Assembly: GCA_947454705.1 (NCBI GenBank) | Contig: CANGKZ010000039.1 | Span: 1-45,884 of the forward strand | Reading direction: 5' to 3' | Source: Verrucomicrobiota bacterium | GTDB lineage: Bacteria; Verrucomicrobiota; Verrucomicrobiia; Limisphaerales; UBA9464 | DNA: 45,884 nt | Shown here: positions 1-45,884 of the stretch, piece after piece | Position numbering within the stretch: the stretch's first letter is position 1 | Layout: each line of letters opens with the position of its first letter | Position numbers and translations under genes: made by a program | The notes under the pieces: generated by a model | What the model was told of the DNA's origin: nothing | Databases searched by the model: none | The model's input: only the letters and a program-made list of their open reading frames with translations

Positions 1-121
1 ACTTCCGTTGCGCTTCAGCCTCGCTCGCGTACGCCCCACTTTCAAACTCCCGCACCACCTGAAGTTTGAACGCCTCACTGTAGCGGATCACCGCTTTCCC
101 AGCCCGTTTTTCAATCGCCAT
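1..121 (-). CDS. IS3-type transposase OrfA, N-terminal 40 residues (partial)
   Basis: An ATG at 121 opens a frame that runs off the window start. Its translation begins MAIEKRAGKAVIRYSEAF and continues with KLQVVREFESG and a short Glu/Ala-rich stretch. This pattern, a basic start followed by YSEAFKLQVVREFESG, is the beginning of the helix-turn-helix domain of IS3-group OrfA proteins, which bind the element ends. The C-terminal part, the frameshift site and OrfB (the DDE integrase) lie outside the window. Whether the copy is intact cannot be judged. Confidence 0.7.
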   Translation of the reverse strand, partial: MAIEKRAGKAVIRYSEAFKLQVVREFESGAYASEAEAQRK

Positions 122-148
122 CCTGACAACCTATTTCAGGACGGGACA
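1..148 (-). mobile_element. IS3-family-like insertion sequence, left end only (cut by window edge)
   Basis: Read on the minus strand, the element begins at 148 with TGTCCCGTCCTGAAATAGG, a TG-starting terminus as expected for IS3-family ends. A transposase OrfA start codon follows 27 bases further in. Only the first 148 bases lie in the window, so the second ORF, the other terminal repeat and the target duplication cannot be checked. The outer border sits three bases from a heptamer tandem repeat, so insertion next to a simple repeat is likely. The family call rests on the OrfA N-terminus and the terminus form. Confidence 0.7.
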
Positions 149-150
149 TA

Positions 151-205
151 GACTTTGGACTTTGGACTTTGGACTTTGGACTTTGGACTTTGGACTTTGG
201 ACTTT
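151..205. repeat. Heptamer tandem repeat (GACTTTG), 7.9 copies
   Basis: Seven perfect copies of GACTTTG plus a final GACTTT run without interruption from 151 to 205. The array lies between the IS end at 148 and the stop codon of the molybdoenzyme gene at 216. A period of seven is not a codon multiple, and all three frames stay open through it, so small ORFs over the array are artefacts. A related seven-base period (TGGATGC) occurs near 6396-6414. Confidence 0.95.
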
Positions 206-215
206 CTCGTCCGTC

Positions 216-1397
216 CTAGACCCGAATCTTCCGGACCCACTGCTGATTCGCCTCCCAGTAGGTCGCCTTCAACTTCATCGAAGGATCATCGGCGGGCGGT
301 TGAATGCGTCCATCGGCGTCCACGGCGCGGGACACGATGGTGTGATCCCCCGGCGTCGCATCGGTCCAATCCAAATGCCAGAAGTTCCAGGTGAACTTTG
401 CATCGATGCCGTGGGCCGGTTTCTTTTCCAGGACCGCGGGACGCCACGGACCGTCGTCGATCTTCACTTCGACCCGTGTCACCGGTGTGCCGTCGCTCCA
501 AGCCGCGCCGCTGATTTTTAGGCTGCCGCCAGCCCGCCGGACCACGCGGGCAGTCACGGACTTGATGCAGATGTTGCACACGCTGGTTTCGCGCCAGACG
601 GTTCCGGATCGTTCCGTTTCTTCGCCGCGGATCGTGACGTATTCGCGCGCCATCCATTTGCCCATGAAACGGCGATCGAGCACTTCCACCCGGCGCAGCC
701 ACTTCACCCATGCGATGCCAAACCATCCGGGCACGACCAGGCGCAGCGGGAATCCATGCGCCGCTCCCAGCGGTTCGCCGTTCATCGCCCAGGCCAGCAG
801 CACTTCCTCGCGCATCGCGTGTTCGACGGTGAGGCTGCGCGCGAAGTGCTGCGGATAGTCCTTGTCGCGAATCTTCTCCACCTTTTCGTCGGTGCCGTAG
901 AACACGACCTCCTCCGAGCGTTTCATGAGTCCGAGCTCCTTGAGCAGCGGTCCCAGCGGGGTGCCGGTCCACCGGACGTTACCGCAGGCGCCGGCGAATC
1001 CCGGATTGGACCCGTTGCCGCCGCATTCGATCAGGGCGGTCACCGTGCGGATCGGCCGCTTTTGGAGATCGGCGAGGGAGAGGGTTGTCGGCTTTTTCAG
1101 GTAGCCGGCGAAGTCCACCTTCCAGTCCGCGGGCTGGGTGGTTGGATCAATTTTGGGACGCGGGTAGTGGCTCACCTCGTACACGTCGGCCGCGTCGGTG
1201 ATCCAGTTCTGCAAATGGGCCCATCGCAGCATCGGCCGTTTGGCGTCGTAGGGCTGCGGATCCAAAAATGGTACGACTTCCTCGCCGGCCCCGGCTTCGA
1301 GGCCGAAGGCGGACAGGGGACGGCTCGCCAGCGAATAGGCGGCGAGGGCAACCGATCCACGCAGTAGGTCGCGACGGGACAGGGGGGAGGACTGCAT
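216..1397 (-). CDS. Sulfite-oxidase-family molybdopterin oxidoreductase, Tat-exported
   Basis: The 393-residue protein begins with a twin-arginine signal (SRRDLLRG at residues 7-14, then a hydrophobic stretch ending near residue 30), so it should be exported folded with its cofactor. Residues about 90-240 match the oxidoreductase molybdopterin-binding domain. C125 in IECGGNG fits the molybdenum-ligand cysteine of the family (CAGNRR in animal sulfite oxidase), and NVRWTGTPLGPLL follows as expected. The C-terminal third resembles the Mo-co dimerisation domain (KIDDGPWRPA, then a WTDATPGDHTIVSRAVD-like stretch). It probably oxidises sulfite or a related small substrate in the periplasm. No cytochrome partner is adjacent. 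The arginines after the ligand cysteine in sulfite oxidases are replaced, so the substrate is uncertain. The ATG at 1397 has no visible ribosome-binding site. Confidence 0.88.
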   Translation of the reverse strand: MQSSPLSRRDLLRGSVALAAYSLASRPLSAFGLEAGAGEEVVPFLDPQPYDAKRPMLRWAHLQNWITDAADVYEVSHYPRPKIDPTTQPADWKVDFAGYLKKPTTLSLADLQKRPIRTVTALIECGGNGSNPGFAGACGNVRWTGTPLGPLLKELGLMKRSEEVVFYGTDEKVEKIRDKDYPQHFARSLTVEHAMREEVLLAWAMNGEPLGAAHGFPLRLVVPGWFGIAWVKWLRRVEVLDRRFMGKWMAREYVTIRGEETERSGTVWRETSVCNICIKSVTARVVRRAGGSLKISGAAWSDGTPVTRVEVKIDDGPWRPAVLEKKPAHGIDAKFTWNFWHLDWTDATPGDHTIVSRAVDADGRIQPPADDPSMKLKATYWEANQQWVRKIRV

Positions 1398-1516
1398 GCC
1401 CGAAGAGTGATCGCGGACGCGGGTGATTCAATGCGGGAGTTCGGCTGCGGGAACGATTCTGCATCGTGCGGCAGACCTCTTGCCAGCGGTCGCGGGTGTG
1501 TCACGTTCGCGGCGCC

Positions 1517-1894
1517 ATGTCTCAATCTCAAACCACTTCTGCCCCGAAGATTGTCGCCTACCTCAAGCCCTGGTGCGGTTGGAGCGGCGGCGTGCGTGCC
1601 GTGTTTAAAAAGTACGACCTCGCCTTCGAAGAGCGCGACATCATCAACCGCGCGGACTTCTTCCAGGAAATGGTTGAAAAGACCGGCCAGACCAAGCAGC
1701 CCACCGTCGAGATCAACGGCCGAATCCTGGCCGACGTGAGCGGTGAGGAAGTGGAAGCCTGGTTGCTTCAGAACGGCATCGTGACGCCGAACGCTGCAGT
1801 TCCCGAGGTGCCGATCAACCAGCCCTGCGCGCACGAAATGCCCGGCGCTGCTCCCGCTGCCGCAGCGGCCGCCCCGTTGCCCTTCCGCCGCTAA
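1517..1894 (+). CDS. Glutaredoxin-like protein with CGWS active site
   Basis: The protein has 125 residues from the ATG at 1517. I chose this start because the frame upstream has no family-like content. The N-terminal half holds the thioredoxin-fold pattern KIVAYLKPWCGWSGGVRAVF, then a cis-proline segment (TKQPTVEI) and the helix after INGRILADVSGEEVEAWL. The motif is CGWS, so the second cysteine of the classical CPYC site is a serine, as in monothiol enzymes. A role in reducing glutathionylated or mixed disulfides, or in iron-sulfur cluster handling, is inferred from the family. The last 20 residues are an Ala/Pro-rich tail. The gene lies 13 bases before the acetyltransferase gene and may share its transcript. 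Confidence 0.85.
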   Translation: MSQSQTTSAPKIVAYLKPWCGWSGGVRAVFKKYDLAFEERDIINRADFFQEMVEKTGQTKQPTVEINGRILADVSGEEVEAWLLQNGIVTPNAAVPEVPINQPCAHEMPGAAPAAAAAAPLPFRR

Positions 1895-1907
1895 AGCTCT
1901 GCGGCCT

Positions 1908-2414
1908 GTGGCCCCTTCGCTGCAATTGCGCTCAGCGGTGCGTCAGGACGTGCCGCTGATTCTCGGGTTCATCCGCGCCCTCGCGGAGTACGAGAAGTTG
2001 TCGCATGAGGTGGTGGCCACCGAGGAGGCGATCGCCGAGCATTTGTTTGGCGCAACGCCCCGGGCCGAGGTGTTGCTCGCGGAATGGGAGGGCGCTCCCG
2101 CTGGGTTCGCCCTGTTTTTTCACAACTTCTCCACGTTCCTCGCCCGACCCGGGATCTATCTCGAGGATGTCTTTGTGCATCCGGAGTATCGCGGCCGCGG
2201 CATCGGCAAGGCACTGCTGCTGGAGTTGGCGCGACTCGCACGGGAGCGTGGATGCGGACGCTTCGAGTGGGCGGTGCTCGATTGGAATGAACCCAGCATT
2301 CGCTTCTACGAATCGCTGGGCGCCCGGGCGATGAAGGAGTGGCAATTGATGCGTGTGACCGGTGAGGCCCTTGACCGTCTTGCCGACCTCGGCCATGCCG
2401 GACGCGTGCGCTGA
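1908..2414 (+). CDS. GNAT-family N-acetyltransferase
   Basis: The 168-residue protein starts at a GTG at 1908, thirteen bases after the glutaredoxin stop. It shows the whole GNAT layout: AVRQDVPLILGFIRALAEYE (motif C), GIYLEDVFVHPEYRGRGIG (motif A with the acetyl-CoA pyrophosphate loop RGRGIG), and WAVLDWNEPSIRFYESLGA (motif B). The EDVFVHPEYRGRGIGKALL and WNEPSIRFYESLGA segments resemble the spermidine/spermine and thialysine acetyltransferase branch, so a small amine substrate is plausible but not shown. The protein is cytoplasmic, with no signal or membrane segment. Confidence 0.9.
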   Translation: MAPSLQLRSAVRQDVPLILGFIRALAEYEKLSHEVVATEEAIAEHLFGATPRAEVLLAEWEGAPAGFALFFHNFSTFLARPGIYLEDVFVHPEYRGRGIGKALLLELARLARERGCGRFEWAVLDWNEPSIRFYESLGARAMKEWQLMRVTGEALDRLADLGHAGRVR

Positions 2415-2497
2415 TTTCGGCGGAACCCCGAGTATCGGAGTTGATCTGGGCTCCTTCGTGGTTTGAACTGCCGAGCCGACTTCCATCCCCCACTTCC

Positions 2498-3325
2498 ATG
2501 ACTCCGAAAACGCACGCCCACCTGTCCAAGCAGTGCCCGGTTCTCAAGCGCCTGATCGAGCAGGCGGGGCCGTGCGACATTGTGCCGCAGACGCGATCTC
2601 CCTTCGAAGCCCTGGTCCGCGCGGTCGCGCATCAACAACTCAACGGCACTGCGGCGGAGACCATTCTCGGCCGGTTTCTCGCCCTGTTTCCGCACGGACA
2701 ATTTCCTGCGCCCGATGAAATCGCGTCGGTCCCCGATGAAGCCATTCGCGCCGCCGGGTTTTCACGATCGAAGCTCGCGGCCATTCGCGACATTTCGGAA
2801 AAGGCGATGTCGGGAGTCGTGCCGCATCGTGAGGAACTGGCCACGTTGCCGGATGATGAAATCGTGGAGCGCCTGACCCAGTGTCGTGGCGTCGGCCGCT
2901 GGACCGTGGAGATGTTTTTGATGTTTACCCTGGGGCGTCCCGACGTGTTGCCGGTGGACGACTTCGGGGTTCGCAACGGATATCGGATTGCCTACGGGCT
3001 GTCCGAGATGCCCACGCCGAAGGAGCTTCAGGCTGCGGGCGAGAAGTGGCGTCCGTATCGCACCACGGCAAGCTGGTACATGTGGCGCGCCGTGGACCTG
3101 GCCCGTGAATCCGGAAGCGGCGCAGCCAAGGTGCCGTCGAAAGCCGCTGCCAGCTCGAAAAAGAAAACCAAACCTAAATCCAAGGCCAAAGCTAAGGCCA
3201 AGGTCGCGCAGCCGGCCAAGCCCAAGCCAAAATCCAAGGCAAAGGTGAAGGCCAAGACCAAGGCGAAGCCCGTGGCCCGCAAGTCCCAAGCGCTCAAGAA
3301 GCGGGCAGGTGGCGGACGAGCGTGA
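2498..3325 (+). CDS. AlkA-type DNA-3-methyladenine glycosylase with lysine-rich C-terminal tail
   Basis: The protein has 275 residues from the ATG at 2498, which directly precedes the conserved domain. Residues 1-205 form an HhH-GPD DNA glycosylase: FEALVRAVAHQQLNGTAAE, then the helix-hairpin-helix CRGVGRWTVEMFLMF (129-143), and LPVDDFGVRNGY, where D155 should be the catalytic aspartate. Such enzymes excise alkylated bases to start base-excision repair. Residues 206-275 are unlike the family: a low-complexity tail of Lys, Ala, Pro and Ser with about 23 lysines, in repeats such as KPKSKAKAKAK, resembling a histone H1 tail. No Cys-rich iron-sulfur motif is present. The 3' end overlaps the convergent rsmA gene by 32 bases. 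Confidence 0.88.
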   Translation: MTPKTHAHLSKQCPVLKRLIEQAGPCDIVPQTRSPFEALVRAVAHQQLNGTAAETILGRFLALFPHGQFPAPDEIASVPDEAIRAAGFSRSKLAAIRDISEKAMSGVVPHREELATLPDDEIVERLTQCRGVGRWTVEMFLMFTLGRPDVLPVDDFGVRNGYRIAYGLSEMPTPKELQAAGEKWRPYRTTASWYMWRAVDLARESGSGAAKVPSKAAASSKKKTKPKSKAKAKAKVAQPAKPKPKSKAKVKAKTKAKPVARKSQALKKRAGGGRA

Positions 3326-4121
3326 CGAAGGCTTCGAGAGCGACGTCTTCCGCGCGGGCGGTCAGCGGAATTCCGGCGGCGGTGAGGGCCGGAGTGAGTT
3401 GCTCGTCGCTCCAGGCGGTGCGGAGCTGTTTCACCATCATCTTGCGACGCTGCGAGAATCCCAGTTTCACCACGCGCACGAATCGCTCCAGCGCGGCTCC
3501 TTCGAGCAACGCGGGGCTTCTGCGTTTCAGCGTCACGCAGGCCGATTCCACATCGGGCGCCGGGAAGAAACATCCTGCCGGGATGGAAAAGGTGCCGATG
3601 GGTTCGTACTGAATTTGGAGCAGTAGGCTCAGCAGTCCGTAGGGTTCCGTGCCGGGTTTGGCGGCGATGCGTTGAACCACTTCGCGTTGAAGCGTGGCCA
3701 CCAACCGCTCGGGCGGACGGGCTGAAAGCGCGAGTTCGACGAGGATCGGCGAGCCGACGGAATAAGGCAGGTTCGCCACCAGTTTCCATCCGGTCCAGTC
3801 GCGCTCCTCGCGCTTCAACCATTCCAGGGCGTCGTCGTGGAGGAGTTCGAAACTCGGCCGATCGGCGAAGCGTTCGCGAAGCACTTCCACCAGTCGCTGA
3901 TCCTTTTCGATGGCGAGCACGGGAGCCCCGCTCGCGATCAACAGCTCGGTCAGAGGGCCGAGCCCTGGGCCGATCTCCAGGAGTTTGTCCGACGGTGACA
4001 GTTCCCCGGCGGTGGCGATGCGGCGGAGTTGGTTGCCGTCGTGGAGGAAGTTCTGTCCGAGCGACCGCGTGAGTTGGATACCGCGGCTGTCGAGCCATCG
4101 GCGCATTTCAGAAAGGGTCAT
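3294..4121 (-). CDS. rsmA: 16S rRNA (adenine1518/1519-N6)-dimethyltransferase RsmA (KsgA)
   Basis: RsmA dimethylates two adjacent adenines in the 3'-terminal helix of 16S rRNA late in small-subunit assembly. All family motifs are present: SLGQNFL near the N-terminus, the SAM-binding EIGPGLGPLTELL, an acidic residue in VLAIEKDQ, the catalytic NLPYSVGSPIL, and FFPAPDVESACV. I prefer the ATG at 4121 (275 residues, MTLSEMRRW). It overlaps the stop of the upstream aminotransferase as ATGA, and a GGAGG lies about ten bases before it. The ATG at 4130 directly abuts that motif with almost no spacing. The gene ends the queE-aminotransferase-rsmA run and overlaps the glycosylase gene tail to tail. Confidence 0.96.
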   Translation of the reverse strand: MTLSEMRRWLDSRGIQLTRSLGQNFLHDGNQLRRIATAGELSPSDKLLEIGPGLGPLTELLIASGAPVLAIEKDQRLVEVLRERFADRPSFELLHDDALEWLKREERDWTGWKLVANLPYSVGSPILVELALSARPPERLVATLQREVVQRIAAKPGTEPYGLLSLLLQIQYEPIGTFSIPAGCFFPAPDVESACVTLKRRSPALLEGAALERFVRVVKLGFSQRRKMMVKQLRTAWSDEQLTPALTAAGIPLTARAEDVALEAFVTLVRHLPAS

Positions 4122-5440
4122 GGCGCGCATTCCTCCAGCACGGCATCGAGGGCGCGCAGGGAGCGTTGGATTTCAGCGGAGGTGATGATGAGCGGCGGAG
4201 TGAAGCTGATGACCTCGGAATCGGCCCCTTCCGGAAGCACAATGAAACCGCGCTTCAACAGGGACTTCATGCACTGGATGGATGCCGCGGTGGCCGGGGT
4301 TCCATCCGCGTGTCGAAGTTCAATCCCCGACATCAGTCCGACTCCCACGGCGGTTCTGCGAATGGAGTTTCCGCGTTGGGCGATTTTCTTCAGTCCGGCG
4401 AGAAGCTCCGCCCCGCGCTGTGCAGAGGCTTTTATCAGGTCGTGCGACTTCAGTTCTTCCATCTGGGCCAGCGCCATGGCGCATCCCACCGGATGACCGA
4501 GATATGTGCTGGTATGAATGGCTTCGCCACTCGAGGGCGGCCAGGCGTGATCCATCAAGTCGGCGCGTCCCACACACGCGCTGAGCGGGAAGCCGCCGGT
4601 GAGGGCCTTGCCGAGGCAGATCAAATCTGGAACGACCCCGGCGTGCTCGCACGCGAACCAGCGTCCGGTGCGGCCAAAGCCGGTGTACACCTCGTCGAGC
4701 ACGAGCAGCGCGCCGAGTTCGTCGGCCAGCGACCGGAGGCGTTGGAGGAATCCCTCGGGCGGAATGCGGATCCCGCCGCGGGCCTGGAAGGGTTCGGTGA
4801 GGATGGCACCGATGGGATGCTTCCGGGCTTCGGCGCGGAGGGCGCGTTCCATCCGGTCGAGCGATGCGGCATCGGACGGGAACTCCACAAAGCGTCCGAA
4901 CTCCCGCAGCTGGTCCCGGAAGGCTCCGCGAAAATGATCGCGGTGTGTGGCGTTCAATGCGCCATAACCGAGCCCATGGTAACCGCCCTGAAATGCGATG
5001 ATCCCGGGTCGTTCGGTGGCGAGGCGAGCCGTTTTCAGCGCCATTTCCACGGCCTCGGATCCGGAAGTGCCAAAAATGGTTTTACCGGTGAGCCGGGCTG
5101 TGTGGCGATTGCCGCGGGACCAACGTTCGAAGGTGATCCGCGAGAGTTCACGCGCGAGGGTCGCCTTGAGCGGGTGCGGGTGCACGTCCCCCATCGCATG
5201 CAGCAGCGTAGACATTTGGCGCTGACCGGCCCGAACGACCCGCGGATTGGCGTGTCCTGCGGCGGCGACTCCGAACGCTGCGGTGAGGTCGAGGTAGCGT
5301 CGCCCCTTCGAATCCGTCACGCGGGTGCCGCGCGCGCAGGTCCACACGATGGGCCACGAGCCGTCCGCCTCCTGAAAGGTGACGTTTCGAGATTCGAAAC
5401 GCCTCAGGAGGGCGAGCGTGGGATCGGAGGCGGCGGGCAT
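4118..5440 (-). CDS. Class III PLP-dependent aminotransferase
   Basis: The 440-residue protein is full length for the ornithine / 4-aminobutyrate / adenosylmethionine-8-amino-7-oxononanoate type. Visible landmarks are the phosphate-binding FGTSGSEAVEMALKTAR (123-139), YHGLGYGALNATH, the aspartate pair LVLDEVYTGFGRTGRWFA (D249 should contact the pyridine nitrogen) and ICLGKALTGGFPLSA with the Schiff-base lysine K278. It moves an amino group from a terminal amine or omega-amino acid to a keto acid. Which one cannot be read: the neighbours queE and rsmA do not point to a pathway, and no bioABD or argB-like genes are near. The start is the ATG at 5440, 43 bases after queE, and the stop overlaps the rsmA start. 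Confidence 0.9.
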   Translation of the reverse strand: MPAASDPTLALLRRFESRNVTFQEADGSWPIVWTCARGTRVTDSKGRRYLDLTAAFGVAAAGHANPRVVRAGQRQMSTLLHAMGDVHPHPLKATLARELSRITFERWSRGNRHTARLTGKTIFGTSGSEAVEMALKTARLATERPGIIAFQGGYHGLGYGALNATHRDHFRGAFRDQLREFGRFVEFPSDAASLDRMERALRAEARKHPIGAILTEPFQARGGIRIPPEGFLQRLRSLADELGALLVLDEVYTGFGRTGRWFACEHAGVVPDLICLGKALTGGFPLSACVGRADLMDHAWPPSSGEAIHTSTYLGHPVGCAMALAQMEELKSHDLIKASAQRGAELLAGLKKIAQRGNSIRRTAVGVGLMSGIELRHADGTPATAASIQCMKSLLKRGFIVLPEGADSEVISFTPPLIITSAEIQRSLRALDAVLEECAP

Positions 5441-5483
5441 TCGACGGAGCGGCTTCTAGACGGAATGGAAACGACGCGAGACC

Positions 5484-6275
5484 TCAAACTCCACGCAGGT
5501 CGGGCGACCAGATGAACTTGTGCATCTGCAACTGGAAGCGAACCGGGAGAGCATCGGCAACGATCGCTTCCACCAACTCCTGCCGGCTGATCGACGTGAA
5601 GGGCAGGGGAATGGTTTTCAACGATGGATCTTTCTGATGCGCCTGCAGCGGAGCGACCCAGGAAAACAGAACCGGACAGCGCGTCTCGAGCTTGTGCTCA
5701 CGGAGCATCTGCTTGGCCCACTCGTAATCTTCCCGGCTGCCGAGGACCAATTTCAGTTCATCGGTAGGCCGCAGATGTTCCAGATTGGCGAGGCGGTTGC
5801 GGTGTGTTTCGCCGCTGCTGGGGGCTTTGAGATCGACGATCCGACGGACTCGGGGATCGAGAATCGAGATATCATGCGCGCCCGAGGTTTCGACCAGCAC
5901 GGTGTATCCGCGATCGCAGAGTTGCCGCATGAGGTCTGCGGAACGCGCCTGGAGGAGGGGTTCGCCCCCGGTGAATTCCACGATGGGAAGACGATGGCCA
6001 ACCGGAGCCGATCCAACCGGGTCGATGCCGCTGCTTTTGCCTGCAGGGATCGGAGGAATCTGGGAGTAGGGCGTGGCGAGGCGATCGATCTCCGCGAGGA
6101 TGGTTTCGAAAGCCATCGGTTTGCCCTCGCGAAACGCGTACGCGGTATCGCAGTAGGAGCAGCGCAGGTTGCATCCGGTCAATCGGACGAACACGCACGG
6201 GAGTCCGGCAAAGGTGCTTTCCCCCTGCAGGCTCAGGTAGATTTCGTTGACGACCAAGGTTTGCGGCTCAGACAC
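5484..6275 (-). CDS. queE: 7-carboxy-7-deazaguanine synthase QueE
   Basis: QueE is the radical-SAM enzyme that contracts 6-carboxytetrahydropterin to 7-carboxy-7-deazaguanine on the route to queuosine in tRNA. The 263-residue protein has the diagnostic start EIYLSLQGESTFAGLPCVFVRLTGC and the cluster motif CNLRCSYC (C35, C39, C42; CxxxCxxC), followed by DTAYAF. VEFTGGEPLLQ is the SAM-binding GGEP motif, and VETSGAHD and VDLKAPSSGE follow as in QueE. The start is a GTG at 6275. The other deazaguanine genes (queC, queD, queF) are not in the window. It heads a likely three-gene minus-strand unit with the aminotransferase and rsmA. I saw no preQ1-type riboswitch upstream. Confidence 0.95.
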   Translation of the reverse strand: MSEPQTLVVNEIYLSLQGESTFAGLPCVFVRLTGCNLRCSYCDTAYAFREGKPMAFETILAEIDRLATPYSQIPPIPAGKSSGIDPVGSAPVGHRLPIVEFTGGEPLLQARSADLMRQLCDRGYTVLVETSGAHDISILDPRVRRIVDLKAPSSGETHRNRLANLEHLRPTDELKLVLGSREDYEWAKQMLREHKLETRCPVLFSWVAPLQAHQKDPSLKTIPLPFTSISRQELVEAIVADALPVRFQLQMHKFIWSPDLRGV

Positions 6276-6395
6276 GCGGGGAAGCTACGGGGTCCGGGCG
6301 CGACGCTCAACCACCACGACGATCGGATGCGGAAAAGAAGTTAAAGTTCGCTGCTGGAGCGAGCCAGGAGGAAGGCTGGTGCTAGAAGGCAGATC

Positions 6396-6414
6396 CTGGA
6401 TGCTGGATGCTGGA
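6396..6414. repeat. Short heptamer tandem repeat (TGGATGC), about 2.6 copies
   Basis: CTGGATGCTGGATGCTGGA repeats a seven-base unit just downstream of the LTxxQ gene's stop and upstream of queE. It has the same period as the array at 151-205 but a different unit. It lies beside a copy of the dispersed TTGAAG-rich repeat. Confidence 0.75.
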
Positions 6415-6421
6415 CCCGGCT

Positions 6422-6476
6422 AATCCCCTTCAACGCTTCAACTTTTTAACCCTTTAACTGCCGTTTCTAGGTTCAA
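6422..6476 (-). repeat. Dispersed intergenic repeat, copy 1 (TTGAAG-rich)
   Basis: On the minus strand this stretch includes GGCAGTTAAAGGGTTAAAAA followed by GTTGAAGCGTTGAAGGGG. It aligns with the copy at 45275-45328 over about 54 bases with only a handful of differences, and with the shorter copy at 19511-19546. It lies in the 239-base gap 6276-6514, which otherwise shows no gene. A further AACCCTTCAAC at 6492-6502 may extend it. Confidence 0.85.
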
Positions 6477-6514
6477 CTGCTGTTTTCGGCAAACCCTTCA
6501 ACCGCGTCATCGAC

Positions 6515-6985
6515 TCAACGCAGCGGAGGTTTGCCATCGGGCGGAGGATCCTGCGGCGGGCGTTTGTCGCGCGAGTGATCCGAGGGAGATCCTCCGGGGC
6601 CGCCCGGTCCACTCCTAAACCGGCGCTCCCGATTGCTCTCGGCTTCGCGGAACTTCGCTTTCTGCTCCTCGGTGAGAATGGTTTCGATGCGCTCGCGGCC
6701 CTGCTTGATCATGGCCTGCATCTGCTTCATCTGGTCGCGATGCGAACGTTCCCAGTCGGCCATGTTCTGGCGGACGATGGGATCGAGCTGTTTCTGCTGC
6801 TCTTCGGTCAGGGAAAGCTCGCGAGTGTAGCGATCCTTGAGGTGCTGGAGCATCGAGTCCGGATTGGGCGGACGGAAAATGGGCTGGCGACCATAGCGAT
6901 AGCCGACCGCGCTTCCGGTGATCCCTCCGACGAGGAAGGTCCCGGCCAGATAGGCCAGCATTGCCGCTTTGGTCGGTGAACTCAT
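6515..6985 (-). CDS. Periplasmic LTxxQ-motif protein (CnrX/CpxP/Spy-like sensor)
   Basis: The 156-residue protein starts with an uncleaved-looking membrane anchor (MLAYLAGTFLVGGITGSAVGY, residues 9-29). A helical periplasmic part follows with two LTxxQ-type motifs (LSLTEEQQKQLDPIV and ILTEEQKAKFREAE), the hallmark of the Spy/CpxP/CnrX-type fold. The last 35 residues are a Pro/Gly/Arg/Asp-rich tail. Family members are chaperones or metal- and stress-sensing subunits. The gene follows an ECF sigma factor and a one-helix membrane protein with 4-base overlaps at both junctions. That places it where CnrX sits relative to CnrY and CnrH, so a sensor role is inferred. Metal binding is not shown: few His, no Cys. 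Confidence 0.8.
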   Translation of the reverse strand: MSSPTKAAMLAYLAGTFLVGGITGSAVGYRYGRQPIFRPPNPDSMLQHLKDRYTRELSLTEEQQKQLDPIVRQNMADWERSHRDQMKQMQAMIKQGRERIETILTEEQKAKFREAESNRERRFRSGPGGPGGSPSDHSRDKRPPQDPPPDGKPPLR

Positions 6986-7293
6986 TGCAGAAGAGCCAGG
7001 TTCGCGGTGGCGTTGGAAATGGCGTAGATGTCGTCGGGCTCACTCTGGTTGCCACTCCAGGTCAGGCTCACGGCGACCAGGGCGACGGCGCAGGCAATGC
7101 CCAGACCGTACCGAAGCAGGCGCAGACCGGCGGCGAAGTCCGAGACGCCACCGCGGCTTTGTCTCCAAGCGGCCATCACGCGGGTTTCGACGGCGAACGG
7201 CATTTCCGCCGGTGCGGTTTGGCGCGCGGCCGAGGCGTTGCGCAGCAGGCGGTCGAGCGCCTGATTCAAATCGGGTTCTTTTCGGGAATTCAT
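6982..7293 (-). CDS. Small single-helix membrane protein, probable anti-sigma factor
   Basis: The 103-residue protein has a charged cytoplasmic N-terminal half (DLNQALDRLLRNASAAR), one membrane helix at about 62-82 (LLRYGLGIACAVALVAVSLTW) and a short outer tail. No zinc anti-sigma HxxxCxxC motif is visible. Its start overlaps the sigma factor stop by four bases and its stop overlaps the LTxxQ gene start, so all three should be translated together. This position and topology match CnrY-type anti-sigma factors, which hold the sigma factor at the membrane. The function is inferred from context; the sequence alone would not identify it. Confidence 0.7.
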   Translation of the reverse strand: MNSRKEPDLNQALDRLLRNASAARQTAPAEMPFAVETRVMAAWRQSRGGVSDFAAGLRLLRYGLGIACAVALVAVSLTWSGNQSEPDDIYAISNATANLALLQ

Positions 7294-7877
7294 CGGGATC
7301 CCTCTTTCAACAGTTGTTCGAGATGCTTCTTCATCTTCCGTCGGGCTCGGAACGCCCGCACTTTAACCAGCGGAATGCTCCATCCGGTCACCTGCCTGAC
7401 CTCTTCCACACTGCGACCTTCGAGATGCAGCAGCGAGATGACCAACCGATCCGGCGCGCTGAGGTTGGCGAGCATCTTATCCACCAACTCCCGCGAGGCA
7501 AAGCTGTGTTCCGGCGCGAGATCCGCCGTGGTTGCAGCCAAATTCTGGATCACAGCCTCTTCGTCTTCGCTGAGATCCGCATGGCGCAGCTCCGGGCGGA
7601 TTTTCTCGTGCGAGAGCTGATTCAGGCAAGTGTTCACCGTAATGCGGGAAACCCAGTGTTCCAACGGCACCGCGCCGCTGAACTGGTCCAGCTTTGTAAA
7701 CACTTTGACGAAAACAGCCTGCACAAGATCTTCCTCTGCGGTGCGGCGGGGCAGGTGAGACCGGACTATCTTGAGGACGAGCGGCAGAAGGTGCTGATAA
7801 AGCGCCCTTGCTGCTGCATCATCTCCGCGCCGCGTGTTTTCGACGCACGCCTGCACGTCCAGTCCTGGTTCTTCCAT
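7290..7877 (-). CDS. ECF-type RNA polymerase sigma factor
   Basis: From the ATG at 7877 the protein has 195 residues. A longer form from a GTG at 7919 is possible but adds only non-conserved residues. Region 2 is visible as RALYQHLLPLVLKIVRSHL, EEDLVQAVFVKVFTKLDQF and HWVSRITVNTCLNQLSHEK. Region 4 is LSAPDRLVISLLHLEGRSVEEV with the helix-turn-helix and KVRAFRARRKMKKHL. A linker of about 50 residues joins them, and sigma regions 1 and 3 are missing, which defines the ECF group. It should direct RNA polymerase to a small regulon once the adjacent membrane protein releases it. Targets could include its own operon or the divergent outer-membrane protein gene at 8323, but I could not identify a matched promoter. 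Confidence 0.92.
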   Translation of the reverse strand: MEEPGLDVQACVENTRRGDDAAARALYQHLLPLVLKIVRSHLPRRTAEEDLVQAVFVKVFTKLDQFSGAVPLEHWVSRITVNTCLNQLSHEKIRPELRHADLSEDEEAVIQNLAATTADLAPEHSFASRELVDKMLANLSAPDRLVISLLHLEGRSVEEVRQVTGWSIPLVKVRAFRARRKMKKHLEQLLKEGSR

Positions 7878-8322
7878 GCCTCGTTCGGCCACATGTCTTG
7901 CTGAAGTGACCGGATCCACGCTCGGAGGTTACGGCGGAGACGATTCGATGGCGAACTTTCGTTGAGGCGGCTTCGATCGCTTCAAGCATGCGATCTTCGG
8001 ATTTCTCCAGCTTGATGGTTGAACGAGAGGTGACCCATTTTTGGAAAGGGTCGGTGAGGGAAGCTCGTTTCGGGGGAATTCCTACGTCAAAGGACTCCTT
8101 TTTGCCTCTCGCGAAGTGTTCAATCCGTCCTCGCTCCAACCAAGGTGATATTGACCTCGAATCTAAGGGCGAAAATGCAGAAAATCCTTAGTTTTTGGTG
8201 AGAATTGTCGATGAAAGCGGGAGCTCCAGTGAGGAGCTTTTCACCCATCGAACATCCTTGATCCATTGATTCCAGGCAGGGCTCGCACTACCCATCGGCC
8301 CCTGCCCGGAAAACCACTTCCC
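7878..8322. other. Divergent intergenic region, 445 bases, no supported gene
   Basis: This gap separates the minus-strand sigma operon from the plus-strand outer-membrane protein gene, so it should hold both promoters. Minus-strand frames over 7819-8139 are Arg/Ser/Thr-rich with no domain and overlap the sigma factor start, so I do not call them genes. I found no convincing -35/-10 pair or repeated ECF-type box by eye. Confidence 0.6.
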
Positions 8323-9186
8323 TTGAAATCCATTCTTCCCCTCGGTCTTTTCGCCACCGCCTTCCACCTCGGAGCCCTCGCTGCCGAACCTGAAGCCGCC
8401 GACAAATCGAAGTACAATTTGTTTAATCCGACCCCCGACGCGCTGATGCGCGACATGAGTCCGGATCGCCCTGACAAGACCGACAGTGCCAAGACCGTCG
8501 ATGCAGGGCATTTCCAGTGGGAGCTGGATTTCTTCAATTTCGGACGATTCAGCGACACCGACAACGGGGTCACCACCCGAACCGATGTGTATCAGGCTGC
8601 GCCGATGAACGTGAAAGTCGGCCTTCTGAATTCGGTCGATTTTCAGGTCCAATTCGCACCGTATTCCTGGGAGTTCGAACGCACCACCCCTCCGGGAACG
8701 GAGACCCGGGTGTCGGGATTTGGTGATGTCATGCCCCGTTTGAAGGTGAACCTCATGGGCAACGACGGCGGCGGATTTGCCATCGCGGCCATGCCGTTCG
8801 TTAAACTTCCGACCGGACGTCCCAATTTTGGAAATGGGTCGATCGAGGGCGGATTGAAGATTCCGTACTCCTTCGAAGTGCCGGGAATGGAGCTCAGCTT
8901 TCAAACCGAGATCGACTGGAACCGCGATGTGGTGGGAACTCGATACCACGCCGACATCGTCAATTCCGTCAGCGCCGGGCTTCCGGTCTGGGGAAAGCTT
9001 TCCTACTACGTCGAGGTGTTCACCGATGTAAGCACCGATCGGAACATCGGATTCATCTCCACCTTCGACACGTGGGTGACGTACTCGGTGAACAAGAACC
9101 TGCGCCTTGAGGCCGGTGTGTACATCGGTCTGACCAAGGCCTCGGAGCAGTTGCATCCGTTCATCGGTATGTCGTTCCGGTACTAA
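8323..9186 (+). CDS. Outer-membrane protein of the MetA-pathway (phenol_MetA_deg) type
   Basis: The protein begins in frame at a TTG at 8323. That start gives a good signal peptide (MKSILPLGLFATAFHLGALAAEP) and 287 residues. A TTG at 8266 would add a proline/arginine-rich leader in front of it. The mature part is rich in alternating aromatic strands (FQWELDFFNF, VDFQVQFAPYSWEF, LSYYVEVFTD, LRLEAGVYIGL) and ends in FRY, with a terminal aromatic as in beta-barrel proteins. The DALMRDMSPDRPDKTDSAKTV start and the strand pattern fit proteins annotated as the MetA-pathway of phenol degradation transporter family. A role in passage of small molecules across the outer membrane is inferred. It precedes the ABC locus by 210 bases and may not share its promoter. 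Confidence 0.72.
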   Translation: MKSILPLGLFATAFHLGALAAEPEAADKSKYNLFNPTPDALMRDMSPDRPDKTDSAKTVDAGHFQWELDFFNFGRFSDTDNGVTTRTDVYQAAPMNVKVGLLNSVDFQVQFAPYSWEFERTTPPGTETRVSGFGDVMPRLKVNLMGNDGGGFAIAAMPFVKLPTGRPNFGNGSIEGGLKIPYSFEVPGMELSFQTEIDWNRDVVGTRYHADIVNSVSAGLPVWGKLSYYVEVFTDVSTDRNIGFISTFDTWVTYSVNKNLRLEAGVYIGLTKASEQLHPFIGMSFRY

Positions 9187-9312
9187 GTTTGGTACGCCCA
9201 TCCCCGGGAACAGCATCCGGCGGGTGGGATCACCGAGTGCGATTCGGGCTGCGCGGGTCCGGATCGGACGCGTGGTGCACAGGGGGGCGGGGTCGGATCC
9301 GCCCGGAGGGAA

Positions 9313-9337
9313 GGGGATTTGCGATTCGCGAATCCCC
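9313..9337. promoter_or_regulatory. Strong hairpin upstream of the ABC locus
   Basis: GGGGATTTGCG, loop ATT, CGCGAATCCCC forms an 11-pair stem with one G-T pair. It lies 60 bases before the start codon at 9397. No T-run follows, so it is not a classical terminator for the gene ending at 9186. A weaker GC stem, GGGCGG with CCGCCC, lies just upstream near 9284-9304. It could act as an RNA element in the leader or as an operator. Confidence 0.55.
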
Positions 9338-9396
9338 GCAGTTCGCGTTTGCGCCCGGGCAGTCCTGCCGCTTACAACCTGCGCAGCAACACCGCC

Positions 9397-11577
9397 ATGG
9401 ACCTCTTCCGACCGTTTCAGATCGGGCTCGCATTCCGACGCGGACTCATGGCGCTGGTCTTTCTTGCGCTTGCCGCTTCGTCCCCAGCGCGGGCCAAGAT
9501 CCAGTTCGATATTTTCCCCGGCTACGGCGACGTGGCCAGCGGCGTGGTGCGAGCCGGGGCGTGGTACCCGGTTGGTGTTGAGGTGTTGAACGACGGACCT
9601 GGATTCGATGCCGTCATCGAGCTTTCCGCCGGTCAATTCGGCGGCGCGGTGCAACGGGTGCCGATCGAGCTCCCCACCAACACCCGCAAGCGGTTCGTGG
9701 TTCCGTTTTTTTGCGCATCGTCGGGATTCCTGATGATCGATGCACGGTTGATGGAACGCGGCGGCAAACTCCGCGAAGACCGCCCGGGCAACCGGCTTCC
9801 GGTGATCCAATGGGAAACGCCGCTGCTCGGCGCGCTGCCCGGCAGTTATGGCGGGCTCCCCAGCTTTCCGACCCTTCCCAATCGAAACCAAAGCAGTGAC
9901 TGGCAGCCCTCGGTGGCTCGCCTCCAGGTGGATTTCGTTCCGGAGAATCCCATCGCGCTCGAAGGCCTCTCGGCATTGTACCTCAACACGGGCGAAGCAC
10001 TGAAACTCAAGGAACCCCAGGCCAACGCAATCGTCAGTTGGCTCAACCTGGGTGGACATTTGATTGTGTCGGTCGATCAAGCGGCGGACCTCGCGGCGCT
10101 TCCCTGGCTCGCGGAAATTCTTCCGGCCACGGTGGGCCAGGGCGACAACAAGCCCGCAGGCAAGGAACTCAATGCGTGGGTTCGCTCGCGTCACACGCCG
10201 GAGGTGAACGGCCTGAGTGTCCCGGTGGGACGCAACCGATCGGGCGCGTTTTCCGAGGATCCGTACTCGGCCGTGGCGGCGGACTTTGAGCTGGAGGTAG
10301 CCCCTCAGATGGTCCTCACGCTCACGCCCAAACTGGGTGCCTCGGTTCCCGCGCGAGTGGGAACGCTGCCCTTGTTGGCATCGCGTGCGACCGGACGCGG
10401 CCGGGTCACCGTTCTGGCGGTCAATCCGGAGCGCGAGCCCCTGCGGTCTTCGAAGATTCGTCCGTGGCTCTGGGCCCGCTTGTGCGATGTGCCGCATGAC
10501 CTCCTTCGTGGTCCCGCCTTCAATGCCTACGGCGGACGCAGCCTCGACGGGATTTTCGGCTCGATGATCGAGACCCGTCAGATCCGCAAGTTGCCGATCA
10601 CCTTCCTGCTGCTGTTGCTGGTGGTGTACCTCGTGGTGATCGGTCCGCTGGACCAGTGGATCCTCAAGAAGATCAACCGGCCCATGCTCACCTGGATCAC
10701 CTTTCCGGCATACGTGGTGCTGTTCTCCCTGTTGATCTATTTCATCGGATTCAAACTGCGCGCCGGGTTGACCGAATGGAACGAGCTTCACATCGTGGAC
10801 GTGCTCCCCATGGGCGACGGCACCCGCGCCTCGCTTCGCGGACACTCGTACGGAAGCGTGTATTCGCCGCGCAACGAGACCTATCACATCGCTGCCGCGA
10901 CCGAATTTGGTACCCTTCGCGGGGAGTTTCAGGGCCTCTGGGGCAATGGGGCCGACAATGGGCGCATCGCAGTTCAGCCGAAGGCGGCCGGGTTCGATGC
11001 CGAAGTCTTCGTACCGGTCTGGACCAGTCAGTTGACCGTGGCGGAATGGTCCGATCGCGGGGAGGCCCCGTTGATGGCGTCGTATTCGGGCAGCGGTGGA
11101 AAGGCCCTGCAGGTCACCAATCCCTCCGGACGCAAATACGGACCGGTCTGGGTGGTGGCCAATGGCATGGTTCAGGTGATTCAGTCCCTCGATTCCCACG
11201 GATCCGTGGACGTGGTGTTGAACCAGAATTTGGGCGAGCCGCTCGAATCGGTGGTCGCGCGTCGCAAGGCCGAGTTTCAAAACGTGTTCATGCGTCGCCA
11301 GGAAGTGTTCGGCAGCAGCGAGAAGAGCCACATCGATGATTGGGTGAACGCCTCGTTTGCCGCCTCGTTTGGTGGTCAGCTCACGCTCGAGAATGGCGAG
11401 GCGCGCGACTTTGTCTGGACCCCGGGATTCGACCTGTCCGCGCTGGCGCGACGTCCGGGAGCCATCGTGCTTGCCTGGGTTCCCGAGGGTTCCGTGATTC
11501 CTCCGCTGAGCCAGTTCCAACCGCGCCTCGGCAAAAAGGCCACACTGGTCCGTCTGGTGGTTCCCGCCGCGAATTGA
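9397..11577 (+). CDS. Large membrane-anchored protein with GATase-like periplasmic domain, ABC-locus partner
   Basis: I use the ATG at 9397 (726 residues) because a clean signal segment follows (RRGLMALVFLALAASSPARA). Residues up to about 390 are predicted outside the membrane and include LEGLSALYLNTGEALKL and ANAIVSWLNLGGHLIVSVD, which resemble the glutamine-amidotransferase-like fold seen in membrane proteins beside ABC exporters, such as GldG-type proteins. Two adjacent membrane helices follow at about 401-452 (LPITFLLLLLVVYLVVIGPLD and FPAYVVLFSLLIYFIGF), then a beta-rich C-terminal domain of about 270 residues. No catalytic cysteine triad is evident. It sits 28 bases before the ATPase gene. 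It probably works with that transporter as an accessory or substrate-handling subunit; this is inference from position. Confidence 0.7.
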   Translation: MDLFRPFQIGLAFRRGLMALVFLALAASSPARAKIQFDIFPGYGDVASGVVRAGAWYPVGVEVLNDGPGFDAVIELSAGQFGGAVQRVPIELPTNTRKRFVVPFFCASSGFLMIDARLMERGGKLREDRPGNRLPVIQWETPLLGALPGSYGGLPSFPTLPNRNQSSDWQPSVARLQVDFVPENPIALEGLSALYLNTGEALKLKEPQANAIVSWLNLGGHLIVSVDQAADLAALPWLAEILPATVGQGDNKPAGKELNAWVRSRHTPEVNGLSVPVGRNRSGAFSEDPYSAVAADFELEVAPQMVLTLTPKLGASVPARVGTLPLLASRATGRGRVTVLAVNPEREPLRSSKIRPWLWARLCDVPHDLLRGPAFNAYGGRSLDGIFGSMIETRQIRKLPITFLLLLLVVYLVVIGPLDQWILKKINRPMLTWITFPAYVVLFSLLIYFIGFKLRAGLTEWNELHIVDVLPMGDGTRASLRGHSYGSVYSPRNETYHIAAATEFGTLRGEFQGLWGNGADNGRIAVQPKAAGFDAEVFVPVWTSQLTVAEWSDRGEAPLMASYSGSGGKALQVTNPSGRKYGPVWVVANGMVQVIQSLDSHGSVDVVLNQNLGEPLESVVARRKAEFQNVFMRRQEVFGSSEKSHIDDWVNASFAASFGGQLTLENGEARDFVWTPGFDLSALARRPGAIVLAWVPEGSVIPPLSQFQPRLGKKATLVRLVVPAAN

Positions 11578-11605
11578 TCTGAACCGAGTTCGACCCGATT
11601 CTCCC

Positions 11606-12559
11606 ATGATTCCCCCCGTTCAAGAATCTCCCGCGGTCCAGACCAGCGACCTCGGCCGCTCCTACGGCGCCATGCAGGCGCTCACTGGGTTGAACCTCAC
11701 CGTCAACCGGGGGGACCTCTTCGGGTTCATCGGATCCAACGGCGCAGGCAAGACCACCACGCTGCGCATCCTCGCCACCTTCCTCACCCCCACCAGCGGC
11801 ACGGCCGAGGTGTTGGGGCATGATGTGGTGCGTCATGCCGACCGCGTCCGCCATCTCATCGGCTACATGCCGGACTTCTTTGGCGTGTACAAGGACATGG
11901 AGGTGACCGAGTACCTCGATTTCTTCGGCGCGTGCTACAAGATCCCTTCTGCCCAGCGGGAGAAAACCGTCGCCGACGTGCTCGAGCTGGTCGGGCTCAC
12001 GGAGAAAAAGGGCGCGCTCATCGGCGCACTCAGCCGCGGCATGCAGCAGCGCCTCGGCCTCGCACGCGTGTTGATTCACGATCCCCAATTGCTGCTCCTC
12101 GACGAACCGGCCAGCGGACTCGACCCGCGCGCCCGCATCGAAATGATGGCCATCCTCCAGGAGCTCCAGCGGCTCGGAAAAACCATCATCATTTCGTCGC
12201 ACATCCTTTCGGAGCTGCAAACGCTGTGCAATCGCTGCGCCATCATTGAGAAGGGACGCCTGATCTACAGCGGACCAATCCGCGGCGCGCAGACCCAACT
12301 CGTCGATGCCAAGGCCTTCTGGGTTCGCGTGGGCGGCCCGGCGGCGGCTGCCCGGGATTTGCTCCTCGCTCGGCCCGAGGCGTCCCGCGTCGAAATTCAG
12401 GAAGATCGCATCAAGGTCGTGCTCGCGGATCCCGCGGGGGATGGTGGCTTCATCGCCGAAACGCTCGTCACCGCCGGCCAGCGCGTGCTGGAAATGCGGG
12501 AGGATGAAATCGGACTCGAGGAAGTCTTCCTGCGCGTCACCCGCGGCGAAACCCAGTAA
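11606..12559 (+). CDS. ABC transporter ATP-binding protein (ABC-2 / CcmA-type)
   Basis: The 317-residue ATPase carries every nucleotide-binding motif: Walker A GSNGAGKTTT (about 43-52), a Q-loop region around IGYMPDFFGVYKDMEVTEYL, the signature LSRGMQQRLGLARVL, Walker B LLLLDEPASGLDPRAR and the switch histidine in SSHILSELQTL. The signature is LSRGM in place of LSGGQ, as is frequent in ABC-2 ATPases. The C-terminal 80 residues are the extra domain common in drug- and Nat-type exporters. It is the only ATPase in the locus and is followed by four permease genes after a 163-base gap, so it probably energises them. Substrate and direction are unknown, though ABC-2 systems usually export. Confidence 0.93.
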   Translation: MIPPVQESPAVQTSDLGRSYGAMQALTGLNLTVNRGDLFGFIGSNGAGKTTTLRILATFLTPTSGTAEVLGHDVVRHADRVRHLIGYMPDFFGVYKDMEVTEYLDFFGACYKIPSAQREKTVADVLELVGLTEKKGALIGALSRGMQQRLGLARVLIHDPQLLLLDEPASGLDPRARIEMMAILQELQRLGKTIIISSHILSELQTLCNRCAIIEKGRLIYSGPIRGAQTQLVDAKAFWVRVGGPAAAARDLLLARPEASRVEIQEDRIKVVLADPAGDGGFIAETLVTAGQRVLEMREDEIGLEEVFLRVTRGETQ

Positions 12560-12691
12560 CCCGGGCAGGGTTCGTCCGGAATCTCCGGCGCCGCCCCGCC
12601 TCCGGCGCATGGAGTGATCGGATTGAGCGGGTTGATCTGAGTGTCTCTGAGAATCAAAAAAGATACCCCTTGTTTCCGGGCCCCGTCGCTC

Positions 12692-12720
12692 GTTGTTGTT
12701 GTCATTATCGTTGTCGTCGT
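12692..12720. repeat. GTT/GTC trinucleotide-rich tract
   Basis: GTTGTTGTTGTCATTATCG then TTGTCGTCGT runs straight up to the permease 1 start codon at 12723. Reverse-strand frames over it give an Asp/Asn repeat, which is an artefact. Because it occupies the ribosome-binding region of permease 1, it might influence translation, but no Shine-Dalgarno sequence is seen. Confidence 0.7.
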
Positions 12721-12722
12721 CC

Positions 12723-14369
12723 ATGTGGCCACTGCTCCTGCGCGAACTGCGACTCGAAGCCCGTCGGCCCTATAACCGCTGGCTGCGGGTGGGATCGGCG
12801 CTGCTGTTTTTTCTGGTCCTGATCGGCGCCCTTCGACAGCCGGTTCCGCTGCATCAGCTCTGTCGCACGCTGTTTCCGATCCTGCATTCCATGCTCCTGG
12901 CCCTGCCTTGGTGTGTGGCACCGACGCTGGTGGCGGAAGTGATCGCGCGCGAGCGCCGCACCGGGATGCTGGAGCAGCTCCAGCTGACGCGGGTCACCTG
13001 GGGCGCGATCGTCCGGTCCATCACCGTCGCCATCACCGCTCGCACGATCACGCTCATGCTGGCCGCTTTTCCGGTGGTGACGCTTACCGTGCTCTTCGGC
13101 GGCGTGGGAATCGCCGAGCTCCGGATGTCCGCGCTGCTGCAAGCGCTGTCGCTGATTCAAGCGTTGTCGGTGGCGTTGCTCGCTGGCGCCCTGGGACGCA
13201 GCTGGGCCACTTCGATGCTTTGGGCCACGGCGCTCGGAGCGGTCTGGGGCGGGGGAGCTTCCTGGGCGATTTTCATGAAGTTTCAATGGTCGGTGGCCCT
13301 GCCGTATGCGCCCGGTGTGTGGCCCCTTCCGGAGACCTCCGCAGGGCACGCGGTCGAGTGGATCCGGTTTCTGTCGAACCGAGGATCTGTCTGGAGTCCC
13401 ACCTTCGCGGTGGTGCCCCTGCGCGTGGTGGATCGCTGGTGGAACTATCTTCAGGCGGTGATCGGTCTGACCCTTGGAATGCATGTGGTGGCGGGAATGG
13501 TAGCCGCTTTGGTGTTGCGGCGCGGGATGAGCGATGCGGCCAACCGGGCGATGACCCGCGAGGACGCATTTGCCCTCCCCGGGTTGCCACGGGCGGTTTC
13601 GCCCGAGGTCCGCCGACGCTGGCTTCAGGGAAATCCGGTGCGTTGGTTGATGCGTTATCCCGGCGAAGTACGATGGATCCGCGTGACCGCCGCCGGAGCG
13701 CTGCTGGGGATCGAACTCGGGGTGTTTGCGCTCCCGCTTTCGTTCGAAGTTTGGTTTCTCGTGCAAACTCTGTTGCTCGGCCTGCTCAGCACTTCGCTGG
13801 CGCTGATTGCGGCCGACAGTTACCGGCGCGAGCGGGAGAATGGGGCGTTGGAAATGTTGATGGTCACGCCGCTGCGTCCGCGCGATCTGGGGCGGGGGCG
13901 CATCGGTGGATTGTGGTGGATGCTCGGCCCGGCGTACCTGATTTGGGCGGCCTCGATCTGGCTGGGTGTTCCCATTCTGCGCACCGGGGACGATCATCTC
14001 GCGCTGTTCTTTTGGGGAATGGCGCTCGCAGCCGCGATCCCGGTGGTCGGACTGGAAGCCGCGTTCCAATTTCGAGGCTACTGGCGTTCGGCGCTCGCCA
14101 CACTGGGTCTGACCTGCGGACTCAGTGGCGGTTTGTTCTGGATGGGGGTCGCGGAAGATGCGGTGTTCTGGGTGACCCCGTTGTCCCTGCTGGTTCTCGG
14201 AGTCGTCGCGGCGCTGAACTTTCCCGGTTTTGAACAAAGATTCTCCCGGAATCGCAACGGGGAGACGCCGCAAAGCCGCCGCCTTCATCCCGAGCCGGTG
14301 GATTCGCCCTACACCCGGGTCATCCGTGAACGGGGGCCCCGGCCGTTGCCGAAAATTCCTCATTCCTGA
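12723..14369 (+). CDS. ABC-2 type permease 1 (internally duplicated)
   Basis: The start is the ATG at 12723 (548 residues, MWPLLLRELRLEARRP); the start is aligned with the paralogues, which all begin with a short REL-containing segment. About twelve hydrophobic segments are visible. Two copies of an amphipathic motif stand out: ARERRTGMLEQLQLTRV near residue 77 and RRERENGALEMLMVTPL near residue 368, about 291 residues apart, each just after a hydrophobic segment. This suggests two fused ABC-2 half-permeases in one chain. Of the four paralogues it is the most diverged in the first motif. It is presumed to form the membrane channel with the ATPase at 11606; a long 163-base gap with a trinucleotide tract separates the two genes. 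Confidence 0.82.
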   Translation: MWPLLLRELRLEARRPYNRWLRVGSALLFFLVLIGALRQPVPLHQLCRTLFPILHSMLLALPWCVAPTLVAEVIARERRTGMLEQLQLTRVTWGAIVRSITVAITARTITLMLAAFPVVTLTVLFGGVGIAELRMSALLQALSLIQALSVALLAGALGRSWATSMLWATALGAVWGGGASWAIFMKFQWSVALPYAPGVWPLPETSAGHAVEWIRFLSNRGSVWSPTFAVVPLRVVDRWWNYLQAVIGLTLGMHVVAGMVAALVLRRGMSDAANRAMTREDAFALPGLPRAVSPEVRRRWLQGNPVRWLMRYPGEVRWIRVTAAGALLGIELGVFALPLSFEVWFLVQTLLLGLLSTSLALIAADSYRRERENGALEMLMVTPLRPRDLGRGRIGGLWWMLGPAYLIWAASIWLGVPILRTGDDHLALFFWGMALAAAIPVVGLEAAFQFRGYWRSALATLGLTCGLSGGLFWMGVAEDAVFWVTPLSLLVLGVVAALNFPGFEQRFSRNRNGETPQSRRLHPEPVDSPYTRVIRERGPRPLPKIPHS

Positions 14370-14441
14370 TCCCGGGCCAGTGCCGCCATCGGCGAAGGTC
14401 TGCGGCCTTGCAAGTTGCCGGGGAAGTCTTGGAATGCGTCG

Positions 14442-16022
14442 GTGTGGTCGATCGTCAGCCGTGAATTGAGGGTCCAGGCGCGCCAGCCTTCGAGCGCGAT
14501 GCTGCGATCGCTCGGCGCCGCTGCCGTGCTGGTGGCGTTCGCCATCGGATGGAATCTGCAGGTGATGCAGTTTCAATCCGATGGACGCGGATTGTTCACG
14601 TTGATGAATCACGTGATGATCGTGCTCATCTGGCTGGTGGCCCCGGTGCTCACGGCCGATTGCATCAGCCGCGAACGTCGCGAGGGCACGCTCGGTCTTC
14701 TCTTTCTCACTCCCTTGCGTGCGATCGATGTGGTGATCGGCAAGGCGTTCGCCCACGCCTGGCGCGCGTTCACGGTCGTGCTGGCGTCGATCCCGGTTCT
14801 TGCGCTTCCGATCATGCTCGGCGGGCTCACCGTCTGGGACGTGATGCGGATGCTCCTGCTGCATCTCGCGGTGCTGGGGCTTTCGCTCACCGCGGGGCTT
14901 CTGGCATCGTCATGGGCCAACACTTGGGTTCGCGCGCGCTTGCTCGCGTTCGGGCTTGCGGTGGGGGCGGGGATTTCATTCGCAGCAATCTACTGCGCGT
15001 TTTCCGCGGTTCACCACTGGCAGATGCTCCAGCGACTGCAGCCGGGATTGCAGTTTCATCAGGCATGGCTGGGGCAGATGTGGGGTTGGCGCGCGCGGCT
15101 CGGTCTCGCATCCCCGGATCAAATGGGTGGCGCGGCCTCGTTCTGGATGCCGATCCCCGGATCGGGCGGGAATCCCGCCTCGGTGTGGCTCGCGTTCAAG
15201 GTGCTCCTCGCCGCCCTCGCGCTCGTCGGTTTTGCCGTGGCAATCGCATCGAATTCGGTAAGCAACTCCTGGCTCCCCGCGGAGGCGTCGTTGTTTTCGC
15301 GGTGGCTTCACCTCGATTCAGGATCGATCCGGGCGACGCAAGCTCGGCGCGGGCAGCGAAACCGCGCGCTGGATTCAAACCCGGTTCGCTGGCTTCAGAC
15401 TCGAACCTGGTCGGGGCGTTGGGTTCGATGGGGATGGCTCGGATTGGGGGCTGTCGCGGCCTCCGGGCTGCTGGGTCCGCAGGCGACGCCGCTGGTGCTG
15501 ATGTGTGGTGTGGTGGCGGCGATCGGTTATGGGGCGTGCATCAGCTTCCGTCGGGAGCGCGAGGAGGGGGCTCTTGAATTGTGGCTGGTCACCGAACTCA
15601 CCCCGGAGCGAATCCTCACGGGTCGCCTGCTGGGCCTCGCAAATCAGTTTTTTCCGGTGATGGTGATGGTCTCATTCTTGATTCCGTTGAGGCTGATGCC
15701 GAGCGCGCCGGGGGCAATGCCCTGGGTGGTGGTTGTTTCGTCGTGGTTTGCCTGGCTCGGCTGGCTCGCCGGTGCCGTGGGACTCGGTCTGCTTGTTTCC
15801 ATGCTTTCCCGTCCCCGTGCCTGGCAGGCGCTGGCAGTGGCTCAGATACCCGCCCTGCAGATGTTCGCGGTGCAATCGTTGTGTGACCAGGCGGGCCCAG
15901 TCCGGCCGGGAATGGCGGTCTGGGCCGCGCTGGCGGTGGTCCTCGGCGGAGCGCTTCTTTTCGTCCATGGCTTCCGTACGGCTCGGCACCAGTTGCAGCA
16001 TCGGTGTTTTCTTGGTCCCTGA
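14442..16022 (+). CDS. ABC-2 type permease 2 (internally duplicated)
   Basis: I place the start at the GTG at 14442 (526 residues, MWSIVSRELRVQARQ) because it aligns with the N-termini of the neighbouring paralogues. A TTG at 14415 would add nine residues. The first amphipathic motif is SRERREGTLGLLFLTPL near residue 76 and the second is RREREEGALELWLVTEL near residue 370, so the spacing is again about 293. Around them lie some twelve hydrophobic helices. The first motif is nearly identical to that of permeases 3 and 4. It should be an integral inner-membrane subunit of the same transporter. A cluster of Arg-rich residues (RATQARRGQRNRALDSN) forms the loop before the second half. Confidence 0.82.
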   Translation: MWSIVSRELRVQARQPSSAMLRSLGAAAVLVAFAIGWNLQVMQFQSDGRGLFTLMNHVMIVLIWLVAPVLTADCISRERREGTLGLLFLTPLRAIDVVIGKAFAHAWRAFTVVLASIPVLALPIMLGGLTVWDVMRMLLLHLAVLGLSLTAGLLASSWANTWVRARLLAFGLAVGAGISFAAIYCAFSAVHHWQMLQRLQPGLQFHQAWLGQMWGWRARLGLASPDQMGGAASFWMPIPGSGGNPASVWLAFKVLLAALALVGFAVAIASNSVSNSWLPAEASLFSRWLHLDSGSIRATQARRGQRNRALDSNPVRWLQTRTWSGRWVRWGWLGLGAVAASGLLGPQATPLVLMCGVVAAIGYGACISFRREREEGALELWLVTELTPERILTGRLLGLANQFFPVMVMVSFLIPLRLMPSAPGAMPWVVVVSSWFAWLGWLAGAVGLGLLVSMLSRPRAWQALAVAQIPALQMFAVQSLCDQAGPVRPGMAVWAALAVVLGGALLFVHGFRTARHQLQHRCFLGP

Positions 16023-16076
16023 GCTGACTTGTGGCTTGATGCGCCCGGAGGCTTTTCCAACGATGCACCGCACGCC

Positions 16077-17765
16077 ATGACCCTGTTTCCTGTCGTCGAA
16101 CGCGAACTCCGGGTGTCTTCGCGCCGTTCATGGACTTACTGGGGGCGCTCGGTCTCCGGATTGCTGGCGTTGCTCATCACTGGTTGGATTCTGGCGCTGC
16201 AATCCATCGTCCAGGTTCGCACCACCGGACAGGCCCTGTTCAGCTCCATTTCCGTGCTCGCACTCCTCGTGTCCTCGATGGCCGGGGTGACCTACACCTC
16301 CGATTGCATCAGTTCTGAAAAACGCGAAGGCACGCTCGGGTTGCTGTTCCTTACCGACCTCAAGGGATTCGATGTCGCTCTGGGAAAGCTCACAGCGACC
16401 TCACTCGGAGCATTCTACGGGCTTCTGGCACTGCTGCCGGTGATGTCGATGGGCCTTCTTCTCGGTGGCGTCACGGGTGGGGAATACCTGCGGATGGTCC
16501 TGGTGCTCATTTCGACGTTGTTGCTCTCGCTCTCCATCGGACTCGCGGTTTCGGTCGTCAGCCGCGACGCGCTGCGCTCGGCGATGTCGTCGTTCGTGTT
16601 GATTCTCGCCGTGTTTTTCCTGATGCCGGTGGGCGGCATGCTGTTGGGCGATCTGTTGGATTACTGGGCGAAATCGGACAATCGGATCCGGAACTCGTTG
16701 GAGCATTCGATTGGATGGATGACTCCGCTCTTCGCCTACTCCCAGGTGGCCGATGCGGAGTTCAAAAAGAATCCGTCGTTGTTTTGGAAAGCCGAGGCGT
16801 GGATCGGCGGGCTGGCTCTGGTGGTGTTGGTTTTTGCGAGCCTGCGACTGCCCCGAAGCTGGCAGGACAAGCGGACCGGCACCGCGAATGGAGGCTGGCG
16901 TGCGTGGCTCGATGCGTTGCGGTTCTCCTCGGTGGAATCCCGCCTCCAGACCCGGCGCACCTGGCTGGATCACAATCCCGGTGCGTGGTTGTCCACCCGG
17001 TACTGGCTGCGGTCGGCTTCCGTGTGGGCCATGCTTTTTCTCCTCGTTCTCGGCTTCGCGTACGGGGGCTGGCGCGCGGGAAGCGGTTGGTGGAATACGG
17101 GAATCTATCTCGCCTCTTCCATTCTCCTGCACCTGATTCTCAAGGTCTGGATCGCCAACGAAGCCCCACGCCAGTTCATCGAAGATCGTAGGACCGGTGC
17201 GCTGGAGCTCCTGCTCACCACGGCGTTCGATGTGCCGGAACTTCTCGCCGGACGCCGCATCGCACTCATGCGGCAGTTCGGCGCGCCGATCGCGATCGCG
17301 CTGCTGTTTGATGCGATCTTCCTGATTTCGTCGCTCCGGGTGGAAATCTCCGGCAGCGATGAACAGCTCATGTGGACCTTCCTGTGGCTGCTCCGGATGC
17401 TGTTCCTTCCACTGGATGCGGTGACCCTGTTCTGGCTGGGAATGTGGAAGGGGATGACCGGGACCGGAAGCCGCGCGGCCTCCGGCGTGGTGGGACTCGG
17501 GCTCGCGCTTCCGGTGGTGGCGACGCTGATTCTCTACACATTCCTCGGGATGGCATCGGTGGCGGGACAAACCAGCTGGGTGACTCCGATGCTTCTGCTC
17601 TGCATCTGGGCCGTGATTTGTGGATTGAACTCCTTCATCTGGATCTCCCGGTCGCGTCGGATCGTGGTGAACCAATTTCGGGAGCTGGCCCATCATCGTC
17701 CCGATGGCCGGGCATCGTGGTGGTCCCGTTTGTGGAAACGTTCCAAGGCGGGTAGTGTGGCTTAG
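16077..17765 (+). CDS. ABC-2 type permease 3 (internally duplicated)
   Basis: The start is the ATG at 16077 (562 residues, MTLFPVVERELRVSSRR). The earlier in-frame start at 16029 adds a segment with no family counterpart. Motif one is SSEKREGTLGLLFLTDL near residue 78 and motif two is EDRRTGALELLLTTAF near residue 369. Both follow a hydrophobic helix and are 291 residues apart. The central loop (RRTWLDHNPGAWLSTRYWL) matches a comparable basic, Pro-containing linker in permeases 1 and 2 (NPVRWL), which marks the boundary between the two halves. The gene begins 54 bases after permease 2, consistent with co-transcription. Function within the transporter is inferred from family and position. Confidence 0.82.
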   Translation: MTLFPVVERELRVSSRRSWTYWGRSVSGLLALLITGWILALQSIVQVRTTGQALFSSISVLALLVSSMAGVTYTSDCISSEKREGTLGLLFLTDLKGFDVALGKLTATSLGAFYGLLALLPVMSMGLLLGGVTGGEYLRMVLVLISTLLLSLSIGLAVSVVSRDALRSAMSSFVLILAVFFLMPVGGMLLGDLLDYWAKSDNRIRNSLEHSIGWMTPLFAYSQVADAEFKKNPSLFWKAEAWIGGLALVVLVFASLRLPRSWQDKRTGTANGGWRAWLDALRFSSVESRLQTRRTWLDHNPGAWLSTRYWLRSASVWAMLFLLVLGFAYGGWRAGSGWWNTGIYLASSILLHLILKVWIANEAPRQFIEDRRTGALELLLTTAFDVPELLAGRRIALMRQFGAPIAIALLFDAIFLISSLRVEISGSDEQLMWTFLWLLRMLFLPLDAVTLFWLGMWKGMTGTGSRAASGVVGLGLALPVVATLILYTFLGMASVAGQTSWVTPMLLLCIWAVICGLNSFIWISRSRRIVVNQFRELAHHRPDGRASWWSRLWKRSKAGSVA

Positions 17766-17805
17766 CCCCCACCGTTGATCTTCGCCGATTAAGCCGAGCT
17801 GCCGA

Positions 17806-19515
17806 ATGAATCCCGTATTTACCCTCATCGGACGGGAACTCCTGAGCGCGAGCCGCAAGCCGGCCACCTGGCGTGCCCGAATTTCAGTGGCGGCCATGGG
17901 AATCCTCGGAGCGTTGGCCCTGGTGGGAATGTCAGGCTCCGCTCCGGTGGCACCGAATGCGATGGGGGCCCAAATGTTTCTTCAGCTGACCCTCGCCGGC
18001 GGGCTCTCCGCCCTCGGCCTTGGGGTGATGCTGACCTCGGATTCGATCAGCTCGGAGCGACGCGAGGGAACGCTGGGGCTGCTCTTTCTGACCGACCTTT
18101 CCGGTTGGAGCGTGGTTCTGGGCAAGGCCGGGGCTGCGGTGGCGGGATCGGCGTATGCGCTGATGTCCATGCTCCCGATTTTTGCCATCGGCTTACTCCT
18201 CGGAGGCGTGACGCTTGAGCAGGTCGGCATGCTCGCTGCGTCGCTGCTTAACACGTTGTTTGTTTCCACTTCAGTCTCCGTGTGGGTCTCGACCTGGTGC
18301 ACCAAGCCCCGTCAGGCCGCGGGGCTTTCCGCGTTGTCGTTGTTTGCGCTCTCCTCGATTCCGCTGGGGGCAATGTTCTGGCTGGGCAGCAATTCGCCGG
18401 TGACTGGATTGCCAATCGAAGCCGCGCTGGCCGCGATGATCAGTCCGGTCCTGCCGCTGGCGCTGTCGGTCATGCCTCGCGGATCTGTGGGAGGCATCTC
18501 CTTCGTTCCCTCCGGCATCCTGCCCCTTGATCTCTGGGCGTGGTTCCTGGCCGGGCTCGTGGTGCAGCAGGGAATCGCGTGGGCGTTGCTCGGCTGGGCC
18601 GCAGCGAGAACGCGCACCGTCTGGCAGGACGCGCCGGTGCGAAAGTTTTCGGTTCAGCTGAAGAATCTCTGGAGCCACTGGACCCACGGTTCCGCCCCGG
18701 CCCGACGCGCGCTGCGGGAGAAACTGCTGGATCGCTCCTCCTACCTCTGGCTTTCGCAGCGCGAAATCTGGAAACCGTACCATCCCTGGATTCTGCTCGG
18801 GGCTTTGGGACTGCTGCTGGTCTGGCAGGAGTTCGTCATGCACCTGCCGTGGCGGCTGGATGAATGGATCCTTCCCATGGCCATGTCGGCTCAGATTCTG
18901 TTTTGCATTTGGATCATCACCGAGTCGGCCGCGCGTCTGGTGGAGGAACGTCACTCGGGATCGTTCGAGCTGCTGCTGTGCACGCCGCTGGATCGAGACG
19001 CAATCCTGCACGGCCAGTGGCTCGCGCTTCGGCGCATGTTCCTGCTTCCCATGTTGCTACTGCTCGGGGTGGACCTGTGGCTGATCTGCAACGAACGCGG
19101 CCCGGGCTGGGTCTTTCCGCCCAATCTTCCAAGTTTTCTACAACGATTTGTCCTCGGCATGCTGGTGTCGCTGCCTGCGGTTCGATGGGTCGCCACGCTG
19201 CTCGCGCTGCAGGGTCATACGATCCAGGCGCTCAGCTCGCGCACCATGTTTACGGTCTGGTTTGCGCCTGCGGCCCTTGCCCACGCCTTTGCCTGGATTT
19301 GTGAAATCCTGCGGACCCAGCTGGCCATCGGCGGGCTCCTGCCGGTGGAGTTTTGGGGTGGCCTGCTGATCTTTTGCGCAGGCGCGTGGATCACCGGAAG
19401 GCGCGCAAGGGAGCGGGTGCGACTCGAATTCCGCGAACTTGCCACGCAGACCAAATCACCTCGAACCGCAGGCGATTCGAAACCGAGGCCGATGCGACCT
19501 GCGAGGGGCGGTTGA
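17806..19515 (+). CDS. ABC-2 type permease 4 (internally duplicated)
   Basis: The 569-residue protein starts at the ATG at 17806 (MNPVFTLIGRELLSASRKP), 40 bases after permease 3. The first amphipathic motif is SSERREGTLGLLFLTDL near residue 82 and the second is VEERHSGSFELLLCTPL near residue 379. About twelve hydrophobic segments surround them. Motif one matches permease 3 at all but one position, which suggests recent duplication or strong constraint. The last 35 residues are basic and Pro-rich (TKSPRTAGDSKPRPMRPARGG) and should be cytoplasmic. The stop codon TGA at 19513-19515 falls within the first bases of a dispersed TTGAAG-rich repeat, so that repeat may have set the present C-terminus. 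Confidence 0.82.
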   Translation: MNPVFTLIGRELLSASRKPATWRARISVAAMGILGALALVGMSGSAPVAPNAMGAQMFLQLTLAGGLSALGLGVMLTSDSISSERREGTLGLLFLTDLSGWSVVLGKAGAAVAGSAYALMSMLPIFAIGLLLGGVTLEQVGMLAASLLNTLFVSTSVSVWVSTWCTKPRQAAGLSALSLFALSSIPLGAMFWLGSNSPVTGLPIEAALAAMISPVLPLALSVMPRGSVGGISFVPSGILPLDLWAWFLAGLVVQQGIAWALLGWAAARTRTVWQDAPVRKFSVQLKNLWSHWTHGSAPARRALREKLLDRSSYLWLSQREIWKPYHPWILLGALGLLLVWQEFVMHLPWRLDEWILPMAMSAQILFCIWIITESAARLVEERHSGSFELLLCTPLDRDAILHGQWLALRRMFLLPMLLLLGVDLWLICNERGPGWVFPPNLPSFLQRFVLGMLVSLPAVRWVATLLALQGHTIQALSSRTMFTVWFAPAALAHAFAWICEILRTQLAIGGLLPVEFWGGLLIFCAGAWITGRRARERVRLEFRELATQTKSPRTAGDSKPRPMRPARGG

Positions 19516-19546
19516 AGGGGTGAAAAGTTGAAGCGTTGAAGGGGAA
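19511..19546 (+). repeat. Dispersed intergenic repeat, copy 2 (short)
   Basis: GTTGAAGGGGTGAAAAGTTG followed by AAGCGTTGAAGGGGAATT matches the core of the copies at 6422-6476 (reverse strand) and 45275-45328. It starts at the last codons of permease 4 and supplies that gene's stop codon. Confidence 0.8.
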
Positions 19547-19568
19547 TTCGGGGCTGCCGCGAGCGCGG

Positions 19569-19775
19569 GCGTTTGAGAATAGCCCATGGCCTTCAGGCCT
19601 GGGTTCAGGATCAGTGGATGCCTTCGAGTCCCAGCGGGACGGCAGAGCCGCGTTTTTGTCGCCCCTCTGGGTATCGACCCGTGTTTACGGCCAATCGATT
19701 CATCTCCCGCCGCACCCGCGTTCCTCTCCCCCTCTGCATCAGCGTTCATTCGCGTCCATCCGCGGTTCGAACTGC
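19569..19775. repeat. Non-coding repeat-like mosaic between permease 4 and the exonuclease-family gene
   Basis: The gap 19516-19812 holds no supported gene. It contains an AATAGCCCATGGCCTTCAGG / CCTGGGTTCAGG segment, a TCCCAGCGGGACGGCAGAG segment, and a TTCATTCGCGTCCATCCGCG segment. All three resemble short sequences that recur between genes in many Verrucomicrobiota and Planctomycetota genomes as I know them. Small ORFs across it are in several overlapping frames and are not credible. Only one copy of each lies in this window, so the repeat status needs a genome search. Confidence 0.45.
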
Positions 19776-19812
19776 CGTGTTTCGGTTCGAGCCTGCAACC
19801 GGCTTTCCTGCT

Positions 19813-20763
19813 TCAACGATCTGGAATGCTCAGTTCGCAGACCACCGGACGGTGATCCGATCCGGCGCCCCAGTCGGGGCCGTTCCAGACGTAACTCGCG
19901 TCGCTCCGAAACCATGAGGTGATTCCCGGCGCGAGCAGGATGTAGTCGATGCGCGAGTAGGAATCCTCCTTCGCGTAGAAGTGCGTCCACGTCACACGCC
20001 GCTCGGGCGCGAGCTTCGAAGTCCGCAATGAACGCGGCGCCAAAGCGCGTTCCGCCGGCCGGGTGTCGAACAGACGCGTGCGGCCTTTTCCAAGAATGGT
20101 ACGCACCGGGGCGCTCGATGGGGCGTCGTTGAAATCACCGCACACCACGACCGCGGCATCAGGAGTGCGTTGGAGGGCGGCGTTGATGTGTCCCCGAAGC
20201 AGGCGGGCTTCCTCGGCGCGGAGCAGGGATTCATCGGCAGCACCGACGGGGCGGCGGGATTTTAGGTGCGCCGTCAGCAACGTAAGGCTGCGTTTGCCGG
20301 GCAATGCCAGGTCCACTTCGACGACCGCGCGGCTTGCATGAAAGCGCCGCCCCTCCAGCAGATAGCTGTCGTTGGTGTGGGGGCGGCGTTCCTGAATCGG
20401 AAACCGACTGAGGACGGCGACAAACAGATTCGTGTCCCAGCCTCCGAGGTGTTCCCGATGCGGGAGGTTCACCCCCCGGGCGGCGAGGGCGGATTGAAGT
20501 TGTTCGAGCGCTGCGGGCTCGCCGATTTCCTGGAGCGCGACGACATCGGGTTGGATCGATGCGAGGATCTCCACCACCGCGTCGCGCGATTCCTGGGGCT
20601 TCTCAGCCCGGTTGCCCCACGGACGGAGGTGGTAGTTCTCGACGTTGTAGGTGACGATGCGACACGGCGTGTCGGCCTGCAGCGCGACGGCTGCAAACGT
20701 CCAAAGCAACACGGCCGCCGCAGCGGCCGTGGCAAGAGGGCTTCGTAGTGTCCGGGGAACCAC
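19813..20763 (-). CDS. Secreted endonuclease/exonuclease/phosphatase-family protein
   Basis: From the GTG at 20763 the protein has 316 residues and an N-terminal signal segment (LATAAAAAVLLWTFAAVALQAD). An upstream GTG at 20844 would add 27 residues without family content. The fold's motifs are in order: RIVTYNVENY, the metal-binding glutamate in DVVALQEIGE, LLTAHLKSRR, VVVCGDFNDAP, and SYSRIDYILLAP with AGSDHRPVVCEL holding the catalytic Asp-His. Family members cut phosphodiester or phosphomonoester bonds in nucleic acids, sphingomyelin or inositides. The signal suggests a periplasmic or secreted enzyme, perhaps a nuclease for scavenging phosphate. The substrate cannot be read. Confidence 0.87.
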   Translation of the reverse strand: MVPRTLRSPLATAAAAAVLLWTFAAVALQADTPCRIVTYNVENYHLRPWGNRAEKPQESRDAVVEILASIQPDVVALQEIGEPAALEQLQSALAARGVNLPHREHLGGWDTNLFVAVLSRFPIQERRPHTNDSYLLEGRRFHASRAVVEVDLALPGKRSLTLLTAHLKSRRPVGAADESLLRAEEARLLRGHINAALQRTPDAAVVVCGDFNDAPSSAPVRTILGKGRTRLFDTRPAERALAPRSLRTSKLAPERRVTWTHFYAKEDSYSRIDYILLAPGITSWFRSDASYVWNGPDWGAGSDHRPVVCELSIPDR

Positions 20764-20832
20764 AACCCGAACCCTAGGCCGGGAAGTGGACGGGTCGAGC
20801 GGAAACCCGGGGTTACCCAACTTGGTACACCC

Positions 20833-20848
20833 CGGAGTTTGCACTCCG
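20833..20848. terminator. Small hairpin after accC
   Basis: CGGAGT, loop TTGC, ACTCCG forms a perfect six-pair stem nine bases beyond the accC stop. No T-run follows on the minus strand, so it may be only a weak terminator or a 3'-end stabilising hairpin. Confidence 0.4.
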
Positions 20849-20856
20849 CGCCGGGA

Positions 20857-22242
20857 TCAGGCGTTTTCCTGGATCAGCTCGCGGCGGGCCCCGCCCAGAA
20901 GGCGTTCGACGAAGTTCGTCGTGTAGGTTCCGCGGCGGAAGTCAGGATCCTGAAGGATGGCCTGGGAGAACGGGATGGTCGTCTTGACCCCGGTGATCAT
21001 GTACTCGCTGAGCGCGCGGCTCATCTTGTCCATGGCGTCGGCGCGATCCTTCCCGTAGGTGATCAGCTTTCCGATCATGGAGTCGTAGTGCGGCGGAATG
21101 GTGTAGCCGGCGTAGGCGTGCGAATCCACACGGACGCCGCGGCCGCCCGGGGCGTAGTACATTTCGATGCGCCCGGGGCTGGGGCGGAAGTCATCGAACG
21201 GATTCTCGGCATTGATGCGGGCCTCGATGGCGTGGCCCTTGAGGACCACATCGCCCTGCGAAATGGTGATCCGTTCGCCGGCGGCGATGAGAATCTGCTG
21301 CCGGACGAGGTCGATGCCGGTCACTTCTTCGGTGATCGGGTGTTCGACCTGGATGCGCTTGTTGACCTCGAGGAAGTAGAAGTTGCCGGTGTCATCGACG
21401 ATGAACTCGACAGTGCCCGCGTTGGTGTAGCCGGCTTCTTCGGCGATGCGCAGCGCGGCCTTGCCCATCTTCTTGCGGAGGTCCTTCAGATCCTTCCGGT
21501 CGAGCATCGGGGACGGGGTTTCCTCGATCAGCTTCTGGTTGCGGCGCTGGATGGAGCAGTCGCGTTCGCCGAGATGGATGATGTTGCCGCGGGTGTCGCC
21601 GAGGATCTGGAACTCGATGTGGTGCGGGTTCTCGATGAATTTCTCGATGTACACGCCGCTGTTGCCGAAGGCTTTTTCCGCCTCGGTTCGCGCGGTGTGA
21701 TAGCCCTTCACGAGGGACACATCGTTGTGCGCCGCACGCATGCCGCGTCCGCCGCCGCCGGCGACCGCCTTGATCATCACGGGATAGCCAATGCGCTTGG
21801 CCACGGCCAGGGCATCGCTTTCGGTTTCCACGAGACCGTCGGAACCCGGCGGGGTGGGAACGTTGGCCTTCTTGGCCAGGTTGCGGCTACTCGCCTTGTC
21901 GTGCAGGGCGTTCATGGCCGCGGAGCGCGGTCCGATGAAGCGGATGTTGCAGCTCTCGCAAACGTCGGCGAAGTGGGCGTTTTCGCTCAGGAAGCCGTAA
22001 CCGGGATGGATGGCATCGACGTCGGCGATTTCGGCCGCCGAAATAATTCGGTCGATCCTTAGGTAGCTGTCGGTGCTGGCGCCCTCGCCGATGCAGATGG
22101 CTTCGTCGGCGATCTGGACGTGCATCGAATTGGCATCGGCCTTCGAGTACACGGCGACCGTCTTGATGTTCAACTCGCGGCAGGCACGGATGACCCGCAT
22201 CGCGATTTCGCCACGGTTGGCGACGAGGATTTTTTCAAACAT
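20857..22242 (-). CDS. accC: Acetyl-CoA carboxylase biotin carboxylase subunit AccC
   Basis: AccC carboxylates the biotin on AccB with ATP and bicarbonate, the first half-reaction of fatty-acid synthesis. The 461-residue protein is full length. It begins [20 protein letters not shown], and shows the ATP-grasp glycine-rich loop in [36 protein letters not shown], the catalytic stretch [26 protein letters not shown], and [12 protein letters not shown]. The usual MN in FLEMNTR-type motifs reads VNKR here, a small deviation. It lies 149 bases after accB on the same strand with a hairpin in the gap, and the pair presumably form one transcript with aroQ. The start is the ATG at 22242 with no Shine-Dalgarno. 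Confidence 0.97.
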
Positions 22243-22349
22243 GCGGAAAAACGGAAGGGCAGGGGCCGGGGATTGATCCCGTCCGGCTCAGCGCACAACC
22301 CCCGGAATTCCGGAGGCGCGGCGCTGGAGGGAGGGGACTCACTGGAGTT

Positions 22350-22373
22350 GGGACGCCGCTTAGGCAGCGTCCC
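22350..22373. promoter_or_regulatory. Hairpin in the accB-accC gap
   Basis: GGGACGC, a ten-base loop, GCGTCCC forms a perfect seven-pair stem in the 149-base gap between accB and accC. A 12-base palindrome CCGGAATTCCGG lies nearby at 22302-22313. No T-run follows, so it may be an mRNA processing or stability element that sets the AccB to AccC ratio. Confidence 0.45.
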
Positions 22374-22391
22374 GGAATGCGGTTGATCAGG

Positions 22392-22868
22392 TCAGAGCGG
22401 GCGGATCTTGAACAAGGGCTGCCCGAATTCGACCGGCTTGGCGTTGTCCAAGAGGACCGAGGTGATGACACCACGCGCCTCGGCCTTGATCTCGTTCATG
22501 ACCTTCATGGCCTCGATGATGCAGACCACCGTGTCAGGGCCGACTTCGCTTCCGACGTCCACATAGGGAGCAGCATCGGGCGACGGGGTGCGGTAGAAGG
22601 TGCCGATCATCGGCGACTTGATTTCGGCTTCCGCAACCGCCGGGGCGGCGGGGGCGGCAGGAGCCGGGGCCGATCCGGCAGGGCGTCCGGCTGGGGCCGG
22701 GTTCGCGTACTCACCATCCTCCGAGTACGCAGCTGCGGGCAACGCGGCGAGCGTTCCGGCAATGGGGCGCTTCAATTTGATTTTGAAGTCCTTTTCTTCC
22801 AGTTCGAACTCCGAGAGGGAGTTCTTCTTCATCAGATCAATGATTGACTTGATTTCTTTCAGGTCCAC
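22392..22868 (-). CDS. accB: Acetyl-CoA carboxylase biotin carboxyl carrier protein AccB
   Basis: From the GTG at 22868 the protein has 158 residues and starts MDLKEIKSIIDLMKKNSLSE, the usual AccB beginning; the upstream TTG frame adds only ten unrelated residues. Residues 52-80 are an Ala/Pro-rich flexible linker. The biotinyl domain follows, with SPMIGTFYRTPSPDAAPYVDVG and the EAMKVMNEI motif, in which K122 carries biotin. The thumb-like stretch typical of AccB (TPSPDA) is present. The carrier moves between AccC and the carboxyltransferase AccA/AccD, which are not in this window. Gene order aroQ-accB-accC on one strand is common in bacteria. Confidence 0.96.
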   Translation of the reverse strand: MDLKEIKSIIDLMKKNSLSEFELEEKDFKIKLKRPIAGTLAALPAAAYSEDGEYANPAPAGRPAGSAPAPAAPAAPAVAEAEIKSPMIGTFYRTPSPDAAPYVDVGSEVGPDTVVCIIEAMKVMNEIKAEARGVITSVLLDNAKPVEFGQPLFKIRPL

Positions 22869-23068
22869 GTCGGATCCCAGGGTGGAATCCCGCAACACTG
22901 GAGCGGGATTCGGTTAGGTCGGTTAATCGTTTATCCTGGGCTCATCCCAGGCAGGCCGAAATGCCAAGAGGGGTTGGATTCGGCTTCGGTTCAAATGTCG
23001 GACGGACAGTAGGGAAAACTCGCACCGAAGGTCAAGTGAGGAGTCTGCTGGAAATGGCGTCAAACGTG

Positions 23069-23090
23069 AAAAATACGCGGGTTTACGCGT
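23069..23090 (-). terminator. Possible terminator/attenuator at the aroQ 3' end
   Basis: On the minus strand ACGCG, loop TAAACC, CGCGT is followed by ATTTTT. The stem has five pairs and the loop contains the aroQ stop codon, which would hamper folding while ribosomes are near. It could cause partial termination before accB. Confidence 0.4.
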
Positions 23091-23520
23091 TCACTTTAAC
23101 GCTAATCGCAGCATTCAAAGCGAGGAGATATGAGGTCTTGCCAAAGCCGGCAATTTGACCTCGGCAGACCGCGGCAATCAGCGACCGGTGCCGGAATTCC
23201 TCACGCGCATGGATGTTCGAAAGATGGATCTCCACAGCCGGAACTTCCGACGCGGTGATCGCGTCGCGCAGGGCCACACTCGTGTGGGTGTAGGCTGCGG
23301 CGTTGATCACCAGCGCATCGAACCGGCCGCGGGCCTCCTGGATCCAGGTGACCAGTTCGCCTTCGTGGTTGGACTGGCGAAAGTCGATCGACACTCCGAG
23401 CGATGCCGCCTTGGCTCTCACTTCCGACTCGATGTCGGCAAGGGTGGTGCGGCCGTAGATCTCCGGCTGACGCGTGCCCAGGAGATTCAGATTCGGGCCA
23501 TTAAGATACAGGATCTTCAC
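23083..23520 (-). CDS. aroQ: 3-dehydroquinate dehydratase, type II
   Basis: AroQ removes water from 3-dehydroquinate in the shikimate pathway. From the GTG at 23520 the protein has 145 residues and begins [20 protein letters not shown]. Family landmarks follow: the active-site lid region [21 protein letters not shown] with its catalytic histidine-bearing segment, [20 protein letters not shown] with the proton-donor histidine nearby, and [18 protein letters not shown]. The type II enzyme is a dodecamer unrelated to type I AroD. A GTG at 23529 is an alternative start adding three residues. Neighbouring accB and accC on the same strand make this the conserved aroQ-accB-accC order, here without efp or pepP between. 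Confidence 0.95.
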
Positions 23521-23759
23521 AGGACGCACGGAGCATCGCGAAGCAGGGGGAAATGTCGAATCTCAATCCGGGAAGGGATCCTGCTAAAAAATTCACCACA
23601 AGCGACCGAAGTATTGACAGGAACGTCACACTCGAAACAGGTTGATGACGTTGGTAGGTGCTTTTCCCGGGAGTCCGGCGTGTTTACGTCGTTCGCGGGT
23701 TGCGAACAACAAGCCTCGGTTCGACCGGGAGGTGTGTAGTGGAAGACCTCTCGTTTGCC

Positions 23760-23921
23760 ATGACCAAGACCAATGAAGCGTTCACGGACCTTCTCCGTGA
23801 CCCCAAGCATCCGTTCCGTGCCTCTTCGGATCGCCCGAAGAAATCCCTCAAACATCGTTACGAACGCCGCAAGGCGCGCGAGTGCCTGAAGCGCGTGGCG
23901 TGGGATGATGACGAGGGCTGA
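23760..23921 (+). CDS. Small basic protein of unknown function (53 residues)
   Basis: The ATG at 23760 opens a 53-residue frame rich in Lys and Arg (DRPKKSLKHRYERRKAREC) with an acidic tail DDDEG. The frame continues upstream without a stop, but the residues there are of low quality. I recognise no family. Codon use (third-position GC) and a compact helical, charged composition suggest a real small protein, possibly RNA- or ribosome-associated, but that is a guess. It is preceded by a 239-base gap (23521-23759) that should contain promoters for this gene and for divergent aroQ. Confidence 0.5.
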   Translation: MTKTNEAFTDLLRDPKHPFRASSDRPKKSLKHRYERRKARECLKRVAWDDDEG

Positions 23922-24005
23922 TCCTCGGCCTGCAGGCTCTCGCATCCCTTCATCGACCGCAGACGCAGACTTGCGTCCCCGGGCTCCGGTGCGGCAAACA
24001 GTGGA

Positions 24006-25361
24006 ATGCTGTTTCGCATCGCACTCTTCCTACTCTGCCTCGGAGCCGGTGCTTCGGCATCGGCTTCCGCAGCCGACTGGGCCCGATTCCTCGGTCCGAA
24101 CGGGGATGGAACCTCGCCCGAAACCGGGCTGATCGACCAGATTCCCGCCGGCGGCCCCCCCGTGAAGCTCGATCTTGCGGTCGGCACGGGATACGCGGCC
24201 CCGTCGGTCCTCGGAGGCAAACTCGCCCTGTTTCACCGCCTCGGCGACACCGAGGTGCTCCAAATCCTCGAAGTCGCGACCGGAAAGCCGGTGTGGCGGC
24301 ATGCGTACCCGACGTCCTATCGCGATCCGTACGGGTATAACAACGGTCCGCGCGCGGCGCCGTTGATGACCTCGAACCGCGTCTACACCTTCGGCGCGGA
24401 GGGCAAGCTGACCTGCTTGAATCTGCAGACCGGCGCCGAGATTTGGCAGCGCGATACGGCCAAGGATTTCGAAGTGCCCGAGGCGTTTTTCGGCGTGGGA
24501 ACCACTCCCATTCTCGAAGGGGGAAAACTCATCGTGATGGTGGGAGGTCAGCCCAATTCCGGTGTCGTGGCCTTTGATCCCGAGACCGGAAAGACGCTTT
24601 GGGAATCGGTCGGGGAAAAGAACTGGCAGGGACAACCGATGCTCGGCTGGGCCGGGGATCGTTCCGTGGAGTGGCGTCGATGGGAGAAGCAGGCCAGCTA
24701 CAGCTCTCCGGTGCCTGCCACCATCGGCGGCAAACGCTGGGTGTTCTGCCTGATGCGACAGGGCTTGGTGGGGCTCGATCCCGCGGATGGTTCGGTTCGG
24801 TTTTCCCGCTGGTTTCGTGCGCGCGTGGATGAATCGGTGAATGCCGCCAACCCGGTCGTCCTCGGCGATGACGTTCTCATCTCGTCGGCCTATTACAAAA
24901 CCGGATCCGTGCTGTTGCGGGTCGGATCGGGAACCCCCGCTTTCACCGAGAAGTGGAAGGGGCTCGGATTGGAAATGCACTGGAGCACCCCGGTGCATGT
25001 GAACGGGCATCTCTACGGATTCAGCGGTCGAAACGAACCGGATGCCGTGTTTCGTTGTATCGAATTTGGAACCGGAGCGGTGAAATGGGAGCGCGAGGAA
25101 CGCTGGGCTGCGCATTCGGCGGAGCGGCCCACGGTGTTCGGACGCGGGGCCTTGATCCTTGCGGACGGCAAACTGTTTGCGATCGGCGAGGGGGGGCTGT
25201 TTGGAATCTTCCGTCCGAACGCCGAGAAGTGCGACGAAGTGGGACGCTGGCAGGTGCCTTCGCTGCATCACCCGTGCTGGGCAGGCCCCGTGCTGTCCAA
25301 CGGACTGCTCTTCCTGCGCTGTGAGGATCGATTGGTGGCGCTCGATTTGACGCGCCACTGA
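24006..25361 (+). CDS. Secreted PQQ-type beta-propeller protein
   Basis: The 451-residue protein has a signal peptide (MLFRIALFLLCLGAGASASASA, likely cleavage after SAA or ASA). The mature start DWARFLGPNGDGTSPETGL is the W/FRGPNGDG opening common to secreted PQQ-like proteins of Planctomycetes and Verrucomicrobia. Repeated propeller blades are visible as AxDxxTGKxxW-type motifs: LEVATGKPVWRHA, LNLQTGAEIWQRD, FDPETGKTLWESV, IEFGTGAVKWERE. No cytochrome domain and no dehydrogenase catalytic motif are evident, so whether it binds PQQ is unknown; many such proteins are propeller scaffolds. It ends 61 bases from the convergent MFS gene. Confidence 0.87.
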   Translation: MLFRIALFLLCLGAGASASASAADWARFLGPNGDGTSPETGLIDQIPAGGPPVKLDLAVGTGYAAPSVLGGKLALFHRLGDTEVLQILEVATGKPVWRHAYPTSYRDPYGYNNGPRAAPLMTSNRVYTFGAEGKLTCLNLQTGAEIWQRDTAKDFEVPEAFFGVGTTPILEGGKLIVMVGGQPNSGVVAFDPETGKTLWESVGEKNWQGQPMLGWAGDRSVEWRRWEKQASYSSPVPATIGGKRWVFCLMRQGLVGLDPADGSVRFSRWFRARVDESVNAANPVVLGDDVLISSAYYKTGSVLLRVGSGTPAFTEKWKGLGLEMHWSTPVHVNGHLYGFSGRNEPDAVFRCIEFGTGAVKWEREERWAAHSAERPTVFGRGALILADGKLFAIGEGGLFGIFRPNAEKCDEVGRWQVPSLHHPCWAGPVLSNGLLFLRCEDRLVALDLTRH

Positions 25362-25370
25362 ACCCCGCCG

Positions 25371-25390
25371 GCTTGTGCCGAAGCACGAGC
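25371..25390. terminator. Hairpin between convergent genes, possible shared terminator
   Basis: GCTTGTGC, loop CGAA, GCACGAGC forms an eight-pair stem with one G-T pair, midway between the propeller gene stop (25361) and the MFS gene stop (25423). No clear T-run flanks it. Confidence 0.45.
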
Positions 25391-25422
25391 CGTTCGTTCG
25401 GAGGTTCGATCCCGAAGCAGCC

Positions 25423-27051
25423 TCAGTGGGCGGCGCCGCGGTCTTCTTCCGGAAGGTCGGTGCCGACCGTTTCCGGCGCGAAGGGCAGGGCGAGGAGTCC
25501 CACTCCAAACACCGCACACATGGTGATGGCCGCGTAGCGGAAGGGCTCGGCCTGTTCGCGGTAAACCACGGCGGTCAGCAATCCAAGGGTGGCGGGACCT
25601 GAGGCGGCCACGAAGCGCCCCACGTTGTAGCAGAAGCTGGTTCCCGTGCTGCGGAGCCGGGTGGGGAACAGTTCAGGGAAATAGATGGCGTAGCCGCCGA
25701 ACAACGCGAGCTGGCAGAATCCCATGAGCGGAATCAGGTAAAAAATCTGGGAGAACTCGCGCAGCAACCCGAACACGGCGGCGGTGCTGGCCGCCGCGGC
25801 AATCAGGGCGGCGGCGAAGGCGGGACGGCGTCCCACGCGTTCGGCCAGCAGGCCAAAGGAGTAGATGCCGAAAAATGCGCCGAGATTCTGCATCATCGAA
25901 GTGATGCCCACCCACACGGTGACCTTGCCCGGAATCATTTCCGGTTTCAGATCGGTGAAGCCCAGCCACGCGGCTACGGTGTGACGGAATCCCGGTTCGA
26001 TTACCATGGGATGCGCGGCCAGTTCCTTCAGCTTTCCGGTCACGACCGGGCGAATGAGATCGAAGCTGAAGAATCCGATGCCCCAGACGCCGATCACGCC
26101 GGACAGGGCGAGAAGCAGCCCGACCACCGCGTTGCGGCGATACGTGGTGTCGCCCCCGCCTCCGAACACGACCACCAATCCGGCGGCGAGTGCGGCCAGG
26201 GAGAATCCGAACACGATGGAACGCTTCGGCCACGCAGTTGGTCCGAGGAAGGCGATCAGAATTCCGGTGAGCAGCAGGATGCCGGCAATGGCGGCGGGTT
26301 TGCGCCAGTTCGGATTCCCGAACAGTTCGCCGTAATCGCCCATGCGCTTGCGTAGCTCCGGATCCCGCTGAGTGGCCTGCCAGCGCTCGGGCTCCTTGAG
26401 TCCGCGTCGAACAAACACCACCAGGATCGCAGGCACCGCGCCTACCACAAACATCCAGCGCCACGCCGCCCATCCGGCGAGCTTGCCGTCCACGCCGGTT
26501 TGCTCCAATTGGCCGAGCGTAATGCTGGTCCAGGCGGCGGCGATATTGCCCACCGTGGAAAGTGCCTGCAGCAGGCTGAGGGCGTAGGTGCGCGCCCGCT
26601 CGGGCATGACCTCGGCCACCAGCGCGACGCCGACGGCAAATTCCCCGCCCACGCCGAGACCGGTCAGGAACCGGTACAGCGCAAAATCCCAAAACTCATG
26701 CGAGAAGGCGCTCAATCCGGTGCACCCGGAATACATCAGGATAGTGACAAGCATGGTCTTGGCGCGTCCCCATCGATCCCCAAGCACGCCGAAGATCAAT
26801 CCGCCGGAGGCCCAGCCCAGAAGGAAAATGGCCGTCGCGTACGGACCGTATTCGCTGATTTCGTTTGCCGTGGCGGGGCGACCGAAGCTGACGGCGAGCA
26901 GCTCCTTCATCGCCGGCTGACGCGCCAGGTTGAAGAGCTGCTGGTCCATGCAATCGAGCAGCCATCCCAGGGAGGCAACGATCAGTACGAACCATTGGTA
27001 ACGGTTGAGCAACCGCCACCAGGCAAAACCGGATTCTCGCGGAGGAGTCAT
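25423..27051 (-). CDS. MFS transporter, sugar/acid-porter-like
   Basis: From the ATG at 27051 the protein has 542 residues; the longer frame upstream is not family-like. The first helix carries FVLIVASLGWLLDCMDQQLFNL, the D/Q-containing start of sugar-porter and aromatic-acid symporter families. The family loop GDRWGRAKTM follows after helix 2, with its repeat in the second half as ERVGRRPAFAAAL. RFLTGLGVGGEFAVGVALVAEVMPERARTYALS is the helix 4-5 signature. An enlarged central region (about residues 240-360) contains extra hydrophobic stretches beyond the usual six-plus-six plan. The substrate is not identifiable, and neighbours give no hint. A long sequence of in-frame codons upstream overlaps the divergent gene's leader and was rejected. 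Confidence 0.9.
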   Translation of the reverse strand: MTPPRESGFAWWRLLNRYQWFVLIVASLGWLLDCMDQQLFNLARQPAMKELLAVSFGRPATANEISEYGPYATAIFLLGWASGGLIFGVLGDRWGRAKTMLVTILMYSGCTGLSAFSHEFWDFALYRFLTGLGVGGEFAVGVALVAEVMPERARTYALSLLQALSTVGNIAAAWTSITLGQLEQTGVDGKLAGWAAWRWMFVVGAVPAILVVFVRRGLKEPERWQATQRDPELRKRMGDYGELFGNPNWRKPAAIAGILLLTGILIAFLGPTAWPKRSIVFGFSLAALAAGLVVVFGGGGDTTYRRNAVVGLLLALSGVIGVWGIGFFSFDLIRPVVTGKLKELAAHPMVIEPGFRHTVAAWLGFTDLKPEMIPGKVTVWVGITSMMQNLGAFFGIYSFGLLAERVGRRPAFAAALIAAAASTAAVFGLLREFSQIFYLIPLMGFCQLALFGGYAIYFPELFPTRLRSTGTSFCYNVGRFVAASGPATLGLLTAVVYREQAEPFRYAAITMCAVFGVGLLALPFAPETVGTDLPEEDRGAAH

Positions 27052-27205
27052 GGATGTGATTTCACGAAACCGTGCCGTCGGACCGCTTGGGGAGGAAGAC
27101 TCAAATTCAGCAAATGCGCGTCGCCCTATCGGCGCGTCAAAGTTTCCCGCACGGCGGAACGCCTTGTGGCTTGGGTTTGTTGCCCATGCTGTTATCTTCT
27201 CTTCA

Positions 27206-27817
27206 ATGTCTGAGCCGAAGGAAGACTCGCCGCTGGACCGGCTGTGGAAGGAATACGGAATCGCGTTTCGTGAGGTGGACGACCTCACGCTGGCGCGTTG
27301 GTGCGCGCAGACGCTCGGACAATTGCACGGGCGCGCGTGGCGGCTGTCGCATCCGCTGGTCGGAGCCTACCGCCTGGCCGCCCAGCTCGCGCACGAACGC
27401 CAGGTGTGGCTCAAGCGGCTGGTGAACATCCCGGCCGGCTACGTGGCCGCGTCCTGCTGCCGCGCTCCGCTGCTCCCGCTTTTCACCCGCGACATCGCGG
27501 AGAGCGGGCTGATTTGCCAGCACTGCGGGGAGACCTCGGTGCCGTTCGATGATCTATCCCCCGAGGTGCGCGCCCGCGTCACCCGTTGGTGCGAGCTGTA
27601 TCGGCCGGTGCATGACGTGGCGCATTGGGAGGACAAGCGACGCAAGAAGGTGCGCGACTACGATGCCGCGTTCGAAGATGCCGCTCAGCAGGTGGAACGC
27701 CTGCTCGCCGATGCCGCGCACGAATGCGTTCCCATGCTTCTGGAACACTTTCCGGCCGTCATCTGGGAGGACCAGGATGAATGCCTCGAGGTGCGTCCCG
27801 AGGATATCGTGCTCTGA
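27206..27817 (+). CDS. Uncharacterised protein with paired-cysteine cluster (203 residues)
   Basis: I place the start at the ATG at 27206 (MSEPKEDSPLDRLWKEY). I recognise no family. The protein is mostly charged and helical with no signal or membrane segment. It has CC at residues 84-85 and CQHC at 104-107 (GLICQHCGETSVPF), which together could bind one zinc ion as a small zinc-ribbon-like insert. Trp-rich segments (HDVAHWEDKRRKK, AVIWEDQDE) are unusual. It is followed after 12 bases by a membrane-anchored AsmA-like protein gene on the same strand, suggesting co-expression. A divergent MFS gene starts 154 bases upstream. Confidence 0.7.
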   Translation: MSEPKEDSPLDRLWKEYGIAFREVDDLTLARWCAQTLGQLHGRAWRLSHPLVGAYRLAAQLAHERQVWLKRLVNIPAGYVAASCCRAPLLPLFTRDIAESGLICQHCGETSVPFDDLSPEVRARVTRWCELYRPVHDVAHWEDKRRKKVRDYDAAFEDAAQQVERLLADAAHECVPMLLEHFPAVIWEDQDECLEVRPEDIVL

Positions 27818-27829
27818 CGGGTCACGCGG

Positions 27830-28546
27830 ATGAAGTCTGTCCTTGCGCGCCGACTGATCCGCATCGCCCTGGGGCTCGTGCTGCTGGCTGTGCTGCTGGT
27901 GGCTGCGCTGATTCTCTCGCGCAACTGGCTGGCCAAAACCGCGCTTACCGCCGCGATCCGCCAGCGCACCGGCTGGGAAACCTCCCTTGGCGCCGTGGAG
28001 CTGGGGATGCGTGACGGTTCACTCCGGATTTCGAATTTGAAGATTCTCAATCCGCCCCGGTTCGGAGGCGGCCCCTTCCTGGATCTTCCTGAACTCTACC
28101 TCGCCTACAACGCCGAGGCCGCCGCCACCAATGCGCTTCAGTTCCGGGAAATCCGTCTCCATCTCGCCGAGGTGCAGATCGTGGTCGATGCCACGGGCAA
28201 AACGAATCTCACTGAACTCCAGAAATCGCTCGGGGATCTGGACTCAACCGAGGCCCAGGCACGCGCCGGTTCCCTGCGATTTACCGGAATTGATACGCTG
28301 GTCCTCACGGTGGGGCGCGTGAGCTTCCGGGATCTGCGGCCTGGTGGGGTGAGCCGGGAATTTTCCGCGGGCCTGCGCAACGAAACGCTCCACCAGGTCC
28401 GAAGCTGGGTGGATTTTGTTCCCCTCGGCGTGAAGCTTTTCCTCGGGTCGCGCATCACCACGATCGAGCCTGAGCCGAAATCGAAACCCGCGCCTGCAGA
28501 CGGGCGGGGAACTAACGCGGGAACCCAGCGGACGCCGCCGCGATGA
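27830..28546 (+). CDS. AsmA-like membrane-anchored protein
   Basis: The 238-residue protein has an N-terminal membrane helix (LGLVLLAVLLVAALILSRNWL, residues 14-34). Then comes a region like the beginning of AsmA / DUF748-type proteins: LTAAIRQRTGWETSLGAVELGMRDGSLRISNLKILNPPRFGGGPFLDLPELYLAYN, with the typical 'tsl gave lg ... l.i.nl.i.NP..f' pattern. AsmA-like proteins are periplasmic beta-rich bridge proteins in lipid or envelope maintenance. The protein is far shorter than classic AsmA and may be a minimal member. The Pro/Lys-rich C-terminus overlaps the convergent FkbM gene by 35 bases. Confidence 0.6.
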   Translation: MKSVLARRLIRIALGLVLLAVLLVAALILSRNWLAKTALTAAIRQRTGWETSLGAVELGMRDGSLRISNLKILNPPRFGGGPFLDLPELYLAYNAEAAATNALQFREIRLHLAEVQIVVDATGKTNLTELQKSLGDLDSTEAQARAGSLRFTGIDTLVLTVGRVSFRDLRPGGVSREFSAGLRNETLHQVRSWVDFVPLGVKLFLGSRITTIEPEPKSKPAPADGRGTNAGTQRTPPR

Positions 28547-29345
28547 GATTCGGGGCGCTCTGGTGGATGGCCACGTAATTGGGCCCGGGGAAGTCTTCCC
28601 GAAACGGTTCGTAGTCGAAGAATTCCACGTAGCGCGAGTAGAGCTTTCCGACCTTGTAGCCGCGGCTGGTCAGGAAGTGATGATGCGTCTTCAGCGCCGC
28701 TCCTCCGCAGGTGTATTCGAACTGCAGGGCCTGGATCGCCCCGCGACTCAGGGCGCCCTCGAACCCGCGCAGCACCTCCAGATCGCTTCCCTCTGCGTCC
28801 ACTTTCAGGAAGTCCACCGACTCAATGCGATGTTCCGCGAGAAACGAGTCGCCCGTGCGGACCTCAACCTGCAGTGGAATGAAGTCCCCGGGCTGGCCGA
28901 TGATGGGATCGTGCAACGTGCTCAGCTCGTCGAAGGTTGGACCGTAGTAGTTCAGCGTTCGGCTGCCGGCGGAATCCGACAATCCGTAGGTGTGGATGTG
29001 AACTCGTTCCACTCCCTGGTGGAGCTTGAAGGCGTACTCCGCGGTTGGCGGTGCGATTTCGAACAGGTGGAACGTCGCGTCGGGAAAAACCGGCAGGGCA
29101 TCGCGGGTCCACAGGCCGTGATTGGCCCCCACGTCCAGAATCATTCGCCAGGGTTTGTCGGTTCCTGCGCGGGCGAGGCAGTTGAGAAGTCGAAGCTCGC
29201 CTCCGGAAGCCGCATAGCCGGGACGCTCGTGGGCGTCGTAAAACTGCCGCGCCAGGGTTGCCATGGCCCGGATGACCGGGTTGCGGCGGTGGTTCTGGAC
29301 CACTTGGCGAAAGCGTTGGCGAATCCGGGTTCGAAGGAGTGGCAT
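28512..29345 (-). CDS. FkbM-family SAM-dependent methyltransferase
   Basis: From the ATG at 29345 the protein has 277 residues; the longer frame upstream lacks family content and overlaps the next gene. The SAM-binding fold is clear: MILDVGANHGLWTRDALPVFP (motif I), FHLFEIAPPTAEYAF, then SVDFLKVDAEGSDLEVLRGFEGAL, the FkbM signature KxDxEGxExxVLxG, and IQALQFEYTCGGAALK. Such enzymes O-methylate sugars, polyketides or cell-surface glycans. No polysaccharide cluster is adjacent, so the substrate is unknown. The 3' end overlaps the AsmA-like gene tail to tail. Confidence 0.9.
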   Translation of the reverse strand: MPLLRTRIRQRFRQVVQNHRRNPVIRAMATLARQFYDAHERPGYAASGGELRLLNCLARAGTDKPWRMILDVGANHGLWTRDALPVFPDATFHLFEIAPPTAEYAFKLHQGVERVHIHTYGLSDSAGSRTLNYYGPTFDELSTLHDPIIGQPGDFIPLQVEVRTGDSFLAEHRIESVDFLKVDAEGSDLEVLRGFEGALSRGAIQALQFEYTCGGAALKTHHHFLTSRGYKVGKLYSRYVEFFDYEPFREDFPGPNYVAIHQSAPNLIAAASAGFPR

Positions 29346-29480
29346 AGATTGGACTGACTCCGCGAGTGAGCGTTCCACGCCCGGGGGGATCGTGCAATTG
29401 TTTCGCCGGATCAGATTCGGGCACCACTTCCTGAGCCGCAGGTGGATCAGGCTTGTTTTTTCAGGCCGTCCCGCTAATCC

Positions 29481-29813
29481 ATGCAGACCAACTCCGTCAG
29501 ATCCATCATGAGCCTTTCCCAAGTAACCCGCGGTGACGAAACCGAATTGTTCCTCAAGGGACGCGTGGACGGTCCCGCCGCCAACCAGCTTGAAGTGGAA
29601 GTCCTTTCGGTGATCAAGACCCCGGTCAAGCGCCTCTACATCAATCTCGCCGAGGCCAATTTCCTTTGTTCTGCCGGCATCCGAGTGCTGCTCCAGTATC
29701 ATCGCCAGCTCAAGGCCCAGGGTCGGCAGCTGCTGGTGTCCCGCACCTCGCCGGAGATTGATCAGATTCTCGAGCTGACCGGATTCCGCGATACCTTGGT
29801 GGAAAAGGTCTGA
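29481..29813 (+). CDS. STAS-domain anti-sigma factor antagonist (RsbV-like)
   Basis: The 110-residue protein is a single STAS domain. The regulatory segment reads NLAEANFLCSAGIRVLLQYHRQL, in which S64 matches the serine phosphorylated in RsbV/SpoIIAA. The family's D at the start of the motif is replaced (LCSAG in place of DSSG), so phosphorylation may still occur but is not certain. Starts at 29481 or at the ATG at 29508 are both possible; neither has a Shine-Dalgarno. It is followed after 34 bases by an RsbW-like kinase gene, its expected partner: the unphosphorylated antagonist would bind the kinase and release a sigma factor or another target. No sigma gene or RsbU phosphatase is next to it. 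Confidence 0.9.
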   Translation: MQTNSVRSIMSLSQVTRGDETELFLKGRVDGPAANQLEVEVLSVIKTPVKRLYINLAEANFLCSAGIRVLLQYHRQLKAQGRQLLVSRTSPEIDQILELTGFRDTLVEKV

Positions 29814-29847
29814 GGCTCTGAAGTCGATTCGTTAACCCCGTCCCGCA

Positions 29848-30240
29848 GTGGAATTCACGCTGCCCAACAATCCGGAGTTGCCCCCGGTCTCGGCGGAACG
29901 CCTCGCCGAGTTTGGCAAGTCCCACGCCCTCACGCCGCGCGTGATGTTCGCCCTGGACCACGCGTTGAACGAGCACCTGCAGAATGTGGTGGACCACTCG
30001 ATGGCCAAGAAGGCCTCGCTCCGGCTTCAAGTGGTGGGACGGGAAGTCCACGTACTCATCGTGGATGACGGCCGGGATTTCGATCCGCTTGGCGCTGCGG
30101 AACCGGACCTGGTGGGGGATCCGGATGCACGTCCGATCGGCGGACTCGGCGTCCACATGATGCGGAAGCTGACCGATCAGCTGGTGTACCGCCGCACCCC
30201 GGCCGGGAACGAACTCGAGATCGTCAAGAAGCTCGAATAA
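29848..30240 (+). CDS. RsbW-like ATP-binding anti-sigma / serine kinase protein
   Basis: The 130-residue GHKL-type ATPase starts at a GTG at 29848. The N-box is ALNEHLQNVVDHS, the G1 box DDGRDFDP (the DxGxxFDP of RsbW-type kinases) and the G2 region GGLGVHMMRKLTDQLVYRR. It should phosphorylate the adjacent STAS protein on serine. Some proteins of this layout inhibit a sigma factor, while others control adhesion, biofilm or c-di-GMP enzymes. The gene ends 39 bases before the convergent metF stop. Pair membership is inferred from adjacency and complementary families. Confidence 0.9.
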   Translation: MEFTLPNNPELPPVSAERLAEFGKSHALTPRVMFALDHALNEHLQNVVDHSMAKKASLRLQVVGREVHVLIVDDGRDFDPLGAAEPDLVGDPDARPIGGLGVHMMRKLTDQLVYRRTPAGNELEIVKKLE

Positions 30241-30279
30241 TTCGCCCCTCGGGCCGGGTGACGCAGAAACTCCCCGGCG

Positions 30280-31173
30280 CTAGGCCAGTCCGAGAAGTCG
30301 GACCACCGCCGCCGCGGAGTTGGCGCGATTGAGGGTGTAGAAGTGGATTCCTTCCACGCCTTCCCGAATCAATTCCTCGCACTGCTTCGCGCAGTACTCG
30401 ATGCCGAACTGGGTCACCGCCGCATCGTCGTCTCCCAGGGCTTCCAACTGTGCCAAAAATGGGGCAGGCAGCGCGGCGCCGCAGAGCGCGGTGAACTTCT
30501 TGGTCTGATTGCGCGAAAGCACCGGCAGCAGGCCGGGAATCAGCGGAACCTTGAGGCCGCGCTTGCCGACGAGGTAATCCCGCATGCGCAGGAAGTCGTC
30601 GTTGTTGAAGAACAGCTGGGTCACCACGAAATCCGCCCCTCGCTCGATCTTGTCCGCCAGATGGCCCCAGTCGACTTCGCGCCCACCGGTCTGCGCGATG
30701 TGCCCCTCGGGGAATCCTGCCGTACCAATGCTGAAACCACCCAGGGTCTTCAAATGCGCCACCAGCTCGGCGGAATACTGGAATCCGCCCTCGGTGGCGG
30801 TCCACTCCGCCGCGCCCGCCGGGGGATCCCCGCGGAGCGCCAGCAGGTTGCGAACGCCGCGCGATTTTGCATCGGCAATCACCGCGTCGAGCTCGGCCCG
30901 GGTCGCGTTGACGCACGTCAGGTGCATCATCGTGGTCAGGTCAAAATCGCGCTGGATGCGCTCCACGATCTGGAGCGTCTTGTCCCGGGTCGTGCCGCCC
31001 GCGCCGTAGGTCACCGAGCAGTAATCGGGCTTGATCTGCATCAGTGCCGGAAGCGTTTTTTCAAACAGGTTCCGGTCCCCCTCGTCGGTTTTGGGCGGGA
31101 AAAACTCGAGCGAAATCGCTGGCTTGCCTCGCCGCCGGGCCGCCGCGTGCAGATCATGAATCAACGAAATCAC
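30280..31173 (-). CDS. metF: 5,10-methylenetetrahydrofolate reductase MetF
   Basis: MetF makes 5-methyltetrahydrofolate for methionine synthesis using FAD. I use the GTG at 31173 (297 residues), which gives the standard enzyme length; the longer frame adds 38 unrelated residues. The sequence has the family landmarks: ISLEFFPPKTDEGDRNLF (catalytic glutamate), DYCSVTYGAGGTTRDKTLQIVERI, MMHLTCVNATRAEL, NLLALRGDPP, IGTAGFPEGHI, FVVTQLFFNNDDF and VPLIPGLLPVLSRNQ. Upstream lies a 24-base near-palindrome at 31216-31239 that may be an operator shared with the divergent cytochrome gene. No SAM riboswitch was recognised in the leader. Confidence 0.96.
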   Translation of the reverse strand: MISLIHDLHAAARRRGKPAISLEFFPPKTDEGDRNLFEKTLPALMQIKPDYCSVTYGAGGTTRDKTLQIVERIQRDFDLTTMMHLTCVNATRAELDAVIADAKSRGVRNLLALRGDPPAGAAEWTATEGGFQYSAELVAHLKTLGGFSIGTAGFPEGHIAQTGGREVDWGHLADKIERGADFVVTQLFFNNDDFLRMRDYLVGKRGLKVPLIPGLLPVLSRNQTKKFTALCGAALPAPFLAQLEALGDDDAAVTQFGIEYCAKQCEELIREGVEGIHFYTLNRANSAAAVVRLLGLA

Positions 31174-31210
31174 AGACCGACATTGAAACACACTTTGCCC
31201 CGACACAAGT

Positions 31211-31242
31211 GATAAATCGTCCCATCCGGATGCGACGATATC
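31211..31242. promoter_or_regulatory. Near-palindrome in the metF / cytochrome divergent region
   Basis: ATCGTCCCATCC and GGATGCGACGAT (31216-31239) are inverted repeats of 12 bases with a single mismatch and no spacer; GATA and TATC continue the symmetry outside. This is the only strongly symmetric site in the 164-base gap between two divergent genes, so a dimeric regulator is a reasonable guess. It could also fold as an RNA hairpin in the metF leader. Confidence 0.55.
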
Positions 31243-31337
31243 AAATTGGATTTTCCCGGATCGATGAGAGGATCCGTCGAATCCCAAGGGTCGGCTTGCG
31301 TCGATGGGGGGATCGCAAATAACGTTTTCTGAATCCT

Positions 31338-34300
31338 ATGCGTTGTAACGCCCGTTTCCTGATGCGCCGAGCAGTGATGGCTGCCGCGGCCTTTGCGCTG
31401 ATGTCTTCCGCCTCGGCGCAACACCAACTCTCCGCCCCGACCTATGCGGCCAAGATCGCCGGGGCTTCCGATGAAGCCGAGAAGGCCATCAAACGCTTCC
31501 AGCTTCCGCCCGGATTCAAATGCGAAGTCTGGGCCGCCGAGCCCGATCTCGCCCAGCCGGTGGCGTTTTACATGGACGATGCCGGCAAGGTGTACGTCTG
31601 CGAAACCTTCCGTCACAGCCAGGGCGTGGACGACATCCGCGGGCATCCCGATTGGCTCGATGAGGAACTCGCCTCCAAAACGGTCGAGGACCGCATCGCG
31701 CTCCTGAAGCGTCACTACAACAACGACCTCAAGGCCTACACCACCCACACCGAGCGGCTCCGGTTGCTGACCGACACGCGCGGACTCGGCAAAGCGGACC
31801 GTTCGACGGTGTTTGCCGAAGGGTTCAACAACATCCTCGACGGCATCGCGGCGGGCGTGATCACCCGGGGCAATGACGTCTATCTCGCGAACATTCCCCA
31901 CGTGTGGAAATTGCGGGACACCAATGCCGACGGGATCTCCGATCAGCGCGAGAGCCTCAGCTACGGCTACGGCGTGCGCGGCGGATTCCTCGGACACGAC
32001 CTCCACGGCTTCGCCTGGGGCCCCGATGGCAAGTTGTACTACAGCATCGGCGACCGCGCGGCGAACATCCTGGTCAACGGACGCTATATCGGATTCCCCG
32101 ATGGTGGATCGGTGTTCCGCTGCAATCCGGACGGATCAGAATTGGAACAGTTCACCTACGGCCTTCGCAACCCGCAGGAGCTGGTGTTTGACGACTTCGG
32201 CAACCTGTTCACCGGCGACAACAACTCGGACGGCGGCGATCAGGCCCGCTGGACCTACCTCGTCGAAGGTGCCGACAACGGATGGCGCATCGGTTACCAG
32301 TTCCTGGAAAACCGGAACTCCTACACCCCGCGCGGCCCTTGGAATCAGGAGAAGATGTGGCATCCGCAGAATCCGGAGCAGCCCGCGTACATTGTTCCTC
32401 CGATCAAGAACATTTCCGCCGGTCCGAGTGGTGTGAGCTATTACCCCGGAACCGGTGCCACTCCCGAATGGAATGGCGTCTTCACCCTGGTGGACTTCCG
32501 CGGCAGCAGCGGCGGTTCCGGCATCCACAAGTTCAAGCTCAAGCCCCGCGGCGCGAACTTCGAACTCGTCGAAGCCGACAAGATGATCTGGTCGATCCTG
32601 GCCACCGATGGGGACTGGGGTCCGGACAGTGCGTTCTACGTGCTGGATTGGGTGGAAGGCTGGAACCAGAACGGCAAGGGCCGCATCTATAAGCTCACCC
32701 ACGAAGCGGGCAGCAAGTCGCCCATCGTGGCGGAGACCCGCAAGTTGCTGGCGACCGGATTCGATCAACGCTCGCCGAAGGAACTCCTCGGTCTGCTCGC
32801 GCATCCGAACCAGCGCGTCCGCCAGGGCGCCCAATTCGCCCTCGCGCACAAGGGCGAACCGGTGGTGTCGTCGCTGGTCAAACTCGCAAAGAACCCCGGT
32901 GACCTCCACGCCCGCGTCCACGCGATCTGGGCGATCGGCCAGGTGAACGCCCAGACCCGCAAGGTGGGCCTCGCCGCTCCCTCTGAAAGTCTCGATGCCC
33001 TCGTGGCCTTGCTGACCGACGGAGAAATGCAGGTGCGCGCCAACGCCGCGCGCGTGCTCGGCGATACCGCCTACCCCCGCGCGCACGACGCGCTGGTGCG
33101 TGCGACCACCGATTCCAACACCCGCGTGCAATCCCTCGCCGCACTCGCGCTGTCCAAGCTCGGACGCTCCGAGTCGGTGCCTGCGATTCTTGCGATGCTG
33201 AAATCGAACGCCGACGCCGATCCCACGCTGCGGCATGCCGGCGTGATGGCTCTCGTTCGTTGCTCCACTCCCGAGGCCATCGCCGCGTTGTCCTCGAACG
33301 CATCGGAAGGAATCCGCACCGCCGCCGTGGTCGCGCTTCGTCGCCTCCAACGCTCGGAAGTGTCCCGGTTCCTCAATGACTCCTCGGAACGCATCGTCAT
33401 GGAGGCCGCCCGCGCCATCAACGACGAGCCGATTGCCGGCGCGCTCTCGGAACTCGCGCTGCTGATTGACAAGGGCCCATGGAACAGCCTTCCGAATTCC
33501 GGTTCGGAACTGCTCCGTCGCATCATCAACGCCAACTACCGCGTCGGCACCAAGCAGACCGCCGCCGCACTGGCCCAGTACGCCGCCGGGGATCATCCCG
33601 AGTGGGCGCGCCTCGATGCCCTTGCCGCGCTCGGCGATTGGCCGGCCAATGGCGGACGCGACCGCATCACCGGTCTGTGGCGTCCGACCGCATTCGTCCG
33701 CGATGCCAAGATCCCGGCCGAAGCCTTGAAGGCCGTCGTGGCTCCGCTGGTTCAAACCGCGCCGAACAAGGTGCGTGCCCGTGCCGCCCGCACGATCGGA
33801 TTGCTCGGGCTCACCGAATCCGCCGGATTGCTCGCCGAGCTGTCCGTGAACCAGCAGGTCAGCGGGGAAGCCCGCTCCGAGGCGCTCAAGGCCCTCGCCG
33901 CGCTGCACGCCCCGCAGCTGTCCGAGGCGCTTTCCAAGGCGACGGACGATCCCGACGAAACGGTCCGCAAGACCGCGCTGAGCCTCAGCACCCAGGTGCC
34001 GACCGCCGCCGCCGGAGCCGCCGTTGCGGCACCGATTGCGGCCGCGATGCCCTCAGCCAACGTCCCGCCCAACCCGCTGGCGCGATTCATCACCGTGCTT
34101 TCCAAGGGCTCGGTGGCAGAGCGTCAGAATGCCCTCGCCACCGTGGCCGGCATCGAAGGCAAGGCGGCCGACGCGCTGCTCTCGCGCTGGATGAGCGATC
34201 TGACCGCCGGCAAGGTGGCCCCCGAGCTCCAGCTCGACGTGCTTGATGCCGTCGGACGCCGCCCGGCGTTGAAGTCGATGATCACCAAGTGGGAGGAGAG

Positions 34301-34772
34301 CCTTCCCAAGCAGGCGGAGAACGACATCAACCCGTGGAAGGTCTGCCTCGTGGGCGGCAATGCCGACGAGGGACGCAAGGTGTTCCTCGAAAAGGCCGAG
34401 GTCAGCTGCGTCCGCTGCCACAAGATCAAGGGTGAGGGTGGCGAAGTGGGTCCCGAACTCACCGGCGTGCTGGCCAAGAACGGGCGCGAGTACGTGCTTC
34501 GCTCGATCCTCTTTCCCAACGCCGAAATTGCGAAGGGATTTGAGAGCGTGCTGGTCAACATGAAGAACGGCACCACCTACGCCGGCGTGATCAAGTCGGA
34601 GACCGACACCGAGCTCGAAATCAACTCCCCCGAGGACGGCATCCTGAAGCTCAAGAAGACGGACATCACCAGCCGTGAAAAGGGTCTGAGCGGCATGCCT
34701 GACGGGTTTGGCGGCGTGCTCACCAAGCAGGAGCTCCGCAACCTGATCGAGTTCCTCGCCGCGAATCCGTAA
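31338..34772 (+). CDS. PVC-type giant secreted cytochrome: dehydrogenase-like propeller, HEAT repeats, haem-c domain
   Basis: The 1144-residue protein starts with a signal peptide (RAVMAAAAFALMSSASAQ). Residues about 45-460 form a membrane-bound-dehydrogenase-type propeller (FQLPPGFKCEVWAAEPDLAQPVAF, YGVRGGFLGHDLHGFAWGPDG, GDRAAN, YGLRNPQELVFDDFGNLFTGDNNSDG). Residues about 480-940 are HEAT-like helical repeats rich in Ala/Leu (ARVHAIWAIGQ, VRANAARVLGDTAYP). The C-terminal domain has a single haem-c site CVRCHKIKG (C1024, C1027, H1028), EGGEVGPELTGV, and a candidate axial Met1120 in SGMPDGFGG. Such proteins are widespread in Planctomycetes and Verrucomicrobia and are thought to oxidise sugars or other substrates in the periplasm; the substrate is not known. 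A strong terminator follows at 34812. Confidence 0.93.
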   Translation: MRCNARFLMRRAVMAAAAFALMSSASAQHQLSAPTYAAKIAGASDEAEKAIKRFQLPPGFKCEVWAAEPDLAQPVAFYMDDAGKVYVCETFRHSQGVDDIRGHPDWLDEELASKTVEDRIALLKRHYNNDLKAYTTHTERLRLLTDTRGLGKADRSTVFAEGFNNILDGIAAGVITRGNDVYLANIPHVWKLRDTNADGISDQRESLSYGYGVRGGFLGHDLHGFAWGPDGKLYYSIGDRAANILVNGRYIGFPDGGSVFRCNPDGSELEQFTYGLRNPQELVFDDFGNLFTGDNNSDGGDQARWTYLVEGADNGWRIGYQFLENRNSYTPRGPWNQEKMWHPQNPEQPAYIVPPIKNISAGPSGVSYYPGTGATPEWNGVFTLVDFRGSSGGSGIHKFKLKPRGANFELVEADKMIWSILATDGDWGPDSAFYVLDWVEGWNQNGKGRIYKLTHEAGSKSPIVAETRKLLATGFDQRSPKELLGLLAHPNQRVRQGAQFALAHKGEPVVSSLVKLAKNPGDLHARVHAIWAIGQVNAQTRKVGLAAPSESLDALVALLTDGEMQVRANAARVLGDTAYPRAHDALVRATTDSNTRVQSLAALALSKLGRSESVPAILAMLKSNADADPTLRHAGVMALVRCSTPEAIAALSSNASEGIRTAAVVALRRLQRSEVSRFLNDSSERIVMEAARAINDEPIAGALSELALLIDKGPWNSLPNSGSELLRRIINANYRVGTKQTAAALAQYAAGDHPEWARLDALAALGDWPANGGRDRITGLWRPTAFVRDAKIPAEALKAVVAPLVQTAPNKVRARAARTIGLLGLTESAGLLAELSVNQQVSGEARSEALKALAALHAPQLSEALSKATDDPDETVRKTALSLSTQVPTAAAGAAVAAPIAAAMPSANVPPNPLARFITVLSKGSVAERQNALATVAGIEGKAADALLSRWMSDLTAGKVAPELQLDVLDAVGRRPALKSMITKWEESLPKQAENDINPWKVCLVGGNADEGRKVFLEKAEVSCVRCHKIKGEGGEVGPELTGVLAKNGREYVLRSILFPNAEIAKGFESVLVNMKNGTTYAGVIKSETDTELEINSPEDGILKLKKTDITSREKGLSGMPDGFGGVLTKQELRNLIEFLAANP

Positions 34773-34811
34773 TCGCTGCGTTCCTCCGGGGAAGCCGATC
34801 CCGAAAACAAC

Positions 34812-34848
34812 AAACGCCGGTCGTTGGAATTTCCAGCGACCGGCGTTT
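34812..34848. terminator. Strong bidirectional hairpin terminator
   Basis: A 17-pair stem (AAACGCCGGTCGTTGGA with its complement, one G-T pair) with a three-base loop sits between the convergent stops at 34772 and 34899. TTTGCTTT follows on the plus strand and GTTTGTTGTTTT on the minus strand, so it can serve both genes. Confidence 0.85.
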
Positions 34849-34898
34849 GCTTTGGGAAGGGAGAGAAGGGGAAGGCCGCGCCTGGCGGTCCGACCGGA

Positions 34899-35987
34899 TC
34901 AGGCGAAGAAGCTGCGGATCGCGCCGATGACGTGATCGACCTGCGCGTCGGTCAGCTCGGGATACATGGGCAGCGGAAGAATCCGGCGCGAGACGGCTTC
35001 GGCGACCGGATAATCGCCCGTTTTCCAGGATTGATCCGCATAGCACGCCTGCAGGTGCAGCGGCTGCGGATAGTAGATCAAAGTGGGGACACCCTTTTCG
35101 GCAAGGTGCGCCTGCAGTGCGTCGCGCCGGTCGGCGAGCAGCGCGTACACGTGGAAGACATGGCTGTTGCCCGGAGCGGTTTCGGGGAGTTCCACCGGCA
35201 GGCCGCGCAGACCGGCGTCGTAGCGATCGGCGATGGCCTTGCGGCGCGCGTTCCACGCGTTCAGGTGGGGCAGCTTCACCCGCAGGATCGCGGCCTGGAG
35301 GTCGTCGAGACGCGAATTGTAGCCGTGAAGGTCGTGGTGGTAACGCTTCTGGATTCCGTGCACCCGGAGCATGCGCAGCCGCTTTTCCAGCGCGGGATCG
35401 GATCCGAGCACCATGCCGCCGTCGCCGCAGGCACCGAGGTTCTTCGTGGGGTAAAAGCTCAGGCAACCCAGCGCTCCGAGGCTTCCCACGGGCTTTCCCT
35501 CCACGGTCGCGCCAATGGCCTGGGCGCAATCCTCCACGAGGGGAATTCCCAGCGCGCGTAGCTCCTGAATCGGCGCGGCCTGACCGAACAAATGCACCGG
35601 AATGATGGCCTTCGTCTTCGGCGTCACCCGTCGGGCCACCTCGGCGGCATCAAGGGTGAACCGGCGCGGGTGAATGTCGGCAAACACGATCTTCGCCCCC
35701 ACTTGATGAATGCTCTCCGCCGGCGCGATGTAGGTGAACGGGCTGGTGATGACTTCATCGCCCGGGCCGATGTCGAGGGCTCGAAGCGCGAGCGTGAGGG
35801 CATCGGAACCCGAGTTGACGCCCACGCCGAACCCCGTGCCGCAGTACGATGCGGCCTCGGCTTCAAAGGCGGATACGTTGGGGCCGAGGATGTAATGGCC
35901 CTTCGCGAGGGCGGCTTCGGTGGCGGCCAGGATTTCGACCCGGAGCGAGTCGAACTGGGCTGCCGGATTCAGGAACGGGACGTTCAT
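34899..35987 (-). CDS. DegT/DnrJ/EryC1/StrS-family PLP aminotransferase
   Basis: The protein has 362 residues from the ATG at 35987 (MNVPFLNPAAQFDSLR); the upstream frame lacks family content. Landmarks: VNSGSDALTLALRALDIGPGDEVITSPFTYIA, VEDCAQAIGA (D153 as PLP-anchoring aspartate), SFYPTKNLGACGDGGMV with Schiff-base K182, and YNSRLDDLQAAILRVKLPHL. The family transaminates UDP- or dTDP-keto-sugars for surface glycans and sugar antibiotics, and a few members act on other compounds. No sugar nucleotide genes are adjacent, so the product cannot be assigned. The gene overlaps nothing and ends just before a strong terminator. Confidence 0.92.
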   Translation of the reverse strand: MNVPFLNPAAQFDSLRVEILAATEAALAKGHYILGPNVSAFEAEAASYCGTGFGVGVNSGSDALTLALRALDIGPGDEVITSPFTYIAPAESIHQVGAKIVFADIHPRRFTLDAAEVARRVTPKTKAIIPVHLFGQAAPIQELRALGIPLVEDCAQAIGATVEGKPVGSLGALGCLSFYPTKNLGACGDGGMVLGSDPALEKRLRMLRVHGIQKRYHHDLHGYNSRLDDLQAAILRVKLPHLNAWNARRKAIADRYDAGLRGLPVELPETAPGNSHVFHVYALLADRRDALQAHLAEKGVPTLIYYPQPLHLQACYADQSWKTGDYPVAEAVSRRILPLPMYPELTDAQVDHVIGAIRSFFA

Positions 35988-36073
35988 GTGACGGCTCCAG
36001 TGTGCCTGTGGATCGCCCCGGATAGAAGCGCCAAGCGGAGCGGAAAGTGATCGAATCTGTGCCCCGTCCGGGA

Positions 36074-36889
36074 TCAGGGCTGGGGCTTGTATTGGGCCTC
36101 GGCCTTGACCTGGAGTTCCTTCAACCGGGCGATGCGCTGATCGTCCGTCGGATGGGTTCGAAGGAACCACGGCGTGTCGTTTCCCTGCGCCTTGTTGTAC
36201 TCGGCAAACCGCTGCCAGAAGCCCACGGCGGCCGACGGCGGATACCCCGCGCGAGCCATGTACAAGAGACCGATTTCGTCGGCCTCAGACTCCTGCATCC
36301 GGCTGTGGGGCAGGGCAACCCCGAGCTGTGCGCCAACCCCCCACGCGTTGCGAATGTAGGGGCCGTATTTCGCGTACTTGGACTGATCGACTGCGGCCGA
36401 TGCGAGTTCGCCGCCCAGCTGGAGCCCCACCGCTGCGGTCATGCGTTCGCCTCCGTGCCGTGCTACGGCATGCGCGACCTCATGTCCCATCACCGTGGCC
36501 AACCCCGCTTCATCGCGGCAGATCGGCAGGATCCCGGTGTAAACCCCCACTTTTCCACCCGGGAGGCAGAAGGCATTGGCTTCCTTGCTGTCGAACACGA
36601 CGAATTCCCACTGCGCTCCGGGCAGATTGGCCACGGCGGCAATGCGTTTGCCGACCTTTTGAACCATCTCGTTGGCCTTCGGATCCCGGCTGATGGGCAC
36701 CTCTTTCTTCATCTGCGTGAACGAGGTCAACCCCAGCTGCATTTCATCGGATGGGGAGAAAATGTTGATCTGGCGTCGGCCGGTTTCCTGTACGGTCTGG
36801 CATCCCGTGGACAGGCCGAGAATCGAAACCAAAACGACGAGCCAGGCGGCGAAACGGGCAGGAAATACGGGCTTGAAGTCGGTGTTCAC
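36074..36889 (-). CDS. M48-family zinc metalloprotease, lipoprotein
   Basis: The 271-residue protein begins at a GTG at 36889 and has a lipoprotein signal with lipobox LSTGC (C30). The M48 peptidase domain follows: HEVAH at 136-140 (GHEVAHAVARHGG, zinc ligands H136 and H140) and ESEADEIGLLYMARAGY with the third ligand glutamate, then HPTDDQRIARL at the C-terminal end. Comparable lipoproteins (BepA, LoiP) act on misassembled outer-membrane proteins. This family fits periplasmic quality control; the exact client is unknown. It lies 86 bases after the aminotransferase gene on the same strand. Confidence 0.93.
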   Translation of the reverse strand: MNTDFKPVFPARFAAWLVVLVSILGLSTGCQTVQETGRRQINIFSPSDEMQLGLTSFTQMKKEVPISRDPKANEMVQKVGKRIAAVANLPGAQWEFVVFDSKEANAFCLPGGKVGVYTGILPICRDEAGLATVMGHEVAHAVARHGGERMTAAVGLQLGGELASAAVDQSKYAKYGPYIRNAWGVGAQLGVALPHSRMQESEADEIGLLYMARAGYPPSAAVGFWQRFAEYNKAQGNDTPWFLRTHPTDDQRIARLKELQVKAEAQYKPQP

Positions 36890-37106
36890 GCGGAACCAAC
36901 GAACCAGAATTGGTACGCATTCTCAAGCGCGGATCCGGTCCGAATTTCCTGACGCTGAAGCCAATGCGATTCAGGGCCTTGCCGAGGAGGCTAGGGGACC
37001 GGACTAGGCACCTTGAGGCCTAAATAGGTTACCCCGAACGGGGAACCGTGCGCTATTTCTAGCACCACAACGGCCGCGCACACAGCGCTCCACAACACGG
37101 ATCCAT
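36890..37106. promoter_or_regulatory. Divergent region with a bulged inverted repeat
   Basis: Between the M48 gene and the 74-residue protein gene lies a site at 37027-37047: GGTT, one extra A, CCCCG, AA, CGGGG, AACC. It is an inverted repeat of nine pairs with one bulge. A second short one, TAGGC and GCCTA, lies at about 37005-37022. No clear promoter hexamers were found. They may be operators or leader RNA hairpins of the 37107 gene. Confidence 0.4.
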
Positions 37107-37331
37107 ATGAATTCTCGCTTCTTCAACTTCGGAGTTTTGACCCTCGGAGCCCTCACGCTGGCGCTCGTCGCCGTCGCCTCGGGAGTCGGAGCCCAGTCAA
37201 GCACTCCGGTTTTCGAAGGCGTTCAAGCCGGCTCCGGCCTCGGATCGCTCTTCGGCACGCTGGCCGCGGTGATGTGCCTCGGTGGACTGGTCGCCGCTGG
37301 TTTGCTGCGTTCCAAGTCCCGCGCTTCCTGA
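37107..37331 (+). CDS. Small membrane/secreted protein of unknown function (74 residues)
   Basis: The ATG at 37107 opens a 74-residue frame that begins with a signal-like segment (FGVLTLGALTLALVAVASGVGAQ) and ends in a second hydrophobic helix followed by a basic tail (LAAVMCLGGLVAAGLLRSKSRAS). This signal-plus-tail-anchor layout resembles proteins held by a sorting signal, though no PEP or other sorting motif is present. I recognise no family. The hairpin after it at 37396 supports it as a separate transcribed gene. Confidence 0.6.
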   Translation: MNSRFFNFGVLTLGALTLALVAVASGVGAQSSTPVFEGVQAGSGLGSLFGTLAAVMCLGGLVAAGLLRSKSRAS

Positions 37332-37390
37332 TCGGAGCGCAAGTTCATCCCTTCATCCCTTCCGCCACACGCTGATCCTCGTGCGGCACG

Positions 37391-37440
37391 AAAAACAGGG
37401 CGTCCTTCCCACTGCGGGAACGACGCCCTGAATCTTTTTT
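37391..37440. terminator. Bidirectional intrinsic terminator
   Basis: CAGGGCGTC with GACGCCCTG (nine pairs) encloses TTCCC with GGGAA, so the stem has about 14 pairs and a short loop (37396-37430). AATCTTTTTT follows on the plus strand and TTTTTCG on the minus strand. It serves the small protein gene (ends 37331) and the convergent gene ending at 37475. Confidence 0.88.
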
Positions 37441-37474
37441 GGTCCAGCCCGGGAGTGGAATCCCGACTGTGAAG

Positions 37475-38188
37475 CTATTGCAGACTCGCCCGCGGGCCGA
37501 AGGAACCTGCCTTTGCCACCCAGTGGTGACCGAACTCGGGATGGTGCTGGCTCGCGAAGCGAACCACATCCGCGAGGGCTTCCGGACGAATCCGTCCTCC
37601 CGCCACGACCCGGATGCCCGGCTCCGAAACCCCAATGCAGATCGAGACCTCCTGATCCCGCGAGGTGAACTCATTGGCATACACCAGCACGGTCTGATCG
37701 TTCTGGAACACGCCCACCACTCGGTTCCAATGCTGCTTTAGCATCGCGGCGTCCAGGTCGGCGAGGTCCGCATCTGCAGGTCGCTGGAAGGGCAGGGAAT
37801 CGCTTTGCCTCACACTGACCTCCGCCTCGCGGACGGATCGGGCGGCCAGCCGTGCCTCCGGCGGAACCGGAAGCACGTCGAGCACGAGACGCCCGAGAAA
37901 CAGCGGCGTCCACCCGAGTCGGACGTCCACCGCCGTCCCGCCGCGGACCTCCTCCGCGGAATCCATCCCGAGATGATCCCGGAGCAGCCGGTTTCCCTCG
38001 GCAACGGAAGAACTACCCAGCGAAGAAACCCAGATCGCCGCGGCAATCGCAAACGGGGTCGCGATGATCGCCAAGATCAACCCCACTGTGATCCGGCGAG
38101 TCCATACCCAGAGACGTGAGGGCTGATTCTCAGTGACCGGGGAGGCGGGCTGAGGTGCTTGGGCAGAGCCGGGAGAGGTGGGGGACAT
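37475..38188 (-). CDS. Uncharacterised single-helix membrane protein (237 residues)
   Basis: The protein starts at the ATG at 38188. The N-terminal 28 residues are Pro/Ser/Gln-rich, followed by one membrane helix at about 36-56 (VGLILAIIATPFAIAAAIWV) and a soluble region of about 175 residues. That region carries a beta-rich middle (DVRLGWTPLFLGRLVLDVLPVP) and an end with SICIGVSEPGIRVVAGGRIRPEALADVVRFASQ. I do not recognise a family. It is preceded by a DUF4252-like gene 30 bases upstream on the same strand, so the two are probably co-transcribed and may act together. Confidence 0.65.
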   Translation of the reverse strand: MSPTSPGSAQAPQPASPVTENQPSRLWVWTRRITVGLILAIIATPFAIAAAIWVSSLGSSSVAEGNRLLRDHLGMDSAEEVRGGTAVDVRLGWTPLFLGRLVLDVLPVPPEARLAARSVREAEVSVRQSDSLPFQRPADADLADLDAAMLKQHWNRVVGVFQNDQTVLVYANEFTSRDQEVSICIGVSEPGIRVVAGGRIRPEALADVVRFASQHHPEFGHHWVAKAGSFGPRASLQ

Positions 38189-38218
38189 GCGTTCGGTGGG
38201 GAAGGGGTTCAGCGAGAC

Positions 38219-38836
38219 TCAGGGAGTCTTGGTGGAATTCGTCGCCCCCTTCTTCGAGGCGGGCACAGGCAGATTCTTGAGCGGCTCGATTCCGAATTTC
38301 TCACCGAGCGTCGCAAGCTTCTCGGGGCGAATGTCGCCGGAGATGTGCACCACCACCGCCTGCTTTTTGTTTTCCAGCACGGTGACCACCAGGCCCTGCA
38401 CCGCTTCATTGCCGAGCGTTTTCACGTGAACCGCCACCTCCTGATCGGATTCGGTGACCGACACCACTTTTTCCCAGCCGGCAGTATCCAAAGTGGTCCG
38501 CAGTGAACGCACGTGGTCGGTGTTTGCGGCGCGGTTGCTGTCGTCGAGTCCGATGACGTGCACGCGGATGTTGTGGATGCCGTTCAGCAGCTCGGCGACT
38601 TCCGGCTGGTCCTTGGTGGCCAGTTTGGCGGCCATGCCGAGCAGGTTGTCGCGGAGGTTCACCTCCACGAATTCGCCGCCGTTCTTGGGCGGAATCCAGG
38701 AGCCGAGATCCACGGCGCTGGAGGCTTTGGACGAGGTCGAATCCGCCATCAGCGGCGCGGTGAACGTGAGGGAAAGCGCCGTGGCGAGCACGGGCACCAG
38801 ACGGAACAGGGATCGACGGGATTGCGGAGCTTTCAT
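38219..38836 (-). CDS. Secreted DUF4252-like protein (205 residues)
   Basis: The protein has a signal peptide (RLVPVLATALSLTFTAPLMA, likely cleavage after LMA). The mature part reads FVEVNLRDNLLGMAAKLATKDQPEVAELLNGIHNIRVHVIGLDD, which fits the start of DUF4252 proteins. A second segment, GWEKVVSVTESDQEVAVHVKTLGNEAVQGLVVTVLENKKQAVVVHISGDI, fits its end. DUF4252 proteins are found mostly in Bacteroidetes and Verrucomicrobia and have no assigned role. In some organisms they sit beside sigma factor genes, which is not the case here. The neighbour at 37475 is on the same strand with a 30-base gap. Confidence 0.68.
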   Translation of the reverse strand: MKAPQSRRSLFRLVPVLATALSLTFTAPLMADSTSSKASSAVDLGSWIPPKNGGEFVEVNLRDNLLGMAAKLATKDQPEVAELLNGIHNIRVHVIGLDDSNRAANTDHVRSLRTTLDTAGWEKVVSVTESDQEVAVHVKTLGNEAVQGLVVTVLENKKQAVVVHISGDIRPEKLATLGEKFGIEPLKNLPVPASKKGATNSTKTP

Positions 38837-38954
38837 GAAGTGATGATGTGAGAGTCTTGTTGAATCCGGCGTGAACCGGTGCTCACAACACCCAGCGACC
38901 CACCGGGAGGTTTCAGAAAAACGCGCGCGATTTTTCCAGAGCCCGTCCCCGCAA

Positions 38955-38984
38955 ACGAAAAACGGCGGCCCGGAGGCCGCCGTT
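38955..38984 (-). terminator. Intrinsic terminator of the FKBP gene
   Basis: On the minus strand AACGGCGGCC, loop TCCG, GGCCGCCGTT is followed directly by TTTCGTTT, giving a T-run of five over the end of the stem. It lies about 35 bases after the FKBP gene stop at 39019. Confidence 0.8.
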
Positions 38985-39018
38985 GTTGAAGATCAAAGTT
39001 GAAACGCGGATCGCGCGC

Positions 39019-39726
39019 TTACTTGCCCGGAGCTTCGACTGCGAGGAGCTCGACGTCGAAGATCAGCACGCTGTTCGGTCCGATCTTTCCGCCGGGGCTC
39101 TGTTCGCCGTAGGCCAACTTCGCAGGGATGTAGAGCTGCCACTTGTCGCCTTCCTTCATCAACTGCAGCGCCTCGGTCCAGCCGGGGATGACGCCGTTGA
39201 CGGGGAAGCTGACCGGTTCGCCGCGCTCGACCGAGCTGTCGAAGACGGTGCCGTCGATGAGCGTGCCGTGGTAGTGAACCTTCACGGTGTCGGTGCTCTT
39301 CGGGGTCTTGCCGGTGCCGGACTTGGTGACCTTGTACTGGAGGCCGGTGGCGGTGGATTTCACGCCGTCCTTCTTGCCGTTTTCAGCGAGGAAGGTCTGT
39401 CCCTTCTTGAGATTCTCTTCGCCCGCGGCCTTCTGCCGGGATTCCATCTTCGACATCATCTCAGCCTGGAAGGCGGTGAGGACCTGCTTCATTTCCTCCT
39501 TGGTGAGGCTGAGCTTGTCCGCGAAGGCATCGGTGATGCCGGCCGCAACGGCCTTCGGATCCAGGTCGAGGTCCTGCCGCTTCATGTTGGTGCCGATGTC
39601 GGCGCCAATCGCGTAGCTGGCACGGATCTTCTGATTCTTGAGGTCGAGTTTGTCCTGGGCGAGGGCGAGGGAGGCCGGGGCCATGAGAAGCGTGAGGGCG
39701 AGGGTGTTGAGACGGTTTGAGGTCAT
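39019..39726 (-). CDS. FKBP-type peptidyl-prolyl cis-trans isomerase, exported
   Basis: The protein has 235 residues from the ATG at 39726, with a signal peptide (LNTLALTLLMAPASLALA, then QDKLDLK). Residues about 20-115 form a helical dimerisation arm, rich in Lys/Glu/Met, as in FkpA and Mip. The isomerase domain begins near 125: GLQYKVTKSGTGKTPKSTDTVKVHYHGTLIDGTVFDSSVERGEPVSFPVNGVIPGWTEALQLM, with the FKBP signature pattern (YHG, FDSS, VIPGW, LAYG). It should assist folding of periplasmic or outer-membrane proteins. It is transcribed alone, 80 bases after the E3 gene start region, and ends at a good terminator. Confidence 0.95.
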   Translation of the reverse strand: MTSNRLNTLALTLLMAPASLALAQDKLDLKNQKIRASYAIGADIGTNMKRQDLDLDPKAVAAGITDAFADKLSLTKEEMKQVLTAFQAEMMSKMESRQKAAGEENLKKGQTFLAENGKKDGVKSTATGLQYKVTKSGTGKTPKSTDTVKVHYHGTLIDGTVFDSSVERGEPVSFPVNGVIPGWTEALQLMKEGDKWQLYIPAKLAYGEQSPGGKIGPNSVLIFDVELLAVEAPGK

Positions 39727-39805
39727 GGGAGTGAAACGAGAGGTTGATCGGATCCGGCAGTCCGGGGTCCTCCCGTCGGACGTGGCGGCAAAGGGTTTGT
39801 GAAGG

Positions 39806-41230
39806 TTAGTGAGCCGCCTTCTTGCGAGCGAACACGTGGGTCGCGTGACCGAAGAAGACTTCGGCCGATTCCATGAGGGTTTCGGAGAGCGTCGGATGCG
39901 GATGCACGATCGCAGCCAGATCCTCGGCGGTGGCTCCCATTTCCACGGCGATGGCGCCTTCGCCAATCAGCTCGCCAGCCCCGTGGCCGACAATGCCGAC
40001 GCCCAGAATCCGGTGGGTTTCCGGCTCCAGAATCAGCTTGGTGAGGCCGTCGGTGCGGTCGTAGGTGAGGGCGCGTCCGCTGGCTCCCCAGGGGAACTTC
40101 GCGATCTCGAACGGAATGTTCTTCTGGCGCGCCTCGGTCTCGGTGAGTCCCACCCAGGCCACTTCGGGGTCGGTGAAGACCACCGCAGGAATCGCGTAGT
40201 CGCGGTTCACCGCAGAGCCTTCGCCGGCGATGTTTTCCACCGCGATGCGCGCTTCCTTGCTCGCCTTGTGGGCCAGCAGGATGCCGCCGGCGATGTCGCC
40301 GATGGCGTAAATGTTCGGGTCGGTCGAAGCCATCTTCTCATCGACCTTGATGAACCCGCGTTCGTCCTTCTGGACCTTGGTGTTCTCGAGGCCGATGTCC
40401 TGGCCGTTCGGAGTGCGTCCGACGGAGACCAGCACGCGGTCGTAGAGTTCTTCGAGCTTCTGCCCGTTGTACTCGGAGATGACCTTGATCTGTTTTCCAG
40501 CAGTCTTGATCTCGAGGACCTTGGCCTTGAGTCGGACTTCCTTGAACGCCTTCTTGGCGTAGGCAGCCACGGGCCGGGCGAGATCGGGATCCGCACCGGC
40601 GAGGATGGCTTCCATGGCCTCGATCACGGTGACCTTGGAACCCATGGAGGCATACACGGTGCCGAGCTCCATGCCGATATAGCCGCCGCCGATCACGAGA
40701 AGATTCTCGGGAATGTCGGGGATTTCGAGGGCCTCGGTGGAGGTCATGACCCGCGGATTGCCGAGGTCAAACGCCTTCGGCATCGCAGGACGCGAACCGA
40801 CGGCCACGATGGCCTTCTCGAATTTGACGAACTTCTGTCCCTCGGGCGTTTCCACGCGAAGGGTGGAGGAGTCTTCGAAGTGGCCGCGTCCGTGAATCAC
40901 GGTGACGCCGCGCATCTTCGCCAGGCTGGAAATGCCCTGGGCGAGCTTTTCCAGGATGCCGTCCTTCCAGGCGCGAAGCTTGGTCAGATCGATCGTGGGC
41001 TCCGAGAAGGTGATGCCGCGATGAGCGGATTCCCGTGCGGACACGATGGCGTGGCTGGCGTTGAGCAGGGCCTTGGACGGAATGCACCCGCGGTTCATGC
41101 ACACGCCGCCGAGGCGCGAGTCACGTTCCACCAGGATGACCTTGCGTCCGAGATCAGCCGCGTAAAAGGCGGCGGCGTATCCCCCGGGGCCTCCGCCGAC
41201 CACCACGATGTCTGTCGAAATCGTTTCCAT
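39806..41230 (-). CDS. lpdA: Dihydrolipoyl dehydrogenase (E3)
   Basis: E3 reoxidises the lipoyl group of 2-oxoacid dehydrogenase complexes, passing electrons through FAD to NAD. The 474-residue protein shows the FAD motif VVVGGGPGGYAAAFYAADLG, the redox disulfide GVCMNRGCIPSK (C44 and C49), the NAD-binding GGGYIGMELGTVYASMG, FAD contact YAIGDIAGGILLAHKASKE and the C-terminal active-site HPHPTLSE (His445, Glu450). The gene lies 17 bases after the E2 gene on the same strand, so the two are co-transcribed. The ATG at 41230 has no Shine-Dalgarno. A role in the pyruvate complex is likely but the partner E1 is not in the window. Confidence 0.96.
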   Translation of the reverse strand: METISTDIVVVGGGPGGYAAAFYAADLGRKVILVERDSRLGGVCMNRGCIPSKALLNASHAIVSARESAHRGITFSEPTIDLTKLRAWKDGILEKLAQGISSLAKMRGVTVIHGRGHFEDSSTLRVETPEGQKFVKFEKAIVAVGSRPAMPKAFDLGNPRVMTSTEALEIPDIPENLLVIGGGYIGMELGTVYASMGSKVTVIEAMEAILAGADPDLARPVAAYAKKAFKEVRLKAKVLEIKTAGKQIKVISEYNGQKLEELYDRVLVSVGRTPNGQDIGLENTKVQKDERGFIKVDEKMASTDPNIYAIGDIAGGILLAHKASKEARIAVENIAGEGSAVNRDYAIPAVVFTDPEVAWVGLTETEARQKNIPFEIAKFPWGASGRALTYDRTDGLTKLILEPETHRILGVGIVGHGAGELIGEGAIAVEMGATAEDLAAIVHPHPTLSETLMESAEVFFGHATHVFARKKAAH

Positions 41231-41247
41231 GGAGCGTCGTCGATTGC

Positions 41248-42534
41248 TTAGAGCTTCACTTCGGATTCAGGGAACTCCTGAAGCGCCTTCACCAGATCCA
41301 CGGTGAAACGGGCCGCACTGCCGCCGTCGATGATGCGGTGATCGTAGCTCACGGTGATCGGCATCATCGGGCGTGCCTCGATCTTGCCTTCGGCCGTGAC
41401 CACGGGCTTTTGCTGGGTCTTGCCGATGCCGAGAATGGCGGATTCCGGCTTGTTGATGATCGGCGTGAAATGTCCGCCACCGATGGCTCCCTGGTTGGAG
41501 ATGGTGAAGGTGCCGCCCTTCATGTCCTCAGCCCCCACCTTGCGGTCGCGGGCCTTTTCGGCGATGGCGGTGAGTTCCTGCGCGATCTGGAGCAGCGACT
41601 TCTTGTCGGCATCCTTCAACACGGGAACCAGCAGGCCGGCATCGGTATCGACGGCGATTCCGATGTGGTAGTACTGCTTGAGAACGAGCGTCTGGGCCAC
41701 TTCGTTCACGCTGGAGTTGAAGCGGGGATGCTTCTTCAACGCAGAAACGAGGGCCTTGATGATGAACGGCGTCGGGGTCAACCGCGCACCGGCCTTTTCG
41801 TAGGCCGCCTTGTACTGCTTGCGCAGGGCTTCGATGCGGGACAGGTCCGCGTCATCGAACTGCGTCACGTGCGGCAGGGAGACGGAATTCTCCACCATGC
41901 GCGACGCGATGACCTTGCGGAGCTCGGTCAGGGGTTCGGAAACCACCGGGCCAAACACCGAGAAGTCGGTCGAAACCGGGGCGAAGGAAAGGCCCTTGGG
42001 CTCCTCGGCATACCGGCCGGCGCGGGCGACGGCGCGCTCGAGTCGGGCGATGTGGCGGGCGAGATCGGTGATCACCACCCGGCCACCGTTGCCGCTTCCG
42101 GCCACGCGGCTGAGGGGGATGCCGAGTTCCCGGGCGACCTTGCGGACGTACGGGGAGGCGGCGGGCGTCGGTCCGCCATCGCCTTCGTCGGCGGGCAGAA
42201 CATCATCGTCATCATCGTCTTGCACCACCTGGGCGCGACGCGCAGGACGCGATGCAGCGGCGGCGGCGGGAGCCGCAGCCGGGGCAGGGGCGGAGCCGCC
42301 CGTGGCACCGGTCAGGGTAAGGATCACCGTGCCGACGGAAATCTTTTCGCCCTCGCGGACCCGGATTTCTCCCACGGTGCCCGCAGCGCTGGAGGGAATC
42401 GGCGCAACTGCCTTTTCCTGTTCCAGTTCGATCACAGTTTGACCGGCGGTGATCACGTCGCCGGGTTTGACGAGGATGCTGACGACGGTGCCGCTGTCTG
42501 CACTGTCACCAATCTTCGGAAGTCTTACGTCCAT
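41248..42534 (-). CDS. Dihydrolipoamide acyltransferase (E2), probably pyruvate type
   Basis: From the ATG at 42534 the protein has 428 residues. Domains in order: one lipoyl domain (1-75; ELEQEKAVAPI, K41 lipoylated), an Ala/Pro-rich linker with an unusual run of six Asp (about 106-111), the E1/E3-binding domain (126-160; SPYVRKVARELGIPLSRVAGSGNGGRV), and the catalytic domain (about 195-428) with FIIKALVSALKKHPRFNSSVNE, GGTFTISNQGAIGGGHFTPIINKPESAILGIGK and YDHRIIDGG (H399, D403). The IGG...TPIIN pattern fits acetyl or branched-chain E2 better than the 2-oxoglutarate one. It heads an E2-E3 pair; no E1 subunit gene precedes it, as the upstream gene is the divergent mlaE. Confidence 0.93.
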   Translation of the reverse strand: MDVRLPKIGDSADSGTVVSILVKPGDVITAGQTVIELEQEKAVAPIPSSAAGTVGEIRVREGEKISVGTVILTLTGATGGSAPAPAAAPAAAAASRPARRAQVVQDDDDDDVLPADEGDGGPTPAASPYVRKVARELGIPLSRVAGSGNGGRVVITDLARHIARLERAVARAGRYAEEPKGLSFAPVSTDFSVFGPVVSEPLTELRKVIASRMVENSVSLPHVTQFDDADLSRIEALRKQYKAAYEKAGARLTPTPFIIKALVSALKKHPRFNSSVNEVAQTLVLKQYYHIGIAVDTDAGLLVPVLKDADKKSLLQIAQELTAIAEKARDRKVGAEDMKGGTFTISNQGAIGGGHFTPIINKPESAILGIGKTQQKPVVTAEGKIEARPMMPITVSYDHRIIDGGSAARFTVDLVKALQEFPESEVKL

Positions 42535-42681
42535 AAATGGAGCGGCGAATCTGGCGGACGAACGGCGCGGGGGAAAGGGATTTTTGGAGTCGTGACGGTG
42601 AAGCCTACGTAAATGTCCCCCCAATGAAGTTGCAAATCCGGGTTTCCCCCACCCGTTTTCCCGCTATTCTGCCGCCGTCGA

Positions 42682-43461
42682 ATGGTCCTCGCCCTCCTTC
42701 AAAATCGCATCCGCAATTTCCTCCGGGAACTGGGCGAACTGGCAGAAATCACCGGAGAAGCCGTCGCTTCCATCCGGCATCGCCGTCCTTCCTGGAAGGA
42801 TTTCATCGCCCAGTTGCACTTCGTGGGCGTGAAATCGCAGAGCGTGGTGATCACCACCGGGGCCGCCACCGGCATGGTGCTGTGCGCCCAAACCTATTTT
42901 CAGTTCCACAAGGTCAAGATGGACACCGCCACCGGCGCGGTGGTGAGCGTGGGCATGAGCAGTGAGCTGGGGCCCGTGCTGGCGTGTCTGATGCTGACCG
43001 CCCGTGTGGGGGCTGCCATGGCGGCCGAGTTGGGCACCATGAAAGTGACCGAGCAGATCGACGCCCTGCGCACCCTGGCCACCCACCCGGTGGATTACCT
43101 GGTGGTGCCGCGGTTGATCGCCTGCACCGTCGCGGCCCCGCTGCTGACCGCGGAGGCTGTGGTGGTGGGAATCACCGCCAGTTGGCTGGTGGGCGTGCAC
43201 CTTCTCGGCATCGACAGCGCGTACTACCTGGCCAACATGAACCGCTACACCAGCCCGGAGGACATCCTCACCGGGTTGATCAAGTCCACGCTCTTCGGCG
43301 CGGCCATTGCGATGGTGGGCTGTTACAAGGGCCTCACCTGCCGAGGCGGTGCTGAAGGCGTGGGACGTGCCACCACCGAAGCTGTGGTCAGCTCCAGCAT
43401 CACGATTCTGGTCGCGAATTTCTTCCTCACTCTTTTCCTCACCCGCCTGTTCAAGGTCTGA
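42682..43461 (+). CDS. mlaE: MlaE-family ABC transporter permease
   Basis: MlaE is the inner-membrane permease of the phospholipid transport system that keeps the outer membrane asymmetric. The 259-residue protein has the family's pattern of five or six helices and the conserved stretches FVGVKSQSVVITTGAATGMVLCAQTYFQF, ELGPVLACLMLTARVGAAMAAELGTMKVTEQIDALRTLATHPVDYLVVPRLIA and AAIAMVGCYKGLTCRGGAEGVGRATTEAVVSSSITI. The EQIDALRTLATHP cytoplasmic loop contacts the ATPase. It starts at the ATG at 42682, is followed by mlaF after 66 bases, and forms an operon with mlaF and mlaD. MlaC and MlaB are not here. Confidence 0.95.
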   Translation: MVLALLQNRIRNFLRELGELAEITGEAVASIRHRRPSWKDFIAQLHFVGVKSQSVVITTGAATGMVLCAQTYFQFHKVKMDTATGAVVSVGMSSELGPVLACLMLTARVGAAMAAELGTMKVTEQIDALRTLATHPVDYLVVPRLIACTVAAPLLTAEAVVVGITASWLVGVHLLGIDSAYYLANMNRYTSPEDILTGLIKSTLFGAAIAMVGCYKGLTCRGGAEGVGRATTEAVVSSSITILVANFFLTLFLTRLFKV

Positions 43462-43527
43462 ACCGGCATGGGCCTTTTGGAAAAACGATAAACAATCGAC
43501 TCCAGTTGGAAACGGACCCTGGCTCCC

Positions 43528-44271
43528 ATGATTGAAGTTCGAAATGTCACCAAGCGCTTTGGCACCCAGGAGGTGCTCAAGGGCGCGTCCCTGCGCATTG
43601 ATCGCGGGGAGGCGGTGGTGATCATCGGTCGAAGCGGCGGAGGAAAAAGCGTTCTCCTCAAGCACCTCGTTGCGCTGCTTCAGCCCGATTCCGGGCAGGT
43701 TCTGGTGGATGGACAAAATCTCTGCGCGCTCACCGAACGCGAGCTGCTCCGGGTGCGACGCAAGTTCGGCATGCTGTTTCAGGGAGCGGCATTGTTCGAT
43801 TCCCTGACCGTGTTTGAAAATGTGGCCTTCGTTCTCGAACGTGAACGCACCCACACCCCGGCCGAAATCAAACGTCTTGTCGCCGAAGCGCTGGAATGGG
43901 TCGAACTCCCGGGCATCGAAAACAAAAAACCCGCGGAACTCTCCGGCGGCATGCGCAAACGCGTGGGTCTGGCCCGGGCGATTGTGTATCGACCGGAAAT
44001 TTTGCTCTACGACGAACCCACCACCGGATTGGATCCTGTGGCCGGGGCCAACATCGATGGATTGATCCGTCGGGTGTGGGAGAAACTCAACGTCACCAGC
44101 ATCGCCGTGACCCACGACATGCCGAGCGCCCGGCGCATCAGCAACCGGATCCTGATGTTGCGCGACGGAGTAATTTACGCGGACGGACCGACGAACGACA
44201 TCCTGTCCTCAACCGACCCGGTGGTGAACCACTTCGTGAACGGCATCCCCTCGGGCAAGACGACTTTTTAA
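43528..44271 (+). CDS. mlaF: MlaF-family ABC transporter ATP-binding protein
   Basis: The 247-residue ATPase has Walker A GRSGGGKSV (34-42), a signature LSGGMRKRVGLARAI, Walker B ILLYDEPTTGLDPVAG and the switch histidine in VTHDMPSARRISNRI. The FRKFGMLFQGAALFDSLTVFENVAF stretch is the Q-loop region typical of MlaF. It energises MlaE for phospholipid movement across the envelope together with the MCE-domain protein encoded six bases downstream. The gene starts at the ATG at 43528 with no Shine-Dalgarno and lies 66 bases after mlaE. Confidence 0.96.
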   Translation: MIEVRNVTKRFGTQEVLKGASLRIDRGEAVVIIGRSGGGKSVLLKHLVALLQPDSGQVLVDGQNLCALTERELLRVRRKFGMLFQGAALFDSLTVFENVAFVLERERTHTPAEIKRLVAEALEWVELPGIENKKPAELSGGMRKRVGLARAIVYRPEILLYDEPTTGLDPVAGANIDGLIRRVWEKLNVTSIAVTHDMPSARRISNRILMLRDGVIYADGPTNDILSSTDPVVNHFVNGIPSGKTTF

Positions 44272-44277
44272 CTCCCC

Positions 44278-45252
44278 ATGGAAAATTCCCGCAACGCGAC
44301 GAAAGTCGGGTTCTTTGTTTTGGTGGCGCTCATTCTCATCGCGCTCCTGCTGGTCAATTTCAGCAAGGGCCGCGGCCTCTTCACGCCCAGTTATCTCGTT
44401 TATGTGGGCTCCGAGAATGTCGGCGGATTGAAGGCCGGCGCCTCGGTGCTCATGTCCGGCGTGCCGGTCGGGTCGGTGGACTCCATCGATCTCACCAAAG
44501 ACGGCCGCTCCGTGGTGATCACCACCCGAATTCTCAAGCAGTTCGCCATCCATCGCGATGCGCGGTTTGAAATCGAGCAGAGCGGATTCCTCGGCGACCA
44601 GTTCGTATCGATCGTCGCCGGCAAGAACGAGGAGCCCATGCTGAAGGACGGCGACCGCATCGTGGCCCAGCAGCCGTTCAACATTCAGGAAGCCGCCCGA
44701 TCGGCCATGGGGCTGATGTCGAAGCTCGATGCCGCTCTTATTCGCATCAACGGCGCAGTCGATCGCGTGGACCGCACCCTGCTGAACGAAGTGGTGCTGA
44801 CCAACCTCTCGGCCAGCGCGGTAAACATCCGATCCGTTTCAACCCGGGCCGATGCGCTGGTGACCGAAGCTCAGGCACTCGTGCATTCCCAGTCGCCGGT
44901 GATTGCATCGGCGATCAGCAACTTCAACACGCTCTCCTTCACACTTGTAGGCGTGAGTTCGAATCTGAATGTCACGCTGGATGCCGCGCGGCCCGAAGTG
45001 GTCTCGGTTCTGCACAACGCCTCCGAGGCGGTTCAGGAGATCAAGACCATCGCCGGAGATCTTCAAGCGGGCCACGGGGTGGCTGGTGCGCTGTTGAAGG
45101 ATGAAGCCATGCGGTTGCAGTTCGGATCGGCCGTCACCAACCTCAACATTGTGAGCAGCAACCTCGCGCGCTTCGGCATTCTCTACACGCCGAAGCAGCC
45201 CAAGCGGCTGACCAACGACGTGCGTTACACCGGCCGCGGCGCGGGGCGATGA
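44278..45252 (+). CDS. mlaD: MlaD-like MCE-domain substrate-binding protein
   Basis: The 324-residue protein starts at an ATG six bases after mlaF. It has an N-terminal membrane helix (KVGFFVLVALILIALLLVNFS, residues 9-29). The MCE domain follows at about 38-120: YVGSENVGGLKAGASVLMSGVPVGSVDSIDL and IHRDARFEIEQSGFLGDQFVSIVAG. After it comes a helical C-terminal region (about 135-300) rich in Asn, Ser and Val with coiled-coil-like character, and a GHGVAGALLKDEAMRLQF segment typical of longer MCE proteins. MCE rings bind lipids between MlaFE and periplasmic carriers. The C-terminal extension suggests a bridge-like form longer than the E. coli MlaD of about 180 residues. Confidence 0.94.
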   Translation: MENSRNATKVGFFVLVALILIALLLVNFSKGRGLFTPSYLVYVGSENVGGLKAGASVLMSGVPVGSVDSIDLTKDGRSVVITTRILKQFAIHRDARFEIEQSGFLGDQFVSIVAGKNEEPMLKDGDRIVAQQPFNIQEAARSAMGLMSKLDAALIRINGAVDRVDRTLLNEVVLTNLSASAVNIRSVSTRADALVTEAQALVHSQSPVIASAISNFNTLSFTLVGVSSNLNVTLDAARPEVVSVLHNASEAVQEIKTIAGDLQAGHGVAGALLKDEAMRLQFGSAVTNLNIVSSNLARFGILYTPKQPKRLTNDVRYTGRGAGR

Positions 45253-45274
45253 GGCGGTACCCGCCGTTGAAGGG

Positions 45275-45328
45275 TTGAACCTGAAAAAGGCAGTTGAAGG
45301 GTTAAAAAGTTGAAGGGTTGAAGGGGGA
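45275..45328 (+). repeat. Dispersed intergenic repeat, copy 3 (TTGAAG-rich)
   Basis: The stretch contains AAGGCAGTTGAAGGGTTAAA and AAGTTGAAGGGTTGAAGGGG, starting within 25 bases of the mlaD stop. It matches copy 1 (6422-6476, reverse strand) over about 54 bases and copy 2 (19511-19546) over about 36. All three copies directly follow or closely flank the end of a gene. Confidence 0.85.
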
Positions 45329-45337
45329 TCAAGTTAC

Positions 45338-45394
45338 GGCGGCGCAGCAACGCCGCCCTCCCTTTGCTGGGTAGGGAAGAGCTGCCGCTCTTCC
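45338..45394. other. Two perfect hairpins after the mlaEFD operon
   Basis: GGCGGCG, loop CAGCAA, CGCCGCC lies at 45338-45357, and GGAAGAGC, loop TGCC, GCTCTTCC at 45375-45394. Neither is followed by a T-run. They could stop transcription of mlaEFD without a T-tract or be part of a repeat element. Confidence 0.6.
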
Positions 45395-45858
45395 GTAGCT
45401 CTACAACGACCAGCTCTGGCGCCGTCGTTGCCCGCTTGGAGGCCTATCGGTGGAACGAAAGTCCCACGAAGCGAGAACGCAACGCCCCGGGAATTTCCTC
45501 CGAATCCAATCTTCGAACTTCGATCTCCGATCTCCGTTCTGCGAAATCAGGTTCCCCGTCCTACTTTCATGCTTTCCAAATTCAATCCTCCGAGGGCTCC
45601 GTCCTATGGAGTGCGGTGGCAGAGCGGAGCGTCGACACCGCTTTCGAAACCGTCCGCATAAAAGCATCGACCGAGGCCATCGCATCCGCGCGAAAAAACA
45701 TCCCGGAAAACCACTCTGCGTCTCCGCGCCTCTGCGGTTCATTCGCCCTGTTGAGCAGTTGGCGTTGACCAAAGCGGCGTGGCGCTCTGCTTCCCGCCGC
45801 ACTTGTATCTTGGAAAAGCCGCTTGAGTCCGACCGCAGGGCCGGACAGAGGGAGGTGC
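45395..45858. other. Gene-free mosaic of repeat-like segments
   Basis: No supported gene lies between the mlaD stop (45252) and the window end. Segments resembling common intergenic repeats of this phylum are GAGTGCGGTGGCAGAGCGGA then GTCGACACCGCTTTCG at 45610-45646, and CTCTGCGTCTCCGCGCCTCT then GCGGTTCATTCG at 45714-45745. The longest frames here are Arg/Ser/Pro-rich and overlap in opposite strands, which argues against coding. Similarity to known repeats is from memory. Confidence 0.45.
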
Positions 45859-45884
45859 CGTTGCGGGCCGGCCGGCCCGCAACG
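45859..45884. repeat. 26-base perfect palindrome at the window end
   Basis: CGTTGCGGGCCGG is followed immediately by its exact reverse complement, giving 26 bases of perfect symmetry that end on the last base of the window. It may be one arm of a longer hairpin repeat, a terminator without a loop in view, or a fold-back at a contig end. Confidence 0.9.

Follow-up and report, generated by a model that had tools for sequence, protein, structure and literature searches.

The plug-in design of ABC transporters, in which one motor serves many pumps, is so far known mainly for nutrient importers. The cases of relevance here are the multitask ATPases of the CUT1 sugar importers, among which MsiK is also named, and the Mkl ATPase, otherwise called MceG. 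In the CUT1 systems, one ATPase (MsmX or MsmK) energises several permease systems that lack an ATPase gene of their own, and a 2020 paper describes such sharing as fairly uncommon, with reports confined to these importers (PMC7658222). The Mkl ATPase is unlinked; phylogenetic profiling, together with a motif in a permease loop, led to the inference that it serves the mce operons of Actinomycetales (PMC1810536). A further relevant set of proteins is GldA, GldF and GldG, which likely form an ABC transporter (PMC5682007).

The window, that is, the whole stretch of 45,884 nucleotides analysed here, holds a locus of six open reading frames (ORFs) on the plus strand, encoding a GATase-like membrane protein (GAT), an ABC ATPase and four permeases, P1 to P4 (Table 1). 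The layout given in a preliminary description, with one ATPase, four permeases after it and GAT before it, was confirmed for all six ORFs, and these are not a product of chance, because relatives of GAT, of P1 and of the entire set of six proteins are present in other genomes of the window's family. For GAT, an alternative TTG start at 9319 gives a longer ORF.

Table 1. Position and assignment of the six ORFs of the locus
Feature	Coordinates	Strand	Length	Assignment
GAT	9397..11577	+	726 aa from ATG 9397	probable core subunit; gene adjoins the ATPase gene
ABC ATPase	11606..12559	+	317 aa	DrrA/GldA-like (Pfam and NCBIfam, motifs, copy number)
Permease P1	12723..14369	+	548 aa	restricted clade
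Permease P2	14415..16022 (TTG 14415) or from GTG 14442	+	535 or 526 aa
Permease P3	16077..17765	+	562 aa	twelve long helices (AF2 model)
Permease P4	17806..19515	+	569 aa	paired with P3 in relatives, with or without the ATPase (tree)

The ATPase matches Pfam ABC_tran (PF00005, E 9.5e-29) and carries a complete set of motifs (Walker A GSNGAGKT, signature LSRGMQ, Walker B LLLLDEP, H-loop SH). P2 and P4 exceed the cut-off of ABC2_membrane_2 (PF12679; E 4.8e-16 and 2.6e-13, each in two stretches), P3 lies just at it (27.2 vs 27.2 bits), and the ABC-2 Pfam matches of P1 are all sub-threshold (E 0.0014 and 0.0016); P2, P3 and P4 are 29%, 25% and 23% identical to P1. Full ATPase motifs and an ABC-2 membrane domain in P2-P4, sub-threshold in P1, are the features of NosY/DrrB-like ABC-2 exporters, and ATP-driven export is the putative activity of the window system. 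An Rfam search and a plasmid search with P4 gave no match. A promoter and terminator scan for a single transcript gave one minus-strand promoter-like site (1.5 expected) and 15 terminator-like sites (11.6 expected, sd 3.3).

With its DrrA/GldA-like ATPase, ABC-2 permeases and additional membrane protein, the locus recalls GldA-GldF-GldG. However, the ATPase reaches 230.9 bits against the GldA model TIGR03522 (cut-off 402.6), the best permease, P2, reaches 41.4 bits against the GldF model TIGR03518 (cut-off 288.5), which is half-size (240 positions), and GAT has no match at E<=1 in NCBIfam, GldG included. Membership of this system was rejected on these grounds, and the GldG-like neighbour of the preliminary description comes down to a loose resemblance.

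Judged by gene order, GAT and the ATPase are a fixed pair: the ATPase follows GAT in 75/80 named loci, and in the other five the contig DNA stops 2-334 nt past GAT. The conserved synteny in relatives, whose absence the preliminary description had named as refuting evidence, is strict for this pair and does not extend to the permeases, whose membership in the arrays differs between relatives (tree and array comparison). In the 47 loci with a visible array end, the permease number, estimated from matched length, is 0 in 21 loci, 1 in nine, 2 in three, 3 in seven and 4 in seven, and the widest range in relatives is 0 to 6. None of the 21 empty loci has a same-strand ORF with at least four TM segments within 1.5 kb past the ATPase, in a scan that detected the post-ATPase ORFs of the window as its positive control, and hidden divergent permeases were rejected as an explanation of these loci; in one of them (L113), three family permeases lie about 4.2 kb further on. 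Upstream of the core, an LptD-like gene was called in 7/80 named loci (6/63 of those with more than 2.5 kb upstream), by Pfam at L096 and by phmmer elsewhere, and a sigma-factor cluster in eight loci, the window among them; neither was accepted as a general upstream partner.

The core ATPase, called present at E<=1e-100, has exactly one match in each positive genome, both in the family (30/50 genomes) and in the order of Verrucomicrobiota to which it belongs (160/293, with about 4 or 7 candidates scored per genome in the order-wide scans). Its identity within the family (72-91%) spans the same range as that of the control MlaF (71-90%), so no special hub constraint is visible and the idea of an unusually conserved hub was rejected. 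Among the 50 family genomes, ATPase and permeases occur together in 30, permeases alone in six (one of them weak), the ATPase alone in none and neither in 14; across the order the corresponding numbers, counted regardless of the relatedness of the genomes, are 152, 16, 8 and 117. One permease-positive genome without the core ATPase (G037) has a completeness of 93%. In one genus of 19 genomes, the core is found in 3/19, strong permeases in 4/19 and the MlaF control in 16/19.

The AF2 model of P3 (pLDDT 91.1, pTM 0.87), from which its twelve long helices are read, places coupling helices at residues 77-91 and 375-381. The N and C halves of the permeases are homologous (hhalign on a 64-row alignment, 94.3%, E 1.8e-8; five shuffles scored 0.0-0.1%). 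Residues 1-541 of the model align with a mycobacterial efflux pump (8k1o_A; 442 residues, Z 17.6, rmsd 4.5, 10% identity), the N-half aligns with NosY (7o12_E; 242 residues, Z 20.9, rmsd 3.4), and the fold also matches ABCG TMDs. Entries 8k1n, 8k1o and 8k1p, which we take to be the Rv1217c-Rv1218c pump, have a single-chain permease of the same overall fold as P3; that pump works with an ATPase of its own, encoded next to it, and is not known to have a GAT. NosY, in contrast, forms a half-size chain of its own (entries of 246-275 residues), and NosFY, or NosDFY, has a dedicated ATPase. On alignment and model, the permeases of the locus are duplicated full TMDs with both halves in one chain, as in single-chain 12-TM ABC-2 pumps, and each should therefore be a complete channel and not part of a four-permease hetero-oligomer. 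Assembly of the four permeases, the ATPase and GAT into one hetero-oligomeric machine, which the preliminary description had also considered, would suit their same-strand tandem arrangement, in which the gaps are short, as well as the recurrence of four permeases after the core in another genome (G005) and in 7/47 loci; yet array size and membership shift between relatives and a single permease already contains both TMD halves. Since four is not a conserved number, this arrangement is disfavoured, and we regard it as very unlikely.

Both coupling segments are present in P1-P4, with a divergent N-terminal motif in P1 (GMLEQLQLT). In core-linked permease rows (55) as in detached ones (99), conservation over 12-residue windows peaks at the N coupling segment, and the consensus there is identical in the two sets. 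Since conserved coupling helices are a general trait of ABC-2 permeases, the conservation of the motif is at most consistent with sharing of the ATPase.

Permeases of the same clades as the core-linked ones, including relatives of P2, are also found away from the core and without an ATPase. An ABC ATPase lies within 2 kb in 2/41 detached clusters flanked by 2 kb or more of sequence on either side (the other 41 of 82 fall short of this, and some detached rows, such as L032, L205 and L207, are contig-edge or split-array cases) and in 0/15 clusters from genomes of one or 40-50 contigs. In one single-contig genome (G529), the core lies at 1.69 Mb and an intact permease pair at 2.97 Mb, 1.28 Mb away; the 20 kb of sequence retrieved at the core contains no permease, and the 20 kb retrieved at the pair contains no ATPase. 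A second single-contig genome (G504) has one core ATPase and at least 17 permease segments (at least 134 bits), the closest about 47 kb from that ATPase. It may be that the core ATPase serves adjoining permeases only and that the detached ones use other, unlinked ATPases. In line with this, a P1-like permease stands beside a different ATPase (L066), the one instance found of the pairing that the preliminary description had named as evidence against sharing; this permease and P1 lack the common coupling motif. Moreover, the two ATPases near detached clusters lie 576 nt (L164) and 1,652 nt (L185) from the permease, family genomes hold 47 to 104 ABC-ATPase candidates each at first look, and 6/50 family and 16/293 order genomes have permeases without the core ATPase. 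Against it, the core ATPase stands without an adjoining permease in 21 loci, where it must either act in trans or lie idle. The other nine ATPases of the two single-contig genomes (E<=1e-40) are each accompanied on the same strand by an ORF of at least four TM segments that adjoins or overlaps them, and no such ORF follows the core ATPase of either genome; in addition, clades and coupling motif are common to core-linked and detached permeases. On balance, such a division of labour appears unlikely.

The detached permeases might also be relics or ATP-independent membrane proteins, as the internal stops of a third permease in G529 and of a few others could suggest; however, among the matches listed most are open frames without stops, and the detached rows keep the N coupling segment at 3.52 bits per position, which makes this reading very improbable. 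As for a clue to the substrate, no neighbour is common to all detached permeases of a 24-locus group (C4), whose neighbour clusters are mostly opposite-strand shadow ORFs. Some sets of close relatives do have neighbours of detached permeases in common, and a poly(A)-polymerase-like gene follows the permease in 4/24 loci of the group (Pfam on one of them).

In its AF2 model (pLDDT 83.5), GAT consists of an N-terminal helix (7-27), a beta region (35-147), a GATase1-like domain (about 140-365), a helix hairpin (401-426 and 429-455) read as transmembrane, and a C-terminal beta region. The GATase-like label first given to this protein is upheld by the fold, which resembles STM3548 (2gk3_E; residues 140-365, Z 16.2) and a GATase1-like protein of Planctomyces limnophilus (3rht_A; residues 143-366, Z 14.0); its sole Pfam match, DUF4350, is sub-threshold (E 0.0034). 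The large domains are predicted to lie on the periplasmic side of the hairpin. An alignment of 22 sequences contains no invariant Cys or His, and the most likely role of GAT is that of a shared subunit in the envelope, without catalytic activity. Outside the order, weak partial matches occur in 7/387 phylum genomes besides the window's own, with at most two candidates scored per genome.

With the fixed single-copy core, the variable and dispersed permeases, the duplicated full-TMD fold and the common coupling motif established by genome comparison and modelling, we infer that one ATPase energises several different permeases. A hub-and-spoke, or multitask, ABC-2 exporter, in which one ATPase and GAT serve interchangeable permeases, is the probable arrangement, and the alternative channels on one ATPase envisaged in the preliminary description gain support from well beyond the window. 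The single-copy ATPase, encoded with GAT, would constitute the shared core; because each permease appears to combine two fused ABC-2 half-permeases and to carry two coupling helices, an ATPase homodimer could dock on one permease to give a complete transporter. Permeases encoded beside the ATPase, such as the four in the window, and those encoded elsewhere, presumably of differing substrates, would compete for the same ATPase, with the dispersed ones docking physically on it, one permease per dimer and GAT present in each complex; envelope or hydrophobic compounds may be the exported cargo.

Such an ATPase would resemble the CUT1 multitask ATPases in serving, as a single motor, several permease sets without an adjacent ATPase of their own, as is found for nearly all well-flanked detached clusters. 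CUT1 systems, however, are importers of type I that work with binding proteins, whereas the window system combines single-chain permeases of ABC-2 fold with a GATase-like partner; CUT1 membership was rejected, as the permeases are ABC-2 and the array after GAT holds only ATPase and permease ORFs. The parallel with Mkl is one unlinked ATPase for several permease loci, but that system is an importer with YrbE and Mce proteins, for which passages of the source describe no GATase-like subunit (PMC1810536). A literature search confined to open-licence PMC found no comparable shared-ATPase exporter. We lean, at slightly better than even odds, towards a first multitask ABC exporter that is order-wide, in which one ATPase and one GAT would drive independently encoded, interchangeable permeases of the single-chain type, their number ranging from two to at least 17, and lineages would gain or lose export functions via permease genes alone.

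If this holds true, the system would be the exporter-side counterpart of ATPase sharing, with its core in 160/293 sampled genomes of one order, and orphan ABC permeases would be annotated differently. It would also supply a naturally occurring panel of permeases from which to work out the features that an ATPase recognises, and would offer a way into the biology of the envelope in a group that has seldom been cultured.

The six genes proposed in the preliminary description, namely the 726-residue GATase-like membrane protein (GAT), the ABC ATPase that with it forms the core, and the four ABC-2 permeases P1-P4, are all borne out by open reading frames (ORFs) at the positions assigned to them. 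The window is one entire contig of 45,884 bases in a genome of 5.45 Mb and 80 contigs. Pfam matches identify the ATPase and the permeases, P1 only below threshold, and the sole match of GAT is a sub-threshold one to DUF4350. Upstream and divergent lies a sigma-factor cluster, similar ORFs to which occur near the core in eight loci, counting the window. The Phenol_MetA_deg-type gene immediately 5' of GAT is absent among the conserved upstream clusters listed, and the ATPase of the MlaFD-like pair is matched in 44 of the 50 family genomes.

Features of the window and of three related loci
Feature	Sequence	Position	Strand
ECF sigma factor, then small ORF, Metal_resist/LTXXQ-like protein (both sub-threshold)	window	6515-7919	-
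Phenol_MetA_deg-type protein	window	8266-9186	+
GAT	window	9397-11577	+
Core ABC ATPase	window	11606-12559	
Permeases P1-P4	window	12723-19515	+
MlaFD-like ABC ATPase and MlaD-domain gene	window	43528-45252	+
P1-like permease, then directly a different ABC ATPase	L066	1176-3493	
Permease pair	L180	554-3828	
Permease pair	L182	735-4009	

In 75 of 80 named loci (the best 80 of 124 confirmed) the ATPase gene comes next after GAT, at a median gap of 75 nt (one negative value stems from merged matches and is an artefact); the remaining five break off 2-334 nt past GAT, where the DNA ends. The arrays behind this core vary: where the array end is visible (n=47), 0, 1, 2, 3 or 4 permeases, as estimated from matched length, follow in 21, 9, 3, 7 and 7 loci, and longer arrays occur in genomes G038 (five) and G042 (six). 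The 21 empty loci all lack a further multi-TM gene in the first 1.5 kb past the ATPase, and in one of them (L113) three permeases of the family lie about 4.2 kb beyond. Record titles of the named loci read Verrucomicrobia, Pedosphaera, Limisphaerales and similar; three titled Akkermansia muciniphila (L085, L091, L114) match the system of the Limisphaerales order and are probably mis-titled MAGs. An LptD-like outer-membrane gene lies directly 5' of GAT in seven of the 80 loci (L096 by Pfam; L100, L103, L131, L141, L143 and L144 by phmmer), which hints, no more, at envelope work.

The AF2 model of P3, built on an alignment of 64 family permeases (A3; pLDDT 91.1, pTM 0.87), has twelve long helices and two coupling helices, and both coupling segments are present in the aligned P1, P2 and P4. 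By profile comparison the N-terminal half of these aligned permeases is homologous to the C-terminal half (94.3%, E 1.8e-8; 0.0-0.1% for five controls with shuffled columns). The N-half of the model matches NosY (7o12_E, Z 20.9), and the entire chain resembles a mycobacterial efflux pump that is likewise single-chain (8k1o_A, 442 residues, Z 17.6, 10% identity). On this model, one permease should offer two ATPase docking sites. The N coupling helix is the most conserved 12-residue window both in permeases linked to the core (55 rows) and in detached ones (99 rows), and the two groups share its consensus ERREGTLGLLFLT; mean information is 3.45 bits in the N coupling segment, 2.71 in the C segment and 1.44 elsewhere. 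P1 and the permease of L066 depart from this consensus.

Detached permeases were followed in 82 family loci, fetched from among the matches listed and forming 82 clusters; the label includes three (L032, L205, L207) that are probably core-array pieces cut by contig or fetch ends. Of the 41 clusters with at least 2 kb of flank on both sides, an ABC ATPase lies within 2 kb in two (L164, L185), and in none of 15 such clusters from four genomes of 1, 1, 40 and 50 contigs, a count that took in 16 of 20 loci. According to a quick tree with 36 of 149 inner forks open, P3/P4 pairs belong to core arrays in the window, G005 and G038, and stand apart from the core in G042 (L204) and others. Identical pairs in L180 and L182, from two different species genomes (G043, G044), reflect either transfer or a binning error. 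Against a shared ATPase stands L066, at a contig edge, where a relative of P1 lies 213 nt from a different ATPase (163 bits to the core ATPase), possibly a switch to a dedicated partner.

Two one-contig genomes illustrate the separation. In G529 no permease accompanies the core, which lies at 1.69 Mb; an intact permease pair is found at 2.97 Mb, and another permease, carrying stops, at 0.10 Mb. G504 has a single core, with GAT, at 2.445 Mb and at least 17 permease segments (at least 134 bits each; L218-L226) scattered along the chromosome, a very large expansion in a genome with one core ATPase. In a simple hydropathy scan of stop-to-stop ORFs, each of their nine non-core ATPases (E<=1e-40) adjoins or overlaps a same-strand ORF of at least four TM segments, and no such ORF follows the core ATPase in either genome. 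Coupling-type motifs also occur beside three of these nine (GTFETLMTTP, GTMELLLTMP, GTLELLFTMP).

Across the family (n=50), 30 genomes have both ATPase and permease, none the ATPase only, six the permease only and 14 neither; across the order (n=293) the numbers are 152, 8, 16 and 117, both sets of counts ignoring relatedness. In the six permease-only genomes (G009, G029, weak, G030, G037, G045, G046), a lower-threshold ATPase search found only relatives at 32-39% identity. The 14 family genomes lacking both are all members of a single genus, g7; since the control ATPase MlaF is found in 16 of 19 g7 genomes, gaps in the data do not by themselves account for this lack. Conservation of the core ATPase is no greater than that of MlaF, which counts against one ATPase serving many permeases.

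In the AF2 model of GAT, built on a 22-sequence alignment (A1; pLDDT 83.5), a helix at the N terminus leads into a beta region and a Rossmann-like domain; a hairpin of two helices (401-455) and a second beta region at the C terminus complete the protein. Its residues 140-365 match STM3548 (2gk3_E, Z 16.2) and residues 143-366 match 3rht_A, titled GATase1-like, from Planctomyces limnophilus (Z 14.0); no Cys or His is invariant across the 22 sequences. The positive-inside rule is well established for membrane topology, and because the hairpin loop contains KKINRP, both large domains would be periplasmic.

In the relevant passages of the sources, multitask ATPases were, as of 2020, reported exclusively for CUT1 importers (PMC7658222), GldA, GldF and GldG likely form one ABC transporter (PMC5682007), and ATPase sharing in the mce/Mkl systems was argued, on evidence of the type presented here, from a phylogenetic profile together with a loop motif in the permease (PMC1810536). 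Among the open-licence PMC literature matches listed, none describes an exporter of the multitask kind. The system is real, conserved and lineage-specific, and it is best read as a putative multitask ABC exporter core serving interchangeable single-chain permeases.
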